From Phycisphaerales bacterium (GTDB lineage Bacteria > Planctomycetota > Phycisphaerae > Phycisphaerales > UBA1924): a stretch of 64,000 nt of DNA. The translations under genes were made by a program, and so were the position numbers. How positions within the stretch are numbered: the first letter of the stretch is position 1; the number at the start of each line of letters is the position of its first letter. The stretch is taken from positions 248,001-312,000 of the forward strand of contig RECY01000026.1 in assembly GCA_007693785.1 (NCBI GenBank), in the 5' to 3' direction. Shown here piece after piece: positions 1-64,000 of the stretch. Below the pieces are notes generated by a model. It was given only the letters and a program-made list of their open reading frames with translations. It was not told the DNA's origin and made no database searches.

Positions 1-7
1 GGATCCG

Positions 8-1546
8 TCAAGACGGATCTGACGCGCCGCCGCCGCCCTCGCCGGCCTGGCCCCCGCTCCCGCCGCCGGGCTTGCGTCGGCGACGACGCCGCTTCTTGGG
101 TGCGCCGTCGCCCCGCTCCGCTGCGCGATCGCCGTCGGCGTGCGGGCCGGGCCCGGCGCCGCCCTGCTGCGATGAGCCCGTTGCCGGGTCTGTCGCCGGG
201 GCGTCGGGCGAGCGCGTGCCGCCTTCCGCCCCGGGTTCGCGGCCGCCTTCGCCCTCGGGCCGACGCTTGCGACGCCGTTTTTTCTTCGTCGGCGAGCCCT
301 CGCCCGGTGCGAGCCCCAGCTCGTTCATGATGCGATCGACCTCGCTCCCGCCGCTGGTGCGCCCGCGTTCGGCGTCCGGCGCGGGCTCGCCGTCGCGCCG
401 CTTCTTGCGACGCTTGCGAGGCGGCGCCTCGCCGGACGCCTCGCCCGGGGCGGGACGCGGGGCCCGTTCCGGCTCCGAAGCCGCGCGTGCCGTGGGCGTG
501 CGATCCGGACGCTCGCGGCGCGCCGGCCGCGCGGGCCGGGGCGTCGGCTCCGCCTTCGCGCGCACCGCACGCGGCTCGCCCGGCTCGGTCAGCTCCTCCA
601 CCGGCACCGCCACGTCCCGGTTCGTCTCGTCCAGACGCACCAGCACGAGCTGGGTCAGGATCTGCGAGTCGATCACCGTGCCGTCCCCGTCCGGCGTGCC
701 GACGCGCTTCTTCCGGTTCGGCAGGCGCTTGCGCAGCTCCTCGTACGTCTCGTCCTCGTACCGCAAGCAGCACATCAGCCGCCCGCACCGCCCGCTGATC
801 TTCAAGGGGTCCAGCGTCGCCTTCTGCACCTTCGCGCTGCGCATGCTCACCGGCTTGAGCACCTTCAGAAAGTTCTTGCAGCAGCAGTACTGCCCGCACC
901 GCTCATAGTCGGCCGTCAGACGCGCCTCGTCCCGCGCGCCCACCTGGCGCACCTCCACGCGGCAATCGTGGAACCGGCGCAGCTCCTGCTGCAGCGCGTG
1001 CGCCTCCACACGGTCGCGCTCGTCGCCCGAGAGCGCGGTGTAGTAGTACGTGATCCGCTCGTTGCCCAACAGCGGCTCGGCCTCCACCACCCGCACCGGC
1101 AGATGGAGCGATTCCGCGACCCGGCGCGCCCGCTTGACCAGTTCCGTCCGGCTCGCGTCGATCGCCGCCTGGCGGTCCATGTCCTCTTTGGTCGCGACGC
1201 GGAGGGCCATGCCGTCGGCGTGAAAGGGGTAGTCGCGACCGCCGGAGTTCTCGATGTACTCCAGCATCTCCTTGCGGCTCACGCTCTTGCTGCACCCGCT
1301 GTTCGGGCAGGTGCTCGTGAGCATCTCGCCCATCTCGATGCCGCGGTGCGTGCGCACGACGATCTTCGACCCGCACCCGGGCTTCGCGTCGCCCCGGTAG
1401 GGGAACTCACCGACCATCAGCATCACCCCGAAACGCACCACCAGCGTGCTCGGCGTGTTCAGACGCTCGTAGGCCTCGCGGTCGGCCTTCTCCTTGAGAT
1501 GCTCGGCCAGGTCGGCCTCGAACTGCGGCAGCGGGGTGATGGGCAT
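8..1546 (-). CDS. RicT/YaaT-like PSP1-domain protein with basic tail
   Basis: A 512-residue protein. Residues about 60-310 match the PSP1 C-terminal (RicT/YaaT) family, with conserved cysteines in CGQYCCCKNFL and GRCGRLMCCL followed by the RYEDETYEEL stretch. In Firmicutes RicT works with RicA and RicF in an Fe-S complex that affects RNA processing by RNase Y; in planctomycetes the role is not established. Residues about 330-512 form a Pro/Arg/Gly-rich low-complexity tail with clusters such as KKRRRRRR, much longer than the usual family tail and suggestive of nucleic-acid contact (inference). The ATG is preceded by a Shine-Dalgarno-like AAAGGA. It is transcribed away from the glycosyltransferase gene on its upstream side. 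Confidence 0.85.
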   Translation of the reverse strand: MPITPLPQFEADLAEHLKEKADREAYERLNTPSTLVVRFGVMLMVGEFPYRGDAKPGCGSKIVVRTHRGIEMGEMLTSTCPNSGCSKSVSRKEMLEYIENSGGRDYPFHADGMALRVATKEDMDRQAAIDASRTELVKRARRVAESLHLPVRVVEAEPLLGNERITYYYTALSGDERDRVEAHALQQELRRFHDCRVEVRQVGARDEARLTADYERCGQYCCCKNFLKVLKPVSMRSAKVQKATLDPLKISGRCGRLMCCLRYEDETYEELRKRLPNRKKRVGTPDGDGTVIDSQILTQLVLVRLDETNRDVAVPVEELTEPGEPRAVRAKAEPTPRPARPARRERPDRTPTARAASEPERAPRPAPGEASGEAPPRKRRKKRRDGEPAPDAERGRTSGGSEVDRIMNELGLAPGEGSPTKKKRRRKRRPEGEGGREPGAEGGTRSPDAPATDPATGSSQQGGAGPGPHADGDRAAERGDGAPKKRRRRRRKPGGGSGGQAGEGGGGASDPS

Positions 1547-1762
1547 GAAGCGTCCTTTGGGAGGGGCAACGGGAGCCGGGCACTGGGGCCGAGCAAGGCG
1601 TGCCGGGGATTGTTGCCGCCTTCAGCCCGCTCCCGCACGGTCGCGGCTCGTTCGGAGCTGGCTCCGCGGGCTCGACAGAGCGTAGACCCCCGATCTTGCC
1701 CGTACGCCCCCGCCCGCCCCCGTCCGCCGCCGCCCCGGCTCGCCCCGTTCCCCTCACTCGCG

Positions 1763-1768
1763 TAGCCT
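1763..1768 (+). promoter_or_regulatory. TANNNT -10 element of the glycosyltransferase gene
   Basis: TAGCCT lies exactly 6 bases before the ATG at 1775. Transcription would start at or next to the A of the start codon, giving a leaderless mRNA. No Shine-Dalgarno sequence precedes this ATG. No clear -35 hexamer is seen. Confidence 0.5.
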
Positions 1769-1774
1769 CGCCCG

Positions 1775-2899
1775 ATGCACCCCGCCGCACCGCCGCCCAG
1801 GCCGCTCCGCCTGCTTGTTGTCTGCCCGAGCTGGGTCGGCGACGTCGTGATGGCGACCCCCGCCCTCCGCCTGCTCCGCGAACGCCTGCCAGGAGCGTTC
1901 ATCGGGCTCCTGCTCCGCCCGGGGCCGGACCGCCTCCTCCGTGGGACGGACCTCGCCGACGAGATCCACGTCGATCGTGCCCAGGGCGTGCTCGGGCCTA
2001 AGTTTGTCGCCGCCAAGCTCCGCCCGCGCCGCTACGACACCGCGCTGCTGCTGACCAACTCTTTTTCCACGGCGCTCATCGCCCGCATCGCCGGCGTGCC
2101 CCGGCGCGTCGGCTACGACCGCGACGGGCGCGGGCTCCTGCTCACGCGCAAGCTCCAGCCCCCGCGCGACGCCGGCGGCGCGTGGGCCCTCGTCCCGGCC
2201 GTGCGCTACTACTGGGACGCCGCGTGTGCCATGCTCCAGGGCTTCGACCTCGACGCCCCGGCACTGCCCGCCGGCACGGACTGGCTCCAACTCCCCCCCG
2301 GCGTGCGCCTGGAGCTCCCGCTCACCGACGCCGACCGCGAGGCCGCCGCCGCTGTCCTCGCCCGCGCGGGGCTCGAGCCCGGCGACCCCTACGCGATCCT
2401 GAACCCCGGCGGGAACAACCCCGCGAAGCGTTGGCCGCCCGAGCGGTTCGGCGCGGTCGCGCGCCACCTCGCCTCCCGCCCGTCGGGCCCGATGCGGTGC
2501 CTGATCAACGGCTCGCCCGCGGAGGGCGAGGTCTGCCGCGCGGTGCTGGCGGCCTGCCCCGAGGCCCGAGCCGTCGCGCTCCCCGACGTCGGCATGACCA
2601 TGGACGCGATCAAGGGCCTCGTCGCCGGCGCAAGTCTCATGGTCACCAACGACACCGGCCCGCGACACGTCGCCGCGGTGTTCGGCGTCCCGCTCGTCAC
2701 CCTCTTCGGCCCCACCGACCACCGCTGGACGCTCATCCCGACCGATGCCCCCGAAGCGATCCTCACCGCCGACCCGACACTCCCGGATGCCGAGCGAGCC
2801 AACGACCACCCCGAGCGATGCCGCGTCGACCGGATCACGCTCGATCGCGTGCTCGAGAGCGTCGAACGCGTGCTCCGCGGCCCCGCCCCGGGCGTCTGA
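1775..2899 (+). CDS. Glycosyltransferase family 9, heptosyltransferase II-like
   Basis: A 374-residue cytoplasmic GT-B enzyme of family 9, resembling lipopolysaccharide heptosyltransferase II (WaaF), which adds ADP-heptose to the growing LPS core. Visible landmarks are the N-terminal motif CPSWVGDVVMATPALRLL (residues about 16-33), the nucleotide-sugar region NPGGNNPAKRWPPERF (about 209-224) and the donor-binding motif TNDTGPRHVAAVFGVP (about 290-305) followed by LFGPTDH. Length is normal for the family. The gene stands alone between a divergent ricT-like gene and convergent trpE. Its start is set by a TANNNT element 6 bases upstream. The exact acceptor cannot be told from sequence. Confidence 0.85.
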   Translation: MHPAAPPPRPLRLLVVCPSWVGDVVMATPALRLLRERLPGAFIGLLLRPGPDRLLRGTDLADEIHVDRAQGVLGPKFVAAKLRPRRYDTALLLTNSFSTALIARIAGVPRRVGYDRDGRGLLLTRKLQPPRDAGGAWALVPAVRYYWDAACAMLQGFDLDAPALPAGTDWLQLPPGVRLELPLTDADREAAAAVLARAGLEPGDPYAILNPGGNNPAKRWPPERFGAVARHLASRPSGPMRCLINGSPAEGEVCRAVLAACPEARAVALPDVGMTMDAIKGLVAGASLMVTNDTGPRHVAAVFGVPLVTLFGPTDHRWTLIPTDAPEAILTADPTLPDAERANDHPERCRVDRITLDRVLESVERVLRGPAPGV

Positions 2900-2925
2900 C
2901 GCATCGCGCGCCGCCACGGCGCGGG

Positions 2926-4551
2926 TCAGGCGTCCGCGCCGCCCGAACCGAACGCGGCTTCGGCGACGTCGATCGCCCGCGCCAACGCCGCGGCCTTGTT
3001 CACCGTCTCCTGATACTCCGCCCCCGCGTCGCTGTCGGCGACGATGCCGCCGGCGGCCTGGATGTGGTACGCCCACCCCTCCCCGCTCGGGCCGTGCAAC
3101 CCCGTCGGGACCACGATCGTGCGCAGCGCCAACGCGACGTCCATCTCCCCGTCGAGACCGGCGTACCCCATGCCCCCGCCGTACGGCCCGCGACGCACCG
3201 GCTCCAGCTCGTCGATGATCTGCATCGCACGCACCTTCGGCGCCCCGCTGATCGTCCCCACCGGCAACGCCGCACGCAGCGCGTCCCAGCAGTCCAGCCC
3301 CTCGCGCAGCTCCCCCGTCACCGTCGAGCTGATGTGCATCACGTGGCTGTACCGCTCGATCTCCATCACCCGATCGAGCGCGACCGTCCCCGGCTGCGCC
3401 ACGCGGCCGACGTCGTTCCGACCAAGGTCCACCAGCATCACGTGCTCGGCCCGCTCCTTCGCGTCCGCCAGCAGCTCCGCTTCCAGAGCCGCGTCCTCCT
3501 CGGGCGTCGCGCCCCGCCGACGCGTCCCCGCCAGCGGGCGGTTGGTCACGATCCGCGCCCCGTCGGCACGCGTGCGCACGCGGCACAGAATCTCCGGGCT
3601 GCTCGCGACCAAAATGCATCCGGCCGTCTGCATGTACACCATGTAAGGGCTCGGGTTCACCGCGCGCAACGCCCGGTACACGTCGAACGGGTCCGCCGAC
3701 GACCGACGCTCGAACCGCTGCCCCAGCACCACCTGGAAAATATCCCCCGCACGGATGTACTCGAGCGCGCGACCCACCATCCCGGCGTGCGCCTCGCGCG
3801 TGAGGTTGCTTGCCATCGCGCTCGCCGGCGCGTTCGCCGGCACACGACCCGCCGGGAGCGGGCGCGAGTGACGCTGCACCGCCTCCTCCCGCGCCTCCAG
3901 ACGCGCGACCGTCCGGTCGTACACCGCCGAGGCGTCCGCCTCCGCCCCGACCAGCCCGACCTGCACCAGGTGGACCACGCTCGCGACGTGATCAAACACC
4001 ACCACACCGTCGTACAGCCCGAAGTGCATGTCCGGCAGCGTCCGGTCGTCCGGCGGGGCGTGTCGCCGGTCGAGTTTCTCCGGCTCCGCATAGCGGACGG
4101 TGTCGTAGGCCGCGTACCCGAACCACCCGGCCAGCACGCAAGACGGCAGCGCGTCGGGGCTCGCCCCGTCGGCCTCGGCGCGCATCAGACGCACCCCCGC
4201 CACCAGCTCGCGAAGCACCAGCAGCGGGTCGCCCTCCCGCTCGGAGATCGGGCGCCCCGTCTTCCGACGATCCGTGACCGTCACGACGTGCCCGCGCGCG
4301 AGCACCTCGACGACCGGGTGCGCGCCCATGATCGAGTACCGCCCCTGGCGCTCGCCGCCCTCGATGGATTCGAGCAGGAAGCTCGGGGCCGTCCGCTCGT
4401 CCTGGGCGACCAGGCGTCGGTACGCGAGCACCGGGGTGAGCTGGTCGGCCAGCAGGCGCACGCTGACGGGGACCGCAGCGGTCACGCCGGGCGTGTCCCG
4501 CCGGGCCCGGTCCACGATATTGACGAACTGATCCCTGGAAAGGCTGGGCAT
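2926..4551 (-). CDS. trpE: Anthranilate synthase component I
   Basis: A 541-residue chorismate-utilising enzyme that makes anthranilate from chorismate, with ammonia from a TrpG partner, the first step of tryptophan synthesis. The Trp feedback site motif LLES is present near residue 58. The C-terminal chorismate-binding domain shows GDIFQVVLGQRFERR, SPEILCRV, the GTRRRG loop, ERAEHVMLVDLGRNDVG, the HISSTVTG segment and LPVGTISGAPKVRAMQII, all family signatures. No trpG lies next to it here, so the glutaminase subunit must be encoded elsewhere. A TACCAT element 9 bases before the ATG suggests a very short 5' leader. It is divergent from the MBL-fold gene, about 65 bases apart. Confidence 0.93.
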   Translation of the reverse strand: MPSLSRDQFVNIVDRARRDTPGVTAAVPVSVRLLADQLTPVLAYRRLVAQDERTAPSFLLESIEGGERQGRYSIMGAHPVVEVLARGHVVTVTDRRKTGRPISEREGDPLLVLRELVAGVRLMRAEADGASPDALPSCVLAGWFGYAAYDTVRYAEPEKLDRRHAPPDDRTLPDMHFGLYDGVVVFDHVASVVHLVQVGLVGAEADASAVYDRTVARLEAREEAVQRHSRPLPAGRVPANAPASAMASNLTREAHAGMVGRALEYIRAGDIFQVVLGQRFERRSSADPFDVYRALRAVNPSPYMVYMQTAGCILVASSPEILCRVRTRADGARIVTNRPLAGTRRRGATPEEDAALEAELLADAKERAEHVMLVDLGRNDVGRVAQPGTVALDRVMEIERYSHVMHISSTVTGELREGLDCWDALRAALPVGTISGAPKVRAMQIIDELEPVRRGPYGGGMGYAGLDGEMDVALALRTIVVPTGLHGPSGEGWAYHIQAAGGIVADSDAGAEYQETVNKAAALARAIDVAEAAFGSGGADA

Positions 4552-4560
4552 GTCGGAGCG

Positions 4561-4566
4561 ATGGTA
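4561..4566 (-). promoter_or_regulatory. TANNNT -10 element of trpE
   Basis: On the minus strand TACCAT ends 9 bases before the trpE ATG, predicting a leader of only about 3 bases. It lies back to back with the promoter of the MBL-fold gene. Confidence 0.4.
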
Positions 4567-4601
4567 GCTCGCGTCGGGCGTCGCTCGGGGGCGAGCTCCC
4601 C

Positions 4602-4607
4602 TAGCCT
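4602..4607 (+). promoter_or_regulatory. TANNNT -10 element of the MBL-fold gene
   Basis: TAGCCT ends 9 bases before ATG 4617. A GTG directly abutting the element at 4608 cannot be the start of the same transcript's coding region if this hexamer is the -10, which favours ATG 4617. Confidence 0.4.
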
Positions 4608-4616
4608 GTGCCGCCG

Positions 4617-5465
4617 ATGCATTTCCGTTTTCTAGGAACCGGGACGAGCGCGGGCATCCCGCTGATCGGGTGCCGAGAGCCCGCCTGCGCCTGCCGCAGC
4701 GACGACCCGCGGGACCGTCGCCTGCGCACCAGCGCCGCGATCCGCTTCACCGACGCCTCGGACCGCGAGCGGACGATCCTGCTCGACTGCGGCCCGGACT
4801 TCCGCGCCCAGGCCCTCGCCGCGGGCCTCGACCGGTGCGACGCCGTGCTCTTCACGCACAACCACGTGGACCACACGTGGGGCGTGGACGAGCTCCGACG
4901 CTTCAACGCCGTGATGCGGGCCCCGATCGACGTCTACGCCGAGGCCCCCGTCCTCGAGCACCTCCGCCGCGTGTACAAGCACATCTTCGAGCGAGACCTG
5001 AACGTGCAAGACTCCTTCGTCGCGACGCTGATCGCCCACCGCCTGGAGGCGGACCGCCCGCTGGAGCTCTATGGCCTGCGCTTCACGCCCATCCGTCTCC
5101 TGCACGGGCGGCTGCCGGTCCTGGGCTTCCGGATCGAGCCCGTGCCCGGGAGCGAGCTGGCCCGACGCGCGAGCCGCGACCCGCAGAGCCCGTTCCCGCT
5201 GGCCTACTGCACCGACGTCAGCGCGTTCCCACCGGAAAGCTGGGCGAAGCTCGAAGGGCTCCGGACGCTCGTGCTGGACGCGCTGCGATACCGCAAACAC
5301 CCCACGCACCTGACGATCGGGCAGGCGGCGAGCGTGGCGCAGCGGGTGGGGGCCGAGGCGACCTGGTTCGTCCACATGAGCCACGAACTGATCCACGAGA
5401 CCACCGACGCCGAGCTGCCCGAGGGCATGCGACTGGCGTGGGACGGGCTGACGCTGGGTGCCTGA
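4617..5465 (+). CDS. MBL-fold metallo-hydrolase, PhnP-like
   Basis: A 282-residue metallo-beta-lactamase-fold hydrolase. The N-terminus MHFRFLGTGTSAGIPLIGC is typical of the PhnP/RNase Z-like group, and the metal-binding motif HNHVDH is at about residues 83-88. Cys-rich CREPACACRSDDPRDRR near the N-terminus is seen in many PhnP relatives. PhnP itself is a cyclic phosphodiesterase of the phosphonate pathway, but there are no phn genes nearby, so the substrate is unknown. A GTG at 4608 would add three residues; ATG 4617 is preferred because it gives the standard N-terminus and suits the upstream promoter element. Confidence 0.85.
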   Translation: MHFRFLGTGTSAGIPLIGCREPACACRSDDPRDRRLRTSAAIRFTDASDRERTILLDCGPDFRAQALAAGLDRCDAVLFTHNHVDHTWGVDELRRFNAVMRAPIDVYAEAPVLEHLRRVYKHIFERDLNVQDSFVATLIAHRLEADRPLELYGLRFTPIRLLHGRLPVLGFRIEPVPGSELARRASRDPQSPFPLAYCTDVSAFPPESWAKLEGLRTLVLDALRYRKHPTHLTIGQAASVAQRVGAEATWFVHMSHELIHETTDAELPEGMRLAWDGLTLGA

Positions 5466-5732
5466 GCCTTGTTATTGGTTTTTAGCAGGGTGATAGAGTC
5501 GCAATTTCGCGAACCGAAGCCGGGGCGTGTGTCGAAAGGTATGAGTGGGTGTGCGAGCAGGCTCGGCTTCCGCTCGTGCTCGCTGCCATGGTCCTCGCAG
5601 GGCGGAGCGCCCGACGCCTGAAGCCTCGCTTCGAGACCTTACTAAACGCCCGGGCCGACCGGGTCGATCGCGCAGGGTCGCGAGACCACCAGCCCGCACG
5701 ACGCCGACACGAAGCCGCACGGAACGGAGTCC
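5466..5732. other. Intergenic, no gene recognised
   Basis: A gap of 267 bases between the MBL-fold gene and the large coiled-coil gene. I see no RNA gene or clear hairpin. A weak -10-like TACTAA sits near 5640, about 90 bases upstream of the next start. Confidence 0.4.
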
Positions 5733-8700
5733 ATGGACAAACCGAGCGAACATCCGCGCCCCGCCGCGTCCGCAGCGTCCGACGGGCCGCCTGACTCAGG
5801 CCCGGGGCGTGAGCCGGGGCTCGATGACCTGCTCCGTCGCCTCCGCCGAGTCCGCTCGGCGGCCCGCGCGCTGCTCGTCACCCACCGCCTCTCCACCCTG
5901 CTCGCGACGGGGCTGCTCCTGATTGTGCTGGCGGCCCTCGCCGACTGGGCCCTCCGCACGCCGGGCGCGCTCCGCGGGCTCGGGCTCGCCGCAGGGCTGG
6001 CGGCCGCGGGGTGGTTCCTCTGGAAAGCCGTCCTCCCCGCCGCCCGCTTCGATCCGACACTCACCGACGTCGCCCTCCGCCTCGAGCGGGCGTCGGGCGA
6101 CCCCGAGCTGCGCGGGCTCCTGGGCTCGGCCGTCGATTTCGCGAACGCCCGGACGCACCGGAGCCCGCAAAACCCGCACGCGGGCCCGCAAGGGCAAGCC
6201 CGCGAGAGCGAGTTGTCACGCGCGATGGCTTCCAGCGTCGTTGCGGCCGCCGCCCAGCGTGTGCGCACGCGCAACGCGGCCCGCGTGCTGCGCCCGGCCC
6301 GCCCCGTCCGCCGCCTCGGGCTGGGGGCGGGGGCCGTGCTGCTCGTCGCCGCCCTGGCGCTGGTGAGCCCGGAGCTGACACGGATCGGCGCGCAGCGCGT
6401 GCTCACGCCCTGGTCGGGCGCGGAATGGCCGCGACGCACGCAGGTCGCCGACGCCACCTCGATCACCGTGCATCCGATCGGGCGGGCGCTCCCGCTCCGT
6501 GCCGCGCTGGAGCGGACCAACCGGGCCCGCGGGGAAACCTCCGTCGACGCGCGGTACCGCGTGATCACCGACGGGCGCGCCGGCCCCGTCCGGCGCGCCC
6601 CGATGACCCCGCAGCAGCATGGCAGCGAGGGCGCCTACGACGCCGAGATCTACGAACGCCTGATCGAGCCCACCCTCGGCACCGGTGTGGCGCAGGCCGA
6701 GCTCGAGTACTGGTTCGAAACCGAGGACGACCGCTCGCGATCCCGACGCGTGCTGCTGATCGAAGCGCCCGAGGTCCGCGCGGCCGAGGCGTTCGTCGAG
6801 CCGCCGCCCTACGTCGCCCGCGCGGCCCGGAGCGAGCACCGCGGCGCGCCCCTCTTCGTCTCGGGCTCGGCCGACCTGGGCTCCGGCAACGACGAACGCG
6901 CCGTCCTGGGCCCGGTGCTCGACGGCTCGGTCGTGGAGCTCCGCCTGACGCTCTCCCGCCCCGTGCCCACGCCCACCGACGCGCTCTCGATGAGCGCCGT
7001 TTTCGGGCAGGAGCGCGGGCTCCCCGAGGGCGCGGAGCTCACCGTCGACGGGCGGTCGTGGGTCGTGCGATGGGTCGCGGACGGGCCGGTCTCGGTCTCC
7101 GTCCGCCCGGTGGACGAGCACGGGATCGCGGCGTTCGACGCCGCCCGCTTCGCGATCGACGCGGCCCCCGACCGCCCCGCCAGCGCCACGCTGCTCGAAC
7201 CAGCGCGGGACGAAGCCGTCCTCGCGACCGCCGTCGTCGGCGTGCTCGGCGAGGCGCGCGACGATGTCGGGCTCGCGTACGCCGCGATCGAGCGCACGAT
7301 CGCCCGGCGCGTCCCCGGCTCCGAGGGCGGCGTCGAGCCCGAGGGCGACCCGGCCCGCCTCGAAGCGATCGAGCACGCCGAGGGCCAGCCCGTGCCCACC
7401 ACCGCGACCCTGCGCACCACGCTCGACCTCGCGACGCTCGCGCGCGACAACGACGCCGAGGCGACGGGCCTCGCGGTCGGCGACGAGCTCTGGCTCCAGG
7501 TCGTCGCGCAGGACACCTTCGAGCGCGACGGCGAGCGCCACGAGCCGGCGCGATCCGCCCTCCGACGCCTCATCATCATCGACGAGGCGACCCTCGCCGA
7601 CCGTCTCCGCGCCGAGCTCGGCGGGATGCGTCGCGGCGCGATGCGCCTCGACGAGCAGCAAGGCGAGCTGAACGCCGACGTCGCCGCCGGCGTCGTGGGC
7701 GACCGCACCACCGAACGCCAAGCCGGCCTGACCGACCGCGCCGAAGCGCAGCGTGACCTCGTCGAGCGCCTCCGCGAGCGTCAGGCGCGCAACCGCCTCC
7801 GCGATGACGCGCTCGCCGACCTGCTCGACCGCGCCGCCGACGCGCTCTCCCGCGCCTCGGGCGCCAGCGAGCGCGCCCGCCAGGCCCTCGACCGCGCCGC
7901 GTCGAGCGAGGACGAGGATAGCGCGAGCGACGACCGTCGCAACGCGCAGCAAGCCCAGGAAGACGTCCGCGACCAGCTCGGGCGGCTCATCGAGATGCTC
8001 GACCGCGGCGAGGACGGCTGGCTGGCGCGCCGCTCGGTCGAACGCCTCCTGAGCGAGCAGCGCGACCTCGCCGAGCGCACCGCCGAGGCCGCGCTCGACA
8101 CCGTCGGGCGCGAGATGAGCGAGCTCAGCCCGGAGGAGCTGGGGCGGATCGAGTCGCTCGGGCGCGAGCAGCAGGAGCTGGCGCGCCGCGCGCAGGAAGC
8201 GATCGAGGACCTGGAGTCCAGGGCCGAGGCGCTGCGCGAGCCCGACCCGGCCCAGGCGCGAGCGCTCGCCGAGGCGGCCCAGCGCGGGCGGGAGCAGCGC
8301 GTCGAGCAGCAGCAGCAAGCCGCCGCCGAGCAGATCGCGCAGAACCAGACTTCCAGCGCCCAGCAGCTCCAGGAGCAGGCGGCCCGCAGCCTCGAGCAGA
8401 TGCTCGAAGACCTCGACCGCGCCGAGCAGCGCCGGGAGGAGGCGCTCCGCCGCCTGCTCGCCGAAGCCGCCGACCGCGTGCGCGCGCTCGTCGCGCGTCA
8501 GAGCTCGGAGATCGACCGCCTGCTCGCCGCGGCGCCCGCCGGCGCGTTCGGCGGCCTCGACCGCGCGATGATCGAGCTGCACGGCGCCACGCTTTCGACA
8601 GCCGACGACCTGCGCGCCGAATCGCCTGATCTGGCAGGCGTCGCGCGCCTGCTGGAGCGCGCTTCCGACAGCCAGACGCGCGCGATCATCGAGCTTCGGA

Positions 8701-9611
8701 ACGACACGGTCGTCCCCGAGCAGGCCGAGCGCCACGAACGCGAGGCGTTGTCGCAGCTGGAGGAGGCGCTGCGTCAGATCGAGGAGCAGCGTCAGCAGGC
8801 CGACGACCAGGCGCGCCAGCGGGCGCGCGAGGCGCTCCGCCGCGCGTACACCGAGGCGCTGCGTACGCAGACGTCGATCCGCACCGACACGTCGCTGTTC
8901 GAAGACCGCGAGCTGACGCGTCGCGAGCGTGCGGAGCTGCGCAGCCTGGCGGAGCGTCAGCTCACGCTGCGCGCCGAGCTGACGGAGCTGCACGAGCGGA
9001 CCGAGGGCCTCGCCGAGGCCGCCGTGTTCGACTTCGCGCACACGCGCCTCGCCCGTCTCACCCTGCGCGCCAGCGAGGGGATGCGCCGCGGCGAGGCCGG
9101 CCCCCGCGTGGTGCAGGATCAGGAATCCACGCTCAGCATCCTCCGCGGCCTGGTCGAAGCGCTCGCCGAGGATCAGCGCGAGGACGAGTTCCGCGACGGG
9201 CAGGGCGGCGGCGGCGGTGGGGGCGGCGAGCAGGGCGGGCAGGACGACGGGCTCGTGCCCCCGATCGCCGAGCTCAAGCTCCTCCGCGCGATGCAGGCCG
9301 AGGCCCTCGCGCGGACACGCGCCGCCCACCGCGCCGCGGGCGAGCACGGGCGACAGCCCGACGCCGAGGAACTCGAAGACGTCGGCGAGCTGCAAAGCGA
9401 GCTGCGCACCCACGCGGAGCGGCTCATCCAGCAGCTCCAGCAACAGCAAGGCGGCGCGCCGCCCGCCCCCGCCGGCATGAACGCCCCCCTCGGCGAGGGG
9501 CATGCGGCGAACCCCGCCCCGAACGGGCGCAAACCTCGCCCCGTCCCGTCGGTATCACAAGCGGGCGGCGAACGGTCGCCGAGGGACGCGACGAACGGAG
9601 ACGAGCGTTGA
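5733..9611 (+). CDS. Large coiled-coil membrane protein, DUF4175-like
   Basis: A 1292-residue protein. Two hydrophobic segments (about residues 53-72 and 81-101) and a third (about 190-212) anchor it; residues 220-630 form a beta-rich region resembling the DUF4175 arrangement; from about 640 to 1160 the protein is nearly all charged coiled coil rich in Arg, Glu and Gln (runs such as RVEQQQQAAAEQIAQNQ). A Gly-rich patch follows near 1155-1170. I infer a membrane-tethered scaffold; no enzymatic motif is visible. It is the first gene of a co-directional run: its TGA overlaps the TTG start of the next gene. Planctomycetes often carry such proteins near MoxR/BatA-type genes, none of which is in the window. 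Confidence 0.7.
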   Translation: MDKPSEHPRPAASAASDGPPDSGPGREPGLDDLLRRLRRVRSAARALLVTHRLSTLLATGLLLIVLAALADWALRTPGALRGLGLAAGLAAAGWFLWKAVLPAARFDPTLTDVALRLERASGDPELRGLLGSAVDFANARTHRSPQNPHAGPQGQARESELSRAMASSVVAAAAQRVRTRNAARVLRPARPVRRLGLGAGAVLLVAALALVSPELTRIGAQRVLTPWSGAEWPRRTQVADATSITVHPIGRALPLRAALERTNRARGETSVDARYRVITDGRAGPVRRAPMTPQQHGSEGAYDAEIYERLIEPTLGTGVAQAELEYWFETEDDRSRSRRVLLIEAPEVRAAEAFVEPPPYVARAARSEHRGAPLFVSGSADLGSGNDERAVLGPVLDGSVVELRLTLSRPVPTPTDALSMSAVFGQERGLPEGAELTVDGRSWVVRWVADGPVSVSVRPVDEHGIAAFDAARFAIDAAPDRPASATLLEPARDEAVLATAVVGVLGEARDDVGLAYAAIERTIARRVPGSEGGVEPEGDPARLEAIEHAEGQPVPTTATLRTTLDLATLARDNDAEATGLAVGDELWLQVVAQDTFERDGERHEPARSALRRLIIIDEATLADRLRAELGGMRRGAMRLDEQQGELNADVAAGVVGDRTTERQAGLTDRAEAQRDLVERLRERQARNRLRDDALADLLDRAADALSRASGASERARQALDRAASSEDEDSASDDRRNAQQAQEDVRDQLGRLIEMLDRGEDGWLARRSVERLLSEQRDLAERTAEAALDTVGREMSELSPEELGRIESLGREQQELARRAQEAIEDLESRAEALREPDPAQARALAEAAQRGREQRVEQQQQAAAEQIAQNQTSSAQQLQEQAARSLEQMLEDLDRAEQRREEALRRLLAEAADRVRALVARQSSEIDRLLAAAPAGAFGGLDRAMIELHGATLSTADDLRAESPDLAGVARLLERASDSQTRAIIELRNDTVVPEQAERHEREALSQLEEALRQIEEQRQQADDQARQRAREALRRAYTEALRTQTSIRTDTSLFEDRELTRRERAELRSLAERQLTLRAELTELHERTEGLAEAAVFDFAHTRLARLTLRASEGMRRGEAGPRVVQDQESTLSILRGLVEALAEDQREDEFRDGQGGGGGGGGEQGGQDDGLVPPIAELKLLRAMQAEALARTRAAHRAAGEHGRQPDAEELEDVGELQSELRTHAERLIQQLQQQQGGAPPAPAGMNAPLGEGHAANPAPNGRKPRPVPSVSQAGGERSPRDATNGDER

Positions 9612-10393
9612 AGCCAGCACACAAACCGATCACGGGCGTCGCCGCGTCGTACCTCGCGGCGATCGCGCTCGCCGCGGGCGCGGGCGTCCAGACGCGCGCC
9701 GACGACACGCCGCCGCCCGCGCCGCCCCCACCCGAAGCCGAGCCCACGCCCAGCGAGCCGAGCCCTGCCGAGCCGAGCCCGTCACCCGAGCCGACGCCGC
9801 CGCCCGCGCCGCTCCCCTCCCTGGACGATTTGCTCGATCTCCCGCGTTCGTCCCCGCCGCCGGAGGAGGGCGACGCGCCCGGGCCCGCGACTGACGAGCT
9901 GCAGCGCGATCTCGAGCGTCGCCTCGCGGGCGAGGAGATCAGCGACCGTTTCGCGCAGGCGGTCGATTTCATGTCCCGCTCGGCCGACCGCCTCCGCACG
10001 CGCGACGTCGGGCTCACGACCCAGCGTCTCCAGCAGGACGCGCTCGACCGCCTCGACTGGCTGATCGAGAACGCCGACCGCCAGCAGTCCGACAGCCAGT
10101 CCAGCTCGAGCTCGTCGCAGGACGACCCGCAGCAAAGCCAGCAGCCCGCGCAGCCGCAGCCCGCGCAGAGCTCGCAAGAAGCCGAGGGCGAGGGCGAGAC
10201 CGAGTCCAGCCCCCCGGGCGCGCGCGACGGCGAGCTGAACCCGTTGCGCGCCGCGGCCGAAGCCGCATGGGGGGCGCTCCCCGAGCGCGTCCGCGAGTCC
10301 CTGCTTCAGGGCTCGGGCGACGAGTTCAGCGAGATGTACCGCGCGATGACCGAGCGTTACTACCGTCGGCTCGCCGAGGAGGGCGGCTCATGA
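9608..10393 (+). CDS. Exported Pro/Glu-rich protein of unknown function
   Basis: A 261-residue protein that I do not recognise. The start is a TTG overlapping the previous stop by four bases, which keeps it translationally coupled. The N-terminus has a signal-peptide-like hydrophobic stretch (AASYLAAIALAAGAGVQ) followed by a Pro/Glu/Ser-rich linker (residues about 35-75), a helical segment with charged heptads (about 95-160), a Gln/Ser-rich tract (SDSQSSSSSSQDDPQQ) and a conserved-looking C-terminus (WGALPERVRESLLQGSGDEF). That tail resembles the ends of planctomycete proteins encoded beside DUF4175-like genes. It is probably a periplasmic partner of the preceding membrane protein (inference). 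Confidence 0.65.
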   Translation: MKPAHKPITGVAASYLAAIALAAGAGVQTRADDTPPPAPPPPEAEPTPSEPSPAEPSPSPEPTPPPAPLPSLDDLLDLPRSSPPPEEGDAPGPATDELQRDLERRLAGEEISDRFAQAVDFMSRSADRLRTRDVGLTTQRLQQDALDRLDWLIENADRQQSDSQSSSSSSQDDPQQSQQPAQPQPAQSSQEAEGEGETESSPPGARDGELNPLRAAAEAAWGALPERVRESLLQGSGDEFSEMYRAMTERYYRRLAEEGGS

Positions 10394-11487
10394 CCCCCAA
10401 TCGCAATCGCAACCGCAACCGCGCCCTCGCGGCGATCGGCGCGTGGGCCGCCGCCGCGGGCCTCGCGACCGCGCAGGACGGCCTCGGCGCGACCAGCGCC
10501 CCCGCGCGAGGCGCGCAGAACGCCGCGCTCGAGGGCGAGCTCAACCCCGCGGTCGATGCCGCCGTCCTGCAAGGGCTCGAGTGGCTCGCGCAGCAGCAGC
10601 AGGCGGACGGGAGCTTCGGCGAAGGGCGGTACGACCGCAACGTCGCGGTGACCTCGCTCGCGTGCCTCGCGTTCATGGCCGACGGCAGCACCGCCGATCG
10701 CGGGCCCTACGCGACGCAGGTGCGCCGCGGTCTGGAGTTCGTGCTGGAGCAGTCGGCCGAGAACGGGCTCCTCGCCGCCGAGGCCGCCAACGGGCCCATG
10801 TACGGGCACGGGTTCGCCGCGTTGTTCCTGGGCGAGATCTACGGCATGACCGCGGGCGGCGCCGACACGCGCCTCGCCGATCGGACCTACGACGCGCTCG
10901 TCCGCGCCGTCCGCCTCATCGAGCGCTCGCAGAACGACGAGGGCGGGTGGCGCTACAACCCCGTGCCCTACGACGCCGACGTGAGCGTCACGATCTGCCA
11001 GATCATGGCGCTCCGCTCGGCGCGCAACGCGGGGATCGAGGTCGACTCGCGCGTCATTGATCGCGCGGTCGAGTATGTCACCAATTGCCAGAACCCCGAC
11101 GGCGGGTTCCGATACCAGATGTCGATGGGCGGGAGCGCCTGGCCCCGATCGGCCGCGGGCGTCGCGACTTATTTTTATGCCGGGATCTACGACGACCCGC
11201 GCATCGACCGCGGCGTCGACTACCTCATGCGCACCGCGATGCCCAACACCGGGCGCGCCAGCCGGGCGCACTACTTTTACGGGCACTATTACGCCGTGCA
11301 GGCGATGTACCTCGCCGGCGGGACCGCCTGGAGCGAGTGGTGGCCCGCCGTCCGCGCCGAACTGCTCGACCTCCAGAACAACGACGGCTCATGGGACGAC
11401 CGCAGCGTCGGGCGCAGTTATGGGACGGCGATGGCCCTCATCGTGCTCCAGATGCCCAAACGCTACTTGCCGATCTTCCAGAAATGA
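10390..11487 (+). CDS. Exported alpha/alpha-toroid (prenyltransferase/squalene-oxidase-repeat) protein
   Basis: A 365-residue protein with an N-terminal signal-like segment (ALAAIGAWAAAAGLATAQ) and repeats of the terpenoid cyclase/protein prenyltransferase toroid: GLEWLAQQQQADGSFGEGRYD, SQNDEGGWRYNPVPYDADVSV (split across residues 170-200), NCQNPDGGFRY and LQNNDGSWDDRSVGRSYGTAM. The QW-like 'DGSF/DGSW/EGGW' signatures define the fold. The squalene-cyclase catalytic DXDD motif is not evident; a 'DAD' in the third repeat is the nearest match, so enzymatic activity is doubtful. ATG 10390 overlaps the previous stop as ATGA. Such exported toroid proteins are abundant in planctomycetes, with unknown role. 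Confidence 0.75.
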   Translation: MTPNRNRNRNRALAAIGAWAAAAGLATAQDGLGATSAPARGAQNAALEGELNPAVDAAVLQGLEWLAQQQQADGSFGEGRYDRNVAVTSLACLAFMADGSTADRGPYATQVRRGLEFVLEQSAENGLLAAEAANGPMYGHGFAALFLGEIYGMTAGGADTRLADRTYDALVRAVRLIERSQNDEGGWRYNPVPYDADVSVTICQIMALRSARNAGIEVDSRVIDRAVEYVTNCQNPDGGFRYQMSMGGSAWPRSAAGVATYFYAGIYDDPRIDRGVDYLMRTAMPNTGRASRAHYFYGHYYAVQAMYLAGGTAWSEWWPAVRAELLDLQNNDGSWDDRSVGRSYGTAMALIVLQMPKRYLPIFQK

Positions 11488-11672
11488 CACGACCGCCCCG
11501 AGAGTTGTCCCCGACCCCCCGCGCCCGCTGCGGAGCCCCGCCCGCGCGGGCCGATATCAGCACGGACACGCACGCCGCCCACACCCCTCGCGACGCGAAC
11601 TCGCCGATCGGGGAAGCAACCGGACGCGGGGCGCGTTCAGCGCCACGGGGCGACCGGGAGCGAGAGGCCCAC

Positions 11673-13067
11673 ATGCCAACACCACGCACGAGCCCGAAGA
11701 CCGCGCGCCCCCCGAGCGGGAGCCGCCGCGCGACCCGAGCCGCCGGCGCGCGAGCGCCGAGCGCGATGCTCGTGCGCACCCTCGCGGGCCTGGCGATGCT
11801 CGGCGCGTGCCTCACGCCCGCGACCGCGCAGGAGCGCCGCGCCCCGGCGTTGCAGCCCGAACGCGTGCTCATCGACCGCTCGCTGCGCGAGCGCGTGGTC
11901 GTGCTCGAGTCGATCGACGACCAGCGTGTCCGCTTCACCGATCGCGACGGGCTCACGCGATCGCTCCCGATCGATGACGTGTTCGCGCTGCTCACGCTGC
12001 GCCCGGCCCCGCTCGCGAGCGAGAGCGCCCCGCACGCCGGCGCGCCCTCCGCCGCGCTGGAGCGCGCGCACGCCGAGGGGCGTGTCCGGCTCCGCACCGG
12101 CGAGAGCCTCCCGGGCGCGCTGCTCGGGCTGGATCCCGCCGACCGCGCCGGCGCGGGGGAGGCGCCCGTGCGATGGCTCGCGCCCGCCGTCGGCGAGGTC
12201 CGCATCGCGATCGACGACATCGAGCGACTCACCCTCCGCGAGGGCCTCCACGAAGACGCTGAGACCGACCCCTTCGCCGACACCGTCGTGCTCACCAACG
12301 GCGACACGCTCCGCGGCTTCATCGAGTCCCTGGGCGACACGGTCGCCCTCGACACCGACCGCGGCATGATCGAGCTCGAGCAGGCGAGCGTCGCGTTCGT
12401 CCGCTTCGCCGAAGCCCCCGCCCCGCCCCGCCCGCGCCACATGCTCGCGCTCGAGGGCGGCGTCGTCCTCGCCGCCCGCGCGACCCGCGCGAGCGAGCCC
12501 GGCGAGCTCCGCCTCGCGCTGGCGCGGGGCGAGGTGGCGGGCGAGCCCGCCGAGCCGAGCGAGGGCGACAGCATCTCGGAGATCACGGTCCCGTTCAGCG
12601 CGATCGAGGCCGTGCGTTTTCACGCGCGCGAGCTGGTGCCGCTCGCGAGCCTGGAGCCCGAGCGTGTCGAGCCCGTCGGCGACCGGGCCCACACGGACCC
12701 GCCGCGCCCCCCGCTCGCGCGCCCGCTCGGCTTGGACGACCTCGCCTTCGACGGCCCGCTCGCGTCGACGTGGATCATCCCCGCCGGGGCCGACGCGTTC
12801 GCGACCACCGCCCTCCTGCCCGAACGCTGGCGCGTCTGGGGCGACTGCACGCTGACAGTCACGATCACGATCCCCGGCGAGGCCCCGCGCGAGCTCGCCC
12901 GCGTCCGCCTGCGCGAGCGCGAGCCGGAGCACCGCCTCCGCTTCGACCTGCCCGATCCCGACGTGGAACGACGCCGCCTCACCCTCCGCCTCGAGCCCGG
13001 CCCCCGCGGCCCGATCCAGAATCGTGTCACGCTCGAGCGCCCCGTCTTCCGCCTCCGCGCCGAATAA
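11673..13067 (+). CDS. Exported protein with repeated 'NGDTLRG'-type beta units
   Basis: A 464-residue protein of unknown function. The chosen ATG has GAGAGG about 7 bases upstream; an internal ATG at 11766 would give a compact signal peptide (MLVRTLAGLAMLGACLTPATAQ). The mature part has repeated short beta motifs (VRLRTGESLPGALLGL, VVLTNGDTLRGFIESLGD, LALEGGVVLAARATRA) alternating with acidic turns, a pattern common in planctomycete surface or periplasmic proteins, and a C-terminal beta domain (residues about 350-464). It closes the four-gene run after a gap of 185 bases. Function cannot be assigned. Confidence 0.6.
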   Translation: MPTPRTSPKTARPPSGSRRATRAAGARAPSAMLVRTLAGLAMLGACLTPATAQERRAPALQPERVLIDRSLRERVVVLESIDDQRVRFTDRDGLTRSLPIDDVFALLTLRPAPLASESAPHAGAPSAALERAHAEGRVRLRTGESLPGALLGLDPADRAGAGEAPVRWLAPAVGEVRIAIDDIERLTLREGLHEDAETDPFADTVVLTNGDTLRGFIESLGDTVALDTDRGMIELEQASVAFVRFAEAPAPPRPRHMLALEGGVVLAARATRASEPGELRLALARGEVAGEPAEPSEGDSISEITVPFSAIEAVRFHARELVPLASLEPERVEPVGDRAHTDPPRPPLARPLGLDDLAFDGPLASTWIIPAGADAFATTALLPERWRVWGDCTLTVTITIPGEAPRELARVRLREREPEHRLRFDLPDPDVERRRLTLRLEPGPRGPIQNRVTLERPVFRLRAE

Positions 13068-13077
13068 ACCCCGCGGC

Positions 13078-14265
13078 TCACCGCAGCTTCACCAGCACCA
13101 GCCCGATCACCACGCACAACACCGCGACGATCCACAGGCGGCTCACCACCTGGCTCTCCTGCCAACCGCCCATGTGCAGGTGGTGGTGAAACGGCGCCAC
13201 GCGGAAGATCCGACGCCCCGTCCCCGTCCGGATCCGCGTGTACTTGAACCACCCCACCTGCATCACCACGCTCGCGATCTCCAGCAGGAACACCCCGCAC
13301 ATCACCAGCACGACGAACTCCTGACGCGTCACCACCGCGATGTAGCCCAGGATCCCCCCGAGGCTCAGCGAGCCCGTGTCCCCCATGAACACCTGCGCCG
13401 GCGCGCAGTTCCACCACAAAAAACCAAGGCACGCGCCCACGATCGCCGCCAGCACCACGCCCAGCTCCCCCGCCCCCGGCACGTGCGGCACCAGCAACTC
13501 CTGCGCCCACCGCAGGTCCCCCGCCACGAACGCCAGAATCAGCAACCCCAGCGCCGCCGCCACCATCGTCCCGCTCGCCAGCCCGTCCATCCCGTCGGTG
13601 ATGTTCACCGCGTTGCTCAGCCCCGCGACCATCAGCGTCATGATCAACACGAACACCGGCAGCGAGAGATACACCAGCCCCTCCGCGATCACCCCGCCCT
13701 TGTTCTCGTACGTCTTCTGGAACGGCACGTTGAGCACGTGCTGCAGGTCACGCGCGCCCTCGGTCGCGCCGTGCCGGTACGCGAAATAGCCGACCAGCAC
13801 GCCCACCCCGAGCTGGAAGACGAGCTTCTCCCACGCGTACAGCCCCTGGCGCGAGCCCGCGCCCCGGCGCGCCGCGGTCAGCTTCAGGAAATCATCCATG
13901 CCCCCCAGCGCCGCGAGCCAGACCAGCACGACCACGCCGAGCTGCACATAAAACTGGCGCACGTCCGCCAGCAGCAGCGTCGCAATCAGGATCGCCGACA
14001 CGATCAACACGCCGCCCATCGTCGGGATGTTGCTCTTGCCCGCCGCCACCGCGCGCAACGCCTCAGCGTCAGTGATCCCCGAATCCCCCACCTTCATCGA
14101 CACCAGCCACCGGATCACGCGGCGCCCGCAGAGCACCACCGCCGCGAACGCGACACCGAGCGCCCCGAGCGCGCGCACCTCCAGCTGGTCCAGCACCGCC
14201 AGCGGCCACACCAGCCCGCGGTCGAACAACCACTCCCGCAGAATGTCATACAGCACATACAACAT
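13078..14265 (-). CDS. mraY: Phospho-N-acetylmuramoyl-pentapeptide-transferase
   Basis: A 395-residue polytopic membrane enzyme that transfers phospho-MurNAc-pentapeptide from UDP to undecaprenyl phosphate, making lipid I. Signatures visible are the catalytic loop NAVNITDGMDGLASG, the GDTGSLSLGG motif and the HHHLHMGG loop near the C-terminus. About ten hydrophobic segments can be traced. It is downstream of murF and murE in the same direction, separated from murF by 83 bases that contain a hairpin repeat. The stop nearly abuts the convergent exported-protein gene, only 10 bases away. Confidence 0.95.
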   Translation of the reverse strand: MLYVLYDILREWLFDRGLVWPLAVLDQLEVRALGALGVAFAAVVLCGRRVIRWLVSMKVGDSGITDAEALRAVAAGKSNIPTMGGVLIVSAILIATLLLADVRQFYVQLGVVVLVWLAALGGMDDFLKLTAARRGAGSRQGLYAWEKLVFQLGVGVLVGYFAYRHGATEGARDLQHVLNVPFQKTYENKGGVIAEGLVYLSLPVFVLIMTLMVAGLSNAVNITDGMDGLASGTMVAAALGLLILAFVAGDLRWAQELLVPHVPGAGELGVVLAAIVGACLGFLWWNCAPAQVFMGDTGSLSLGGILGYIAVVTRQEFVVLVMCGVFLLEIASVVMQVGWFKYTRIRTGTGRRIFRVAPFHHHLHMGGWQESQVVSRLWIVAVLCVVIGLVLVKLR

Positions 14266-14293
14266 GCCCGAACACCGCGCTCCTCACAAACCA

Positions 14294-14320
14294 CCGTGGC
14301 ACGGGCGTCCCGCCCGTGCG
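14294..14320. repeat. Hairpin repeat family D, copy 1
   Basis: A 9-bp perfect stem (GCACGGGCG) with a TCC loop, framed by CCGTG on the left. It sits between murF and mraY. Near-identical copies are at 19005-19031 and 24928-24954. Its chance translation contains the 'HGRDARA/GRPARA' string often seen in spurious planctomycete ORFs. Confidence 0.8.
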
Positions 14321-14348
14321 AAGAACACCCTCAATCGCTCAATCCAAC

Positions 14349-15812
14349 TCAGCCGCCCACCCGCTCCCCGATCGCCCGCACCACCCGCTCCAGCCCGATC
14401 CCGCGCGAGGCCTTGACAAGCACGACGTCGCCCGGGCGCACGAGCGCGCCCGCCTCGACGCACGCCGCGTCGCTCGGGCGTCCGCGGCTCTCCGCCTCCA
14501 GCGCCGTCGCCGCCCCCCCGAGCCCGCACCCAGCCACGCCCATCGCCGGGAGCTTGCCCAGCGTGATCAGCGCGTCGCACGCCATGTGTTCGCGGATCCA
14601 CGCCCCGATCGCCGCGTGCTCCTCGGGCGCGCTCCCGCCCAGTTCGAGCATCTCGCCGAGGATCGCGACCCGTCGCCCGCCGGGCGCGGGCTCGATCGCG
14701 GCGAGCGTCTCGAGGGCCCCGCGAACGGAATCGGGGTGCGCGTTATAGGCGTCGTGCAGGACGCGGACGCCGCCGATCTCGACCCGCTCGAGGCGCATCG
14801 GCGCGCCCCCCGCGGAGCGCAGCCCGTCCGCCGCGAGCGTTTCATCGAGCCCGAGCGCGCGCACGACGCCGATCGCCGCCGCCGCATTGTGCGCATTGTG
14901 CGCGCCCACCATCGGGAGTTGCACGCGCCGCCCCGCGATCACCGCGCCCACGCCGTCCCACGATTGCTCGATCGCTTCCACGCGCACGTCGGCCGCGGGC
15001 GTCGCCCCGAACCGCACCCGTCGCCACGCCCCCTCACGGAGTTCGGGGACGCCTTCCAGCAGCGGCTCCGCGTCCGGCAGAACGAGCGTCCCGCGCTCGC
15101 CCATGCCGCGCGTGATCGCCGCCGCCTCGCGCGCGACACCTTCCATGGAGCCGAGCCCTTCCAGGTGCTCGCGCCCGAGGCTGGTGATGACCGCGACGTC
15201 GGGGCGGACGATTGCCGCGAGCGCCGCCGTCTCGCCGACCTCGCTCGTCCCGACCTCGCACACGACATACCCGTCCTCCAGGCGAGCCGCGAGGAGCGTG
15301 ACCGCGACGCCGAGGTGGTTGTTGAACGACCGCGGCGCGTGCGTGCCGACGCGCTGCGGGCGCAGCGCCGCGTCGATGAGGCGCACGGTCGTGGTCTTCC
15401 CGGCCGACCCCGCGACCGCGACGACCGCCGTCCCGCGCAGCCGCTCGCGGTGCGCGCGCGCCCACGCCCCGAGCGCCGCCGCCCCGTCGTCGACCACCAG
15501 CACGCCGAAGCCCGGCGGGAGCGAGTCGAGGTCCCCGCACGCCGCCCCGTCTTCCACGACCGCGAACGCGCCGCCGGCGCTCGCGACCTGCATCAAAAAC
15601 CGGTGCCCGTCCGTGCGCTCGCCGCGCAGTGCGACAAACGCGTCGCCCACCTCGACCTCGCGCGAATCGATCCGAACCGCCCGTGCCGCGTGCGCCGCCT
15701 CGCGCACCCACCGCCCACCGACGGCCCGCGCCACAAACGCCGCCTCGTGCCAGCCGGCCGAGCGATCCGTCGCATGCAACAACGCCGAACTGTCGCGATC
15801 GCCCCCGCTCAC
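14349..15812 (-). CDS. murF: UDP-N-acetylmuramoyl-tripeptide--D-alanyl-D-alanine ligase
   Basis: A 487-residue Mur ligase that adds D-Ala-D-Ala to the UDP-MurNAc-tripeptide in the cytoplasm. The ATP-binding loop GSAGKTTT is near residue 140, and the Mur-ligase motifs GREHLEGLGS, HNAHNAAAAIG and DAYNAHPDS follow in the family order. The start is a GTG at 15812 whose first four bases (GTGA) overlap the murE stop, so an upstream in-frame extension inside murE is rejected. The protein has the normal length for MurF. It forms an operon with murE upstream and mraY downstream. Confidence 0.93.
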   Translation of the reverse strand: MSGGDRDSSALLHATDRSAGWHEAAFVARAVGGRWVREAAHAARAVRIDSREVEVGDAFVALRGERTDGHRFLMQVASAGGAFAVVEDGAACGDLDSLPPGFGVLVVDDGAAALGAWARAHRERLRGTAVVAVAGSAGKTTTVRLIDAALRPQRVGTHAPRSFNNHLGVAVTLLAARLEDGYVVCEVGTSEVGETAALAAIVRPDVAVITSLGREHLEGLGSMEGVAREAAAITRGMGERGTLVLPDAEPLLEGVPELREGAWRRVRFGATPAADVRVEAIEQSWDGVGAVIAGRRVQLPMVGAHNAHNAAAAIGVVRALGLDETLAADGLRSAGGAPMRLERVEIGGVRVLHDAYNAHPDSVRGALETLAAIEPAPGGRRVAILGEMLELGGSAPEEHAAIGAWIREHMACDALITLGKLPAMGVAGCGLGGAATALEAESRGRPSDAACVEAGALVRPGDVVLVKASRGIGLERVVRAIGERVGG

Positions 15813-17458
15813 GTCGCGCGCGCCCGTGCCGCGTCGGGTGCCGCTGACTTCACGCCCTTCGCCCGCGCCGCCAGCACCTCGCGCGCCACCGCCCGGTCGT
15901 CGAACGGGCGGTGCGTCACCCCGCCGCGACCGTCGGGGAGGATCTGGGTCCGCTCGTGCCCCTTTCCCGCGATGACGACCACGTCGCACGCCCCAGCCGA
16001 CCGCACCGCGTGCTCAATCGCCCGCTCCCGATCCGCGTGCACGTGCGCCCGCGCGCGAGCGTCCGCGGGCATTCCGCTCAGCACCGCGTCGATGATCGCC
16101 CCGGGCTGCTCGGTCCGCGGGTTGTCGCTCGTGACGACGACCTCGTCCGCGAGCTCCGCAGCCGCCGCCCCCATCCGCGGGCGCTTGCTCCGGTCCCGGT
16201 CCCCACCGCACCCGAAGACGACCCACAGCCTCGATGGCCCGCCCACGGAAGGCGAACGCGAAGCCATCCCTGTGCGCACGCTCGCGAGCGTGCGGCGCAG
16301 CGCGTCGTCGGTGTGCGCAAAATCTACAAACACCAGCGGCCCGCCTTCCCCCGTCGCCCCCGGCACGCACACCCGCTCCAGCCGACCGGCCGCCGGTCGC
16401 AAACGCGGAAGCGCCACCGCCAGGTCCTCCGCGTGCAGCCCCAGCTCGTGAGCCGCGCAGCACGCCTGCAGCAGGTTCATCGCGTTGTGCGCCCCCACCA
16501 GCGGCGTCCGAGCCGTCACCACGCCCCAGGGCCCCGCAAGACGCACCCGCAACCCTTCCAGCCCCTCCGAAAGCACCCGCACGCTCGCCGTGCGCACACC
16601 GGGCAGCTCCGGCGCGTCCGAAGCCGTGCAACGGAGCACGCGCGCCCTGCAGTCCCGCACCATGCGGGCACAGGCCTCGTCGTCCGCATTGACCACCGCG
16701 AGCGCCCCGGGCTCAAGCCGCTCAAAAAGCTCGGCCTTCGCGCCCGCGTACGCCGCCATGCTCCCGTGGTAGTCCTGATGATCCCCCGACAGGTTCGTGA
16801 ACACCCCGACGCGGAACCGCACCCCCGACGCCCGGTGCTGCGTCAGCCCGTGGCTCGACACCTCCACCGCCGCCGCTCGGCACCCCGCCTCGACCATGAT
16901 CGCCAGCGTGCGGCTCAGCTCGATCGCCGGCGGCGTCGTCAGCACCGCCGGTGCGACGCCCACGCCGTCGTCCACTTCCACACCACCGATCAGCCCGCAC
17001 CGCACCCCGCCCGAACGCATGAGCTGGCGCACCAGGTGCGTCACCGTCGTCTTCCCATTCGTCCCGGTGACGCCCACCACGCCCAGCTTGCTCGAGGGCT
17101 GCCCATAGAAACGCTCGGCCAGCAGCGCCCCGGCAAGCTGCGGCTCCGGCGCGACGCACAGCGCGATCGGCCAAGGCCCGCGCGCGTGCGCACCCCCCGC
17201 CTCCGCGCCGATCAGCACCGCCGCCGCCCCGCCCTCGATCGCCTCGGCGATGTACGACGCCCCGTCGTCCACCAGCCCCGCCCGGGCCACGAACAGCGAG
17301 CCCGGCACCACCGTCCGCGAGTCCTCCGTCAGGTCGCACACGCGCACGCCGACGTCCCCCGACACCAGCCGGACGCCGAGGCCCGAGATCAACTCGCCCA
17401 GTCGCACAGTTTGGCCTTCCCTACACCCAGCAGGAGACGGCACGCCCCCGCTCAGCAT
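15809..17458 (-). CDS. murE: UDP-MurNAc-tripeptide ligase, meso-diaminopimelate type
   Basis: A 549-residue Mur ligase. The N-terminal UDP-MurNAc domain contains DSRTVVPGSLFVA, the ATP loop GTNGKTTV lies near residue 145, and the C-terminal domain carries TSDNPRTE; the DNPR motif is the marker of enzymes that add meso-diaminopimelate rather than lysine. ATG 17458 is chosen because it gives a normal N-terminus (MLSGGVPSPAGCREG then RLGELISGLG); there is a G-rich stretch upstream. The length is a little above the usual 480-510 residues. It is the first gene of murE-murF-mraY, and a block of hairpin repeats lies upstream. Confidence 0.92.
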   Translation of the reverse strand: MLSGGVPSPAGCREGQTVRLGELISGLGVRLVSGDVGVRVCDLTEDSRTVVPGSLFVARAGLVDDGASYIAEAIEGGAAAVLIGAEAGGAHARGPWPIALCVAPEPQLAGALLAERFYGQPSSKLGVVGVTGTNGKTTVTHLVRQLMRSGGVRCGLIGGVEVDDGVGVAPAVLTTPPAIELSRTLAIMVEAGCRAAAVEVSSHGLTQHRASGVRFRVGVFTNLSGDHQDYHGSMAAYAGAKAELFERLEPGALAVVNADDEACARMVRDCRARVLRCTASDAPELPGVRTASVRVLSEGLEGLRVRLAGPWGVVTARTPLVGAHNAMNLLQACCAAHELGLHAEDLAVALPRLRPAAGRLERVCVPGATGEGGPLVFVDFAHTDDALRRTLASVRTGMASRSPSVGGPSRLWVVFGCGGDRDRSKRPRMGAAAAELADEVVVTSDNPRTEQPGAIIDAVLSGMPADARARAHVHADRERAIEHAVRSAGACDVVVIAGKGHERTQILPDGRGGVTHRPFDDRAVAREVLAARAKGVKSAAPDAARARAT

Positions 17459-17514
17459 ATCGACCGCCCCACCCCCCGCGCACCAAAGACCGCCGAACCC
17501 CAGCACACCCTCCG

Positions 17515-17550
17515 GTGCCACGGTTTGGATTCCGATCCAAACCGTGCTCC
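17515..17550. repeat. Hairpin repeat family C, copy 1
   Basis: GTGCCACGG opens a 12-bp perfect stem (CACGGTTTGGAT) with a TCCG loop, closed by CCGTGCTCC. Copies are at 19737-19772 and 21736-21771. As RNA the loop would be a UNCG-type tetraloop. Confidence 0.8.
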
Positions 17551-17587
17551 CCAATCTTCTCTCCCTCTCCTTACGCTCTCTCCCCCT

Positions 17588-17620
17588 GTGCCACTGACCT
17601 TGCCGCAAGGTCAGTGCTCC
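17588..17620. repeat. Hairpin repeat family A, copy 1
   Basis: GTGC followed by an 11-bp perfect stem (CACTGACCTTG) with loop CCG and the closing flank GCTCC. It is the first of nine family A copies in the window and shares the GTGCCAC...GTGCTCC frame with family C. Confidence 0.8.
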
Positions 17621-17652
17621 CCTTCCTCCCAAACCTCTCTCCTTCCCCTCCG

Positions 17653-17783
17653 GTGCCCCGGAAACGCGGAGCCGCCGCGGCGCAGCTTTTCCGGGCTCCC
17701 CACCTCCATCTCTTTAAGCACCGTCCGCCCCCGATCATGGAAAAGCTCCGCCAGGCTCAGAAGCCCGGCTCCGCGTTTCCATG
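17653..17783. repeat. Hairpin repeat family E (two hairpins), copy 1
   Basis: The first hairpin opens with GTGCCCCGGAAA and closes with TTTTCCGGGCTCC (17653-17699). The second pairs CATGGAAA with TTTCCATG around GC-rich inner arms (17736-17783). The same two-hairpin unit recurs at 21583-21713. The unit is followed by CCAGACCAACATCC, which runs directly into the queA stop codon. Confidence 0.75.
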
Positions 17784-17800
17784 CCACCAGACCAACATCC

Positions 17801-18979
17801 CTACGGCAGCACCAGCATCGCGTCCCCATAGCTAAAAAACCGATACTCCCGCGCGATCGCCTCGCGATACAGCCCCAGCAGCCGCTCCAGCCCCGCGCGC
17901 GAGCCCGCCGGCGCGCCCTCCGGCTCCAGCAACGCCGCCACCATCGCCAGCAGCGTCGATCTCGGCAGGTGAAAATTTGTCAACAGCCCGTCCACCCACC
18001 GCCACCGGTGCGTCCCCGGCGTAATCAACAACCGCGTGCCCAATTCCGCCGGTGCCGCGCCCCCGTTCCCCATCGCAAGGGCATAACTCTCCAGCGTGCG
18101 CGCACTCGTCGTCCCCACCGCGATCACGCGCCCCCCCGCCTCCCGCGTGCGCACGACCGACGCGACCGCCTCGCCCGACATCGAGCAACGCTCCTCGTGC
18201 ATGTCGTGGTCTTCCACCACGCCCGCCTCGATCGGCTTGAACGTGCCGCTCCCCACGTGCAGCACCACGTTCGCCCGGTCAACGCCCGAAGCCGCCAGCT
18301 TCTCGAGCAACTCCGAAGTGAAGTGCAGCCCGGCCGTCGGGGCCGCGACCGAGCCCGTCCGCCCACGCTCCGCGTACACCGTCTGATACCGCTCGTCGTC
18401 CGCCGCCTCAGACTCCGCCTCACCCCGCTGCCGACGCGCACTCAAGATGTACGGCGGCAACGGCGGCAGCCCGTACCGCTCCAGCACCTCGCCCGCGCCA
18501 AAGGCAGCACCCGCCTCCACCTCCACCGCGACGTGCCACCCGCCCGGCTCGTCCGCCTCCCGGTGCAGCAGCCGCAGCACCACCGGCGTCCGCGACCCGT
18601 CCCGCCCCAGCAGCCGAACCGGCGAGCCTTCTCGGAACCGGCGTGCCTTCAGCAGCACCACCCAGACCGCCGCCGCCCCCGGTGGCGCGGCGGCCCCGCT
18701 CGCTCGCAGGTAGAGCCCCTGCACCTTCCCGCCCGTGTCCTCGCGCACGCCGAGGAACCGCGCCATCGCCACGCGGCTCGTGTTGCAGACCAAGAGGTCC
18801 GACCCCGCCTTCCGCGTCGACGCCAACACCGCGGGCAGGTCCGACACCCGCCGGTGCTCGAGGAACCCCGGGTCCGACCGCTTGCACACCAGCATCCGGG
18901 CCGCGTCCCGCGGCTCCACCGCCCGCGTCGCGATCAACGACGACGGCAACTCAAACTCCAGCGCCTCCGTCGGCAGCAC
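17801..18979 (-). CDS. queA: S-adenosylmethionine:tRNA ribosyltransferase-isomerase
   Basis: A 392-residue enzyme that transfers and isomerises the ribosyl group of SAM onto 7-aminomethyl-7-deazaguanine in tRNA, giving epoxyqueuosine. Family segments include FELPSSLIATRAVEPRDAARMLV at the N-terminus, LLVCNTSRVAMARFLG, the central APTAGLHFTSELL and HVGSGTFKPI, and the C-terminal GTRLLITPGTHRWRWVDGLLTNFHLPRSTLLAMVAAL (read across residues 320-360). GTG 18979 is chosen because GGGGAGG lies 5 bases upstream; a GTG two codons earlier overlaps that site. Its stop codon touches a family E repeat. No other queuosine genes are in the window. Confidence 0.93.
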   Translation of the reverse strand: MLPTEALEFELPSSLIATRAVEPRDAARMLVCKRSDPGFLEHRRVSDLPAVLASTRKAGSDLLVCNTSRVAMARFLGVREDTGGKVQGLYLRASGAAAPPGAAAVWVVLLKARRFREGSPVRLLGRDGSRTPVVLRLLHREADEPGGWHVAVEVEAGAAFGAGEVLERYGLPPLPPYILSARRQRGEAESEAADDERYQTVYAERGRTGSVAAPTAGLHFTSELLEKLAASGVDRANVVLHVGSGTFKPIEAGVVEDHDMHEERCSMSGEAVASVVRTREAGGRVIAVGTTSARTLESYALAMGNGGAAPAELGTRLLITPGTHRWRWVDGLLTNFHLPRSTLLAMVAALLEPEGAPAGSRAGLERLLGLYREAIAREYRFFSYGDAMLVLP

Positions 18980-19004
18980 ACACACCTCCCCGAGAGACCG
19001 AAAG

Positions 19005-19031
19005 CCGTGGCAAGGGCGTCCCGCCCGTGCG
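19005..19031. repeat. Hairpin repeat family D, copy 2
   Basis: Same 27-base unit as at 14294-14320 with one stem mismatch (A for C). It lies just upstream of the queA start, so it would sit in the 5' leader or promoter region of queA. Confidence 0.75.
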
Positions 19032-19178
19032 CTCCTCAACCCACGCCCGCCGTCGCCTCCACGCCACACCCCGCACAACCGGCACGCCCCCAAGCCGGGG
19101 CCCCCCAGTGCCCGATGCCCCGGGGCGCGATCTTATCGGTCGCCCCGTCTGGGCACGCCGTTCGAATGGTTCTCAAAT

Positions 19179-19559
19179 GTGTTCGAGATCCGCCCCATCG
19201 CGCCCGCCGTCGCGACGCCCTGCCCGGGCGTCGGCACGCCGCGCGATGCGGGATGCCTCGCCGAATCCAGCGAGTCCCTCGACGCTCGCCTCGGCACACT
19301 CCCCTTCGCCGAGCGCCTGAAGATCGAGAACGAGCGCGCCCAGCGTGCCCGGAGCGAAGCCGAGCGTCACGCCGCCGAGGGCGCACGCCCGACGCCCGAG
19401 CCGCCCCCTGAGCCGACGTCCAAACCCGTGCGCACGCTCACGCCCCACACGCCCGAGCCCTTGCCGCCAATGGCCTCGGCCCCGCATCCCATAAAACAAG
19501 CCGCAATCGTGCAAGTTCTCGCCATCCGCCCCGGCAGCCTGCTCGACGTCTTCGCGTAA
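19179..19559 (+). CDS. Small hypothetical protein
   Basis: A possible 126-residue protein that I do not recognise. The GTG start gives MFEIRPIAPAVATPCPGV; the middle (about 30-65) is a charged amphipathic helix (LGTLPFAERLKIENERAQRARSE), then a Pro-rich linker (PTPEPPPEPTSKP) and a short conserved-looking C-terminus (AAIVQVLAIRPGSLLDVFA). Third codon positions are strongly G/C, as in the neighbouring genes, which supports coding. It lies between divergent queA and convergent spoIID-like genes and is followed at once by hairpin repeats. The start is uncertain and no Shine-Dalgarno site is seen. Confidence 0.45.
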   Translation: MFEIRPIAPAVATPCPGVGTPRDAGCLAESSESLDARLGTLPFAERLKIENERAQRARSEAERHAAEGARPTPEPPPEPTSKPVRTLTPHTPEPLPPMASAPHPIKQAAIVQVLAIRPGSLLDVFA

Positions 19560-19572
19560 ACGCGTCACCCTG

Positions 19573-19622
19573 CCCTCCCCCGCCTCTGGCGGGGGAGGTG
19601 TCGGCGCAGCCGACGGAGGGGG
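19573..19622. repeat. Repeat family B, copy 1
   Basis: CCTCCCCCGCC is paired with GGCGGGGGAGG and followed by a second small hairpin (GTCGGCG...CGCAGCCGAC) and GGAGGGGG. Copies are at 21437, 30181, 39146 (inverted) and 49136 (inverted). Confidence 0.8.
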
Positions 19623-19674
19623 TCCGGCGGGAAAATCTCCAAAACCACAAAGGGCCAAAGAGCCAGATCCGGAT

Positions 19675-19708
19675 GTGCCACTGACCTCTTCCGAGAGGTC
19701 AGTGCTCC
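19675..19708. repeat. Hairpin repeat family A, copy 2
   Basis: GTGC, an 11-bp perfect stem CACTGACCTCT with a TCCG loop, then GCTCC. It follows copy 1 of family B by about 50 bases. Confidence 0.8.
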
Positions 19709-19736
19709 CGGCCCCCCTCTTCCTCCCCTCCCTCCG

Positions 19737-19772
19737 GTGCCACGGCTTGGCTTCCGAGCCAACCCGTGCTCC
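19737..19772. repeat. Hairpin repeat family C, copy 2
   Basis: Same frame as 17515-17550 but with the stem changed to CACGGCTTGGCT and its near-complement (one mismatch). The loop TCCG is kept. Confidence 0.75.
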
Positions 19773-19817
19773 CCCTTCTCCCCCACTCCAAACGAGCAAT
19801 GAAGAAGCAGGAGATCA

Positions 19818-19852
19818 GGAAGCACTGACCTTGCAGACAAGGTCAGTGGCAC
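19818..19852. repeat. Hairpin repeat family A, copy 3 (inverted)
   Basis: Reads GGAAG, then stem CACTGACCTTG with loop CAGA, closing with GTGGCAC, i.e. the reverse-complement orientation of the family frame. Confidence 0.8.
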
Positions 19853-19882
19853 ATCGCGCCCTCGCACATCGCCTCGCGACCC

Positions 19883-21334
19883 CTACGGGTACACCCGCCG
19901 CCACCGCGCCCCCGGGTAATACCTCCCCAGGATCGCCTCCCAGTTCTGCCCGCTCGATGCCATCTGCTGCGCCCCGAACTGGCACATCCCCACCCCGTGC
20001 CCGAACCCGCGCCCGATGTACCGCACCGTCCCCGCGCGCACGGTCACCTCCGTGTCCCCGCTCGGCACGCGCGTCGCCCGCGTGATCGCCGGCGTGCCGG
20101 AGGCCGCCCAGTTGCTCGCGACCCGGAAATCCTCCGCCCGCAGCGTCACACGCCGCCCATGCACGTCCCGAAGCTCGAACCGCGTGGGCCGCCCCGTCGA
20201 GTTCCGTTCCACGACCTCGACCGATTGCAGCACGCCCAGTCGCGCCGCGTCGGCGTGGTTCGTCCGCCCCCACGTGCGCACGCGATCGCTCAGCTCGCTC
20301 AACGTCCGCGTCCGCGTCCACCGGTGCAGCCCACTCCCGGAGCAGTCGCACGCGCGCCCTGTCGCCCGCAACGCCTCGGCCCGGTTGAACTCAAACCCCG
20401 CCCCGCTCGGCCAGGTCTCGGTCGCCCCCGCCGCACGCCCCCCGCACGTCGAGCTGTAATACGTCCGCAGCAGCTCCGCCGCCGTGCCCTCGCCATGGAT
20501 CAGCACCACCCCGCGCGTGCTCCGCGCTCCCGCGATCGCGACCGCGAGCTGCGTCGACCCGCCGAAGACCTGGTCCCGCGTCGTGCTCTCGACGTCGTAC
20601 GCCCGCCCGCTCGCTTCCGCGCGCGCACGCTCGTGCAGCGCGTAGCTCCGGGCCGCGATCGCCTGCGCTTCGAACGTCGCCGGTCGCCAGCTCGCGTACA
20701 GCTCCCGCGCGATCACGCCCGCGACGTACGCCTCCATCGGGATCGTCGCGACCACGTCGAACGCCGCCGGCCCCGCGTCCGTCCGCGGCACGATCCGCAC
20801 GAACCCCGGATAGCTCACCCCGTCCACCGTGATCTCGCCGCTCGTGGGCGCGATCTCCATCGCCCGCGCATCCTCCCGCGACGCCCGAGCGCGCACCGCG
20901 CCCGCCGACGCCATTACCCCCCCCTCCGAAGCCGCCACCCCCGCGATCGGCGTCAATGTGACCTCGCCCCCGTCCAGCGAGACACGGGCCGACCCGCTCA
21001 GCACCACCGTCCGTCGCGGCGAGCCCTCCCGAGCCTCCGGCAAGCGAATAAACAGCGCCCGGTCCGAGCCCAGTTCGGCCGAGGTCACCGTCTCGCGGAT
21101 CCGCACCCGGATCGTCGGCTCGATCCCGTAACTCAACGTCGAACTCGGCGCCGTCACCCGCGCCGGCTCACGCACCTGCCAGGGGCGATGGCACGACGCC
21201 AGCCCGAGCGCCATCACCAGCATCACCCCGAGCCCGAACGCCGCCGCGTGCCCGGGTCGGCGAACCGCCACCCCCCGCGCCCGACGCCCGAGCCAACGCC
21301 CGCGAACCCGAAGATGACGACGCCACTGCCTCAT
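19883..21334 (-). CDS. SpoIID/LytB-domain lipoprotein
   Basis: A 483-residue exported protein. The basic N-terminus (MRQWRRHLRVRGRW) leads to a hydrophobic stretch ending in LGLASC, a lipobox-like site. The SpoIID/LytB domain (residues about 190-480) contains MEAYVAGVIARELYASW, AIAARSYALHERARA, DVESTTRDQVFGG, the AELLRTYYSSTCGGRAAGATE stretch and the final GRGFGHGVGMCQFGAQQMA. SpoIID is a lytic transglycosylase that cleaves denuded peptidoglycan; non-sporulating bacteria use relatives in wall remodelling or as amidase enhancers. ATG 21334 is preferred over a TTG twelve codons upstream. Repeats lie on both sides, so it appears monocistronic. Confidence 0.85.
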   Translation of the reverse strand: MRQWRRHLRVRGRWLGRRARGVAVRRPGHAAAFGLGVMLVMALGLASCHRPWQVREPARVTAPSSTLSYGIEPTIRVRIRETVTSAELGSDRALFIRLPEAREGSPRRTVVLSGSARVSLDGGEVTLTPIAGVAASEGGVMASAGAVRARASREDARAMEIAPTSGEITVDGVSYPGFVRIVPRTDAGPAAFDVVATIPMEAYVAGVIARELYASWRPATFEAQAIAARSYALHERARAEASGRAYDVESTTRDQVFGGSTQLAVAIAGARSTRGVVLIHGEGTAAELLRTYYSSTCGGRAAGATETWPSGAGFEFNRAEALRATGRACDCSGSGLHRWTRTRTLSELSDRVRTWGRTNHADAARLGVLQSVEVVERNSTGRPTRFELRDVHGRRVTLRAEDFRVASNWAASGTPAITRATRVPSGDTEVTVRAGTVRYIGRGFGHGVGMCQFGAQQMASSGQNWEAILGRYYPGARWRRVYP

Positions 21335-21436
21335 CAGTTCCAAAACCCCATCCACCCCCCGAGCCCGCAAAGCCTATCGCCAGCGAAGCCCACCCCGCGC
21401 CTTCCAGCTCTCGCTCGCGGCTTCCCTCCCCCTAAT

Positions 21437-21485
21437 CCTCCCCCGCTCTTGGCGGGGGAGGTGTCGGCGAAGCCGACGGAGGGGG
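21437..21485. repeat. Repeat family B, copy 2
   Basis: Same double-hairpin unit as 19573-19622, with GAAG instead of GCAG in the second loop. It is followed by CCGGGCGGAAA, a linker also seen after copies 1 and 3. Confidence 0.8.
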
Positions 21486-21510
21486 CCGGGCGGAAACCGC
21501 TGTTCGAAAT

Positions 21511-21545
21511 GTGCCACGGACCTCTTCCGAGAGGTCCGTGCTCCC
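21511..21545. repeat. Hairpin repeat family A, copy 4
   Basis: Stem CACGGACCTCT with a TCCG loop, framed by GTGC and GCTCC. The stem differs from copy 2 at two compensated positions (CGG/CCG instead of CTG/CAG). Confidence 0.8.
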
Positions 21546-21582
21546 GGCCGCCCTTCTCTTCTCTCCTCATCTCTCCCCCTCC

Positions 21583-21713
21583 GGTGCCCCGGAAACGCGC
21601 AGCCGCCGCGGCGCAGCTTTTCCGGGCTCCCCATCTCCCTCGCTTCTCACACCGTCCGCCCCCGATCATGGAAAAGCTCCGCCGACCGCAGCGGTCGGCT
21701 CCGCGTTTCCATG
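21583..21713. repeat. Hairpin repeat family E (two hairpins), copy 2
   Basis: Same two-hairpin unit as 17653-17783, including the trailing CACCAGACCAACATCC. The inner arm of the second hairpin is different (GACCGCAGCGGTC), keeping self-complementarity. Confidence 0.75.
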
Positions 21714-21735
21714 GCACCAGACCAACATCCCTCCG

Positions 21736-21771
21736 GTGCCACGGTTTGGATTCCGATCCAAATCGTGCTCC
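21736..21771. repeat. Hairpin repeat family C, copy 3
   Basis: As copy 1 with one stem change (AATCGTG in the right arm instead of AACCGTG). Confidence 0.75.
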
Positions 21772-21781
21772 CCCTTCCGCC

Positions 21782-21820
21782 CCCTCTCCCGTCCGCGGGA
21801 GAGGGCCGGGGTGAGGGCTA
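21782..21820. repeat. Palindromic repeat CCCTCTCCC...GGGAGAGGG
   Basis: A 9-bp perfect stem with a 6-base loop, followed by CCGGGGTGAGGG. This type of unit is found between genes in many unrelated GC-rich bacteria (family knowledge). It is present once here. Confidence 0.6.
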
Positions 21821-21879
21821 CCCATCCTCCTCTTCCTCCTCCTCACCCCTCCATGTCGGCATCCCCTCCCCCTCCCCGC

Positions 21880-21885
21880 TACACT
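21880..21885 (+). promoter_or_regulatory. TANNNT -10 element of dprA
   Basis: TACACT lies exactly 6 bases before GTG 21892, so the mRNA is probably leaderless and starts at this GTG. Confidence 0.5.
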
Positions 21886-21891
21886 GAACGC

Positions 21892-23166
21892 GTGCCAAAC
21901 GGCCTCTGGTCCAACCCGAGCAACCCGGCCGATCCCGCGCCCATCGCTCCCGACGACCTCGCGGCCCACGCGCTCCTCCGCCTCACCCTCGCCAAGGGCG
22001 TCGGCCCGCGCACGACCGTCCGCCTCCTCCGCGCCTTCGGCTCGGTCGAGGCCGCTTGCCGAGCCTCTCCCGCCGATCTCGCCCGCCTCGAAGGCCTCGG
22101 CGAGACCAAGGCCCGGCGTATCGCCGAGGCCCTGCGCGACAGCGCCGAACTCGTCGAGCCCGAGCTCGCCCGGGCCGTCGAGCGAGGCGTGCGCCTGCTC
22201 GCCCTTGGGCACCCCGGCTACCCGGCCCTGCTCGCCGAGATCGACCCGCCCCCACCCCTGCTCTACGTCCGCGGCTCGCTCGACGCCGACGGGGCGGATC
22301 AGTACCCCGTCGCGATCGTCGGCTCCCGCCGATGCACCGCCTACGGCATCGAGCAGGCCGAGCGCTTCGCGATGCAACTCGCCGAGGCCGGGCTCACCAT
22401 CGTCTCCGGCGGCGCCCGCGGCATCGACGCCGCCGCCCACCGCGGCGCCCTCCGCGTCCGCGGGCGCTCCATCGCCGTCCTCGGGTGCGGGCTCGACCGC
22501 TGCTACCCCCCCGAGCACGGGGATCTCTACGACCAGCTCGCCCGCCAGGGCGCGGTGGTGAGCGAGTTGCCGATGACCACGCCGCCGAACGCGGAGAACT
22601 TCCCCGCCCGGAACCGCATCATCAGCGGGCTGAGCCTGGGCGTGATCGTGATCGAGGCCGGGCGGAAGAGCGGGGCCCTCATCACCGCCCGCCAGGCGGT
22701 GGAGGATCAGGGGCGCGAGGTGATGGGTGTGCCGGGGCGGGTCGATTCCGACGCCAGCCTCGGCACGCACGACCTGCTCAAGCAGGGCGGGGCCCACCTG
22801 GTCACGAGCCCCGCTGACGTGCTGGAGATCCTCGAAAACGCGGCCCGCCACGCGCACCAGGGCACCCACGCCGCAAGGTACGCCGACCCGTCCCGCCCCG
22901 TCCCCGAAACCCCGCCCCCGCGAGCCGGAGCCATCGAGGCGGGCCCCCGGGAAGCGGGCCCCCGGGAGGCGAGCCTGCGCGAGGCCGGGCTCTCGGATGA
23001 GCAGCGATCGATCCTCGCCGCACTCGCCGAGGGCGAGCGCACGCCGGACGAACTCGCCCAAGGCGTCGGGCTCGACCCGGGACGCCTGCGGGCCCTGCTC
23101 ACGGTGCTCGAAGTCCGGGGATTGATCGTACGACGCGGGCTTCGCCTGGCTCGAAAACCGACCTGA
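21892..23166 (+). CDS. dprA: DNA-processing protein DprA
   Basis: A 424-residue protein that loads RecA on incoming single-stranded DNA during natural transformation. It has an N-terminal helix-hairpin-helix region (LTLAKGVGPRTTVRLLRAFG, GLGETKARRIAEAL), the Rossmann-like core with AIVGSRRCTAYG, GGARGIDAAAHRGAL, the AVLGCGLDRCYPPEH loop and the GRKSGALITARQA segment, and a C-terminal winged helix (LSDEQRSILAALAEGERTPDELAQ). The linker before the winged helix holds a small tandem repeat (EAGPREAGPREASLREAGL). GTG 21892 is chosen over ATG 21853 because of a TACACT element 6 bases upstream. It stands alone. Confidence 0.9.
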   Translation: MPNGLWSNPSNPADPAPIAPDDLAAHALLRLTLAKGVGPRTTVRLLRAFGSVEAACRASPADLARLEGLGETKARRIAEALRDSAELVEPELARAVERGVRLLALGHPGYPALLAEIDPPPPLLYVRGSLDADGADQYPVAIVGSRRCTAYGIEQAERFAMQLAEAGLTIVSGGARGIDAAAHRGALRVRGRSIAVLGCGLDRCYPPEHGDLYDQLARQGAVVSELPMTTPPNAENFPARNRIISGLSLGVIVIEAGRKSGALITARQAVEDQGREVMGVPGRVDSDASLGTHDLLKQGGAHLVTSPADVLEILENAARHAHQGTHAARYADPSRPVPETPPPRAGAIEAGPREAGPREASLREAGLSDEQRSILAALAEGERTPDELAQGVGLDPGRLRALLTVLEVRGLIVRRGLRLARKPT

Positions 23167-23269
23167 GACCTCCTGCAGCGTATCCCCCGGACAAAAACCC
23201 CAAAACCGCACAAAATTCATACATAAGGCTGGACTTTCGCTGGCCGCGTGATACCTTGAAGGGACCGAA

Positions 23270-23296
23270 CATTTTCACAGAACTGTGGTGAAAATG
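23270..23296. promoter_or_regulatory. Perfect inverted repeat, operator or terminator candidate
   Basis: CATTTTCAC and GTGAAAATG are 9-bp perfect arms separated by 9 bases. They lie 104 bases after dprA in a locally AT-rich stretch. There is no T-run after the hairpin, so an operator is at least as likely as a terminator. The factor that would bind is unknown. Confidence 0.45.
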
Positions 23297-24255
23297 CGAA
23301 TTCGGAACCGATATTGTGTGTTGTCAGGGAGTTGCAAGCATCGGGTTTGCGTTCTAGACATCCATCGGAGAGGGGTTTACTGTTGGGCGGATGCCCGACG
23401 CATGTCAGCCGACGCGTTGTGGGAGTCACGCGTGTTCGGCCCGAACGTTCGCCGCGACCATTCGTCGGCGAGCAGACCAGGCGGACCCATGGACCGGACT
23501 TCGCACGAGCCCACGGATCGGCGATTGATGCTGCTGGCGGATCCTTGCTCCCATCCCGACCCCCGCACGCCCGGGCGTGCCGACGAGGGCGGCCTGCGCA
23601 TCATCACGCGCCCCGACGCCCTCGCCCAGCACGCCGCCAAACCAAGACCCGCACCGGTTTTGCAGACCGCGCTCCGATCCGGGAACACCGAGCCACTCGG
23701 GGGTGGTTCGCACACGAGTCGGGCGATCCAAACCGCAACAAGCACCTTCGCGGCGACCCACACCCCTGCCCGAAGCCTCTCGACCAAGGCTCGGCTCAAC
23801 CGGACGCCCGACCACACGTCCAGAGACACGCCGAGCCAGACCCCATTGGTCCGCCTCGGCCCCGGCGGGCTCTACCGGGAAGACTGGCTTCCCGACACGC
23901 TCGAAGATCCAACATCCCCCAGCCCCGCGATCGCAAGCCGCGCTCGCACACCACGATCGAAAGAACCTCACCCATGCGGATCGACGGCGTTCACAAATCA
24001 CCACACCGATCCACCCGCTTCCAACCGCACACGGCCTGAGGCGACGGGTTTCTGCGGGATGGGCGACGTGCCGGGCGCCGGAGGGCGCTGGCGGCGAATT
24101 TGGCAAGGCGTGGTCGGCGGGCTGAGACGCCGACCCGGAGAGATCGAGCCCGAGCCCAATGTGGTGGCCGCGTGGTCGCTGGTGGCCCGGGCCCTCGTCT
24201 CGCAACAACGGGCGATCACACTCGCCCTCGCGTTCGCGGCTCACCGCCCCGACGC
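23297..24255. other. Unassigned 1-kb region between dprA and lexA
   Basis: No recognisable gene. From about 23490 to 24255 one plus-strand frame stays open (MDRTSHEPTDRRLMLLADP at its first ATG) and shows partly G/C-rich third positions, notably at 23540-23640 and 23840-23900 (LGPGGLYREDWLPDTLEDP), but it runs about 200 bases into lexA in another frame, and its residue composition is biased to His, Pro, Arg and Thr. It could be a gene broken by a frameshift, a long untranslated leader, or non-coding DNA. A 10-bp palindrome CGAACGTTCG lies at 23442-23451. Confidence 0.3.
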
Positions 24256-24269
24256 AGAAGGAGCACCCC

Positions 24270-24884
24270 ATGAACCTCACCCCCAAGCAGCTGCGCATCC
24301 TGCAACTGATCCGGGACTGGCGCGTCCGACGTGGCTATTCCCCGACCATGCAGGAACTCGCCGACGAGATCGGCGTCAGCAAGGTCACCGTCTTCGAACA
24401 CGTCGAGGCCCTCATCAAGAAGGGCGCGCTCGTCCGCGAGGCGAACAAGGCTCGCTCTTTATCGATCACTGAGGGCGTCGCCGTCCCCGACGAGTCCCGC
24501 CCCATGCGATTCCCCCTCGTCGGCAAGATCGCCGCCGGCTATCCCATCGAGAAAGTCGAAGACCGCGACGAGATCGACCTCACCGACTTCCTCGCCCCCA
24601 AGCAGGACCGACACGACTCCACCTTCGCCCTCGAAGTCGACGGCGACTCCATGCGCGACGAGGGCATCCTCAACGGCGACTACGTCCTCGTCGAACGCAC
24701 CCAGGTCGCACAGAACGGCGACCGCGTCGTCGCCCTCCTCCCCGACGGCTCCACCACCCTCAAAACCTTCTTCAAAGAAGACGACCACATCCGCCTCCAA
24801 CCCGCCAACCCCGACTTCGAACCCATCCGCGTTAAGTTCTGCCAGATCCAGGGCATCGTCCGCGGCGTCGTCCGGCGCTACTGA
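24270..24884 (+). CDS. lexA: LexA repressor
   Basis: A 204-residue SOS repressor. The N-terminal winged helix (KQLRILQLIRDWRVRRGYSPTMQELADEIGVSKVTVFEHVEAL, residues 6-48) binds DNA. The S24 domain has the Ala-Gly self-cleavage site in KIAAGYPIE (about residue 89), the catalytic serine in GDSMRDEG (about 129) and the lysine in TTLK (about 165). AGAAGGAG ends 6 bases before ATG 24270, one of the clearest ribosome-binding sites in the window. No obvious SOS box is seen just upstream. A strong intrinsic terminator follows at 24980. Confidence 0.95.
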   Translation: MNLTPKQLRILQLIRDWRVRRGYSPTMQELADEIGVSKVTVFEHVEALIKKGALVREANKARSLSITEGVAVPDESRPMRFPLVGKIAAGYPIEKVEDRDEIDLTDFLAPKQDRHDSTFALEVDGDSMRDEGILNGDYVLVERTQVAQNGDRVVALLPDGSTTLKTFFKEDDHIRLQPANPDFEPIRVKFCQIQGIVRGVVRRY

Positions 24885-24927
24885 GCCAGCAGGCGGAGCC
24901 GAGCTGAAAGCCAAGGGCGGCTCCTCC

Positions 24928-24954
24928 CCGTGGCACGGGCGTCCCGCCCGTGCG
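24928..24954. repeat. Hairpin repeat family D, copy 3
   Basis: Identical in its 27-base core to 14294-14320. It lies between the lexA stop and the lexA terminator. Confidence 0.8.
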
Positions 24955-24979
24955 CACCCCCAACCCCCGAACCCCAACG

Positions 24980-25014
24980 ACCCGCGACACCCGGAGGAGG
25001 GTGCCGCGGGTTTT
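24980..25014 (+). terminator. Intrinsic terminator of lexA
   Basis: ACCCGCG pairs with CGCGGGT and an inner CACCC pairs with GGGTG around a GGAGGA loop; four T residues follow. Fits a rho-independent terminator about 100 bases after the lexA stop. Confidence 0.75.
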
Positions 25015-25049
25015 GGCATGGTTGGTCCGCGATGCGACATCCTCCGGCG

Positions 25050-25994
25050 TTAAGCCGCGGTCGTCTCCGGTGCAAAACGGCGTTGAATCTTTCGGCGTAG
25101 CTCACCGACACAGGTGATCACCTCGACCCAGAACCAGACCGCGATCAAGGCAAAAATGCCGCCGAGCATCAGTGTGACGGCAATGACCACCGAGTGGATC
25201 ACGCCCATGATTTCACCCTGCGCAAGTCCCATGATCGCGACGATGCCGCCGAGCATCAGCGTGAGGATCACGCCCGCGACGAGCACCAGCACCGTATTGC
25301 GAAGCCGCGTGCACCGCCCGGCGAGCTCCGTATCGTGGAGGCCTGCGGCTTCCACCGCGAGCCGCTGACCGAGTCGGGCAAGGATGACTGTGCCGCACCC
25401 GCAGGCTGCCGCAGCCCATCCGAAAAAGATGAAGCTGTTGGTTGGTGCGAAGTGCCCCAGCACCGGGCCCCCGACCACCACGCACGTCGTCCCGACGAGA
25501 ATCAAAAGGTCCGACCGGAAGCTGGTGGCTCGCACCACGCGATCGACCCGCCGACGCGTCGCGATCAGGCCGGCGAGGGCTCCCACGATCAGCATCGCCC
25601 CCAGCACCACGCCGATGAAACCAACTCCCCATGAGAACCCGCCGAATGCCGCGAGCACCATCCAGAACCAGTTCGCATGACCCACAACCGGTGCCGCCAC
25701 CCACACGATCATGAACAGCAGAAGCCACAGGCGCACCCGTCGATAGGCCAGCTCATCGCGTGCGTCCGCGGTGGAAAAGCGTCGCCGAGCCGCGGCGCTC
25801 AGCGCGCACTCCGGGCATCGGGCCCGCTCGGAAGATTCCGGAACCGGATACGCGCACCGGGGGCAAGCCCGCGGGTTGGTGTCCGGCGGCGACGCCCAGA
25901 CCCATCGCCATCGCGTCCAGAATGGCTCCTTCGTGTATGGCGTGTTGTTCGGGGTGGTGCCGTGCAAGGTCACTGTTTCAAAGCACGCGTTCAC
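25050..25994 (-). CDS. Membrane protein with N-terminal zinc ribbon
   Basis: A 314-residue protein of unknown function. Residues about 43-65 hold two CxxC knuckles (CPRCAYPVPESSERARCPEC), a ribbon common in planctomycete membrane proteins. At least six hydrophobic segments follow (for example LWLLLFMIVWVAAPVVG, VGFIGVVLGAMLIVGALAGL, LVLVAGVILTLMLGGIVAIM, VVIAVTLMLGGIFALIAVWF), so it is an integral membrane protein. Start GTG 25994 is uncertain. It is divergent from another ribbon-bearing membrane protein at 26095. Confidence 0.65.
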   Translation of the reverse strand: MNACFETVTLHGTTPNNTPYTKEPFWTRWRWVWASPPDTNPRACPRCAYPVPESSERARCPECALSAAARRRFSTADARDELAYRRVRLWLLLFMIVWVAAPVVGHANWFWMVLAAFGGFSWGVGFIGVVLGAMLIVGALAGLIATRRRVDRVVRATSFRSDLLILVGTTCVVVGGPVLGHFAPTNSFIFFGWAAAACGCGTVILARLGQRLAVEAAGLHDTELAGRCTRLRNTVLVLVAGVILTLMLGGIVAIMGLAQGEIMGVIHSVVIAVTLMLGGIFALIAVWFWVEVITCVGELRRKIQRRFAPETTAA

Positions 25995-26076
25995 GATCAG
26001 TCACAACCCCGCAACCGAGGCTGTGCAGAACAGCTTGGCATATCAAAAATGGATGGTCCTCGGATCGGTGATCGGC

Positions 26077-26082
26077 TAATCT
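26077..26082 (+). promoter_or_regulatory. TANNNT -10 element of the 26095 gene
   Basis: TAATCT ends 12 bases before ATG 26095, predicting a 5' leader of about 6 bases. Confidence 0.35.
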
Positions 26083-26094
26083 CGGCCTTACGCG

Positions 26095-27036
26095 ATGGGC
26101 ACACTCAGGCACGGCATATCGCAGAGTAGTCAACCCCTCGCTCTCGCGATCCTCATCGCCGCCCTCTGGCTGTCGCCGATGCTCATCAATGCCGCGGTCG
26201 TCCTGTCGCAGAAGCCCGCCAGTGTCGAGGCGGTCCGGTTGCCCGCGACGATCGCCGGCGCGGTCTATCCCGGCGAGGCGTGGCGCCCTCCGGTCACTGA
26301 AGGGTGCTACACGATGCCCTCGCCCCGCTCGACGCACTTCGGCGTGACGCTCTGGTCCCCGTTCGATTACTCGGCCTGGTCGCCGCGCCCGCTCCGCGAG
26401 GCCGGGCTCGACGCTCTCAACACGCTCATCTTCTCCGGCGTGCTCGCGATCGTGCTCTTCACGCACGCCCTGCTCGCCTACGGCGTCGCGCGATGCTTCG
26501 AGTCGGTGCGTCTGCGCATCGGCCCGCTCGCGGCCGGGCGCATCATCTGCGAGATCGCGGTCCGCTCGGTGCCGTGGATCGCGCTCGCCGGCGTGCTGTT
26601 CGTCGCGTCGTGGATCTTCTGGCTCCACGCCCAGAACGTCGCGATCAACACCCGGTACGTCAATGCCGCGATCGTGCTTTCCCCCGCGACGATGCTCGCC
26701 GTCGCAGGCGGGGCCTACCTCCTCTGCATCGCGGCCCTGCTCCGCAGCAGCGAGTTGTGCCTCCAGCGCGCCTGGCGCCGCCACCTGAACGCCGACGCCC
26801 CGAAGCCCGTTCCCGAGCGTCGGTGTCTCGGGTGCGGGTACGACTGCGCCGCCGTCGCCGATCGGCTCTGCCCGGAGTGCGGGCGGTCGGTCCCGCTCGC
26901 CCGGACGTCGTACGCGATTGGTTGGCCGTGGCTTGGCGTGCTGACCCGTGCTCAGGCCCGCTGGTTGCGCCGGATCACGATGGTCATGCTCTTGAGCGCC
27001 CCCGCGGCGGTCGGCATGTTCGGCTATTTGTTCTGA
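26095..27036 (+). CDS. Membrane protein with C-terminal zinc ribbon
   Basis: A 313-residue protein of unknown function. It has hydrophobic segments near residues 15-37 (LALAILIAALWLSPMLINAAVVL), 108-132, 155-178, 190-215 and 290-310, and a ribbon CLGCGYDC...LCPECGR at about residues 243-265. The motif 'CxxCGYDxxx...CPECG' is a hallmark of many uncharacterised planctomycete membrane proteins. It is divergent from the ribbon protein at 25050-25994, which has the ribbon at the opposite end, so the two may be functionally paired (inference). Confidence 0.7.
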   Translation: MGTLRHGISQSSQPLALAILIAALWLSPMLINAAVVLSQKPASVEAVRLPATIAGAVYPGEAWRPPVTEGCYTMPSPRSTHFGVTLWSPFDYSAWSPRPLREAGLDALNTLIFSGVLAIVLFTHALLAYGVARCFESVRLRIGPLAAGRIICEIAVRSVPWIALAGVLFVASWIFWLHAQNVAINTRYVNAAIVLSPATMLAVAGGAYLLCIAALLRSSELCLQRAWRRHLNADAPKPVPERRCLGCGYDCAAVADRLCPECGRSVPLARTSYAIGWPWLGVLTRAQARWLRRITMVMLLSAPAAVGMFGYLF

Positions 27037-27071
27037 CGCCCCGACCCGTGCCCGCGCAGAGCGTTCCAATA

Positions 27072-27103
27072 AAAAACGCCCGTCGCCGGTGGGCGAACGG
27101 GCT
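27072..27103 (-). terminator. Intrinsic terminator (minus strand)
   Basis: On the minus strand GCCCGT pairs with ACGGGC around an inner hairpin and is followed by TTTTTTATT. It would end transcripts from the flgM-like gene, whose stop is about 160 bases away; the hairpin can also act on the convergent membrane-protein transcript. Confidence 0.65.
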
Positions 27104-27261
27104 GGGCAAAGAGTGTCTTGATGACTGGTGGCCCCGCCGAGGCGGGCCGAAGCCGACGATCGCGTCACACGCGCCGGACCACGAGGGCGTTCTCCGAGCA
27201 CCGAGATCTCAAATCCGAACTCCGAACTACGAGTTCAGAACCCTGAACCCTGAACCCCGCT

Positions 27262-27570
27262 TCAGGCGTCCGGCCAGCGCTGCTCCTCGTCGAACATCTG
27301 GTCCAGTGCCGTCTCCAGCTTCTCCGGCGTGTCGTACTGACCCGACGCGATCTCCGATCGCACACGCTGCACCAGATCCAATCGCACGTCCGGCAACTCC
27401 CGGGCCTTGCCCAGCAAACGAGCCCGATCCGAAAGCTCCGCACGGTCGCTCTCACGCACCACACGCGAGGGGCCCGACGCGTCCGTCCCAGGGCGAGCCC
27501 GGTCCGCACGCAGGTCCACCGCCTCCGTGCGGCCAATCATCCGTACATCTACACGAGATATGTCGCTCAC
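27262..27570 (-). CDS. FlgM-like anti-sigma-28 factor
   Basis: A 102-residue protein with the C-terminal FlgM pattern SDRAELSDRARLLGKARELPDVRLDLVQRVRSEIASGQYDTPEKLETALDQMFDE, spread over residues 40-95. FlgM holds the flagellar sigma factor FliA inactive until it is exported through the hook-basal body. GTG 27570 is chosen because GGAGG lies 8 bases upstream; an internal ATG at 27540 lacks such a site. No other flagellar structural gene is adjacent, but cheV, an HDOD protein and flagellin-glycosylation genes lie within 22 kb. It is divergent from a lipoprotein gene. Confidence 0.75.
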   Translation of the reverse strand: MSDISRVDVRMIGRTEAVDLRADRARPGTDASGPSRVVRESDRAELSDRARLLGKARELPDVRLDLVQRVRSEIASGQYDTPEKLETALDQMFDEEQRWPDA

Positions 27571-27868
27571 AGCACGCGCCTCCACCCGATCCCGCCGCCG
27601 ACGACCGCGGGCCGACGGGCTTTGTTCAAATCTGTCCCACATGGCCCGCTCTCCTCCGCTCCTTCATACGTATCGACGACCGCTCCCGATTCCCTCCAAT
27701 GACCATCACCGCACCACTTGAGCCCGATCCCCGCATCACACCGACAGATTTCGTCGTTATCCCCGAAAATGGTGTGAAACATTTTCTTTGAACACCAAAC
27801 AAATTTCAATCATCATGCCAATTATAGGACGAAAACCCCACACGATAAGCCCAAAAACGGTGGTAAAC
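27571..27868. promoter_or_regulatory. Divergent flgM/lipoprotein promoter region
   Basis: About 300 bases. The part from 27770 to 27900 is markedly AT-rich compared with the rest of the window (for example CAAATAAAATACAAAAAC at 27872-27889), which suggests promoter sequences. I could not identify a confident -35/-10 pair or a sigma-28 or sigma-54 site. Confidence 0.35.
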
Positions 27869-28849
27869 ATGCAACCAAATAAAATACAAAAACATCCGAT
27901 TCGAGCCCGGAATCCATCACACCCCGGGGGATCCTCCGGAGGTGCGATTCGCCCGCTTCGCCAAAGGGGTTTCCCGACCTTCCGGCAGCGACTCTCGTGC
28001 GCCCTGCACCGAACCCGGGCAGTCGGCACGAGCCTGTGCCTCATCGCCTGTCTCGCCCTCATCGCGCCCGCGATGACCGGCTGCGGCGGCGACGGACGCG
28101 CCAACGCTGACCGAGGCAATCAGCAGGGGGAACTCCGCGAGACCGGCGCCGCGCTCTTCGGCTCCGGGCAGGGGCGTGCCGCCCGGGCCGAGGGATGGTC
28201 GATCGTTCTCATCTCTTTCCGAGGGCAGGCCCGCGAGCAGACCGCGTCTGAAGCGCTCGAGCGCGTCCGGACCCGCGCCGGGCTTCCCGACGCCTACATC
28301 CAGCAACGCGGGGAGGACGTCTCGGCCGTCGCCTACGGGCGATACCCGAGCCCCGGCGCCGCCGCCGCCCAGCGCGATCTGGAACGCATCCGCCGAACCA
28401 CGATCGACGGCGGGCAGCCCTTCGCCAGCGCCTTCCTCGCCCCGCCGATCGTCACCGCCGAGCGAGGGCCCCTCCGCGAGCTCGACCTCCGCAACGCACG
28501 ATCGATCCACGGCTCCCAGGTCATCTACACCCTGCAGATCGGCGTCTACGACCCGGGCCCGAGCCCGGACGCGTCGGCGATCAACGAGTCGCAGCGCACC
28601 GCCGAGCAGGCCGCCGCCCAGCTCCGACGCGAGGGCGAGCTCGCCTTCTTCTATCACGGGCCCAACCGGAGCATGGTCACCGTCGGGCTCTACACCGAAC
28701 GCGACCACGGCGGGAGCTTCGGCGAAAGCCCCGAGCTCCAACGAGCCCGCGAGCAATTCCCCCACAACCTCTTGAACGGGCAGGCGATGCGCCTCCAGGG
28801 CGCGGCCGGCGCACGCCTCCAGCCCAGCTTCCTCGTCCAGGTGCCCTGA
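27869..28849 (+). CDS. Lipoprotein with SPOR-like repeats
   Basis: A 326-residue exported lipoprotein. A long basic n-region leads to CLIACLALIAPAMTGC, whose final Cys is a lipobox candidate. Two related segments follow (about residues 108-180 and 220-310), each with a beta-alpha pattern like SPOR domains, which bind denuded peptidoglycan glycans: WSIVLISFRGQ...ALERVRTRAGLPDAYIQQRGEDVSAVAYGRY is the first, and VIYTLQIGVYDPG... the second. The start is uncertain: ATG 27869 leaves an unusually long 50-residue n-region, and an in-frame ATG at 27788 would make it longer still. It is monocistronic. Confidence 0.65.
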   Translation: MQPNKIQKHPIRARNPSHPGGSSGGAIRPLRQRGFPTFRQRLSCALHRTRAVGTSLCLIACLALIAPAMTGCGGDGRANADRGNQQGELRETGAALFGSGQGRAARAEGWSIVLISFRGQAREQTASEALERVRTRAGLPDAYIQQRGEDVSAVAYGRYPSPGAAAAQRDLERIRRTTIDGGQPFASAFLAPPIVTAERGPLRELDLRNARSIHGSQVIYTLQIGVYDPGPSPDASAINESQRTAEQAAAQLRREGELAFFYHGPNRSMVTVGLYTERDHGGSFGESPELQRAREQFPHNLLNGQAMRLQGAAGARLQPSFLVQVP

Positions 28850-28892
28850 AAAGGCCGCACGGTCTGGGGCAATCGCTCGCCGGCAGCACCGG

Positions 28893-30113
28893 TCAGTACG
28901 CGCACCGTTTTCGCAAGCGGGCCGGATCTCGCGGGTCGGCCGTCGCCAGCAGCGCCGCGATCCGCGCCCCAGCCTGCCCGTCGCCATAAGGATGGCGGCT
29001 GCGCCCGCGGTCCATCGCCCGCGCCTCGCGGATCGCCCCCGCGATCCGTTCCGGGTGATCACTCGGCGTGTGGACGACCGACCCCGGCCGCTCCCGCCCC
29101 CCCTGGCGCGGGCCGATATCGACCGCCGCCAGCCCCAGCACCGACGCCTCGATCAGCCCGCTCGAGCTATTCCCAACCAGCACCCCGCGCGGGTCGCCCG
29201 CGAGCCGCTTGAGCAGCGCGACGAACTGCCCCCTCGGCAGATGCTCCAGCAGGCGAACCCGGGGCGACGCGCCGGGAGCCGCCGCCGCCTCGAGCGCCCG
29301 CGCCACGCCCGTCCGCCCGGCGTCGTGGTTGGGCATGAGCGCGAGCACGCGTTCGGAAGCCGCGCACGCCGCCTCGAGCACGTTCGACGCGCTCAATTCT
29401 TCTTCCTCGTCGTGTCGCCCGATCGGGTGGAAGAGCACGACGATCTCCGGGCGGCCCAGCTCGTCGTACGCCGCGTCGCTCGCGGGCTCGATCCCCGCCA
29501 GCCCGTCGGCGGCCGGGCTCCCCACGGTGTGGACGTCCTCCGCACGCTCGCCCATGCGGCGCAAGCGGTCGGCGCTGGTCTCGGTCGCCGCCAGGTGCAG
29601 GTGGCTCAGCTTGGTGATCGCGTGGCGCATCGCCTCGTCGGCCACGCCCTCGGCCCGGTCGCCGCCGTGGACGTGCGCCACGGCGTACCCCCCGATCGAT
29701 GCCGCACTCGCCGCGGCGAACGCCTCGATCCGGTCCCCCAGCACCAGCACCCAGTCCGGACGCAGACGCTCGAACGACCGCCCGAACCGCGCGATCCCCA
29801 CGCCGACGGCCCGCACGTCGTCCGCCCGCGTCCGCCTGCCCGGGGTCTGCATCGGCACCGCGTCGGCGATCCGATCTGGGAACGCCTCCTTCACCTCGCG
29901 AAACGTCAACGCCGGTGGGAGCAGGTGCGTCCCCGACGCCACGATCGCCAGCTCCAGCCGCGGCTCCGCCTCGACCGCCCGCATCACCGGCGCCAGCAAC
30001 CCGAATTCCGCGCGCGTCCCCGTCACCACCGCCACACGACGAGGCCCCGACGCGGGCGAGCCGTGCTCCGGACGAATCGCGGGCTCTTCACCCGACCAAC
30101 CCTGACTAATCAT
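28893..30113 (-). CDS. UDP-N-acetylglucosamine 2-epimerase, NeuC-like
   Basis: A 406-residue GT-B-fold enzyme. The N-terminal VAVVTGTRAEFGLLAPVMRAV (read across residues 27-47), DWVLVLGDRIEAFAAA, AHVHGGDRAEGVADEAMRHAITKLSHLHLAAT, VGSPAAD, and the C-terminal GVLVGNSSSGLIEA identify the hydrolysing 2-epimerase group used to make sialic or legionaminic acid precursors (NeuC/NnaA/LegG). With the neuA- and neuB-like genes at 47-49 kb this completes a nonulosonic-acid route, though it lies about 17 kb away. TAGGAT is exactly 6 bases before ATG 30113, implying a leaderless mRNA. Substrate (free or diacetylated sugar) cannot be told. Confidence 0.85.
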   Translation of the reverse strand: MISQGWSGEEPAIRPEHGSPASGPRRVAVVTGTRAEFGLLAPVMRAVEAEPRLELAIVASGTHLLPPALTFREVKEAFPDRIADAVPMQTPGRRTRADDVRAVGVGIARFGRSFERLRPDWVLVLGDRIEAFAAASAASIGGYAVAHVHGGDRAEGVADEAMRHAITKLSHLHLAATETSADRLRRMGERAEDVHTVGSPAADGLAGIEPASDAAYDELGRPEIVVLFHPIGRHDEEEELSASNVLEAACAASERVLALMPNHDAGRTGVARALEAAAAPGASPRVRLLEHLPRGQFVALLKRLAGDPRGVLVGNSSSGLIEASVLGLAAVDIGPRQGGRERPGSVVHTPSDHPERIAGAIREARAMDRGRSRHPYGDGQAGARIAALLATADPRDPARLRKRCAY

Positions 30114-30119
30114 GCCGCG

Positions 30120-30125
30120 ATCCTA
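30120..30125 (-). promoter_or_regulatory. TANNNT -10 element of the NeuC-like gene
   Basis: On the minus strand TAGGAT is followed by exactly 6 bases and then ATG 30113. Confidence 0.5.
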
Positions 30126-30180
30126 CGGAACCCCAACCCCGAACACCCTCTGCCTTCCCCCGTTGCCCTTCCCCAATTGC

Positions 30181-30229
30181 CCTCCCCCGCTCCTGGCGGG
30201 GGAGGTGTCGGCGCAGCCGACGGAGGGGG
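30181..30229. repeat. Repeat family B, copy 3
   Basis: Same double-hairpin unit as 19573-19622, followed by CCGACCGGAAA. It lies upstream of the NeuC-like gene. Confidence 0.8.
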
Positions 30230-30254
30230 CCGACCGGAAATCAAAGCTTTGAAT

Positions 30255-30288
30255 GTGCCACGGACCTCTTCCGAGAGGTCAGTGCTCC
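30255..30288. repeat. Hairpin repeat family A, copy 5 (hybrid stem)
   Basis: Left arm CACGGACCTCT matches copy 4 while the right arm AGAGGTCAGTG matches copy 2, so one pair of the stem is mismatched. This looks like a recombinant of two variants. Confidence 0.75.
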
Positions 30289-30352
30289 GGGCCGCCTCTC
30301 CCCCTTCTCTGCACGCCGCCCCACAACCCAGCATCGAAGGAAACAGAGACCC

Positions 30353-30387
30353 GGAAGCACTGACCTTGCAGACAAGGTCAGTGGCAC
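30353..30387. repeat. Hairpin repeat family A, copy 6 (inverted)
   Basis: GGAAGCACTGACCTTG, loop CAGA, then CAAGGTCAGTGGCAC; almost identical to copy 3 and the reverse complement of copy 7. It begins 98 bases after the start of copy 5. Confidence 0.8.
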
Positions 30388-30446
30388 AGTTCGCGAGCGC
30401 ACCCACTTTCCCTTTGCGACTCTCTTCCTTGGCGCTCTCAAACAAC

Positions 30447-30473
30447 CACGGCCCGGCGAGACGCCGGGCCGTG
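30447..30473 (-). terminator. Terminator hairpin after the 30504-31058 gene
   Basis: A perfect 12-bp GC-rich stem (CACGGCCCGGCG) with an AGA loop, 30 bases beyond the stop of the minus-strand gene. On the minus strand it is followed by a T-rich stretch (GGTTGTTTG). Confidence 0.6.
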
Positions 30474-30503
30474 TGCCGTGGTGAATGGTGTGGGGGTGAA
30501 CCC

Positions 30504-31058
30504 TTACGCCGCCCGGCGTGCGGCCGCCTCTTCGGCCGCCAGTTCCGCGTCCAGCTCGTCCTCGGGCTTGCGGAACCGGCGCGACCAGCCCTGCGGGCGC
30601 ACCGCGCTCGGCGCATCGCTTCGTTCGCGCCAGTCCTCGGCCCGCGGCAGGTTCAGCTCGCTCGCCATCGTCTTCCGATACCCGAGCAGGCGGATCACCT
30701 CCAAGACGTCCGTCCAGGTCGGGAACGTCACCTGGTTCGCCTTCTTGAACTCGTCGATCGCCACCAGGAACAGGAACTGCTCCGGCGTCATCTCGCCTTC
30801 TTCGGCACGCTTGGTGAAGTCGCTCAGCCGACGCCCCGGCCCGCGACGACGCTCGAGGCCCGTCGCCCCGCCGACGCCGCCCGAGGCGGAGGCCGACGAC
30901 GCGTTTGGGCTCGCCTGGAGCTTCTGACGCTGGGCCTCGATCTCGCGCCGGTCGAGCCCGGTGCGCCGGTCCAGCACGCCGCCGGGGCCAAGCTCGGCGT
31001 CCGGGCTTGTGCCCGGGCGTGCGGGGTTGCGCTCGTTCTGGTTCTTGGGCCTCGCCAT
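30504..31058 (-). CDS. Conserved hypothetical protein
   Basis: A 184-residue protein that I cannot assign to a named family. The first 75 residues are polar and low in complexity with paired basic motifs (LDRRTGLDRREIEAQRQ, GLERRRGPGRRLSDF). The middle (about 85-130) is a compact helical segment, MTPEQFLFLVAIDEFKKANQ then FPTWTDVLEVIRLLGYRKT, that looks like a conserved domain, perhaps a small helix-turn-helix-like fold. The end is again charged (DELDAELAAEEAAARRAA). It lies 70 bases downstream of an acidic protein in the same direction and ends at a strong terminator hairpin. Confidence 0.65.
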   Translation of the reverse strand: MARPKNQNERNPARPGTSPDAELGPGGVLDRRTGLDRREIEAQRQKLQASPNASSASASGGVGGATGLERRRGPGRRLSDFTKRAEEGEMTPEQFLFLVAIDEFKKANQVTFPTWTDVLEVIRLLGYRKTMASELNLPRAEDWRERSDAPSAVRPQGWSRRFRKPEDELDAELAAEEAAARRAA

Positions 31059-31128
31059 GGCGCGCGTCCTCCCCGGGCCTGATCGCCCGGGGTGCGCCCG
31101 CCGAACGCGGGCCCTCGCGGCTCAGGCC

Positions 31129-31467
31129 TCAGAGGTCGTCATCGTCCAGATCCTCGTCCCCGTCGAGGTCGTCCTCTTCCTCCTCGTCCTCGAGCAGGTC
31201 GTCATCGTCAAACTCGTCCTCATCCTCAAAACCGTCGTCGTCCTCCTCGTCGTCGTCGACGAGGAAGTCTTCGTCCTCGTCCTCCTCGTCCTCAAGCGCG
31301 CCCGCGGGCAGCACCGCGAGCCCGAGAACCCCGCCGGCCCCCACCCCGTCGGTGGGGGACCAGCGCGACACGCCCCACGGGTCCGTCGGCTCCAGCCCCG
31401 CCCCGGGCGCGAACCCCGAGCCGAACACGCCGGACGACCACGAACGCTCGATCCACACGTCTGCCAT
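31129..31467 (-). CDS. Small protein with acidic C-terminal tail
   Basis: A 112-residue protein of unknown function. The first half (MADVWIERSWSSGVFGSGFAPGAG) is neutral and Gly-rich; the second half (about residues 60-112) is almost entirely Asp and Glu with a few Phe and Leu. Such tails bind basic partners or cations. The predicted pI is very low (by inspection). ATG 31467 is chosen; an in-frame ATG at 31497 would add ten residues. It is co-directional with the basic-motif protein at 30504-31058, raising the possibility of a complex (inference). Confidence 0.5.
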   Translation of the reverse strand: MADVWIERSWSSGVFGSGFAPGAGLEPTDPWGVSRWSPTDGVGAGGVLGLAVLPAGALEDEEDEDEDFLVDDDEEDDDGFEDEDEFDDDDLLEDEEEEDDLDGDEDLDDDDL

Positions 31468-31702
31468 CGTCGTCACCCGTTGATTTCCATTCCCCATCCG
31501 AACCACCAGAACCCGGCACCCCGCCGACGACCCGCGACCGTCGCAAGCCGACACCGCGCTCCCCTCCCCGCGGCGCGGTCAGGGTAGCCACCCCGCGGGT
31601 CGCCGTACATTACGGATCCGACGCCCGCTGTCAACGACCAACCCTCGCAATCCATTCACCGCCCGTCCACGCGCCCCGAGCCCCCGCGCTCGAGCCAACC
31701 CC

Positions 31703-31708
31703 TACACT
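31703..31708 (+). promoter_or_regulatory. TANNNT -10 element of the 31717 gene
   Basis: TACACT ends 8 bases before ATG 31717, predicting a 5' leader of about 2 bases. The same hexamer is used upstream of dprA. Confidence 0.45.
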
Positions 31709-31716
31709 CTCGCCGC

Positions 31717-32244
31717 ATGCCCGGCGAACCCGACACACACCCCAAGCACGAGCACCCGCCCACGGGCTTCAAGCCCCTCGCCGGCCTGCTCGCCTGCGCA
31801 CTCCCCGGGCTCGGGCACCTCTACCTCGGGCAAACCCGGCGGGCCCTGGCGATCGGCGCCGGCGTGCTCGGGCTCTTCTTCCTCGGCGTGTTCATCGGCG
31901 GCATCGACAGCGTGGACAGGCGGGAGGACCCCCTCTGGTTCCTCGGCCAGGCCGTCGTCGGGCCCGTCGCCTTCATCACCGATCGCGTGCACCAGCAACA
32001 CTTCAAAGTCGTGGACGACGGGTGGCTCCGCTCGGCTTGGCCGCACGAGGCCCGCGAGCCCGACGCCTCTCCACGCCTCGTCGACCCCACCAACCCCGCC
32101 GACCGACCCCCGAGCGTCAAGGGCGTCGCCAAGACCAACGAGCTCGGCACGCTCTTCACCACCCTCGCCGGCTTCCTCAACCTCATCGTCATCCTCGACG
32201 CGCTCATGCCCCCGCTGCACCGCCTCCGCGAGGGGCGTGCATGA
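31717..32244 (+). CDS. Small membrane protein, probably DUF6677-type
   Basis: A 175-residue membrane protein. The segment GLLACALPGLGHLYLGQTRRALAIGAGVLGLFFLGVF (residues about 23-60) resembles TM2-like and planctomycete DUF6677 proteins, in which a Gly-Tyr/His-Leu-Gly turn links two helices. A third hydrophobic segment lies near the C-terminus (ELGTLFTTLAGFLNLIVILDAL). The function is unknown. Its stop overlaps the start of the following small membrane protein as ATGA, so the two are co-translated. Confidence 0.65.
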   Translation: MPGEPDTHPKHEHPPTGFKPLAGLLACALPGLGHLYLGQTRRALAIGAGVLGLFFLGVFIGGIDSVDRREDPLWFLGQAVVGPVAFITDRVHQQHFKVVDDGWLRSAWPHEAREPDASPRLVDPTNPADRPPSVKGVAKTNELGTLFTTLAGFLNLIVILDALMPPLHRLREGRA

Positions 32245-32528
32245 TCACCCCTCGCATCCACGCGCTCGCCTTCGACTACCGACCGTTCATCGATCCCGTC
32301 GACGTCTGGATCCCGTGGATCCACGACGCGTGGGTCTTCCTGCTCATCCCCCTCGCCTTCGGCATCAGCGTCGTGTACCGCGCCATCCGCGTGGAGGACA
32401 TGCGCGACTTTTGGCCCAGCGTGCTCAAGATGACCGCCCAGGTCGTCCTCGGCATCATCGCTCTCGCCCTGGCGGGCTACATCTTCGTGCTCGTGCTGCT
32501 GCCGCTGCTCATGCCGATGCCGGGGTGA
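32241..32528 (+). CDS. Small two-helix membrane protein
   Basis: A 95-residue protein with two transmembrane segments (WIHDAWVFLLIPLAFGISVVY, split around residues 26-46, and MTAQVVLGIIALALAGYIFVLVLLPLL around 64-90). ATG 32241 overlaps the previous stop by four bases. Not recognised as a named family. It is probably a partner of the protein encoded upstream, since the pair is overlapping and monocistronic. Confidence 0.65.
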   Translation: MITPRIHALAFDYRPFIDPVDVWIPWIHDAWVFLLIPLAFGISVVYRAIRVEDMRDFWPSVLKMTAQVVLGIIALALAGYIFVLVLLPLLMPMPG

Positions 32529-32548
32529 GAAGAGCGCGGAACTCAGAA

Positions 32549-32629
32549 CTCGGAGCAGCGGATCGGATCGCGCAGCGGTCACGGTGCGACGCGATACGCC
32601 CATCGCGCCATCCGATCCGCTGCTCCGAG
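32549..32629. repeat. Long inverted repeat between convergent genes
   Basis: Two perfect 20-bp arms (32549-32568 and 32610-32629) face each other across 41 bases; the similarity continues outward with small gaps into CTCAGA/TCTGAG. The loop has further self-complementary stretches. It could end transcripts from both the small membrane-protein gene and the terminase gene, or be a remnant of a small mobile palindrome. Confidence 0.7.
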
Positions 32630-32646
32630 CTCCGAGCTCTGAGCGA

Positions 32647-34200
32647 TCACAAGTAGCTCCCCACCCGCGCCGCTTGCGTCTCCGCGTTCTGCACCATGTA
32701 GCGCAGCGCGTCCACCGCGTGGTCGTGCCCGTCCTTTTCCGGCTTCAATTCGTGCGGGCGGTCCGCGGGGTAGTGGTACCGCTCCAGGCACTCGATCAGG
32801 CGCGCGCACCGGCGGTGCACAAACAGGCGCGGCTCGCCCGCCGCCGGCTTCAGACGACCGCGCACGAGCTGGATCCCCTCGTGCAGGCCGATTTTGCGGG
32901 AGCGCACCCGCAGCCCCGCCCGGCTGAGCACCTGCACCGGGCTGAGGCCCGTCTGGTCGTTGCGCTGCCGCCCGGCCGGGTCGACGCCGATCCACGCGAG
33001 CGTCGGCATCCCGCACTCCACGATCGCCGCGACGTGCTCACCGAGCACGACCTCCGTCTCCACGCGCTCGAACGCGACGAAGATCGCCCCGTCCCCCGGG
33101 CGCACGCACGCCCAGAGCACGACCGTCGCCCCGCGGTAGCCGAAGTCCATCCCTCCGATCCACGCCCATTGCTCGCGCCCCGGCGGCAGGCTGTCGATCA
33201 CGTGCACGCGCGGGTCGAACTCCGGCAGCACCGCGTGCGTCCGCGTCGGGCGCAGGCAGAGCATCTCCGCCTCCCACACCGGCAGGCCGACGCGCGCCTT
33301 CATGTCGATCGCGTCGCGCACCGAGACGTGCCCCGCGGGCGCGCCCGCGCCGTCGCGCGCCTTCGCCCGCCCCGCGCACTCGCCGAGGAGCGGGCAGTCG
33401 CCCTGCAGATCCCCGTCGCCCTTGCACGCGCGCACGCGGTCGTCGCACGCGCCGAGCACGTCGACCACGCCCCACTTGAACAGGCGTCGTTGCCCTTCGG
33501 CGCACGTTTTGACCAGGTCGAACATGAGCCCGTGGGGGATGTGCATCGTGCTGAGGCACTCGACGCTGCCGCGGACGCCGAGCGCGTCGGGCGTCGGGAT
33601 CGCGCTCGACCGCGTCACGAGCTGGGCGGCCTCCCACACGAGCGGGTCGAACAGCTCGACCTCGTCGCACCGCAGCTTCTGCACGCGTGTGCCGCGAACG
33701 GACGCTTGGCTCTGCGCCAGGATCTCGGCCCGCCCGCCCGTCGTCAGGCGCACGCGCTTCTCCGTGATCCGCCCGTCCACCAGGGGCGCCAGGTGTTCGC
33801 GCTCGAAGAGCGCCCGCAGGTGCTCGTGCATGCGGCGCGACTGCTCCAGCGAGCCGCCGAGGACGCGAACCTCGATGCCGGGCTTAAAAATCAGATCGAG
33901 CGCCGTCGCGACCGCGCCGAGGAACGTCTTGCCCCCGCCGCGGTTGGCCCAGACGACACAATCGATCGGTCCGTCGTCGCGCTGGTACGCCCCGTCGAAG
34001 CCCGTCGCCGGCTCGAGCTCGGGCGCGAACGAGCCGCGACCTTCGAAGTAGGCGTGCGCGACGTAGTCGAACGGCGCCTGGTGCCCGCCGATGAGCGCTT
34101 CGCGCGCCAGCGTGACGCCGAAGGCGCAGCGCACGAACGCGTGCAGCTCGTCCCGCGTCCGCGGCGGGGCCTTCGGGTCCACCTCGAACGCGGCGCTCAT
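32647..34200 (-). CDS. Phage-type terminase large subunit
   Basis: A 517-residue TerL-like protein. The packaging ATPase motor has Walker A WANRGGGKT (residues 84-92) and a probable Walker B ending in DE (179-180). The RNase-H-like nuclease domain shows acidic residues at MDFGY (D352), GVDPAG (D407) and DHAVDALRY (D493, D497). Between the two domains sits an unusual insertion with four cysteines (C252, C259, C269, C275), suggesting a zinc or Fe-S site. No portal, capsid, protease or tail genes are present. ATG 34200 overlaps the stop of the small ORF upstream as ATGA; the gene is the last of a five-gene run. TerL normally cuts and packages phage DNA; the role here is unknown. Confidence 0.85.
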   Translation of the reverse strand: MSAAFEVDPKAPPRTRDELHAFVRCAFGVTLAREALIGGHQAPFDYVAHAYFEGRGSFAPELEPATGFDGAYQRDDGPIDCVVWANRGGGKTFLGAVATALDLIFKPGIEVRVLGGSLEQSRRMHEHLRALFEREHLAPLVDGRITEKRVRLTTGGRAEILAQSQASVRGTRVQKLRCDEVELFDPLVWEAAQLVTRSSAIPTPDALGVRGSVECLSTMHIPHGLMFDLVKTCAEGQRRLFKWGVVDVLGACDDRVRACKGDGDLQGDCPLLGECAGRAKARDGAGAPAGHVSVRDAIDMKARVGLPVWEAEMLCLRPTRTHAVLPEFDPRVHVIDSLPPGREQWAWIGGMDFGYRGATVVLWACVRPGDGAIFVAFERVETEVVLGEHVAAIVECGMPTLAWIGVDPAGRQRNDQTGLSPVQVLSRAGLRVRSRKIGLHEGIQLVRGRLKPAAGEPRLFVHRRCARLIECLERYHYPADRPHELKPEKDGHDHAVDALRYMVQNAETQAARVGSYL

Positions 34201-34463
34201 GACGCACCGCCTTCCGCGGGCGGCTCGATCCCGAGGGCCTTGAGCAGCGCCGGGGTGCGCAGGCGACCGTGGCGGCGGAGACGCTGGAGGACCGCCGCGC
34301 GTTCGTCCCCGGTGAGGAAGAACGTCAGCGCGTGCGGGAGCTCGCCCGCGGGGCGCGGCTCGGCGGGTTCGGGGATGCGGTCGTGGGCAGCGGCTTCGCG
34401 AGCGAGCTCGCGATCGTGCTTGCGGCCAAAGCGCGGTCCTTCGCGCCGGGTGCGTCCTTGCAT
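34197..34463 (-). CDS. Small protein upstream of terminase
   Basis: An 88-residue protein of unknown function. The start ATG 34463 has AAGGAG 8 bases upstream, a strong ribosome-binding site. The N-terminal half is basic (MQGRTRREGPRFGRKHDRELAREAAAHDR); the C-terminal half (LTFFLTGDERAAVLQRLRRHGRLRTPALLKALGIE) looks like a compact helical unit. Its position directly before terL is where a small terminase subunit often lies, but I see no sequence evidence for TerS. The first 139 bases overlap, out of frame, the 3' end of the GNAT gene. Confidence 0.6.
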   Translation of the reverse strand: MQGRTRREGPRFGRKHDRELAREAAAHDRIPEPAEPRPAGELPHALTFFLTGDERAAVLQRLRRHGRLRTPALLKALGIEPPAEGGAS

Positions 34464-35242
34464 GGGATGGGCTCCTTCACCCTTCCCGGCCCGGGGCACG
34501 CCGTGTGCGCATACGCGACGGGGCGGACGCTGAGGCGTCGCGCCGCCTCGCGCGCCAGCAGCGCGGGGGAGGCTTCGGCGATCGCCCGTGTTGTCGTGCG
34601 CGCACGAGCCCACCGGCGCAGCTCGCGCACGAGCAGCGGATCACCCGCGGCCTTGCGCTGTCGGGCGCGGTCGCCGAGCAGCGCCGCCTCGATCTCGCGG
34701 CTCTCCAGCGCGTCCATCAGCCGCGCATCGCCCTCGTGCACGGGGAGCGCGTAGGGCGTCATCCCGGCGGCGGCGAAGAACCCGCACGCCGAGCCCATCG
34801 CGGCGACCGCCTCGGTCGCGGGCGTGAGCGGCGCGTCGAGATACGCACGGACCAACGCCCGCGCGACGCCGAGCCCGCGGTAGCGTGGATCGACGATCAC
34901 CCGCGCGATGCAGCGGACCTCGCGGTTGAGCCGCGCGGCGCATCGGCGCTTGTCGCCCGACGCGTAACGCCCGGGCCACGCGAGGTTTCGCCACACGCCG
35001 TTGAGCGTCGGCATCGCGAGCACGAGCACGCCGGCGAGCAGGGCGCGGTCCGCATCGATCGCGACGCGGACGCCCGCGGGGACGGCCGGGGCGCCCGCGA
35101 GGTAGTGGAATCGAGAGAGCGTGTCGTACGCCTCGCCCGTGCCCGGCGCGATCGCGAGGCGGACGCCGCCGTCGAGCGCAACGCGCGCGAGCGGGGCGCG
35201 GGCGTTGTCCGATGGCGCGTGTGTTGAGTGGTGTGCGTTCAC
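34325..35242 (-). CDS. GNAT-fold acyltransferase, COG2401-associated type
   Basis: A 305-residue protein. Residues about 38-165 form a GNAT domain: YDTLSRFHYLAG, GVLVLAMPTLNGVWRN, LNREVRCIARVIVDPRYRGLGVARALVR (acetyl-CoA loop RYRGLGVA near 120-127), TEAVAAMG and GFFAAAGM. This is the pattern of the acyltransferase half of COG2401, a family in which an ABC-type ATPase is fused to a predicted acetyltransferase; here the halves are separate adjacent genes. GTG 35242 overlaps the ATPase stop as GTGA. The last 70 residues are low in complexity and overlap the next gene, so the true end may be earlier. Substrate unknown. Confidence 0.7.
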   Translation of the reverse strand: MNAHHSTHAPSDNARAPLARVALDGGVRLAIAPGTGEAYDTLSRFHYLAGAPAVPAGVRVAIDADRALLAGVLVLAMPTLNGVWRNLAWPGRYASGDKRRCAARLNREVRCIARVIVDPRYRGLGVARALVRAYLDAPLTPATEAVAAMGSACGFFAAAGMTPYALPVHEGDARLMDALESREIEAALLGDRARQRKAAGDPLLVRELRRWARARTTTRAIAEASPALLAREAARRLSVRPVAYAHTACPGPGRVKEPIPCKDAPGAKDRALAASTIASSLAKPLPTTASPNPPSRAPRASSRTR

Positions 35243-35958
35243 GCGTCGCGTCCGGGTTGCCGGGTGTCGATGCGCCAGCGCCCGTCGAGCTCCAAGCGGA
35301 CGAGGACGTCGGGGCGCATCGCGCCGGCGAGGGCGTCGCGTCCGGTCGCGACAACGATCGCGGCGTGCGGGAGCGTGCGCACGCGCCGTGCCGCGAGGGC
35401 CGCGACCGTGCGTGCGGTGACCGGGTCGAGCGTCGCGCCGAACTCGTCGGCGAGGAGCAGCACGGGTGTGCGCACGTTTGCGGCGTTGCGCGGTCGTGGG
35501 TCGGGGGCGCGTTCGGCGCGATCGAGGGCGATCGCGAGCGCGAGTCGCCAGCGTTCGCCGTCGCTGAGGGTGCGGGCGGGGCGTGCGAAGGCGGTGGCGT
35601 CGGCGAGGCCCGCGCCGGTGAGGGTTCGGAGGCGTCGGGCGAGGTCGCCGCGGACGGCGTCGATGGGCGCGACGCCGGGGCGCGGGGCTCTGGGCTCGAC
35701 GACGGGGCGTGCGTGGGTGTGGGCGAGTGTGCGGAGGGCGTGGAGGGCGGCGGACTTGCCGCTCCCGCTCGGGCCGACGAGGGCCGCCACCGTGCCGGGG
35801 GCGAGGGTTCGGTGGAGGGCTCGCGCGATCGCTCGCGCCTGGGGGCGCGCGGTGGGAGTGCGTGCCCGTCGGACGCGGAGCTCGACGCCGAACATGGCGG
35901 CGGCGGCGCGGGCCGCCTCGCTGGGCGGGGCGTCGAGGTGGACGGTCCGGCGGCTCAC
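35239..35958 (-). CDS. ABC-type ATPase without membrane partner
   Basis: A 239-residue soluble ABC ATPase. Walker A GPSGSGKS is at residues 62-69, the ABC signature LSDGE at 131-135 and Walker B VLLLADE at 166-172, followed by FGATLDP, the D-loop region. No transporter permease is nearby and there are no membrane segments, so transport is unlikely; the pairing with the GNAT gene points to the COG2401 group of ABC ATPase plus acetyltransferase. GTG 35958 overlaps the stop of the HTH gene as GTGA, and an in-frame extension upstream inside that gene is rejected. It is probably a regulatory or DNA-linked ATPase (inference). Confidence 0.75.
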   Translation of the reverse strand: MSRRTVHLDAPPSEAARAAAAMFGVELRVRRARTPTARPQARAIARALHRTLAPGTVAALVGPSGSGKSAALHALRTLAHTHARPVVEPRAPRPGVAPIDAVRGDLARRLRTLTGAGLADATAFARPARTLSDGERWRLALAIALDRAERAPDPRPRNAANVRTPVLLLADEFGATLDPVTARTVAALAARRVRTLPHAAIVVATGRDALAGAMRPDVLVRLELDGRWRIDTRQPGRDA

Positions 35959-36554
35959 GGGTTGGCCCCGTTGCGAGCCGAGCGGGCGCGGGGGGCTGTG
36001 GTGGGCGGTATAGGCGCGGCGGTGGTGGGCAGAAGGGGTGGCGCCGGCGTGGCGGCGCGGTGCTCGGTGGGGCGTCGCGGGTCGGGGCCCGCGGTGGTCC
36101 TGGGGCGTCCGGTGCGGGCGGCGGCGAGGACGGTCTCGTAGGCCGCCTCGATCGCGTCGGTGTGTCGGCGGACGGTGTGGAGGCTCATCCCGAGCTGCCC
36201 GGCGGCGGCGCGGAGGCTGAGGCCTTCGATGAAGCAGGCGGTCCCCACGCGACGGCGCGAGGCGGTCCAGAGGTCGCGGTGGTGGACGACGAAGAGGAAC
36301 CGCGGGCTGACGAGGCGTGCGGCGAGCTGTCGGACGTGGCGTCGGAGGCTGCGCGGGCTGTCGCCGGTGAGCTTGGCGAGGTCGGTGACGGTTCGCCCGT
36401 GGTGGAAGACGGCTTCGATGAGGGCGCGGTCTCTTGGGGGGAGCCAGACGGCGCGTTCGACGAGGCGGGCGGTGTGATCGCGCCGTCGCCGTCGTCGGAG
36501 ATCGGCCTCGACCCCGGCGTCCAACGCGGCGTGCCGATCGGCGGGTGGGGACAT
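35955..36554 (-). CDS. Two-helix-turn-helix regulator, sigma-like
   Basis: A 199-residue probable DNA-binding protein. Residues about 32-82 (LVERAVWLPPRDRALIEAVFHHGRTVTDLAKLTGDSPRSLRRHVRQLAARL) form one helix-turn-helix, and about 105-140 (FIEGLSLRAAAGQLGMSLHTVRRHTDAIEAAYE) form a second, like sigma-70 region 4 or LuxR-type HTH. The Pro/Ala/Arg-rich tail (150-199) is disordered. ATG 36554 has GGGAGG 8 bases upstream. It is the first gene of the minus-strand run ending in terL and is divergent from the S24-type repressor. Either an activator of the cassette or a recognition subunit is plausible. Confidence 0.65.
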   Translation of the reverse strand: MSPPADRHAALDAGVEADLRRRRRRDHTARLVERAVWLPPRDRALIEAVFHHGRTVTDLAKLTGDSPRSLRRHVRQLAARLVSPRFLFVVHHRDLWTASRRRVGTACFIEGLSLRAAAGQLGMSLHTVRRHTDAIEAAYETVLAAARTGRPRTTAGPDPRRPTEHRAATPAPPLLPTTAAPIPPTTAPRARSARNGANP

Positions 36555-36619
36555 CGCGAACACCTCCCTGCGATCCGAACCCGCCGCGGACGACGAGCCT
36601 CGGATTTGTGGTCAAACGC

Positions 36620-36650
36620 GATCAGAAACACAGACTTGTGTTCACTGATC
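36620..36650. promoter_or_regulatory. Operator candidate 1 (nested palindrome)
   Basis: GATCAG and CTGATC form the outer arms, and AACACA-GACT-TGTGTT a perfect inner palindrome (36627-36642). It lies between the divergent HTH gene and S24-type repressor gene, a natural site for autoregulation. Confidence 0.55.
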
Positions 36651-36652
36651 AG

Positions 36653-36674
36653 AGAACTATGTGTCGATAGTTCT
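36653..36674. promoter_or_regulatory. Operator candidate 2
   Basis: AGAACTAT and ATAGTTCT are perfect 8-bp arms with a 6-base spacer (GTGTCG). The centre is about 43 bases before the repressor ATG. The hexamer ACTTGT recurs at 36634, inverted at 36675, and at 36701, suggesting additional half-sites. Confidence 0.6.
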
Positions 36675-36706
36675 ACAAGTTGGCGCACGAAACGCAAGGG
36701 ACTTGT

Positions 36707-37822
36707 ATGGTAAGACCACAAAGCGGCGCACACTCGCCGTCACTGGCGGAGCAATCGTTGCCGGCACCCGACCCGATCATCCCGTTCGGCACGCTCGTGC
36801 GTGATCGTCGTCGGGCGTTGCGCCTGTCGCTCGCCGCGCTGGGGGCGCGTGTCGGGTGCGCCAAGAGCTATTTATCGGCGATCGAGACCGGGCACAAGCC
36901 CCCGCCACAGGAGGACCTGGTCCGCGGGATCGAGCGGGCGCTGGCGGTGCGGGACGGGCGTCTTCTGGCGGCGGCCCGCGCCGAGCGCACGCCGAGGAGC
37001 GTCCGAGAAGAATTACGTCGTGTTCGATCGATGGTGAACGAGGCGCGTCAGCTCGCGTCGATGATCGCCGAGAGCGGGGTGGACGAGCAGGGGCGTCTGG
37101 AGGGGGCACTCCGGGCGGCTCTGGCGAGCGGGGAGGCGCACCGTCTGGCGGCCCGCCTGGGTGGGGACGCGCTGGGCGCGGGGGGGCGCGGGGATGAGGG
37201 CGCGGGGGTGCGCCGGCTGCCGGTGGAGGTGCCGCTGATCGGAACGGCCCGCGCGGTGGGCGATCGCGAGGGCTCCGGTTCGGACGCGGGCCTGGGCTCG
37301 GGCTCAGGCCCAGGCCCAGGCTCAGGATCGGGCGGCGGGGGCGACTCGGGTGTGGGTTTGTTGCCGCGGTCGCAGGGCTCGGTGCTGGTGACGCCGGGGG
37401 TGACGGATCCGGACGCGTACGCCGTGCGCGTGGTGGGCGAGACGATGTCGCCGGAGCTGCTCGCGGGGGACCTGGTGGTCGCGAGCCCGCTGCTGGGCGT
37501 GGGCGACCGGGTGAGCGATCGGGGCGGCGAAGATGGGGATGCGGATCGTCTCGGGGTTCGGGTGGGGGGCGATGCGGGGTGCGCATCGTGGGCGGACGGC
37601 TCGCTCCGCGTGGTGCGTCTGAGCGGGTCGTCGGGGCTGTGGGTCGCTCGGGTCTACGCGGGGGACGGGGGGCGCGTGCGCCTGCAGCCGAGCGTGAGCT
37701 CGGCGGCGCCGACGATGGTCTCGGCGCGTCGCGTGCGCTCGGCCGACGCGGTGATCGTGGTCGTCCGTCGCCTCCGCGAGGCGGCACGCGAGGGTACGGA
37801 AGAAAGTTCCCGCGCCGGGTAA
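36707..37822 (+). CDS. XRE/S24-type repressor with substituted catalytic residues
   Basis: A 371-residue protein. An XRE helix-turn-helix is at about residues 28-85 (FGTLVRDRRRALRLSLAALG, CAKSYLSAIETG), then a helical segment, a Gly/Ser/Pro repeat linker (190-215) and an S24-like beta domain (about 225-355: DAYAVRVVGETMSPELLAGDLVVASP). In active LexA/CI proteins the serine precedes Met in G-D/E-S-M; here it is Thr (T246). The expected lysine strand reads SLRVVRLSG, and no Ala-Gly cleavage site is seen in the IGTARAVG region. Self-cleavage is therefore unlikely. ATG 36707 follows AAGGGA. It is divergent from the terminase cassette and probably represses it. Confidence 0.75.
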   Translation: MVRPQSGAHSPSLAEQSLPAPDPIIPFGTLVRDRRRALRLSLAALGARVGCAKSYLSAIETGHKPPPQEDLVRGIERALAVRDGRLLAAARAERTPRSVREELRRVRSMVNEARQLASMIAESGVDEQGRLEGALRAALASGEAHRLAARLGGDALGAGGRGDEGAGVRRLPVEVPLIGTARAVGDREGSGSDAGLGSGSGPGPGSGSGGGGDSGVGLLPRSQGSVLVTPGVTDPDAYAVRVVGETMSPELLAGDLVVASPLLGVGDRVSDRGGEDGDADRLGVRVGGDAGCASWADGSLRVVRLSGSSGLWVARVYAGDGGRVRLQPSVSSAAPTMVSARRVRSADAVIVVVRRLREAAREGTEESSRAG

Positions 37823-37835
37823 GCCCGGCGCGGGA
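37808..37835. terminator. Bidirectional hairpin between repressor gene and cheV
   Basis: A perfect 12-bp stem (TCCCGCGCCGGG and its complement) with the loop TAAG. The repressor's TAA stop codon lies in the loop. No T-run follows on either strand, yet its place between convergent genes fits a terminator. Confidence 0.6.
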
Positions 37836-37863
37836 GCGTGTCGCCTTCGGGTGGGGGCGGGCG

Positions 37864-38829
37864 TCAGGCGGCCTGGCGTGTCGCGGTGCTCTGGAGCTTG
37901 CCGCAGATCGCCTGGTCGACGAGGTCGATGAGCTGGCGCATCTCGGGCTTGGCGACCTGGATGGTCGCGCCGACCTGCTGGCCCTTCTTGCGGTTGTCCT
38001 CGCTGATGAGCGAGCTGAAGAGGATGATCGGGACGTCGCGGGTAGCAGTGAGCTCGCGGACGCGCTTGGTCAGGTGCAGCCCGTCCATCTGCGGCATCTC
38101 GATGTCGCTGACCAGGCAGTGCATCGTCTTGCCCTCGTTGGCGGCGTTCTGGATCGCTTTCCACGCCTCCCCGCCGTTCTGATAGGCATCGACGTTCGCG
38201 TACCCGGCCTCGCGGAGGGTCTTGGTCAGCAGCTCGCGCATGAAGGGGGAGTCCTCGGCGACGACCACGCGGCAGGTGCTGCGATCGACCTGGTGCGGGT
38301 TGTCGACGGGCTCGCTCAGGTGCAAGCGGTCTTCTTGGAGGATGGAGTCGCAGACGGACTCGAAATCGACCATGAGGACGAGGCGGTCCTGGAGCTCGAG
38401 GACGCCGGTGCAGGTGCTGGCGGCGACGGTGTTGAGCTGGGCGTTGCTGGTCTGGAGGTCGGGCGCGGGCTTGACCTGGTTCCAGTTGATGCGGTGGATC
38501 TGCTCGACGCCGTCGACGACGAAGCCGGCCTGGAGGCCGTTGAACTCGGTGACGATGACGCGGAGGTCCTGCTCGGCGGTGTCGAGGCGTTCGAGGGCGA
38601 GGTGCCCGCAGAGATCGACAAGGGGGAGGACGGAGCCGCGGATGTTGATCATGCCGAGGACGGAGGGGTGCATGTGCGGGCTGGCGGTGGGGGGCTGTCG
38701 TCGGATGACCTCGCGGACCTTGGCGACGTTGACGCCGAAGAGGCCGTGGGAGAGTCGGAAGACGAGGACCTCGAGCTCGTTGGTGCCGGCGTCGAGGAGG
38801 ATCTCGTTGGTGTTGTGCTTGCTGGTCAT
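37864..38829 (-). CDS. cheV: Chemotaxis protein CheV (CheW plus receiver)
   Basis: A 321-residue protein combining a CheW-like coupling domain (residues about 15-165: VLVFRLSHGLFGVNVAKVREVI, GMINIRGSVLPLVDL, FNGLQAGFVVDGVEQI) with a response-regulator receiver domain (about 185-305: VVVAEDSPFMRELL, phospho-acceptor Asp in CLVSDIEMPQMDG near residue 243, and the lysine in VAKPE). CheV links chemoreceptors to CheA and adapts by phosphorylation. ATG 38829 gives MTSKHNTNEILL; no clear ribosome-binding site is seen. No other che genes are adjacent. Repeats fill the space upstream. Confidence 0.92.
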   Translation of the reverse strand: MTSKHNTNEILLDAGTNELEVLVFRLSHGLFGVNVAKVREVIRRQPPTASPHMHPSVLGMINIRGSVLPLVDLCGHLALERLDTAEQDLRVIVTEFNGLQAGFVVDGVEQIHRINWNQVKPAPDLQTSNAQLNTVAASTCTGVLELQDRLVLMVDFESVCDSILQEDRLHLSEPVDNPHQVDRSTCRVVVAEDSPFMRELLTKTLREAGYANVDAYQNGGEAWKAIQNAANEGKTMHCLVSDIEMPQMDGLHLTKRVRELTATRDVPIILFSSLISEDNRKKGQQVGATIQVAKPEMRQLIDLVDQAICGKLQSTATRQAA

Positions 38830-38962
38830 GCGTGTGGGCCCCCGGTCTTGGGCGGTGATCGGGACAGGCCGGGGCGCGATGCCCGGGCTCGGCACGTCAT
38901 CGGCTCGGGCGGGGGGCGGGTGAAGGGAATGGTGGGGGATGGGTGGAGGGGGGCGATCCGGG

Positions 38963-38997
38963 TGTGCCACTGACCTTGTCTGCAAGGTCAGTGTTCC
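38963..38997. repeat. Hairpin repeat family A, copy 7
   Basis: GTGCCACTGACCTTG, loop TCTG, CAAGGTCAGTG, then TTCC. It is the reverse complement of copies 3 and 6. Confidence 0.8.
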
Positions 38998-39060
38998 TTG
39001 ATCTACGACTTCTTCGATGCTCGATTGGGATGGAGAGGGGGAGAAGAAAGAGGGGGGCCC

Positions 39061-39093
39061 GGAGCACTGACCTCTCGGAAGAGGTCAGTGGCC
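39061..39093. repeat. Hairpin repeat family A, copy 8 (inverted)
   Basis: GGAGCACTGACCTCT, loop CGGA, AGAGGTCAGTGGCCC: the reverse complement of the copy 2/5 type. It starts 98 bases after copy 7, the same spacing as copies 5 and 6. Confidence 0.8.
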
Positions 39094-39145
39094 CATCCGG
39101 ATGTGGCCCTTTGGTCCTTTGCGATTTTGGCGATTTTCGGCCGGG

Positions 39146-39194
39146 CCCCCTCCGTCGGCTGCGCCGACACCTCCCCCGCGGGGGCGGGGGAGGG
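39146..39194. repeat. Repeat family B, copy 4 (inverted)
   Basis: The reverse complement of the family B unit, opening with CCCCCTCCGTCGGC and closing with GCGGGGGAGGG. The linker to copy 8 of family A (CCAAAGGGCC on the minus strand) is shared with the 19.6-kb block. Confidence 0.8.
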
Positions 39195-39223
39195 CAGGGG
39201 GAGGAGCAGGGAGAGGGCGGCCT

Positions 39224-39257
39224 GAAGCACTGACCTCTCGGAAGAGGGCAGTGGCAC
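39224..39257. repeat. Hairpin repeat family A, copy 9 (inverted)
   Basis: As copy 8 with one mismatch in the right arm (GAGGGCAGTG). It lies 23 bases before the stop codon of the ROK kinase gene. Confidence 0.75.
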
Positions 39258-39279
39258 ATCCGGACTTGCTCGGGGCGGG

Positions 39280-40266
39280 TTACTTTTCGAGTCGTTCCTG
39301 GGCGAGGAGGGCGGCGCCGAGGGTGCCGGCGTCGTCGAGGAGTTTGGTCTCGACGATCTCGACGGCTCGGGCTCGTTCGGGGAAGACGACTTTCCGGGCG
39401 GCGTCGCGGACGGTTCCGACGAGGTCGCCGCCGAGGGCTTCGGTGAGCCCGCCGCCGATGACGACGCGGTCGAGGCTGAGGAGGGTGACGAGCCCGCCGA
39501 TGTGGATGCCGAGGAGTTCGGCGGCCTGATCGACGACCTCGCGCGTGAGCTCGTCGCCGTCCTGGTAGGCCTTGGCGACGGTTTTGGATTTGATCTTGTC
39601 GTAGTCGCCCTCGGCGAGCTCGGTGATGAGGCTTTTCCGGTTGCTTTTGATGAGCCGGACGATGCGATCGATGACGGCGGTTCTGGAGCAGTTGTGCTCG
39701 AGGCTGCGTGAGCCGGGCTGGTTGAAGGGGAGGGCGTGCATGTGCCCGATCTCGCCGGCGGTGCCGAAGGCGCCGTGGTGGAGCTGGTTGTTGAGAATGA
39801 GCCCGCCGCCGACGCCGGTGCCGACCCAGACGCCGAGGCAGTGGACGCCGCCGAAGCCCGCGCCCATGCGGTGCTCGCCGACGACGGCGACGTTGACGTC
39901 GTTATCGATGATGACGGGTGCTTTGAGGCGTTCCTGGAGGAGCTCGGCGAGGGGGACGTCGTTCCATCGGAGGTTGGGGGCCTCGAGGACGACGCCGGCC
40001 TCGTGATCGACCGCACCGGGCGCGCCGATGCCGACGCCCAGGATGTCTTCGGGGTCGAGGTTGGCCTCGGCGCAGGTGTCGAAGACGGTCTCGGCGAGGC
40101 GGTCGAGGATGACGTCGCGCCCTTGCTCGGCCTTGGTCTTGCGCTTGCCTCGGGCGAGGACGGCGGCCTCGTGCCCGACGCGGACGGCATCGGTGCGGAC
40201 GACGGCGACCTGCATGTTGGTGCCGCCGAGGTCGATGCCGATGAGGAAGGGGGTGTGGTCGGGCAT
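39280..40266 (-). CDS. ROK-family sugar kinase
   Basis: A 328-residue ROK protein, probably a glucokinase. The ATP phosphate-binding motif GIDLGGTNMQVAVV is at residues about 10-23, GVGIGAPGAVD near 79, the catalytic region DNDVNVAVVGEHRMGAG near 122-138, GVWVGTGVGGGLIL near 146 and EIGHM near 173. The ROK zinc motif CxCGxxGCxE is not present; the equivalent stretch reads PGSRSLEHNCSR, so it belongs to the zinc-less or degenerate branch. It lies 33 bases downstream of ispE on the same strand and may be co-transcribed. Substrate is inferred only from the family. Confidence 0.85.
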   Translation of the reverse strand: MPDHTPFLIGIDLGGTNMQVAVVRTDAVRVGHEAAVLARGKRKTKAEQGRDVILDRLAETVFDTCAEANLDPEDILGVGIGAPGAVDHEAGVVLEAPNLRWNDVPLAELLQERLKAPVIIDNDVNVAVVGEHRMGAGFGGVHCLGVWVGTGVGGGLILNNQLHHGAFGTAGEIGHMHALPFNQPGSRSLEHNCSRTAVIDRIVRLIKSNRKSLITELAEGDYDKIKSKTVAKAYQDGDELTREVVDQAAELLGIHIGGLVTLLSLDRVVIGGGLTEALGGDLVGTVRDAARKVVFPERARAVEIVETKLLDDAGTLGAALLAQERLEK

Positions 40267-40299
40267 GGTGGTCGTCTCGGGTGCGGGGTGGGTGGGGGT

Positions 40300-41274
40300 T
40301 TAGCGTAGGGATGTTTCGAGGACGCGCGTGCCTTGAAAGGCTCGGCTCGCGCGCCGGGCCTCGGCGGCGGTTTCGGCGGTTTGGCCCGGGGGCGTGAGCG
40401 CGAAGAGCGTGCTCCCCGAGCCGGTCATGTGGACGGGGGCGGGCAGGGCCGCTCGGCAGGCGTCGAGCAGCTCGCCCAGTCTGGGCTCGACGCGTCGGGC
40501 GGCGGGCTCGAGGTCGTTGAAGAGCAAAGCGGAGAGCTCGCGCGGGTCGTCGCCGGGTGGGGGCTCGTGGGCGAGGCGTCGGACGGTCTCGGCGCGATGG
40601 CGGAAGGCCTCGGCGGCGCCTGGGTCGGTGTCGAAGGCTCGGTACACCTCGGGCGTGGCGCAGGGGAAGGGCGGGCAGATGAGCACGACGCCGAGCGCGG
40701 GGAGCGGGGGCGTGCGGGTGAGCCGCTCGCCGAAGGCCTCGACGAGGGCCGGTCGTGGCGGCTGGTCGGGATCGCGGTCCGGTTTGTTGGTGGGGTCGTC
40801 GGCTGGGTCATCGGTGGGGTCGGTTTTGAGGAAGAAGGGGACGTCGGAGCCGAGCGTGTGCGCGAGGGCTTGGAGCTCTTGGGCGGGGAGGCGGAGGCGG
40901 TGGTGCTGATGGAGGGCGAAAAGCGCGGCGGCGGCGTCGCTGGAGCCCCCGCCGAGCCCCCCGCCGGCGGGGGTGCGCTTGCGGAGGGTGACGCGCGCGG
41001 GGAGGGGGCGGGCGGCGTGGGCCTCAAGGGCGGCGTGGGCGCGGGCGACCAGGTCCGCCTCGGTCGCCCACTCGACGGGGTGGGTGCGCCCGGCGGGGTC
41101 GAGCCATTGGAGGTCGAAGGACGTGGTGTCGGCGTGCTCGATGGTGAGCTCGTCGGCGAGGTCGATCGCGTGCATCCACGACGCGATGGGGTGCCACCCG
41201 TGCCGGTGGGGGTCGGGCGGGGCGACCGCGAGCGCGAGGTTGAGCTTGGCGTGGGCGCGTCGGATCGTGGGCAT
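40300..41274 (-). CDS. ispE: 4-diphosphocytidyl-2-C-methyl-D-erythritol kinase
   Basis: A 324-residue GHMP kinase of the non-mevalonate isoprenoid pathway that phosphorylates CDP-methylerythritol. The N-terminal AHAKLNLALAV and the glycine-rich ATP loop PAGGGLGGGSSDAAAALFAL (about residues 103-122) are diagnostic, with a C-terminal HMTGSGSTLFAL segment. An Asp/Pro-rich insertion (DPTDDPADDPTNKPDRDPDQ, near 165-185) is unusual. TAGGCT is exactly 6 bases before ATG 41274, so the mRNA is probably leaderless. The upstream intergenic region carries an intrinsic terminator that separates it from the HDOD gene. Confidence 0.92.
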   Translation of the reverse strand: MPTIRRAHAKLNLALAVAPPDPHRHGWHPIASWMHAIDLADELTIEHADTTSFDLQWLDPAGRTHPVEWATEADLVARAHAALEAHAARPLPARVTLRKRTPAGGGLGGGSSDAAAALFALHQHHRLRLPAQELQALAHTLGSDVPFFLKTDPTDDPADDPTNKPDRDPDQPPRPALVEAFGERLTRTPPLPALGVVLICPPFPCATPEVYRAFDTDPGAAEAFRHRAETVRRLAHEPPPGDDPRELSALLFNDLEPAARRVEPRLGELLDACRAALPAPVHMTGSGSTLFALTPPGQTAETAAEARRASRAFQGTRVLETSLR

Positions 41275-41280
41275 GTGCAG

Positions 41281-41286
41281 AGCCTA
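41281..41286 (-). promoter_or_regulatory. TANNNT -10 element of ispE
   Basis: On the minus strand TAGGCT, 6 bases, then ATG 41274. It lies only 20 bases beyond the intrinsic terminator at 41306-41337. Confidence 0.5.
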
Positions 41287-41305
41287 CCGGCGCGGGCGGG
41301 GCGCG

Positions 41306-41337
41306 AAAAAAGGCGGCCGCACTTGCGTGCAGCCGCC
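41306..41337 (-). terminator. Strong intrinsic terminator (minus strand)
   Basis: On the minus strand GGCGGC pairs with GCCGCC, with an inner GCAC/GTGC stem, followed at once by TTTTTT. It is one of the clearest rho-independent terminators in the window, yet the nearest minus-strand gene ends 210 bases upstream and has its own hairpin. Confidence 0.8.
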
Positions 41338-41470
41338 CGGAGGGAGAAAGAGAGAGCTTGGGGACGGGCGTCTGGACCCCGTTTCCGGGTTCCATATCCC
41401 GTTGAGTGTGCTTTCGGCGTGCTACGCCTAAGGACTCGACAATTCGAACGGTTCCGGTAATTTTTTTTGA
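41306..41470 (-). ncRNA. Candidate small structured RNA
   Basis: Between the HDOD stop and the ispE promoter, the minus strand can form three hairpins in a row: GGCGT-AGC-ACGCC (41416-41428), GGAACCCG-GAAA-CGGGGTCC with a GNRA tetraloop (41374-41393), and the terminator with its T-run (41306-41337). There is no credible ORF. The 5' end and promoter are not defined; an A/T-rich stretch at 41456-41470 may hold promoter elements. I recognise no known riboswitch or 6S/SRP/tmRNA signature. It may be a stand-alone sRNA. Confidence 0.4.
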
Positions 41471-41507
41471 AAATCCCGGAACGGGGCGATGCACATGCCC
41501 TAGGTGA

Positions 41508-41523
41508 CCCCTCTTTAGAGGGG
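41508..41523 (-). terminator. Hairpin after the HDOD gene
   Basis: CCCCTC-TTTA-GAGGGG, a perfect 6-bp stem, 25 bases beyond the HDOD stop. No T-run follows directly. It probably ends or stabilises the HDOD transcript. Confidence 0.45.
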
Positions 41524-41547
41524 ATGCTAAGGGTTTCGGCGGGCACG

Positions 41548-42438
41548 TCAGGCGAGGAGCTGCTCGAGGTTCTCGAGGGCGGCGGGGAGTGCGGCCCGGA
41601 TCGCCTGGAGCTTGTCGTGGGTGAGCCCGAGGTTTTCGAGGACTTCGGGGTCGATGTCGGTGGACTTGAGGTCGATGCGGAAGCCGTCGATGTCAGGGAG
41701 GTCGGCGACGAGACGGTCGGCGACGTAGATGATGGCGGGGAGTGTGCGGTTCTCCATCGCGAGGTCGAGTGGTCGGTGGTGGAAGCCGGTGACGGTCTGG
41801 AAGCTCTTGGGGAACTTCCATTTCTCGCAGAGGGCGGCGCCGAAGTCCTGGTGGTTGGCGCCGAAGACCTGTTCCTCGATCGCGAGCATGTCGGCGGCGG
41901 GGACGCCGTTGGCGTCGACGCCGAGCTGCTCGAGGCACTCGATGAGCTTGTTGCGGTCGAACTGCATCTCGACCATGATGCCGATGTCGTGCATGAGCCC
42001 GGCGAGGAAGGCCTCGTCGCCGAGGCCGCACTTCATGGCGTCGGCGATGAGTTTGCTGGTGGCGGCGACGGCGTTGGAGTGTCGCCAGAGGTCCTTGGCG
42101 CCGAAGCCGCCGGTGAGGTCGCCGCCCCGGAAGAGCTTGGCGAGGCTGGCGGCGATGGCGATGTTCTTGACGGCGTTGAGGCCGAGGAGGACGATGGCTC
42201 GGTTGATCGAGCCGATCTGCCCGGGGAGGCCGTAGAAGGAGCTGTTGACGACCTTGAGGATGCGGCTGCATAGGGCCGGGTCGTTGGAGATGATGTTGTG
42301 AAGATCCTGCGCGGTGGACTTGGGGTCCTCCACGAGTTCGATGATCTTCAGTGTGATCTCCGGCAGCGTCGCGATGTGGCTGATCTCGCGGATCGCCCCG
42401 GTCACGATTTGTTCACGTTGCTCGGTGGTCGTGCTCAT
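41548..42438 (-). CDS. HDOD-domain signalling protein
   Basis: A 296-residue protein made of an HDOD domain (residues about 20-225): LPEITLKIIELVEDPKSTAQDLHNIISNDPALCSRILKVVNSSFYG (spread over 25-70), RAIVLLGLNAVKNIAIAAS, and HDIGIMVEM, FPKSFQTVTGFHH. HDOD proteins lack phosphodiesterase activity and act in two-component or motility signalling. ATG 42438 gives MSTTTEQREQIVTGAIREI; a much longer in-frame extension upstream has no protein-like composition and is rejected. A weak sigma-28-like pattern (CAAAG...CCGATGT) lies about 60 bases upstream, which would suit a motility role. Confidence 0.88.
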   Translation of the reverse strand: MSTTTEQREQIVTGAIREISHIATLPEITLKIIELVEDPKSTAQDLHNIISNDPALCSRILKVVNSSFYGLPGQIGSINRAIVLLGLNAVKNIAIAASLAKLFRGGDLTGGFGAKDLWRHSNAVAATSKLIADAMKCGLGDEAFLAGLMHDIGIMVEMQFDRNKLIECLEQLGVDANGVPAADMLAIEEQVFGANHQDFGAALCEKWKFPKSFQTVTGFHHRPLDLAMENRTLPAIIYVADRLVADLPDIDGFRIDLKSTDIDPEVLENLGLTHDKLQAIRAALPAALENLEQLLA

Positions 42439-42658
42439 GCGCCGGCTCCAGCTTGGATTGGGTTCCAAGGCTGAACATCGGTTCCTGAGCCCGGGCACTT
42501 TGTTCGGACCGCGCGATTCCTGATAGGACGTCGGCCCTATTTGAGGCCGAGAACGCGGGCTCGGACCCCGAACAGGGGCGTGGATCGCGCCACGAATACC
42601 GGAAAAGACGTGAACATCGATCGGCCTGTTCGCGGGACGGGTGTCTGCGGGGGACGGG

Positions 42659-43348
42659 TCAGCCCCGGTCGAGGGGGGCGGCGAGACGTTCGATGCGGAC
42701 GACGCGCCAGTAGCCGTTGGGCTCGCGTCGCCAATCGATGCGCCACCAGGCGAGGTCGATGTAGTTGGGGTCCTGAACCCGGACGCGGAGCTGGGTTCGC
42801 CCGACGTTCGGGCCGTCGAGGACGGCCTGATTCTCCAACACCCCCGCTCGCAGGTCGGCGGTCTTGAGCAGCCCGTTGACGCGCCCGAGGATGCCGCGTC
42901 GGTCCAGCTCGCCCCAGGCGCGGGTGTTGGCGACGAGAGTGACGTCCGGGTGGAGGACGCGTTCGAGGCGTGGGAGGTCGGCGCGGGTGACGTGGCGGAC
43001 GAGCTCGACGCTCTCGCGCTGGAGGATTTCCCGCTCGGTGACGACGGCCTGGGCGAGGGCGTAGGCCCCGGCGGCGAGGGCGAGGCAGGCGCCGGCGATG
43101 AGGAGCCCACGCCGGAGCTGGGCGCGTCGGTGGAAGACGACGATCGCGACGACGGCGCCGGCCGAGAGCACGACCATGGTGGGAAGGGGCTGTTCAAAGA
43201 GGTAGCGTTCGAGGGCGGGGGGTTTGGGGAGCGGGGCGACGCCGCGGCCGGTGAGGGCGGCGAGCAGGCGCTCGGGCTGGAGCCCGGCGACCAGCTCGGC
43301 GGCCCGGGCGAGGGTGACGGCGCCGGTCTGGAGGAGGTGTTCGAGCAC
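42659..43348 (-). CDS. Membrane protein with C-terminal NTF2-like domain
   Basis: A 229-residue protein of unknown function. Two hydrophobic segments (TMVVLSAGAVVAIVVF and GLLIAGACLALAAGAYALAQAVV, about residues 57-103) are followed by a cone-shaped SnoaL/NTF2-like pattern (about 110-229): SVELVRHVTRADLPRLERVLHPDVTL, GILGRVNGLL and a beta-rich end with RVRVQDPNYIDLAWWRIDWRRE. The N-terminus is unclear: GTG 43348 is used, but homology-like sequence (HARPNGPDHVLEH) seems to extend upstream without an ATG, GTG or TTG; a CTG start or an error is possible. Confidence 0.6.
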   Translation of the reverse strand: MLEHLLQTGAVTLARAAELVAGLQPERLLAALTGRGVAPLPKPPALERYLFEQPLPTMVVLSAGAVVAIVVFHRRAQLRRGLLIAGACLALAAGAYALAQAVVTEREILQRESVELVRHVTRADLPRLERVLHPDVTLVANTRAWGELDRRGILGRVNGLLKTADLRAGVLENQAVLDGPNVGRTQLRVRVQDPNYIDLAWWRIDWRREPNGYWRVVRIERLAAPLDRG

Positions 43349-43562
43349 GTGGTCCGGTCCGTTCGGTCGGGCGTGGGGCGTCCGGGGGCTGGGAGGTTGT
43401 TCGGATTCATGCAGCCCGGAGTTGCGGGCGACCGATCCAACCGTAGCCGTGGCCCGTGTTGAGGGGGTCTTTGGCGCTCGCGTGATGTCGGGATGCCGAG
43501 CCGTTCGGGCGGTGGGTGAGCGGTGCGGTCGGGTGGATGTTGCAGAACGGGGTGTGTCGGCG

Positions 43563-46500
43563 ATGTCGAATGCGGGTCGTGATGCGGGCGTCGTGGCGGC
43601 TTCGGAGGCGGTGTTCGAGCGGAACTGCCGTTTGCTGGAGCGGACGAGCGCCGAGACGGTGCGCCGGGTGCGGGCGACGCCCGCGCGGGCGGAGGCCGAG
43701 TTTGTGATGACCGACGACGGCGTGCCGACGTGCCTGCTCCGGACCGCGGACGGGACGCGGACGCTGGCGAGCCGTCGTCGCCCGCTGGCGGAGGCGGATC
43801 GCCTGGTGTCGGACCTGGACGTGCGCACGCACGCGGGGGTGGTGCTGCTGGGCTTCGGGCTGGGGTATCACGCGCGGGCGGCGGCTGCGAAGCTGCGGAA
43901 GACCGGGGTGATGATCGCGATCGAGCCGGACGTGGCGTTGCTGCGGTCGGTGCTGGAGCGGGTGGACCTCTCGGGGTGGTTCGAGGGGACGAACCTCGCG
44001 ATCCTGACCGATCCGGACGACGCGCCGGCGCTGTCGCGCGTGACCCGCGGGGTCGAGGGTGTGCTCGGGCTCGGGGTGAAGTTCTTGGAGACCACGCCGG
44101 ACCGCCAGCGTCTGGGCGAGGCGCTCGACCGGTTCGCCGAGCAGTTCAACGGGGTGATGCGCGCGATCCGCAGCCAGCTCATGACGACGATGGTGCAGGT
44201 CGAGACGACGCTTCGGAACAGCTTCATGAACCTGGACCGCTACGCGACGAGCGCGAAGCTGTCGGACCTGGCGGGCGCGTGCCACGGCCGCCCGGCGGTG
44301 GTCGTCAGCGCGGGCCCGAGCCTGCAGCGGAACCTGGACCTGCTGAGCGAGCCGGGCGTTCGCGAGCGGGTGGTGATCGTCGCGGTGCAGACGGTGCTGA
44401 AGCCGATGCTGGCGCGGGGGATCCGCCCGCACTTTGTGACGGCGTTGGACCACCACGAGATCAGCCGCCGGTTTTATGAGGGTTTGAAGCCGGAGGACGT
44501 CGAGGGCGTGACGCTGGTGCTGGAGCCGAAGGCGAACCCGGCGATCGCGGAAGCGTTCCCGGGCAAGGTGCGGTTTGTGTCGAGCGAGCTGCTCGACACG
44601 CTGCTGGGCGAGGAGCTCGCGGGGAAGGCGGACGAGCGGGACCGTGTCCACCCCGGGGCGACGGTGGCGCACCTGGCGTACGAGCTGGCGCGCCACCTGG
44701 GGGCCGACCCGGTGATGCTGATCGGGCAGGACCTGGGCTTCACCGACGGGCAGTATTACGCGGGCGGTGCGGCGATCCACGAGACGTGGGGCCCGGAGCT
44801 GAACCCCTTCCGGACGCTGGAGATGATGGAGTGGGAGCGGATCGCGCGGATGCGCTCGACGCTGATCCGCACGACGGACGTGCTCGGGCGACCGGTGTAC
44901 ACCGACGAGCAGATGCACAGCTACCTCGTGCAGTTCGAGGAGCACTTCGCGCGCGACGCGGCCCGCGGGCTCACGACGATCGACGCGACCGAGGGCGGCG
45001 TCGCCAAACGCGGGACCTCCGTGATGACGCTGGGCGAAGCGCTGGTGCAGCACGCCAGCGACGGGTCGCTGCCGACGCTCCCGGCGCGGTTCGGCGCGCC
45101 CGCGTCGGGCGTCGTCGATGATCGCAAGCGGCTGGCCCGCGTGCGGGCGCGTGTGGCGCGGGTGCGTCAGGACGTGGGTCGCGTGGCGGCGCTGAGCCGC
45201 GAGACGTCGTCGCTGCTCGGCAAGATGCTGGGGAGCGACCAGCCGACGATCAACACGCTGATCGGGCGGGTGAACGCGATCCGCGACGAGGTGACGTCGA
45301 TCGCGCCGGCGTACGGGCTGGTGCACGATCTGAACCAGACGGGGACGCTGCGCCGGTTCCGGGCCGACCGGTTGCTGTCGCTGGAGGACGGGATCGACGC
45401 GTACGAGCGTCAGCGCCGCCAGATCGAGCGTGACCGTGACAACGTCGCGTGGCTCGCCGACGCGGGGGAGCAGCTCGGGCGGCTGCTGGACGCGACGCTC
45501 AAGGCGTTCGACGGCGGGGCGAAGCTGACGCGGGACATGCCGCCGAGCAAGAAGATCCGCGACGAGGTGGAGCTCGGTGGGGCCGTGCGCGCGGGCGCGG
45601 GGGCGCACGCGAACGCCAAGCGGGCGCGCCGCCAGATCGCGGCGGTGATCCCGGTCGATCCGGCGCGGAGCGGGCTGGGCATCCCGCGCGACCTGGGCGA
45701 CACGATCGCGCTGGGGCGCAACGCGCTCCGCCTGACGCTGGAGCGGCTCGGGCGGTGCAAGAAGATCGACCGGGTGATCCTGCTCGCGACGGACCCGGAG
45801 CGTGTGCGCGCGCTCACGGGGGGGGTGGAGCGGACGGGGGCGTTGCCGATCGAGATCCTGCGCGTCGAGCGTGTGCGCACGAGGGCGCACCGGGCGGTCG
45901 CGGCGAGCCGCGTCTTTGCGCCGCTGTCGTGGCGCGGGTCGCTCGGGGGGCTCACGGCCTGGGACGAGGTGTTTGACGCCGCGGTGTTCGCGGAGGTGTT
46001 CGAGCGGACCGGGATCGACGCGGCGGTGCCGGTGGGTGATGACTGGGCGCTGGCGAGCGCGGAGCTGATCGACGCGGCGGCTCAGCGTCACCGCGAGCAG
46101 CCCAAGGGGCACCCGTACGCGTTTGCGCCCGCGCCGGTCGGGCTCGGGGCGCTGGTGATCAACCGGGAGCTGACGGCGAGCATCGCGCACCAGTCGGCGC
46201 AGGCCGGGGCGTTCGGGTCGATCGGCGGGATTCTGGGATACGTGCCCTCGATGCCGCGGGGCGACGCGCTGGGGCGCGGGCCGTGCGTGCAGACGGACGC
46301 GTCGCTGCGGAAGCTGGCGGTGCGTCTGACGGCGGACACGCCGATCGGTCGCGCGCTGATCGCGGGCGCGATCGAGGAGTACGAGGAGCGTTGGCTGACG
46401 ATCGGGGCGGAGAAGTTCGCGCGTCACGCGGCCCGTCGGGACCGGGTGCTCGCGGGGACGGTGCCGCAGCACGTGATCATGGAGCTGAACACCGGGCGTC

Positions 46501-47294
46501 GGACGAGCGGGCAGCGGGCGAGCTGGAACCGCGACGGCGGGGACGTCGCCGAGCGGATGCCGATGGACGTGGAACTCGCGGGCCGGCTCTTCCGCGAGTT
46601 GTGCGCCGAGCGCCCGGACGCGGTGGTGACGCTCGACGGCGCGGGCGACCCGCTGCTGCACCCGGCGTGGCGCGAGATCGTCGCGGCGGCGAACGAGGCG
46701 GGCGTCCGCGGCCTGCACGTCCGCACCGACCTGCTCTGCGAAGAGCACGAGATGCACGACCTGCTCGCGGGCGGGGTCGACGTCGTGAGCGTGGACCTGA
46801 TGGGCGAGCATTGCGAGACGTACCGGCGACTGATGGGTGTCGATGCGCTCGAGCGGGCGCGCACGGGCGTGCTCCGCCTGCTCGCGGCCCGCGGGCGCGA
46901 GGGGACGTTCCCGTTCCCGTGGGTCGCGCCGCGCCTCACGCGGTGCGACGCGGTGTACGAGGAGATCGAGGCGTTCTACGACCGGTGGCTGTCGCTCGCG
47001 GGCGCGTGCGTGATCGACCCGTTGCCCTCGGCGCTGCGCGGGCAGCGGATCGCGCCGCTGCCGGAGCCGGGCTTCGTGCGCGCGCGGATGGAGCGCCTGC
47101 GCTGCCGTGTGCTGAGCGACGGGGACGTGCCGATCCGCTTCGGCGGGTGGCGATCCGGGCGGACGATGGGCTCGGTGCGGAACGAGGCGCTCGAGTCGAT
47201 CTGGAAGCGGGTGCTGGCGCGGCGGCGCGAGCGGGCGTTCCGTCGCGAGCGCGCGGCCCGCCAGCCGCGACTCAGCCCGACGGCGGCGGCCTGA
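43563..47294 (+). CDS. Maf-like flagellin glycosyltransferase fused to NTP-transferase-like and radical-SAM-like domains
   Basis: A 1243-residue multidomain protein. Residues about 90-560 match the motility-associated factor (Maf/DUF115) transferases that add nonulosonic acids to flagellin: LLGFGLGYH, GRPAVVVSAGPSLQRNLDLL (242-261), FVTALDHHEISRRF, MLIGQDLGFTDGQYYAGG. Residues about 690-900 resemble a nucleotidyltransferase (AAVIPVDPARSGLGIPRDLG, GRNALRLTLERLGRCKKIDRVILLATDPER). Residues about 965-1243 align by pattern with radical SAM/SPASM proteins (VVTLDGAGDPLLHPAWREIV, VDVVSVDLMG), but the CxxxCxxC cluster is replaced by NTGRRTSGQ. It is followed at once by the neuA- and neuB-like genes. 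ATG 43563 is the first in-frame start with coding composition. Confidence 0.8.
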   Translation: MSNAGRDAGVVAASEAVFERNCRLLERTSAETVRRVRATPARAEAEFVMTDDGVPTCLLRTADGTRTLASRRRPLAEADRLVSDLDVRTHAGVVLLGFGLGYHARAAAAKLRKTGVMIAIEPDVALLRSVLERVDLSGWFEGTNLAILTDPDDAPALSRVTRGVEGVLGLGVKFLETTPDRQRLGEALDRFAEQFNGVMRAIRSQLMTTMVQVETTLRNSFMNLDRYATSAKLSDLAGACHGRPAVVVSAGPSLQRNLDLLSEPGVRERVVIVAVQTVLKPMLARGIRPHFVTALDHHEISRRFYEGLKPEDVEGVTLVLEPKANPAIAEAFPGKVRFVSSELLDTLLGEELAGKADERDRVHPGATVAHLAYELARHLGADPVMLIGQDLGFTDGQYYAGGAAIHETWGPELNPFRTLEMMEWERIARMRSTLIRTTDVLGRPVYTDEQMHSYLVQFEEHFARDAARGLTTIDATEGGVAKRGTSVMTLGEALVQHASDGSLPTLPARFGAPASGVVDDRKRLARVRARVARVRQDVGRVAALSRETSSLLGKMLGSDQPTINTLIGRVNAIRDEVTSIAPAYGLVHDLNQTGTLRRFRADRLLSLEDGIDAYERQRRQIERDRDNVAWLADAGEQLGRLLDATLKAFDGGAKLTRDMPPSKKIRDEVELGGAVRAGAGAHANAKRARRQIAAVIPVDPARSGLGIPRDLGDTIALGRNALRLTLERLGRCKKIDRVILLATDPERVRALTGGVERTGALPIEILRVERVRTRAHRAVAASRVFAPLSWRGSLGGLTAWDEVFDAAVFAEVFERTGIDAAVPVGDDWALASAELIDAAAQRHREQPKGHPYAFAPAPVGLGALVINRELTASIAHQSAQAGAFGSIGGILGYVPSMPRGDALGRGPCVQTDASLRKLAVRLTADTPIGRALIAGAIEEYEERWLTIGAEKFARHAARRDRVLAGTVPQHVIMELNTGRRTSGQRASWNRDGGDVAERMPMDVELAGRLFRELCAERPDAVVTLDGAGDPLLHPAWREIVAAANEAGVRGLHVRTDLLCEEHEMHDLLAGGVDVVSVDLMGEHCETYRRLMGVDALERARTGVLRLLAARGREGTFPFPWVAPRLTRCDAVYEEIEAFYDRWLSLAGACVIDPLPSALRGQRIAPLPEPGFVRARMERLRCRVLSDGDVPIRFGGWRSGRTMGSVRNEALESIWKRVLARRRERAFRRERAARQPRLSPTAAA

Positions 47295-47297
47295 AGC

Positions 47298-48050
47298 ATG
47301 GCGCGAGACGCGATCGCCATCGTGCTCGGCCGCGCCGGGAGCAAGGGCGTCCCCGGGAAGAACCTCGCGCCCGTCGCGGGCAAGCCCTGCGCGCAGTGGA
47401 CGATCGAGCACGCGCTCGCGAGCGAGCGCGTCGGGCGCGTGCTCGTCTCCAGCGACAGCCCGGAACTGCTCGCGCTCGCGACGTCGCTCGGCGCGCACGC
47501 GCACGCGCGATCGCCGGAGCTGGCGACCGACTCGGCCCGTGTGGACGACGCGGCCCGCGAGGCGCTCCACGCGGCTCGCGACGGCGGGCTCGCGACCGAC
47601 GCGCCGGTCGTCATCCTCTACGCGAACGTCCCCGTGCGCCCGCCCGCGCTCACGGATCGCGCGCTCGCGCTGCTCGGGGAAAGCGGGTGCGACAGCGTGC
47701 AGAGCTACGCGCGCGTTGGCAAGCACCACCCGTGGTGGACCGCGCGGCTGGACGAGGGCGGGCGCGTCGCCCCGTGGGAGGGCGAGGTGCTCAACCACGG
47801 CGTCTTTCGGCGCCAGGACCTGCCGCCGGCGTTCGTGCCCGACGGCGGTGTGATCGCGCTCACGCAGCGTGCCCTCGTGCTGGAGATCGCGGGCGTGGGC
47901 GCGGGGCCGCACGCGTTCTTCGGGCTCGACCGACGCGGGATCGAAACGCGGGAGGGCGAGGTGATCGACATCGACACGCCGACGGATTTGCTGGTCGCGG
48001 ACGCCGTGCTGCGCGCGCACGCGGGAGGAGCGTCGCGTGCGGATCGGTGA
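47298..48050 (+). CDS. CMP-nonulosonic acid cytidylyltransferase, NeuA-like
   Basis: A 250-residue GT-A-fold enzyme that activates a nonulosonic acid (sialic, legionaminic or pseudaminic) with CTP. The N-terminal AIVLGRAGSKGVPGKNLAPVAGKP is the family's nucleotide-binding motif, and VLVSSDSPELLALA, ILYANVPVRPPALTDRAL and the C-terminal DIDTPTDLLVADAVL agree. It starts 4 bases after the Maf-like stop and its end overlaps the neuB-like start by 14 bases, so the three genes are one unit. The product is presumably the donor used by the Maf-like protein. Confidence 0.9.
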   Translation: MARDAIAIVLGRAGSKGVPGKNLAPVAGKPCAQWTIEHALASERVGRVLVSSDSPELLALATSLGAHAHARSPELATDSARVDDAAREALHAARDGGLATDAPVVILYANVPVRPPALTDRALALLGESGCDSVQSYARVGKHHPWWTARLDEGGRVAPWEGEVLNHGVFRRQDLPPAFVPDGGVIALTQRALVLEIAGVGAGPHAFFGLDRRGIETREGEVIDIDTPTDLLVADAVLRAHAGGASRADR

Positions 48051-49113
48051 CCGGGAGATCGCGCCGGGCGGTGGGGCGTACGTGATCGCCGAGATCGGCG
48101 TGAACCACGACGGGGACGCGTCGCGCGCGATCGCGCTGACGGAGGCCGCGGCGGGCGCGGGTGCGGACGCGGTCAAGCTGCAGCTTTTTGAGACCGACCG
48201 CCTGATGAGCCGAGCGGCGCGTCTGGCGGCCTACCAGCGTGACGCGGGTGAGACCGACCCGTTCGCGATGCTCCGCCGCCTGGAGCTTTCCATCGACGCG
48301 ATGGGCGGCGTCGTCGAACGTGCGCACGCGCTGGGGATGCACGCGATCGTGACGGTCTTCAGCACGGAGTTGGTGCCGCTCGCCGAGCGGCTGGCGTGGG
48401 ACGCGTATAAGAGCGCGTCGCCGGACGTGATCCATCGCCCGCTTCTGGAGGCGATGGGCGGAACGGGGCGGCCGCTGATCGTGAGCACGGGAGCCGCGGA
48501 CGTGGACGAGATCGTGCGCGCGCGTTCGTGGCTCGACGGGATGCGCGATCGCCTCGCGTTCCTGCACTGCGTGAGCAGCTACCCGACGCCGTCGGGTGAG
48601 GCGTCGCTGCGCGGGTGCGAAGGCGTGGCGGAGGTGGTTCGCCCGTGCGCCACGGGGTACAGCGATCACACGGCGTTGGTGGAGACGGGCGCGGTGGCGG
48701 TCGCGCACGCGGGGGCGTGCATCCTGGAGAAACACCTGACCGACGACCGCGCGCGAGCCGGCCCGGACCACGCGGCTTCGCTCGAGCCGGAGCGTTTCGC
48801 GTCGTACGTGCGCCTGGCGAAAGCCGCCCGCCCGGGCGTGTCCGGCGTGGACGGGGCGCTCGGCGAGACGCTGCTCGGGCGGGGGGGGAAGGTTGTCGCG
48901 GATGTGGAGGCGGACGTGCGCCGGGTGAGCCGCCAGTCGGTGGTGGCGACGCGGGACGTGCGCGCGGGCGAGGTGATCGGGGCGGCGGACGTGACGTGCA
49001 AACGCCCGGGGCTCGGCACGCCGGCGTGGCGCCTCGGGGAGATGATCGGGCGGCGGGCGTTGCGCGACCTGGCGGCGGATATGCCGGTGGCGGAGGACGC
49101 GGTGGGGTGGTGA
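48037..49113 (+). CDS. Nonulosonic acid synthase, NeuB-like
   Basis: A 358-residue enzyme that condenses phosphoenolpyruvate with an N-acetylated hexose to form a nonulosonic acid. The TIM barrel shows VIAEIGVNHDGDASRAI, DAVKLQLFETDRLM, STGAADVDEI, LHCVSSYPTP, GYSDHTALVETGAVAVAHAGACILEKHLTDD (in segments), and the C-terminal antifreeze-like SAF domain (about 290-358: ATRDVRAGEVIGAADVTCKRPG). GTG 48037 overlaps the neuA-like gene. Which sugar is made (Neu5Ac, Leg or Pse) cannot be told; the NeuC-like epimerase at 28.9 kb argues for the sialic/legionaminic branch. Confidence 0.9.
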   Translation: MRIGDREIAPGGGAYVIAEIGVNHDGDASRAIALTEAAAGAGADAVKLQLFETDRLMSRAARLAAYQRDAGETDPFAMLRRLELSIDAMGGVVERAHALGMHAIVTVFSTELVPLAERLAWDAYKSASPDVIHRPLLEAMGGTGRPLIVSTGAADVDEIVRARSWLDGMRDRLAFLHCVSSYPTPSGEASLRGCEGVAEVVRPCATGYSDHTALVETGAVAVAHAGACILEKHLTDDRARAGPDHAASLEPERFASYVRLAKAARPGVSGVDGALGETLLGRGGKVVADVEADVRRVSRQSVVATRDVRAGEVIGAADVTCKRPGLGTPAWRLGEMIGRRALRDLAADMPVAEDAVGW

Positions 49114-49135
49114 GGGGAGGGAGGGAAGAGGGAGA

Positions 49136-49180
49136 ACCCCCTCCGTCGGCTTCGCCGCCACCTCCCCCGCCGGGGCGGGT
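49136..49180. repeat. Repeat family B, copy 5 (inverted)
   Basis: ACCCCCTCCGTCGGC...TCCCCCGCCGGGGCGGGT, a shortened reverse-complement copy. Its last base is the first base of the stop codon of the next minus-strand gene. Confidence 0.75.
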
Positions 49181-50892
49181 TAGTCGGTGAGTCGGTTGGT
49201 GTGGAAGTGGATTCGGATTTTGGAGGCGATGCGGGCGTTGTCGGCGGGGTGCGCGATCCAGTCGAGGCGTTCGATCCAGGTCATGGCGGGGACGATGCCG
49301 CCGAGGTCGGTGAGGCCGATGTCTTCGAGCGTGGCGGCGAGTCGGTCGGGTCGTGCTCGTCCGAAGGAGACGATGACGCCGGGGCCGCTCTGGGCGGCTT
49401 GTGGGCCGAGGTCGGTCATCGCGGGGTTGCCGCCGTCGGCGTGTCCGAGTCGGGCGGCCCACCAGCCGGTGCGGTGGTCTTGCCCGCCGGGGCCGGGGTT
49501 CTGGCTGGCGCGGTAGACCCAGCGGAGCGTGGGGTGCTCGCCGAAGCGTTGGGTCTGGCTGGGGAGGGGTGCGGCTCGGACGGCGGCGGGGAATCGCCCT
49601 TCGAAGTCGGTGGGCTGTGCGACGGGGGTGGGGTTGTCCGGGTTGAGCAGGGCGAGGCCCCGGGCGAGGGCGGCGAAGGCCGCCATCGCCCGGTCGCCCG
49701 CGACCGCGCCGGGCTCGAGCTGGTCGATCTCGGCGAGGAGGTCGAGGGCGATCGGGGCGGGGGGGCACGGGGTGTCGGTCTCGCCGGGTTCGCCCGGGTG
49801 TTCGGTGAGAAGGAGGGCGACGCGCCCGCGGAGGCGTTCGAGGAAGGCGGGGAGCTCGTCGCCCGCGCGTCCGGGCAGGAGCGGGAGCAGGGCGGGGACG
49901 TTGAGGGCGGGGTTGACGCGGTCGCGCACGCCGAAGGCGGCGAGGACGGCGTTGTCGGGGATCGCGTGGACGATGTCCGCGGGCCAGAGGGTGTACCCGA
50001 TGCAGCAATCCCGCGGCGCCCAGAGCAGCCCGGGAGAGGAGCGGACAACGGCCTGGAACTCGTCCCCGCGGACGACGCCGATGCCGGCGACGGCGGCATC
50101 ACCCAGGCGGAACGCGGCGTGGACCTCGCCCCGCCCGAGCTCGCGGAGCTGGGCGACCAGGTCGGCGCTGGTCAGCCCGGGCTTGACGCCCTCGGCGCGG
50201 GCGGGGGACTGGGCGACGGGCTCGGCGGCGTTCGCCTCGCGCCGACCTTCCGGGGCGTGGGCGTGGAGGGCGGCTTCGAGGATCGAGCCGCGCCCGGCCG
50301 GGGCGAGCAGCAGCAGCGAACGCCCGCGGTCGAGGCGGGCGATCGCCAGCTCGTAACGCCCCTGTTCGACGGCGAACAGCGGTCGTCCCGCGAGCACGCC
50401 CCGGGGGGCGGGGCGGAGCCCGCGACGAAGGCGGGCCGCGACGTCGGCGTCCAGCTCGCTGATCAGCACCCACGCGGGCCCGGACGGGCGTCCGCGCGGC
50501 GCAGGGGCGGCTTCGGGCTCCAGGATCAGCACCGCCCGTCGCCCGAAGAGGGCGTCGAAGGCGGCGTCGGGGTCCAGCTCGAGCGTGCGGGCGAGCTCCG
50601 CCCACGCGCCCGCGGTCCGGTCCAGCCAGCCCGCGTCCTGCACCATGCGGAGGGCGGCGCGCCCGGCGGGCTGGGTGCGCAGCTCGGCGGCCTGCTGGAT
50701 CGCGACCACGGCGGCGGCTTCGGCGCGGATCGGGGCCGCCAGGGCCAACGCGTCCTCGCCCGGCGCACCGCACGCGAAGACGAGCGTCGCGAACGCGGCG
50801 GCCGAGCGGCGGGCCAGGCGTCGAAGGCGGGCGACGGCTCGAACCGGAGCGCGTGCCGGGGCCGGGGGCTGGGTTGGAAGGCGGACGGTCAC
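49180..50892 (-). CDS. Large lipoprotein of unknown function
   Basis: A 570-residue exported protein. The basic start (MTVRLPTQPPAPARAPVRAVARLRR) is followed by a hydrophobic stretch ending in LVFACG, a lipobox-like site. The rest shows the pattern of planctomycete exported proteins with mixed alpha/beta segments (AELARTLELDPDAAFDALFG, IARLDRGRSLLLLAPAGRGSILEAAL, DIVHAIPDNAVLAAFGVRD) resembling DUF3352-like proteins, without a firm family match. GTG 50892 overlaps the anti-sigma stop as GTGA, so it is the third gene of the ECF operon and may be the regulated or sensing component. The end touches a family B repeat. Confidence 0.6.
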   Translation of the reverse strand: MTVRLPTQPPAPARAPVRAVARLRRLARRSAAAFATLVFACGAPGEDALALAAPIRAEAAAVVAIQQAAELRTQPAGRAALRMVQDAGWLDRTAGAWAELARTLELDPDAAFDALFGRRAVLILEPEAAPAPRGRPSGPAWVLISELDADVAARLRRGLRPAPRGVLAGRPLFAVEQGRYELAIARLDRGRSLLLLAPAGRGSILEAALHAHAPEGRREANAAEPVAQSPARAEGVKPGLTSADLVAQLRELGRGEVHAAFRLGDAAVAGIGVVRGDEFQAVVRSSPGLLWAPRDCCIGYTLWPADIVHAIPDNAVLAAFGVRDRVNPALNVPALLPLLPGRAGDELPAFLERLRGRVALLLTEHPGEPGETDTPCPPAPIALDLLAEIDQLEPGAVAGDRAMAAFAALARGLALLNPDNPTPVAQPTDFEGRFPAAVRAAPLPSQTQRFGEHPTLRWVYRASQNPGPGGQDHRTGWWAARLGHADGGNPAMTDLGPQAAQSGPGVIVSFGRARPDRLAATLEDIGLTDLGGIVPAMTWIERLDWIAHPADNARIASKIRIHFHTNRLTD

Positions 50893-52109
50893 GGCAGGTC
50901 GTCTGCGGGGTGACTCGGCGGGGGGGTGGGTCGGTCGTGGGCGGCGCGGGCGCCGACGGCGGCGGCCGGGGTCCAGCGGGTCACGATCCGCGGCTGCCCG
51001 GGGGTGACGTGCTCGGGCACGTGCAGCTCGAGCACGCGGACGCCGGTGGACCCGCGGAGGATCGCGCGGGGCTCGAACGTCGCCGAGCGGGCCTCGGCGA
51101 GCCAGGCGGAACGGTCGGCGAGCTGGGCCCGGAAGGCGTCGGGCTCGTGCGGAGGATCGGTGTGAAAAAGCTCGGCGTCGAGGCGCGGGGCGCGGTCGGG
51201 CCAGCCCGCGAACGCGGCGAACGGGCGATCGCCCGACCCGCTCATGCCGGGCTCGTGCCCGTGCAGGAGGCGCGAGCGGTCGGGCATGCGGAGGCGCAAA
51301 AGGTCGCGCTCGGCGGGCGCGCCCCAGCGGGCGGCGGCGGCCCGGGCGTTGATCGCGGGGTCGGGCTGGTGGGTCGGGGTGTGGCGCTCGATGGTGCGGA
51401 AGTCGCACGCGGCCGAGGGCCAGAGGCTGCTGGAGCAGGCGAAATACCGCGTGGCGGCGGCCATGTCGATCGCGTCCGGGCGGGCCCGGTCGCCCAGCAC
51501 CCGATCGCTTGGGACGGCTTCGGCGTGGGTGCTCGCGACGAGCGGGACGGGGGCGAACTCGTCGCCAAGACGCCCGGCGATCTGGCGCGGGGCGGCGCCC
51601 AGCGTGCGCTCGAGAGCGCGGAAGCTGCTGGAGGCGTCGGCCCGGGTGCTGTCGACGAAGCCGGTGAGGGGCGCGGGCTGATCGCGGAAGGTGGTGGCTT
51701 CGGGCCAGAGGCGCTGGGCGGTCGCCGCCAGGCCGATGCCGAGCAGCACGCCCGCGGCGACCGCGAGTCGCCCGGTGGTGACGAGCTTGCGCCAGGTGGG
51801 GGTGAGGAAGGCGCGTCGCGACTCGACGCGGGCGAGGATGGCCCCGGTGAGGTCGGGGGCGTCGGGCTTGCGCCGGAGCTCGCGGAGCATCTCACGCGTC
51901 GAAGTGATCTCCTCGCACCGGGGCGGGTCGCCCCGGAGGCGGTCGAACATGCGGCGCTGGGCCTCGCGGTCGAGCTCGCGGTCGAAAAACGCGTCCACGA
52001 GATCGTCGGGGATCCGGGCGGCGTCGGGCACGCGGGGGTCCGCGTCGGCGGGGTGGGGCCCGCGCCTCGGGTCCGGCCTCGGCGTGTTGTCACCCCCGGG
52101 GCGGTCCAT
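50889..52109 (-). CDS. Probable anti-sigma factor with periplasmic domain
   Basis: A 406-residue membrane protein. The cytoplasmic N-terminus (about residues 30-100) looks like an anti-sigma helical bundle: IPDDLVDAFFDRELDREAQRRMFDRL, CEEITSTREMLRELRRKPDAPDL. One transmembrane segment follows (GRLAVAAGVLLGIGLAATA, about 113-131), then a 270-residue extracytoplasmic region of unknown fold. The classical zinc motif HxxxCxxC is absent; a single Cys (RCEE) remains. ATG 52109 overlaps the sigma-factor stop (TGATG). By position it should bind the sigma factor encoded upstream and release it on envelope signals. Confidence 0.7.
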   Translation of the reverse strand: MDRPGGDNTPRPDPRRGPHPADADPRVPDAARIPDDLVDAFFDRELDREAQRRMFDRLRGDPPRCEEITSTREMLRELRRKPDAPDLTGAILARVESRRAFLTPTWRKLVTTGRLAVAAGVLLGIGLAATAQRLWPEATTFRDQPAPLTGFVDSTRADASSSFRALERTLGAAPRQIAGRLGDEFAPVPLVASTHAEAVPSDRVLGDRARPDAIDMAAATRYFACSSSLWPSAACDFRTIERHTPTHQPDPAINARAAAARWGAPAERDLLRLRMPDRSRLLHGHEPGMSGSGDRPFAAFAGWPDRAPRLDAELFHTDPPHEPDAFRAQLADRSAWLAEARSATFEPRAILRGSTGVRVLELHVPEHVTPGQPRIVTRWTPAAAVGARAAHDRPTPPPSHPADDLP

Positions 52110-52699
52110 CAGCGCCAGACCTCCGCGACTTGCTCGCTCAGTTTGCGGTCGCTCTCGAACAGGGCCTTCATCTTGCGACGCCCGCGGTGCAGGTGGCTCT
52201 TGACCGTGCCCTCGGGCATCCCGAGGTGCTGGGCGATGACGGCGATCGGCCAGTCGAGCTGGTGGAAGAGCACGATGACCTCGCGCTGCTCGGGGCTGAG
52301 CTTGGCGAGGGTGACGTCGATCGCGGAGCGCGCGTTGGTCGCGGTCTCGTGGTCGTGGGTCGCCTTGCTGGGCAGGTCCCAGTCGCCGCGCCAGTTGCCG
52401 ATCATGTCGCTGTCGTAGGCGGGCTTGTGCTTCTGGCAGGCGTTGACGTAGAGACGCCGGGCGATCGTGAAGAGCCAAGTGCTGAAGCGGTACTTCGGGT
52501 CGAACCGGTCCAGGTTGGTCAGCACACGCACGAACGCTTCCTGCACGACGTCCTCGGCCATGTCGGGGCGACCCGACATGCGGAGGAGGTAGGCGTACAG
52601 GCTGTTCTGGTGGCACTTGATGAACGCGGCGGCCGCGTCCTTGTCGCCCGCGGCGGCAAGGCGGATCAGCTTGCGTTCTTCGGCCCTCGTCATGCTCAT
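52109..52699 (-). CDS. ECF-type RNA polymerase sigma factor
   Basis: A 196-residue sigma-70 family protein of the extracytoplasmic-function group. Region 2 is at about residues 28-95 (CHQNSLYAYLLRMSGRPDMAEDVVQEAFVRVLTNLDRF, STWLFTIARRLYVNACQKHK in parts) and region 4 at about 130-185 (LSPEQREVIVLFHQLDWPIAVIAQHLGMPEGTVKSHLHRGRRKMK). ATG 52699 is chosen since GAGGAGG lies 8 bases upstream. It heads an overlapping three-gene unit with its anti-sigma factor and a lipoprotein. The upstream gap to mutS includes an AT-rich stretch near 52862-52890 that may contain its promoter. Confidence 0.92.
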   Translation of the reverse strand: MSMTRAEERKLIRLAAAGDKDAAAAFIKCHQNSLYAYLLRMSGRPDMAEDVVQEAFVRVLTNLDRFDPKYRFSTWLFTIARRLYVNACQKHKPAYDSDMIGNWRGDWDLPSKATHDHETATNARSAIDVTLAKLSPEQREVIVLFHQLDWPIAVIAQHLGMPEGTVKSHLHRGRRKMKALFESDRKLSEQVAEVWR

Positions 52700-52978
52700 C
52701 GCCGACGCCTCCTCAGCTTCATTCCTACCGGCACCGTGGGCGGGGAGTTGCCTCCCCTCCAAGAGCCTACGGCCCGCGTTCCCCACTCGTTCGCCCCCAG
52801 CACACCACGGTTTCGGAACGGGAGCAAGCAAATACCAGCCCGAGACGAGATTTTCGGGCCTTCATATGCAAACAAAACAAGAATAACGAGGCGATCGCCG
52901 CATCCGAAGGAAATCGGATCTTCGGGTTGGTTGAAGGGTCGCGGGCGGGGGGCGTCGCCCGGATCGGGGGCCCGGCGC

Positions 52979-52984
52979 TATGCT
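52979..52984 (+). promoter_or_regulatory. TANNNT -10 element of mutS
   Basis: TATGCT ends 10 bases before ATG 52995, predicting a leader of about 4 bases. The ATG inside the hexamer itself (52980) is in frame but would precede the transcript start. Confidence 0.4.
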
Positions 52985-52994
52985 CGCGCCACTC

Positions 52995-55811
52995 ATGGCG
53001 GGCGACCCGAAACAGACCCCGGCGATGCGCCAGTACTTCGCGTTCAAGGCGAGGTTCCCGGACGCCCTGCTCTTTTTTCGCATGGGGGACTTCTACGAGC
53101 TGTTCGGCGAGGACGCCAAGACGGCCTCCCGCGTGCTCGGGCTGACGCTGACCAAGCGTCAGAGCGACCTGGCGATGGCGGGGGCACCATATCACCAGCT
53201 CGAGACCTATCTGCGCCGGGCGCTCGCGGCGGGGTACCGCGTCGCGGTCGCTGATCAGGTGCAGGACCCGAAGGACGCGAAGGGCGTGGTGGCGCGGGCC
53301 GTGACGCGGGTGGTGACCCAGGGGACGCTCGCCGACGACGCGTTGCTGCCCGACGACGCGACGAGCGCGATTGTCGCGGTCTGCCCGCTCGGCGCCCGGG
53401 GGTTTGTGGACGGGCACGCGCTGGCGTGCGTGGAGCTCGCGACGGGGGCGGTGCGGGTCGGGTCGCTCTCGGGCGCGGGCCCGGTCTCGCTGGCCGACGA
53501 GCTGGCGCGGCGCGGCGCGAGCGAGTTGCTCTACCCCGAGGCGGGCGACGGCGCGACGCCGGGGTGGGTGAGCGAGCTTGTGGAGCGTCTGGGCGTGAGC
53601 GCGACGCCCCGCCCGAGCTGGCAGTTCCGCCCGGCGGAGGCGATGGAGGCGATCCGCGAGCAGTACGGCGTTTCGACGCTCGCGGGTTTCGGGATGCCCG
53701 ATGACGACGCGTGCGTCGCGCCGCTGGGCGCGGCGTTGCGATACCTGCGCGAGACGCAGACCGTCTCGCTCGACCACGCGGCGAACCCGGACGCGGTGGG
53801 TGACGCGACGGTGGAGCTCCCGCGGGTGACGCTGAGCCATCTCGAGGCGCCGCGTCGGGAGGCGTCGGACGGGTCGTGCGTGATCGACGCGGTGAGCCTG
53901 CGGAGCCTGGAGGTGGAGCGGACGATCCGGGCGGGCGACCGTGCGGGCGGGGAGACGGACCGCGAGGGTTCGCTGCTGAGTTTGTTTCTCGCGCCGGGGT
54001 TGTGCCGCACGCCGATGGGCAAGCGTCTGCTGCGGGAGTGGCTGGTGCGTCCGCTGGGAACGCTGGCGTCGATTCACGCGCGTCAGAGCGCGGTCGCGAC
54101 GCTGGTGGAGGACCGCCGGACGGCGCAGGAGCTGAGCGAGGCGTTGTCGGGCGTGCAGGACGTGCCGCGTCTGGCGGCGCGGCTGGCGCTCGGGCGTGCG
54201 GGGCCGCGGGACCTGGTCGCGCTCGGCTCGAGTCTGTCGCGTGCGGGGCCGCTGCTGTCGATCGTTCAGGACGCGCCGGCGCTGCGCGGGCACGCCGAGC
54301 GTTTGGAGGCGGCGCGGGAGGCGGTCGCGCCGCTGGCGGCACGGATCACCGAGACGTGCGCGGAGGACGCGCCAGCGCACTTGCGCGACGGCGGGTTTGT
54401 GCGCGACGGGATCGATGCGGCGCTGGACGAGGCGCGGGCGCTGGAGCGTGACGCGGGGCAGTGGCTGGCCGAGTATCAGGCGAAGCTGCACGCCGAGCAC
54501 GACCTGCCCTCGCTCAAGGTCGGGTATAACAAGGTATTTGGCTATTACATCGAGTTGCCCGCGGCGCAGGCGCGCCGAGCGCCGGCGGCGTTCACGCGCA
54601 AGCAGACGCTCAAGAACGCCGAGCGGTACATCACGCCGGAGCTAAAGACGTTCGAGGACAAGGTCTCGACCGCGACCGAGCGGGCGCTGGCGCGCGAGCG
54701 TGCGATTTTTGACGAGCTGTGCGAGCTGGTGCGCGCGCAGCTGCGCCCGGCGACGGACTTCGGCGAGGTGGCGGCGGAGCTGGACGCGTTGGGGGCGCTG
54801 GCGAGCAAGGCCGCGAAGCGCGGGTGGGTGAAGCCGGAGGTGGTGGCGTCGCCGGTGCTGCGGATCCGCGCGGGGCGTCACCCGGTGCTGGATGAGAAGC
54901 TGGCGCACAATTTTGTGCCGAACGACACGGAGCTGGGCGGGGGCGCGTCGGGCGAAGGCGAAAGCGAGGCTGAAGGGCCCGAGGCGCCGGTGGCATTGAT
55001 CACCGGTCCCAACATGGCGGGCAAGAGCACGTACATCCGTCAGACGGCGTTGCTGGTGCTGCTGGCGCACGCGGGGAGCTTTGTGCCGGCGGATCGGGCG
55101 GTGGTGGGCCTGACGGATCGGATCTTCACGCGCGTGGGTGCCGACGACGCGCTGCACCGCGGGCAGTCGACGTTCATGGTGGAGATGACCGAGACGGCGA
55201 ACATCCTGAACCACGCGACGGGTCGTTCGCTGGTGGTGCTGGACGAGATCGGGCGGGGGACGAGCACGCTGGACGGGCTGAGCCTGGCGTGGGCGATCGC
55301 CGAGCACCTGGCGGACCGCGAGGAGCCCCCGCGGACGCTGTTCGCGACGCACTACCACGAGCTGACGGAGCTGGAGGAGCGGCTGCCGGGTCGCGTCCGG
55401 AACCTGCACGTCGCGGTGCGCGAGTTGGACCGCCCGCCGGCGGGCGACGGGGATGAGGCTCACGGGGAGATCGTGTTCTTGCACCGGATCCTGCCGGGTC
55501 GGACGGATCAGTCGTACGGGATTCACGTGGCGCGCCTCGCGGGGGTGCCGCGGGCGGTGACCGAGCGCGCGAAGGAGGTGCTGGACTCGCTCGCGGTGCA
55601 GCACCGGGCGCAGGCGGCGGCGGCGACGTCGGTGCCGGAGCGTCGGGCGCGCGGGCGTGGGGATCAGCTCGGGCTGTTCACCGAGTTTGTGCACCACCCG
55701 GCGGTGGACCGCCTTCGCGAGCTGAAGCTGGACACGATGAGTCCGTTGCAGGCGTTCGACGAGCTGCGCAAGCTGGCGGCTTCGGCTCGGGAGGGCGAGG
55801 GCACGCCGTAG
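52995..55811 (+). CDS. mutS: DNA mismatch repair protein MutS
   Basis: A 938-residue protein that recognises mismatches. Domain I begins PAMRQYFAFKARFPDALLFF and RMGDFYELF, containing the Phe-x-Glu mismatch-binding motif. Connector, core and clamp domains follow. The ATPase has Walker A GPNMAGKSTY (about residue 680), VGADDALHRGQSTFMVEM, DEIGRGTSTLDGLSLAWA and FATHYHEL. The C-terminus ends with the usual short tail. ATG 52995 (MAGDPKQTPAMRQ) is chosen; ATG 52980 lies within a TANNNT element. It is monocistronic; mutL is not in the window. Confidence 0.96.
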   Translation: MAGDPKQTPAMRQYFAFKARFPDALLFFRMGDFYELFGEDAKTASRVLGLTLTKRQSDLAMAGAPYHQLETYLRRALAAGYRVAVADQVQDPKDAKGVVARAVTRVVTQGTLADDALLPDDATSAIVAVCPLGARGFVDGHALACVELATGAVRVGSLSGAGPVSLADELARRGASELLYPEAGDGATPGWVSELVERLGVSATPRPSWQFRPAEAMEAIREQYGVSTLAGFGMPDDDACVAPLGAALRYLRETQTVSLDHAANPDAVGDATVELPRVTLSHLEAPRREASDGSCVIDAVSLRSLEVERTIRAGDRAGGETDREGSLLSLFLAPGLCRTPMGKRLLREWLVRPLGTLASIHARQSAVATLVEDRRTAQELSEALSGVQDVPRLAARLALGRAGPRDLVALGSSLSRAGPLLSIVQDAPALRGHAERLEAAREAVAPLAARITETCAEDAPAHLRDGGFVRDGIDAALDEARALERDAGQWLAEYQAKLHAEHDLPSLKVGYNKVFGYYIELPAAQARRAPAAFTRKQTLKNAERYITPELKTFEDKVSTATERALARERAIFDELCELVRAQLRPATDFGEVAAELDALGALASKAAKRGWVKPEVVASPVLRIRAGRHPVLDEKLAHNFVPNDTELGGGASGEGESEAEGPEAPVALITGPNMAGKSTYIRQTALLVLLAHAGSFVPADRAVVGLTDRIFTRVGADDALHRGQSTFMVEMTETANILNHATGRSLVVLDEIGRGTSTLDGLSLAWAIAEHLADREEPPRTLFATHYHELTELEERLPGRVRNLHVAVRELDRPPAGDGDEAHGEIVFLHRILPGRTDQSYGIHVARLAGVPRAVTERAKEVLDSLAVQHRAQAAAATSVPERRARGRGDQLGLFTEFVHHPAVDRLRELKLDTMSPLQAFDELRKLAASAREGEGTP

Positions 55812-55820
55812 CGGGTCGGC

Positions 55821-56285
55821 TCAGGCGGGTGCTCTCGGGTCCTCGCCTCGTTCGATGGCGTGGATCTTGTCGATGCGTCGCTGGTGGCGCCCGCCTTCGA
55901 ACTGGGCGTCGAGCCAGGCGTCGACGATTTTCTCGATGCGTGCGAGCCCGAGCAGGTCGGCCGAGAGGCAGAGGATGTTGGCGTTGTTGTGTGTCCGGCT
56001 GAGCTGGGCGGTGAGCTCGTCGTGGACGACGGCGGCGCGGATGCCGGGGACTTTGTTGGCGGCGATCGCCATCCCGATCCCGGTGCCGCAGATGAGCACG
56101 CCGAGGTCGGCGTGCCCGTCGGCGACGGCGGTCGCGACGTCGAAGGCGCGTTCGGGGTAGTCGCAGGGCTCGTCGTTGCAGGCGCCGACGAGCTCGGGCT
56201 GGTGCCCTTTTTTCTGGAGGCGATCGGCGATGGCTCGGGCGGCTTCGGCGCCGCGGTGGTCGGCGCTCAGGGCGATCTTGGTCAT
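55821..56285 (-). CDS. rpiB: Ribose-5-phosphate isomerase B
   Basis: A 154-residue RpiB/LacAB-family isomerase that interconverts ribose 5-phosphate and ribulose 5-phosphate. Motifs are ALSADHRGAEAA at the start, the active-site CGTGIGMAIAANK (Cys near residue 72) and RTHNNANILCLSADLLG. It is convergent with mutS. ATG 56285 overlaps the upstream fusion gene's stop as ATGA. In Bacillus subtilis the genes ywlC (YrdC/Sua5 family), ywlE (LMW phosphatase) and ywlF (rpiB) are also neighbours, so this order is ancient. Confidence 0.94.
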   Translation of the reverse strand: MTKIALSADHRGAEAARAIADRLQKKGHQPELVGACNDEPCDYPERAFDVATAVADGHADLGVLICGTGIGMAIAANKVPGIRAAVVHDELTAQLSRTHNNANILCLSADLLGLARIEKIVDAWLDAQFEGGRHQRRIDKIHAIERGEDPRAPA

Positions 56286-57445
56286 GCGAGCTCCGACAGC
56301 GCTCGGCGGACGAGCTCGAGCAGGCGATGGGCCGTCTCGTCGTACGCCGACTGGGGGTGCCCGATGGGGTCCGGCACGTCGCCGGCGGGGTCGAGCAGAC
56401 GAACTTTACGCGCCGAAGACGGGTCGATCGCGCGGGCGCGCTCGGCGTGGGCCTCGGTCATCGCGAAGACGGCGTCGGCCTCGCGGAGCATCGCGGGCGT
56501 GAGCGCGCGGGAGGCGTGGGCCCCGGCGCGGACGCCCAGCTTCTGCAGCGCGACGCCGACCTCGGGCGACGCGGGCGCACCCTCGCCCGCGGCGACCCCC
56601 GCCGAGCGGACACGCCACGCGAGCCCGCCCGACCGCTCGCCCGACCCCTCGCGGAGGAGGTGCTCGGCGATCGCGGCGGCCATCGGGCTCCGGCAGGTGT
56701 TGCCCGTGCACACAAACAGCACCGTGCGGGCGAGCTGCTTCTCGATGAAGCGGGGCTCGTACGCGCCGACGGCCGTCACCCGGTGCCCGCCCCCCGGGAG
56801 CAGGCGGATCGTCGTCGAGGGCTTGCCCAGGCGCGTAGGCCCGTCGTCGAGGGCGGCGGCGATCGCGCCCTCGTGCAGGGCGCGCCCGACGGCTTCGGGG
56901 TCGAGCTCGCGACCGGTTCGGCTCAGGCCCGCGGCCGCCGCCCCGTTGGCGATCACCGCGACCCCCTTCGACCCCGCCGCCCCCAGCACCGCGCGGGCCA
57001 GCGCGTGGTCCGGGGCGCGGAACGCGATCGCACGCCCATCGTCGGCCGCGCCCGGGGCGAGCCCGACCGCCTCCCGCGCCATCGCGAGCGGCTCGGCGGG
57101 CAATTCCAGCTCGAACCGGGCGGGCCCGGGGCTCAGGCGGCGGACGAGTTGGGCGTGCGCCGGCTCGGGCGATCGACCCGCGCCCTGAGCGAGGCGGGCG
57201 AGGGCGTCGCTCGCGTCGTCGGTGTGCCAGGTGCTCGGGGCGGGCTGGGCGCAGAGCGACGAGAGCGACTGGAACGCGCGGGCGCCCTCGCCCGGGCCCC
57301 CGTCGGCGGCGACGGCGTACACCGTTTCCAGCGGGAGCAGCACCAGCTCGCCCCCGCGGAGCGCCTCGGCCGCTTGCGCGACCCACCCCGCGCGCTCGTC
57401 GGCGGACATCCGCTCCAGCATCGGTAACGAGGGAGACTCGGGCAT
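56282..57445 (-). CDS. Fusion of YrdC/Sua5-like domain and low-molecular-weight phosphatase
   Basis: A 387-residue protein. The first 220 residues follow the YrdC/Sua5 pattern (LRGGELVLLPLETVYAVAADG, then STTIRLLPGGGHRVTAVGAYEPRFIEKQ), the enzyme group making threonylcarbamoyl-AMP for tRNA t6A. However, the conserved Lys-x-Arg segment after the first motif is missing; the region reads FQSLSSLCAQPAPS. Residues about 238-387 are a low-molecular-weight phosphatase with the P-loop CTGNTCRS (about 245) and the general-acid DPI segment (DVPDPIGHPQ). Bacillus YwlE of this group is a protein-arginine phosphatase. ATG 57445 is used; ATG 57421 is possible. It is translationally coupled to rpiB. Confidence 0.85.
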   Translation of the reverse strand: MPESPSLPMLERMSADERAGWVAQAAEALRGGELVLLPLETVYAVAADGGPGEGARAFQSLSSLCAQPAPSTWHTDDASDALARLAQGAGRSPEPAHAQLVRRLSPGPARFELELPAEPLAMAREAVGLAPGAADDGRAIAFRAPDHALARAVLGAAGSKGVAVIANGAAAAGLSRTGRELDPEAVGRALHEGAIAAALDDGPTRLGKPSTTIRLLPGGGHRVTAVGAYEPRFIEKQLARTVLFVCTGNTCRSPMAAAIAEHLLREGSGERSGGLAWRVRSAGVAAGEGAPASPEVGVALQKLGVRAGAHASRALTPAMLREADAVFAMTEAHAERARAIDPSSARKVRLLDPAGDVPDPIGHPQSAYDETAHRLLELVRRALSELA

Positions 57446-57893
57446 CAGGGGCGCAGTATCCGCGGCGCGAGCGGAAACATCAAACCCCGGAGGCGCGTTC
57501 CGGGCGGGGCGCGGCGGGGTTGGGTCGGCGAAGGGGGCGGGGAGGGGGTCGAAGCCGCGGGCCTCGCGGGCGGACCCTACTATGGATGGCGGGCCCGGAC
57601 GCCCGCGTTTTGTCCGGTGGGTCGGCCTCCGACGACGCTCGGTGCGATCAAGGGTTTCTGCCCGTTCGCGGTCGTGGGTGGTCGGGTGGTGTCGCGGGTT
57701 GTCGGCGTGCGGGTGGCAACACCCGGGGCGTGGGCGTCGAACCGGGTGTTGTGGGCGAGGGCGTCGGGGCGGGTGGTTTTGTGTCGCTGGCGGGCACTCG
57801 GGCCCGGGCGGTGCGTCTGACGGTGGGCCTGGGCGTTCGGTCGAGGTCCGATGAGGGGTGCGAGCCGCGTGGGCGGCGGTGAGGACGACGACG
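57446..57893. promoter_or_regulatory. 450-bp region between fusion gene and pseudopilin gene
   Basis: No gene recognised. TACTAT at 57578-57583 is a good -10 candidate for the pseudopilin gene and would leave a leader of about 300 bases. On the minus strand GATACT ends 9 bases before ATG 57445 and could serve the fusion gene. From 57650 to 57850 the plus strand is very G/T-rich with no clear hairpins. Confidence 0.35.
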
Positions 57894-59048
57894 ATGGAGT
57901 GCCGCATGATGTTGCGAGGGATGCGCGGGGCGGTCGGGGACGATTCGTGGGCGCGCCGCGGGGGCGCGGTGCGCGGGTTCTCGCTGGTCGAGCTGCTGGT
58001 GGTGGTTTCGATCGTGGTCTTGGTGATCGCGATCGTGCTCCCGGCGCTGGGGAACGCGCGACAGGCGGCGCGGATGGCCGAGACGCAGACGCTGCTGACG
58101 GACCTCTCCAACGCGTTCAGCCAGTTCTCGATCGACAACCGCCGGAACCCGGGCGTGTTCAGCGAGCGTCTGATGGGCTCGGACGACAACGCCGATCCGA
58201 ACGGCGGGCTGACCGCGTTGCAGAACGCGATGCTCGAGTTGGCCGGCGGGATCGTGGATCAGAGCGACGCGAACACGATCGAGGTCTATCCCGGCGCTGG
58301 TGGCGGGAACGCGGTGGTGATCGTGAACCCGGACCTGATCGGCGCGCGGGCGAGCGGGAGCGGGGCGAGCAGCTACTTCGCGCCCCGCGAGCGGTACTAC
58401 AACACCGGCGACGCGGGGCATCACCACGGGCTGCAGGGCAACGCCGTTTACCGCGAGCGCCTGCCGACGGTGGTCGACGCGTGGGGGAACCCGGTGCTGC
58501 TGTGGAGCCGCGACCCGTCGGCGACGGGTCGGATCGTGCTCCCGGGGAGCGGGAGCCCGGGCTCGGGCGAGGTGGCGTTCGCGCGGGAGAACAGCGACGA
58601 GCGGGCGCTGTTTTACCTTAACAGCAATTGGGGTGTGCTGAGTAGCGAGAGTTTCGGCTCCGAAAGAGCTTCACTGCGCACCAATCCGCCGGTAAGTGCG
58701 AACGCTTCGCCGACGGGTAGCATGATCGGTACAGGACCTGTTTACTCTCCCGTGCAACGAGCGACGGTGTTGACTGCGTTGCTCGGGTCACCGACCTTCC
58801 CCGGCAATCTTTCGAGCGAGAATCCCAGCGAAATCTTCCCGACCGCAGCAAGGGGAGACTATGTGCTTATGAGTGCTGGTCGAGACGGTGTTTTCTTGAA
58901 TTTCCAAGATCGTCGAGGTCGCGGGTTTGGCGGCGGTCCCAACGGCCTGCCGCGTTACGGCGACATGTTCGCGGGCGTGGAGAGCGGCGGCGACACGAAC
59001 GACATCGCCAGCGCGTTCGACGACATGGTCGTCTCGGGCGGGAACTGA
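57894..59048 (+). CDS. Type II secretion-like pseudopilin
   Basis: A 384-residue protein. A prepilin peptidase site is followed by the hydrophobic helix: Gly then FSLVELLVVVSIVVLVIAIVLPAL (about residues 29-52), with the +5 Glu. The helix is followed by GNARQAARMAETQTLL and a large C-terminal domain that ends with DGVFLNFQDRRGRGFGG-like sequence, as in many planctomycete H-X9-DG-type or general pseudopilins. ATG 57894 has GAGGA about 8 bases upstream. Between about 58610 and 58925 codon use shifts to many A/T-ending codons, unlike the rest of the gene. Its partners (GspD/E/F) are not in the window. Confidence 0.85.
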   Translation: MECRMMLRGMRGAVGDDSWARRGGAVRGFSLVELLVVVSIVVLVIAIVLPALGNARQAARMAETQTLLTDLSNAFSQFSIDNRRNPGVFSERLMGSDDNADPNGGLTALQNAMLELAGGIVDQSDANTIEVYPGAGGGNAVVIVNPDLIGARASGSGASSYFAPRERYYNTGDAGHHHGLQGNAVYRERLPTVVDAWGNPVLLWSRDPSATGRIVLPGSGSPGSGEVAFARENSDERALFYLNSNWGVLSSESFGSERASLRTNPPVSANASPTGSMIGTGPVYSPVQRATVLTALLGSPTFPGNLSSENPSEIFPTAARGDYVLMSAGRDGVFLNFQDRRGRGFGGGPNGLPRYGDMFAGVESGGDTNDIASAFDDMVVSGGN

Positions 59049-59138
59049 GCCGAGCGAAAAGGCTGACGTGAAAGCACAAAGTGCGACCGGCGCGGCCTCG
59101 TGCCTGCGGTCGACCCTCGTGCCCAACGCCTCATCCAC

Positions 59139-59423
59139 TCAGTCTTCGTCGAAGCCGGAGTCGATGAGCTGTTTGAGGGCCTTGGCGGCGGCTTCGGCGT
59201 CGGCGCCTTCGCAGATGATTTCGAGCTCGGTGCCCTGCGTGGCGGCGAGCATCATGACCTGCATGATGCTCTTGCCGTCCACCTCGTGGACGCCCTTGCG
59301 GATGGTGACGTTGGAGGCGTACGCGCCGGCGAGATCGACGAGCGACATCGCCGGCCGGGCGTGGAGCCCGAGCCGGTTCCCGACTTTCGCGGTGAGCACG
59401 CAGCGTTCCGGCACGGTCTTCAT
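59139..59423 (-). CDS. HPr-family phosphocarrier protein
   Basis: A 94-residue HPr-like protein. The phospho-acceptor histidine is in NRLGLHARPAMSL (near residue 20), and GKSIMQVMMLAATQGTELEI (about 50-69) holds the position of the regulatory serine known from HPr of Gram-positive bacteria. A GTG at 59459 with GGGAG upstream could extend it by 12 residues. No full sugar-transport PTS is nearby; it lies after ptsN on the same strand, which suggests a regulatory PTS. Confidence 0.9.
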   Translation of the reverse strand: MKTVPERCVLTAKVGNRLGLHARPAMSLVDLAGAYASNVTIRKGVHEVDGKSIMQVMMLAATQGTELEIICEGADAEAAAKALKQLIDSGFDED

Positions 59424-59495
59424 GCCCCCTGGCACCTCGGCGCCCTCCGACGTTTCCACACCGATCTCCCGAATCCCTATTGCGGGTTCGCCCGG

Positions 59496-59972
59496 TCAGC
59501 CGCTGAGGCGTTGGGTGTCCGCTTCTTCGAGGAGGGTGACGACGTCTTCCGCGGTTTCGCCCTGTCGGAGGAATCGGCGGAAGGTGTCCTTGCTGAGGTT
59601 GCTGAAGATGACTTCCATCGCTTCGAGGTGGTGCTCGGGCTGGTCCTCGGGGCTGAGCAGGAGGAAGACGGAGTAGACGGGCTGCTTGTCGAGGGCGTTG
59701 AAATCGACGCCCTGGGGGCTGAGCCCGATGGCGGCGGCCATGCGGGTGAGGTTCTTGTGCTTGACGTGGGGCACGGCGACGCCGCGTCCGAACCCTGTGG
59801 AGCCCTTTTTCTCGCGTTCGAGGACCTGCTCGATGAGGGTGTCGCGCAGGTCGGGCTCGGCCGCCCCGGCGGCGACGAGCGCATCGACCAACTCCGCAAC
59901 GACTTCGTCGCGGTCGGCCGAGGCGAGTTTGGGCACGATCGCGCCCGGGACCACGATGTCCATCAGCTTCAT
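59496..59972 (-). CDS. PTS IIA-type protein, PtsN-like
   Basis: A 158-residue EIIA of the fructose/nitrogen class. The active histidine is in GFGRGVAVPHVKHKNL (near residue 69). The order LMDIVVPGAIVPKL, LIEQVLEREKKGSTG, then VFLLLSPEDQPEHHLEAMEVI is typical. PtsN usually regulates nitrogen or potassium balance and stress rather than transport. ATG 59972 follows GGGAGGCGG. It lies between hpf and the HPr gene in the same direction, an order similar to the hpf-ptsN-HPr group after rpoN in proteobacteria. Confidence 0.9.
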   Translation of the reverse strand: MKLMDIVVPGAIVPKLASADRDEVVAELVDALVAAGAAEPDLRDTLIEQVLEREKKGSTGFGRGVAVPHVKHKNLTRMAAAIGLSPQGVDFNALDKQPVYSVFLLLSPEDQPEHHLEAMEVIFSNLSKDTFRRFLRQGETAEDVVTLLEEADTQRLSG

Positions 59973-60065
59973 CCGATTCCGCCTCCCGCTCGGCGTGGTG
60001 TCGGTGGGCCCGCACGTATGGGCCGCGCGACCCCGGTCGCCGGTGTGCTCGCTGGTCCAGCCGCG

Positions 60066-60374
60066 TCAGCGGTTCTGGAGCTTGAGCTTTTCTTTGAAGT
60101 CCGTGAGTTGGCGCGTGCCCTTGTGGACGCAGTCGTCGATCGCCGCGTAGAGGTCATCGTGCTTGGCGTGGCAGACGAAGGCGTCGTGCTTTTCCACGTC
60201 GGTGACCAGTTCCGCGTCGAAGTGGGTCCCGGATTTCTCGTCGTGACGCTGCAGGGTGAAGGTCACCTGCTGGACGCCGTCGTAGAAGCGGGTCAGCTTG
60301 TTGCCTTTTTGCTCCGCGTAGGCGCGGATCGCGTCGGTCACTTCCAGGTTTCGGCCCACGACATCGATCCGCAT
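60066..60374 (-). CDS. hpf: Ribosome hibernation-promoting factor, HPF/RaiA family
   Basis: A 102-residue short-type HPF. It begins MRIDVVGRNLEVTDAIRAYAEQKGNKLTRFYDGV and continues with EKHDAFVCHAKHDDLYAAIDDCVHKGTRQLTDFKEKL, the beta-alpha fold that binds the decoding region of idle ribosomes. GGAAGGAG lies 5 bases before ATG 60374, so a longer upstream reading is rejected. On the minus strand TACGAT near 60446 may be its -10. It is followed by ptsN and the HPr gene. Confidence 0.92.
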   Translation of the reverse strand: MRIDVVGRNLEVTDAIRAYAEQKGNKLTRFYDGVQQVTFTLQRHDEKSGTHFDAELVTDVEKHDAFVCHAKHDDLYAAIDDCVHKGTRQLTDFKEKLKLQNR

Positions 60375-60504
60375 CCCGGCTCCTTCCCCGCTGTGGGGCG
60401 GGGGTGCTGGATCGCACGCCGCCCCGATGCTGTCTGTCCCACCATCGTACTGTCGCCGGGCCCCCCGGAACACCCCCGGCGGGTTGGCCGCGGATCGGGC
60501 GTGT

Positions 60505-61464
60505 TCAGGCGCGGGGGCGTGGGCCTTCGGGGCGGTCTTGGCCCGGGTCGTGGTCGTCGGGGGAGGTTTCGCCCGCGGGGATGCCCGGCGGGGGCTGGAG
60601 CGGCTGGGGGGCGTTCTCGCCTGAGGTGTCCCAGACTTCTTTGTCGGGCACGAGCACGCCGCCGGTGATGAAGAAGCGGATCGCCTCTTCGACCTTGATC
60701 GGCAGGTCTACGACCTCGGACTTGGGGACGGTGATGGTGAAGCCGGTGAAGGGCGTGGGCGTGGAAGGGACAAAGATGCTGACGACGTCGTCGCCGGCGT
60801 GGTTGCGGATGGACAGCATGGAACTGCCGGTGACGAGCCCGACGGTGTAGAGGCCTTTGCGCGGGTATTCGACGAGGACAACGCGGTTGAAGGCGATGGG
60901 CCGTTCGCCGAGGACCATTTCGGTGACCTGCTTGACGTGGGGGTAGACCTGTTTGAAGCCCGGGACGCGCGCGAAGAGGCGTTCGACGCGTGTGTAGAGG
61001 CGTCGCCCGATGAGGCCCCCGAGGAGGAGGCCGCAGAAGTAGATGAGGATGATCGCGACCAGGAGGCCGGTCATCTCGAGGTACCAGTGCCCGTCCCAGA
61101 ATTCTCGGAGTTTTTCGCTTCGGACGTATCGTCGGACGCGGTCGTCGGAGGCCCGGGCGGTGGACCGGAACTCGGGTCGCTCGCGCGCGGTCTCGATCTC
61201 GGATCGGGAGACTCGGAACCAGGCGGGGAGGCGTTCGTCGCTGACGACGCGCGGGGTGACCTCGATGATGACGAGTCGGACGGTGCGGTTGATGGGCTCG
61301 CCGACGTTGGAATAGACGAACAGCGCGAGCTGCCAGAGGATCCAGAGGGTCAGGACCGAGGGGAGCAGGATCGCCAGGCCGCGACCGAAGAACTGTTTGA
61401 AGTCCTGCCCGAAGGTTCGCTTGGTGCCGTCGGGGTTGGTCCGCATCCTTTGCACGCTCCACAT
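60505..61464 (-). CDS. DUF502 membrane protein
   Basis: A 319-residue protein of the DUF502 family. Two transmembrane segments (FFGRGLAILLPSVLTLWILW, about 25-45, and TGLLVAIILIYFCGLLLGGLIG, about 131-152) flank an extracytoplasmic region, and the cytoplasmic C-terminal part has the family sequence VPGFKQVYPHVKQVTEMV, FNRVVLVEYPRKGLYTVGLVTG, SIFVPSTPTPFTGFTITVPKSEV and ALRFF-like (EEAIRFFITGGV). Function is unknown; plant homologues are the LIKE-COV proteins. ATG 61464 is used; ATG 61446 is nearly as good. The 60-residue Pro/Asp-rich tail is longer than usual. It is downstream of tRNA-Ile on the same strand. Confidence 0.9.
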   Translation of the reverse strand: MWSVQRMRTNPDGTKRTFGQDFKQFFGRGLAILLPSVLTLWILWQLALFVYSNVGEPINRTVRLVIIEVTPRVVSDERLPAWFRVSRSEIETARERPEFRSTARASDDRVRRYVRSEKLREFWDGHWYLEMTGLLVAIILIYFCGLLLGGLIGRRLYTRVERLFARVPGFKQVYPHVKQVTEMVLGERPIAFNRVVLVEYPRKGLYTVGLVTGSSMLSIRNHAGDDVVSIFVPSTPTPFTGFTITVPKSEVVDLPIKVEEAIRFFITGGVLVPDKEVWDTSGENAPQPLQPPPGIPAGETSPDDHDPGQDRPEGPRPRA

Positions 61465-61533
61465 CCTGCTCGGCGGCGTTCGTTTGCCCTGACGCGGGGC
61501 GAGAGGATTCTACAGAGAACGGATGTACGACAA

Positions 61534-61560
61534 ACGGCCACCCCCGTTCGGGATGGCCGT
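61534..61560 (-). terminator. Terminator after tRNA-Ile
   Basis: On the minus strand ACGGCCA pairs with TGGCCGT across a 13-base loop and is followed by TTTGT. It lies 25 bases beyond the tRNA 3' end. Confidence 0.6.
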
Positions 61561-61584
61561 CGGCGTTGGATCACGCGTCCGCAA

Positions 61585-61658
<74 letters not shown>

Positions 61659-61716
61659 GCCCATCGCGTCACGGACCATCGGCCCGAAACGGCTGCAAGT
61701 CTACCGCCCTTGTGGA

Positions 61717-63783
61717 TCACCTTCCACCGCCCGCGCGTCGAGTCGGGACGACCAGCTCGAACCAGGCCCCGGGCTCGCCCGCGGGGGTCGCGGTGAGGCG
61801 GAGGCGGGCTCCGTGTCGGCGGGCCAGCTCGCGGGCGAGGGCGAGCCCGAGCCCGACGCCGAGCCCGCGTCCGGCGTTCGCGTCGGGCCCCGGCCCGCGC
61901 CCTTGTTCGAAAGGGGCGAAGATGCGTCGCCGGTCGCGTGGGGGGACGCCGGGCCCGCGATCGCGGACGCCGAAGGCGACCGCACGCCCGTGGTCGAGGG
62001 CCCGGAGGGTGAGGGTGGCGGGGGCGGGCTGGTCCTCGTCGAGGCCCGGGGGTCGGGCGTAGCGCCCGGCGTTCTCGATCAGGTTGGTCAGGATCCGTTC
62101 CAGGGCGTCGGGATCGAGGCGGACGCGGGGGGCGTCGGCGGGCTCGGGTGGGGCGAAGGTGTTTTCGAGGGTGAGGGCGACCCCTGCGGTTTCGGCGGCG
62201 GCGCGGAGGGCGGGCAGGGCGCGGTCGAGCAGAACGCGGGGTTCGCGGGCGTCGGGCGGGGTGCTGGAGGCGTCTTCGGGGCGTGGGGCGCTGGCCCGGG
62301 CGTAGGCGAGGACGGAGGCGACGATGCGCTCGAGGCGGGCGGTTTGGGTGCGGGTGCGTTCGGCGAGCTCGGCGACGCGGGCGGTGTCGCCGCGGGCGGC
62401 GGCGGTCGCCGCGAGGTCGCTGCTCAGGCGGAGGGCGGTCAGGGGCGTGCGGAGCTCGTGGGTGACCGCGGTGACGAACCGGGCGCGCCGGTCCGCGTTG
62501 ACCAGAGCCGCCCGGAGCACGAGCCCGATCGCGAGGATCGCCCCCGCGACGGCGAGCCCGGCGATCGAGAAGGTCCAGAGGGCGGCCCGCCCGGCGGCGG
62601 ACCCGGCGGGGAGGCTGCGCCCGGGCTCGAGCGCGACCGGGAGGGTCGCGAGGGGGTAGGCGAGGTCCCCGGGCTTGAGCGGGCGGAGGCGGGCGCCGGG
62701 GAGCAGGTCGAGCACGGAGCCGGTGAGGCGGGCGGCGAGCGCCTCCCAATCCACCACGGCGAGCTGGGTCACGCGGCGGTCCTCGTCGGGCTCGACGCCC
62801 GGACGCGTCGCGCGACGGATCAGCACGAGCGACGCCTCACCCTCAATCGGGACCCAGGCCGCGACGAAGGGGCCCACCTCGCCAGCGGCGATCACGCGGG
62901 CCGGCCCGTCGGGCCACACCGGCAAGCGCGACGCGTCGTCGCTCAGCCCGGCGAGCGTCTCGGCGAGCGTGGCGGCAACGGCGGCCCGCCCGCCCTCGAA
63001 CGCCTCGCCCACCCGCGAGGGCTCGGGCTCGGACGCCGGGGCGGGGTGGTCGGGGAGCGGCGCGCGATCCGCTTCGGCCTCGGGCGGAGGCTCCAAACGG
63101 GGCTCCAAACGGGGCTCCGAACTGGGCTGAGAACGGGGCTCAGACGCGGGCTCGGACGCCGGCTCAGAAAAGGGCTCGGCACGGCGCGGCGGGGCGAGGG
63201 CTTGTCGCTGCAGGGTGAGCGCATCGGCGATCGGTTCGGGGGTGAGGGGGTCGGCCTGGGCGGCCCGTGGGCGGCGCGAGCGGCTGGGGGCGATCTCGTC
63301 GGCGGCGGCTCGGAGGGTCGGCTGCCACCGCTCCAGGCGATCCTCGGTCAGGAGCCACTCGGCGATCGGAGCGGCGGCGCCGAGCTCGGCGATCGCGCGT
63401 TCGCGGTCCTGGCCCGCGGGAGCGGTGGGAGAGCGGACCTGCCCGTCGGGCTCGACGACCGCGTGGAGGCGGATCATCGCGCCGGGGGCGGTGACGAGCG
63501 GGGATCGCACGGCACCGACGGGCTCGGGGCGCTCGGGGGCGGCGCGTCCGACGACGCCCCCGGGGCTGTACGCCTCGTAGTGCCACGCCGGGCGGCGCGA
63601 CTCCCGCGCCAGCAGCTCCACCGCGACCGACTCCATCCGCCACAGCGCCAGGCGGGCGGCCTGCTCGATCGCGGCCTCGCGCTCGGCCCGCCACGCACGC
63701 CACCCCGCCCACGCGAGCGCTTCGACCACCAGCAGCGCGCTGACGGCGTACACCACCCAGGCCCAGACGCGACGCCCTTTCAC
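61717..63783 (-). CDS. Sensor histidine kinase
   Basis: A 688-residue membrane kinase. A transmembrane segment at the N-terminus (VWAWVVYAVSALLVVEALAWAGW) and another near residue 400 (ALWTFSIAGLAVAGAILAIGLVLRAALV) bound a 370-residue extracytoplasmic sensor with a repetitive Pro/Glu/Ser linker (about 205-240: EPASEPASEPRSQPSSEP). HisKA contains THELRTPLTALRL (about residue 440); the ATPase has ILTNLIENAGRYA, RDRGPGVPP and GLGVGLGLALARELA. GTG 63783 overlaps the response-regulator stop as GTGA, so the two are a coupled pair. The signal is unknown. Confidence 0.9.
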   Translation of the reverse strand: MKGRRVWAWVVYAVSALLVVEALAWAGWRAWRAEREAAIEQAARLALWRMESVAVELLARESRRPAWHYEAYSPGGVVGRAAPERPEPVGAVRSPLVTAPGAMIRLHAVVEPDGQVRSPTAPAGQDRERAIAELGAAAPIAEWLLTEDRLERWQPTLRAAADEIAPSRSRRPRAAQADPLTPEPIADALTLQRQALAPPRRAEPFSEPASEPASEPRSQPSSEPRLEPRLEPPPEAEADRAPLPDHPAPASEPEPSRVGEAFEGGRAAVAATLAETLAGLSDDASRLPVWPDGPARVIAAGEVGPFVAAWVPIEGEASLVLIRRATRPGVEPDEDRRVTQLAVVDWEALAARLTGSVLDLLPGARLRPLKPGDLAYPLATLPVALEPGRSLPAGSAAGRAALWTFSIAGLAVAGAILAIGLVLRAALVNADRRARFVTAVTHELRTPLTALRLSSDLAATAAARGDTARVAELAERTRTQTARLERIVASVLAYARASAPRPEDASSTPPDAREPRVLLDRALPALRAAAETAGVALTLENTFAPPEPADAPRVRLDPDALERILTNLIENAGRYARPPGLDEDQPAPATLTLRALDHGRAVAFGVRDRGPGVPPRDRRRIFAPFEQGRGPGPDANAGRGLGVGLGLALARELARRHGARLRLTATPAGEPGAWFELVVPTRRAGGGR

Positions 63784-64000
63784 GAGTCGGCGTCCGTGGT
63801 GGGGTCGCCGAAGACGTAGCCCGCGCCGCGGACGGTGCGGACGACGCGTTCGGCGTCGACGCCGACGCCTCGGAGGGCCTCGCGGACGCGGAGGACGGCC
63901 ATATCGACGGTGCGCGTGCGCACGCCGCGAGGGTCCAGCCGCCAGACCGAGCGGAGCAGCTCCTCGCGTGTCACCGCCCGGTCGGCGTGGGCGATGAGAT
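63780..64000 (-). CDS. OmpR/PhoB-type response regulator (5' part outside window)
   Basis: The C-terminal 73 residues of a response regulator are visible, running off the window edge. Sequence LIAHADRAVTREELLRSVW, RTRTVDMAVLRVREAL and VVRTVRGAGYVF is the winged-helix DNA-binding domain of the OmpR/PhoB family. The receiver domain is beyond position 64000. It precedes and overlaps its cognate histidine kinase. Confidence 0.9.
   Translation of the reverse strand, partial: LIAHADRAVTREELLRSVWRLDPRGVRTRTVDMAVLRVREALRGVGVDAERVVRTVRGAGYVFGDPTTDADS

Follow-up and report, generated by a model that had tools for sequence, protein, structure and literature searches.

Gene content and control region of the cassette

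The window (the whole 64,000-nucleotide stretch of DNA that was analysed) carries five genes on the reverse strand that face a repressor gene on the forward strand. As the earlier note had proposed, open reading frames and family matches placed a terminase large subunit (TerL), a GNAT acyltransferase, an ABC ATPase and a helix-turn-helix (HTH) protein opposite a divergent repressor. The 4-base overlaps described for most junctions were present at three of the four (HTH/ABC, ABC/GNAT and short ORF/TerL).

The HTH protein (35955..36554) contains two sigma-70 region 4-like stretches (Sigma70_r4_2, above cut-off) and is a candidate activator. GafA, the activator of the Rhodobacter capsulatus gene transfer agent (GTA), also has a sigma-region-4-like part. 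The ABC ATPase (35239..35958) matched ABC_tran above cut-off and retains Walker A, signature and Walker B motifs. The GNAT (34325..35242) matched Acetyltransf_1 above cut-off and was predicted to adopt a GNAT fold (pLDDT 84.7); a direct search of it against phages gave no match. TerL (32647..34200) joins an ATPase motor to an RNase H-fold nuclease, and four conserved cysteines lie between the two domains. It matched the PHROG terminase large subunit at E 4e-15 and Pfam Terminase_6C at 20.1 bits, slightly below the cut-off of 22.6. The motor and nuclease residues were kept in 108-111 of 111 homologues, as well as in the window copy. A PDB search with P0001 alone gave no match.

The small ORF of the earlier note does exist (34197..34463, reverse strand, start uncertain), but it is better described as the C-terminal remnant of a ParB-like protein. 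It aligned to ParB C-termini, with a ParB profile match at 34209-34421, and its full-length relatives carry ParB_N; if it starts at 34463, it overlaps the GNAT gene by about 139 bases. Full-length ParB was found at none of 56 loci, and a TerS-like gene was kept at four of the 56. The model of this TerS-like gene, a small gene distinct from the ParB remnant that lies before TerL, was of low confidence (pLDDT 69), and a fold search returned no match at E 0.001 or better. Its position, together with an HTH-like N-terminus and a long helix in the prediction, would make it a candidate TerS.

Between the HTH and repressor genes, the region described earlier as palindrome-rich contains two overlapping inverted repeats, GTTC-N10-GAAC (36640..36657), a candidate operator, and GAACTAT-N6-ATAGTTC (36654..36673), read in the sequence. 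Homologous regions carried GTTC-N10-GAAY in 40 of 70 cases, compared with 0.7 expected from mononucleotide shuffles. A TACCATACA motif (36704..36712, reverse strand) is a candidate second regulatory site; the pattern TACCAWACA occurred in 33 of the 70 regions, with 0.5 expected. A stricter form of the palindrome, with at most one mismatch, was found at three places in this genome, and with these three sites only no wider regulon is evident. By eye, two of the three adjoin amidohydrolase-like and catalase-like genes.

The XRE/S24-type repressor (36707..37822, forward strand; start uncertain, the ORF opening at 36680) matched HTH_31 above cut-off and Peptidase_S24 at 19.5 bits, below the cut-off of 23.3. 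The Ser/Lys dyad and the Ala-Gly cleavage site were all kept in 71 of 72 repressor homologues. The one exception is the window copy, which has T, A and Ala-Val at those columns; as its row in the alignment diverges, the Ser column is more reliable than those of Lys and Gly. The idea that the run is switched by this repressor fits the class, but the copy here has lost the self-cleavage residues, so that induction must differ or be impaired.

Conservation and descent of the packaging genes

The cassette is not confined to this genome. The order repressor, HTH, ABC, GNAT and TerL was shared by 56/56 related loci with a repressor in view and was also seen in other families of the class, and among the loci examined no homologous cassette was seen inside a complete prophage; either a gene order peculiar to this genome or homologues within prophages would have told against the proposal. 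Among 150 genomes of the class, 83 had a TerL match of at least 300 bits and 96 a GNAT match of at least 70 bits; these thresholds set aside weaker TerL matches in 26 of 109 genomes and weaker GNAT matches in 4 of 100. Both genes were present in 77 genomes, in 59 of them within 6 kb of each other, and TerL was usually single copy. TerL and GNAT distances were correlated (r 0.82, 91 loci). The distance, repressor-residue and gene-order counts were made after dropping L118 (whose TerL is identical to that of L035), the viral loci and L051.

In a tree of cellular and viral TerLs, 29 of 30 cellular sequences formed one clade (support 100/98) separate from the 17 sampled viral ones. In another TerL tree, from which L039 and L217 were left out for a split TerL frame, taxonomic families formed clades with the exception of f7. 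The dN/dS of TerL was 0.05-0.17 in the 12 closest pairs, which supports purifying selection on the gene.

The same module is carried by complete phages, in some genomes the head genes described below are broken (G095, G220 and G294), and the TerL of f97 (L218) falls with a viral TerL. These observations are what would be seen if the loci were remnants of prophages acquired independently many times. Such an origin would not produce the family clades, the single main clade holding 29 of the 30 cellular TerLs, the purifying selection or the usual single copy, and we regard it as extremely improbable. A recent prophage was also rejected.

The phages nickie (NC_042091) and RHph_Y2_11 (MN988547) have the gene order ParB, ABC, GNAT, a DNA-binding or unnamed gene, TerL, portal and capsid. 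In these two and in SSU5 (NC_018843), the ParB-like, ABC and GNAT genes form one run, as they do here. The phage modules lie within genomes of 103-117 kb, whereas the planctomycete module is a chromosomal operon with its head genes elsewhere, and its order (HTH, ABC, GNAT, ParB, TerS, TerL) differs from that of the phages.

A portal-scaffold-capsid cluster on the same contig

The earlier statement that portal and capsid genes are absent holds for the 64 kb window, which gave no match to profiles of portal, scaffold, capsid or adjoining genes, but not for the contig. Portal, scaffold-like and capsid genes lie together at G000:C13:5157-8765, about 275 kb from TerL, with matches to SPP1_portal (E 3e-17) and SU10_MCP (E 8e-90). 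Downstream of the capsid, the genes gave weak family matches or none, and neither a tail gene nor a lysis gene was identified.

The SU10_MCP capsid was present in 71 of the 150 class genomes and in none of 14 controls. Sixty-nine genomes had both TerL and capsid, 14 TerL only, 2 capsid only and 65 neither (odds ratio 160, p 1e-25), the PF17236 capsid thus going undetected in 14 of the 83 TerL carriers. The portal profile phrog_64 matched 39 of 45 TerL carriers, a subset of the 83 picked for spread, yet also 2 of 14 controls. In 26 genomes with both genes on one contig (not the full list), TerL and capsid were separated by 2.5-982 kb; in G300 the packaging and head modules nearly adjoin (L212). 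The portal of the system was in view at 3 of 119 cassette loci (L040, L041 and L212), and an HK97-type portal profile matched none of the 119. Structural genes do not as a rule stand beside the packaging genes at the cassette loci, as they would in a complete prophage.

TerL distances correlated with those of the capsid (r 0.65) and the portal (r 0.77) across 27 genomes, and none of 2000 permutations reached values as high. The TerL, capsid and portal trees largely matched taxonomic families and one another, the tool's family codes serving in place of a host tree. The families that did not form a single clade were f7 in all three trees, f2 and f3 in the capsid tree and f6 in the portal tree. 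Cellular and viral capsids did not form two clean groups (3 changes). Capsid dN/dS was 0.08-0.17 in the seven closest pairs. Together with the TerL clade (29/30) and the purifying selection, this family-level co-diversification supports the description of the system as domesticated.

A stand-alone defence or DNA-modification module, built from borrowed phage genes and independent of the head genes, would account for several features of the ABC-GNAT pair. GNAT occurred without TerL in 19 of the 150 genomes, none of which had the capsid; ABC and GNAT are fused in L036 and L037, and in some families the fused form persists without TerL or capsid. The catalytic motifs of both proteins are intact, and they are paired or fused, as a DNA-modification pair should be. 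One phage Mom model appeared at rank 6 (E 7e-4) in the fold search with GNAT, and a related pair is predicted in PMC7824862 to acylate a DNA base. These points do not explain why TerL co-occurs and co-diversifies with the capsid. We consider this reading highly improbable, and the nuclease or defence module suggested in the earlier note finds no support, since a portal, scaffold and capsid cluster goes with TerL; an orphan defence module was likewise rejected. In PADLOC, the ABC ATPase matched 24 generic-ATPase models, mad3 being the best (E 1e-13), and the repressor matched capH (E 3e-6).

Other head and tail profiles were scarcer and absent from this genome: PF05065 was found in 42 of 150 class genomes and 8 of 45 TerL carriers, PF04860 in 15 of 61 genomes of the order (11 above cut-off), phrog_12 in 5 of 45 TerL carriers and the tape-measure profile PF10145, above cut-off, in 4 of 45. 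The few matches to common-type portals and capsids had suggested a capsid-less module, a view overturned by the phrog_64 search. The common-type capsid profile was blunted by 3 of its 10 rows (L057, L058 and L061), seemingly read from the opposite strand; nothing rests on it.

A candidate gene transfer agent

GTAs, which have been classified in three groups, are caudovirion-like particles derived from caudoviricetes that package mostly random host DNA and deliver it to other cells; they are fully endogenised, often at several loci, with a genome that is not fully packageable and is inherited mostly vertically (PMC9662315). Here, TerL, SPP1_portal and SU10_MCP point, at the level of protein sequence, to a caudoviricete origin, and TerL and capsid lie apart on one contig. 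With family codes as a proxy for the host, the TerL family clades, largely repeated for portal and capsid, and the congruence of the trees indicate vertical inheritance. The loss of full-length ParB and TerS is suggestive of random encapsidation of host DNA; the parts that would recognise a site are mostly lost in the window's family, as expected if packaging became non-specific. The cassette is thus probably the arm for DNA packaging and control in a viriform that derives from a phage and is inherited vertically by Phycisphaerae-type planctomycetes; a GTA is the likeliest identity of this viriform. Among the three options in the earlier note, the evidence favours the gene-transfer-agent-like fragment.

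DNA damage or stress may lead the LexA/CI-type repressor to cleave itself, in most members, and so allow expression of the operon, whose HTH protein would then switch on the head genes. In 38 of 39 genomes neither operator motif was found upstream of the portal, where no clear shared motif was seen, and joint control of both modules is thus something that we only infer. ABC-GNAT could assist TerL, perhaps by acylating DNA or a packaging protein, as could ParB and the TerS-like protein where these are retained. TerL would dock on the portal and load host DNA into capsids. There is perhaps an even chance that the system is a new GTA family that was exapted independently, once and early in the class, with a self-cleaving stress repressor in most members, an ABC-GNAT pair (originally ParB-assisted) that prepares or marks DNA, and modules that are drifting apart.

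The whole anatomy would fit equally well an inherited virus-like particle that transfers no genes, such as a device, altruistic or directed against phages, whose task is to package or cut phage DNA, or a repurposed capsid. The repressor type suggests stress induction, and within the window's family neither a tail gene nor a delivery gene was identified. On the other hand, motor, nuclease, portal and capsid have been retained together, as for DNA packaging, and no PADLOC model matched TerL or GNAT specifically; we judge such a particle unlikely.

The GTA reading can be compared with known systems. Like the Rhodobacter capsulatus GTA (Rhodogtaviriformidae), the planctomycete system keeps a phage-derived TerL, portal and capsid by vertical descent. 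It differs in its SU10-type capsid, SPP1-type portal, ABC-GNAT(-ParB) packaging module and LexA/CI-type repressor, in modules that are often far apart and in belonging to another phylum. Reduced packaging specificity, attributed in the Rhodobacter agent to a non-specific TerS (PMC7947584), would be common to both. Dispersed loci recall Brachyspira BhGTA (VSH-1) of a different phylum, likened here by description only, the genome of which is likely spread over several loci (PMC9662315).

A search of the literature by title, covering few subscription-journal papers or preprints, returned no description of a planctomycete GTA. If the GTA reading is correct, it would add an ancient, class-wide origin in Phycisphaerae-type planctomycetes to the few lineages from which GTAs of known genetic basis come, and would point to a means by which bacteria known mainly from metagenomes exchange genes. 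Such systems are easily overlooked when their modules lie far apart, their capsid and portal types are uncommon and their packaging genes resemble an orphan cassette. The GTA would also offer a natural setting in which to test the long-unexplained ABC-GNAT pair. ABC-ATPase/GNAT pairs of this type, which we take to be COG2401, have the same two domains, whereas the planctomycete pair shares a cellular operon with TerL. In phages, the annotation met for the pair is 'MK0520 protein'.

Composition and conservation of the cassette

The cassette occupies the minus strand of the window, G000:C13:248001-312000, and consists of genes for an HTH protein (35955-36554), an ABC ATPase (35239-35958), a GNAT acyltransferase (34325-35242), a short ORF that is the C-terminal stump of a ParB-like protein (34197-34463) and a phage-type terminase large subunit, TerL (32647-34200). 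An XRE/S24-type repressor gene (36707-37822) lies opposite these genes, facing them, with two overlapping inverted repeats between. Family searches bore out the gene families that the earlier note had proposed for the cassette.

When the TerL alignment was scanned against 84,980 species genomes, 375 of 430 candidates were encoding stretches, and the best 80 of the 375 were retained. Nearly all 80 carried planctomycete titles, two being labelled cyanobacteria, and 79 were counted after removal of one duplicate. TerL was identical at L035, a locus of a genome (G172) from the same family as this one, and at locus L118. The repressor was in view at 56 of the 79 loci, and in all 56 it was divergent and HTH, ABC and GNAT genes lay upstream of TerL. 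The ParB stump was present in 31 of these 56 and a TerS-like gene (a small gene before TerL) in 4; full-length ParB was found in none. In other families of the class the ParB_N protein is still full-length and a TerS-like gene is retained.

Among 150 genomes of the class to which this genome belongs (Phycisphaerae-type planctomycetes), TerL was present in 83 (at least 300 bits) and GNAT in 96 (at least 70 bits). Both occurred in 77, less than 6 kb apart in 59 of them; in G157, G209 and G261 they were about 29-33 kb apart, with both genes retained. In a phylum-wide sample, TerL matches outside the class reached no more than 79 bits, weak scores that came mostly from the nuclease part. Four genomes of family f4, in the same order (G251, G374, G397 and G409), had no match for TerL, GNAT or the SU10 capsid, an apparent loss of the whole system. 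At loci L203-L207 (genomes G295, G323, G311, G396 and G318), ABC and GNAT formed a single ORF of about 480-550 codons; TerL was absent nearby, and these genomes had neither a 300-bit TerL nor an SU10 capsid.

Head genes elsewhere in the genome

This genome had no match in family searches for the usual types of portal and capsid. The portal family phrog_64, however, matched at a single place in most TerL carriers (39/45), although 2 of 14 controls also matched. A cluster was conserved around the portal gene, with portal (20), scaffold-like (17), capsid (19) and a next gene (18) among 20 portal loci. In this genome the portal was identified as SPP1_portal (E 3e-17) and the capsid as SU10_MCP (E 8e-90), and the scaffold-like protein matched Phage_scaffold under the cut-off (E 1e-4). 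Twenty aligned capsids had 54-68% identity to the capsid of this genome.

SU10_MCP occurred in 71 of the 150 class genomes versus 0 of 14 controls, and its occurrence followed that of TerL: 69 genomes had both, 14 TerL only, 2 capsid only and 65 neither (odds ratio 160, p 1e-25). None of the 19 genomes carrying GNAT without TerL had this capsid. Where both genes shared a contig, TerL and the capsid gene were 2.5-982 kb apart in the 26 genomes measured; in genome G300, TerL lay about 1.3 kb from the portal gene, in the same direction. Limited family searches identified no tail or lysis genes. Three head clusters were broken, with portal pieces apart (G095, L261), order inverted (G220, L280) or the capsid gene split (G294, L279), which may reflect decay, rearrangement or assembly error. 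Genome G379 had five SU10_MCP-matching places, versus usually one elsewhere.

Shared history and viral relatives

The genomes were mostly MAGs, and family codes were used in place of a host tree. In the TerL tree, families f1, f2, f3, f6, f98, f101 and f107 each formed a single group, f7 did not, and the order f1+f2+f3+f93 was recovered at 100/100. Single groups were also formed by f1, f6, f98, f101, f107 and f108 in the capsid tree and by f1, f2, f3, f98, f101, f107 and f108 in the portal tree. Distances correlated between TerL and capsid (0.65), TerL and portal (0.77) and capsid and portal (0.71) over 27 genomes, and between TerL and GNAT (0.82) and TerL and ABC (0.63) over 91 loci; 0 of 2000 permutations matched any of the five. 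In a tree including 17 viral TerLs, 29 of 30 cellular TerLs formed one clade (100/98), and the remaining one (L218, family f97) paired with a viral TerL.

In the phages nickie and RHph_Y2_11 a ParB-like gene comes first, followed in turn by ABC, GNAT (whose annotation is ABC transporter subunit), a gene that is either DNA-binding or unnamed, TerL, portal and finally the major capsid gene. The SSU5 record ends with ParB-ABC-GNAT, and viral contig L197 carries ABC-GNAT followed by a terminase of a different type. Phage packaging modules of this composition are thus the likely source of the cassette. Where viral contigs encode related capsids (35-43% identity), a TerL of the cassette's family often lies upstream, which points to the ancestral virus lineage. 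Capsids of viral contigs L281, L282 and L316 were 56-59% identical to that of this genome; L281 and L282 had no portal profile match, and L316, which has the entire head cluster, is perhaps a copy from a chromosome that was classed as viral. Other viral contigs had a split, permuted terminase, in which separate nuclease and ATPase genes occurred with the nuclease upstream (e.g., L144:4264-4833 and 6919-7821; L151:7210-7683 and 9935-10831; similarly in many of L143-L191).

Six features of GTAs (gene transfer agents) are listed in PMC9662315, and three are seen here in sequence: phage-derived parts, endogenization at several loci and, with the exceptions noted, co-diversification. The other three on the list are a genome too large to be packaged whole (the TerL and capsid loci of this genome are 275 kb apart), encapsidation of random host DNA and delivery of that DNA. 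On the three seen in sequence the system appears to be a GTA-like viriform (a vertically inherited phage-derived particle system), most likely a GTA though not a proven one. The window's family has mostly lost the ParB N-terminal domain and TerS, which parallels the loss of TerS specificity reported for RcGTA (PMC7947584).

Constraint, possible function and control

In TerL, the residues of the Walker motifs, of coupling and of the nuclease, together with four cysteines, were present in 102-111 of 111 cellular copies, most in at least 108. GNAT and ABC motifs were likewise conserved, with some variation at GNAT glycine/alanine positions. Across the 12 closest pairs for each gene, dN/dS was 0.05-0.17 for TerL, 0.07-0.30 for GNAT and 0.10-0.41 for ABC. 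A related ABC-GNAT pair has been predicted to acylate a DNA base (PMC7824862), structure prediction gave a confident GNAT fold, and a fold search with this model weakly matched a phage Mom; it is therefore possible that ABC-GNAT marks DNA for packaging.

Of 72 repressor copies, 71 had the Ser and Lys and the Gly of the cleavage site, the sole exception at every position being the window copy. A repressor of the self-cleaving type suggests stress induction in most members, with this genome as the exception. Between repressor and HTH, GTTC-N10-GAAY occurred in 40 of 70 regions (0.7 expected) and TACCAWACA in 33 of 70 (0.5 expected). A stricter palindrome, allowing at most one mismatch, occurred at just 3 places in this whole genome, and control thus looks local. 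Within the repressor gene itself (37022-37039) there is another GTTC-N10-GAAC palindrome. A LexA-like protein, recognized by eye, is encoded on the plus strand of the window at 24159-24884 (repressor profile match at 24273-24875), so an SOS system is probably present in this genome.
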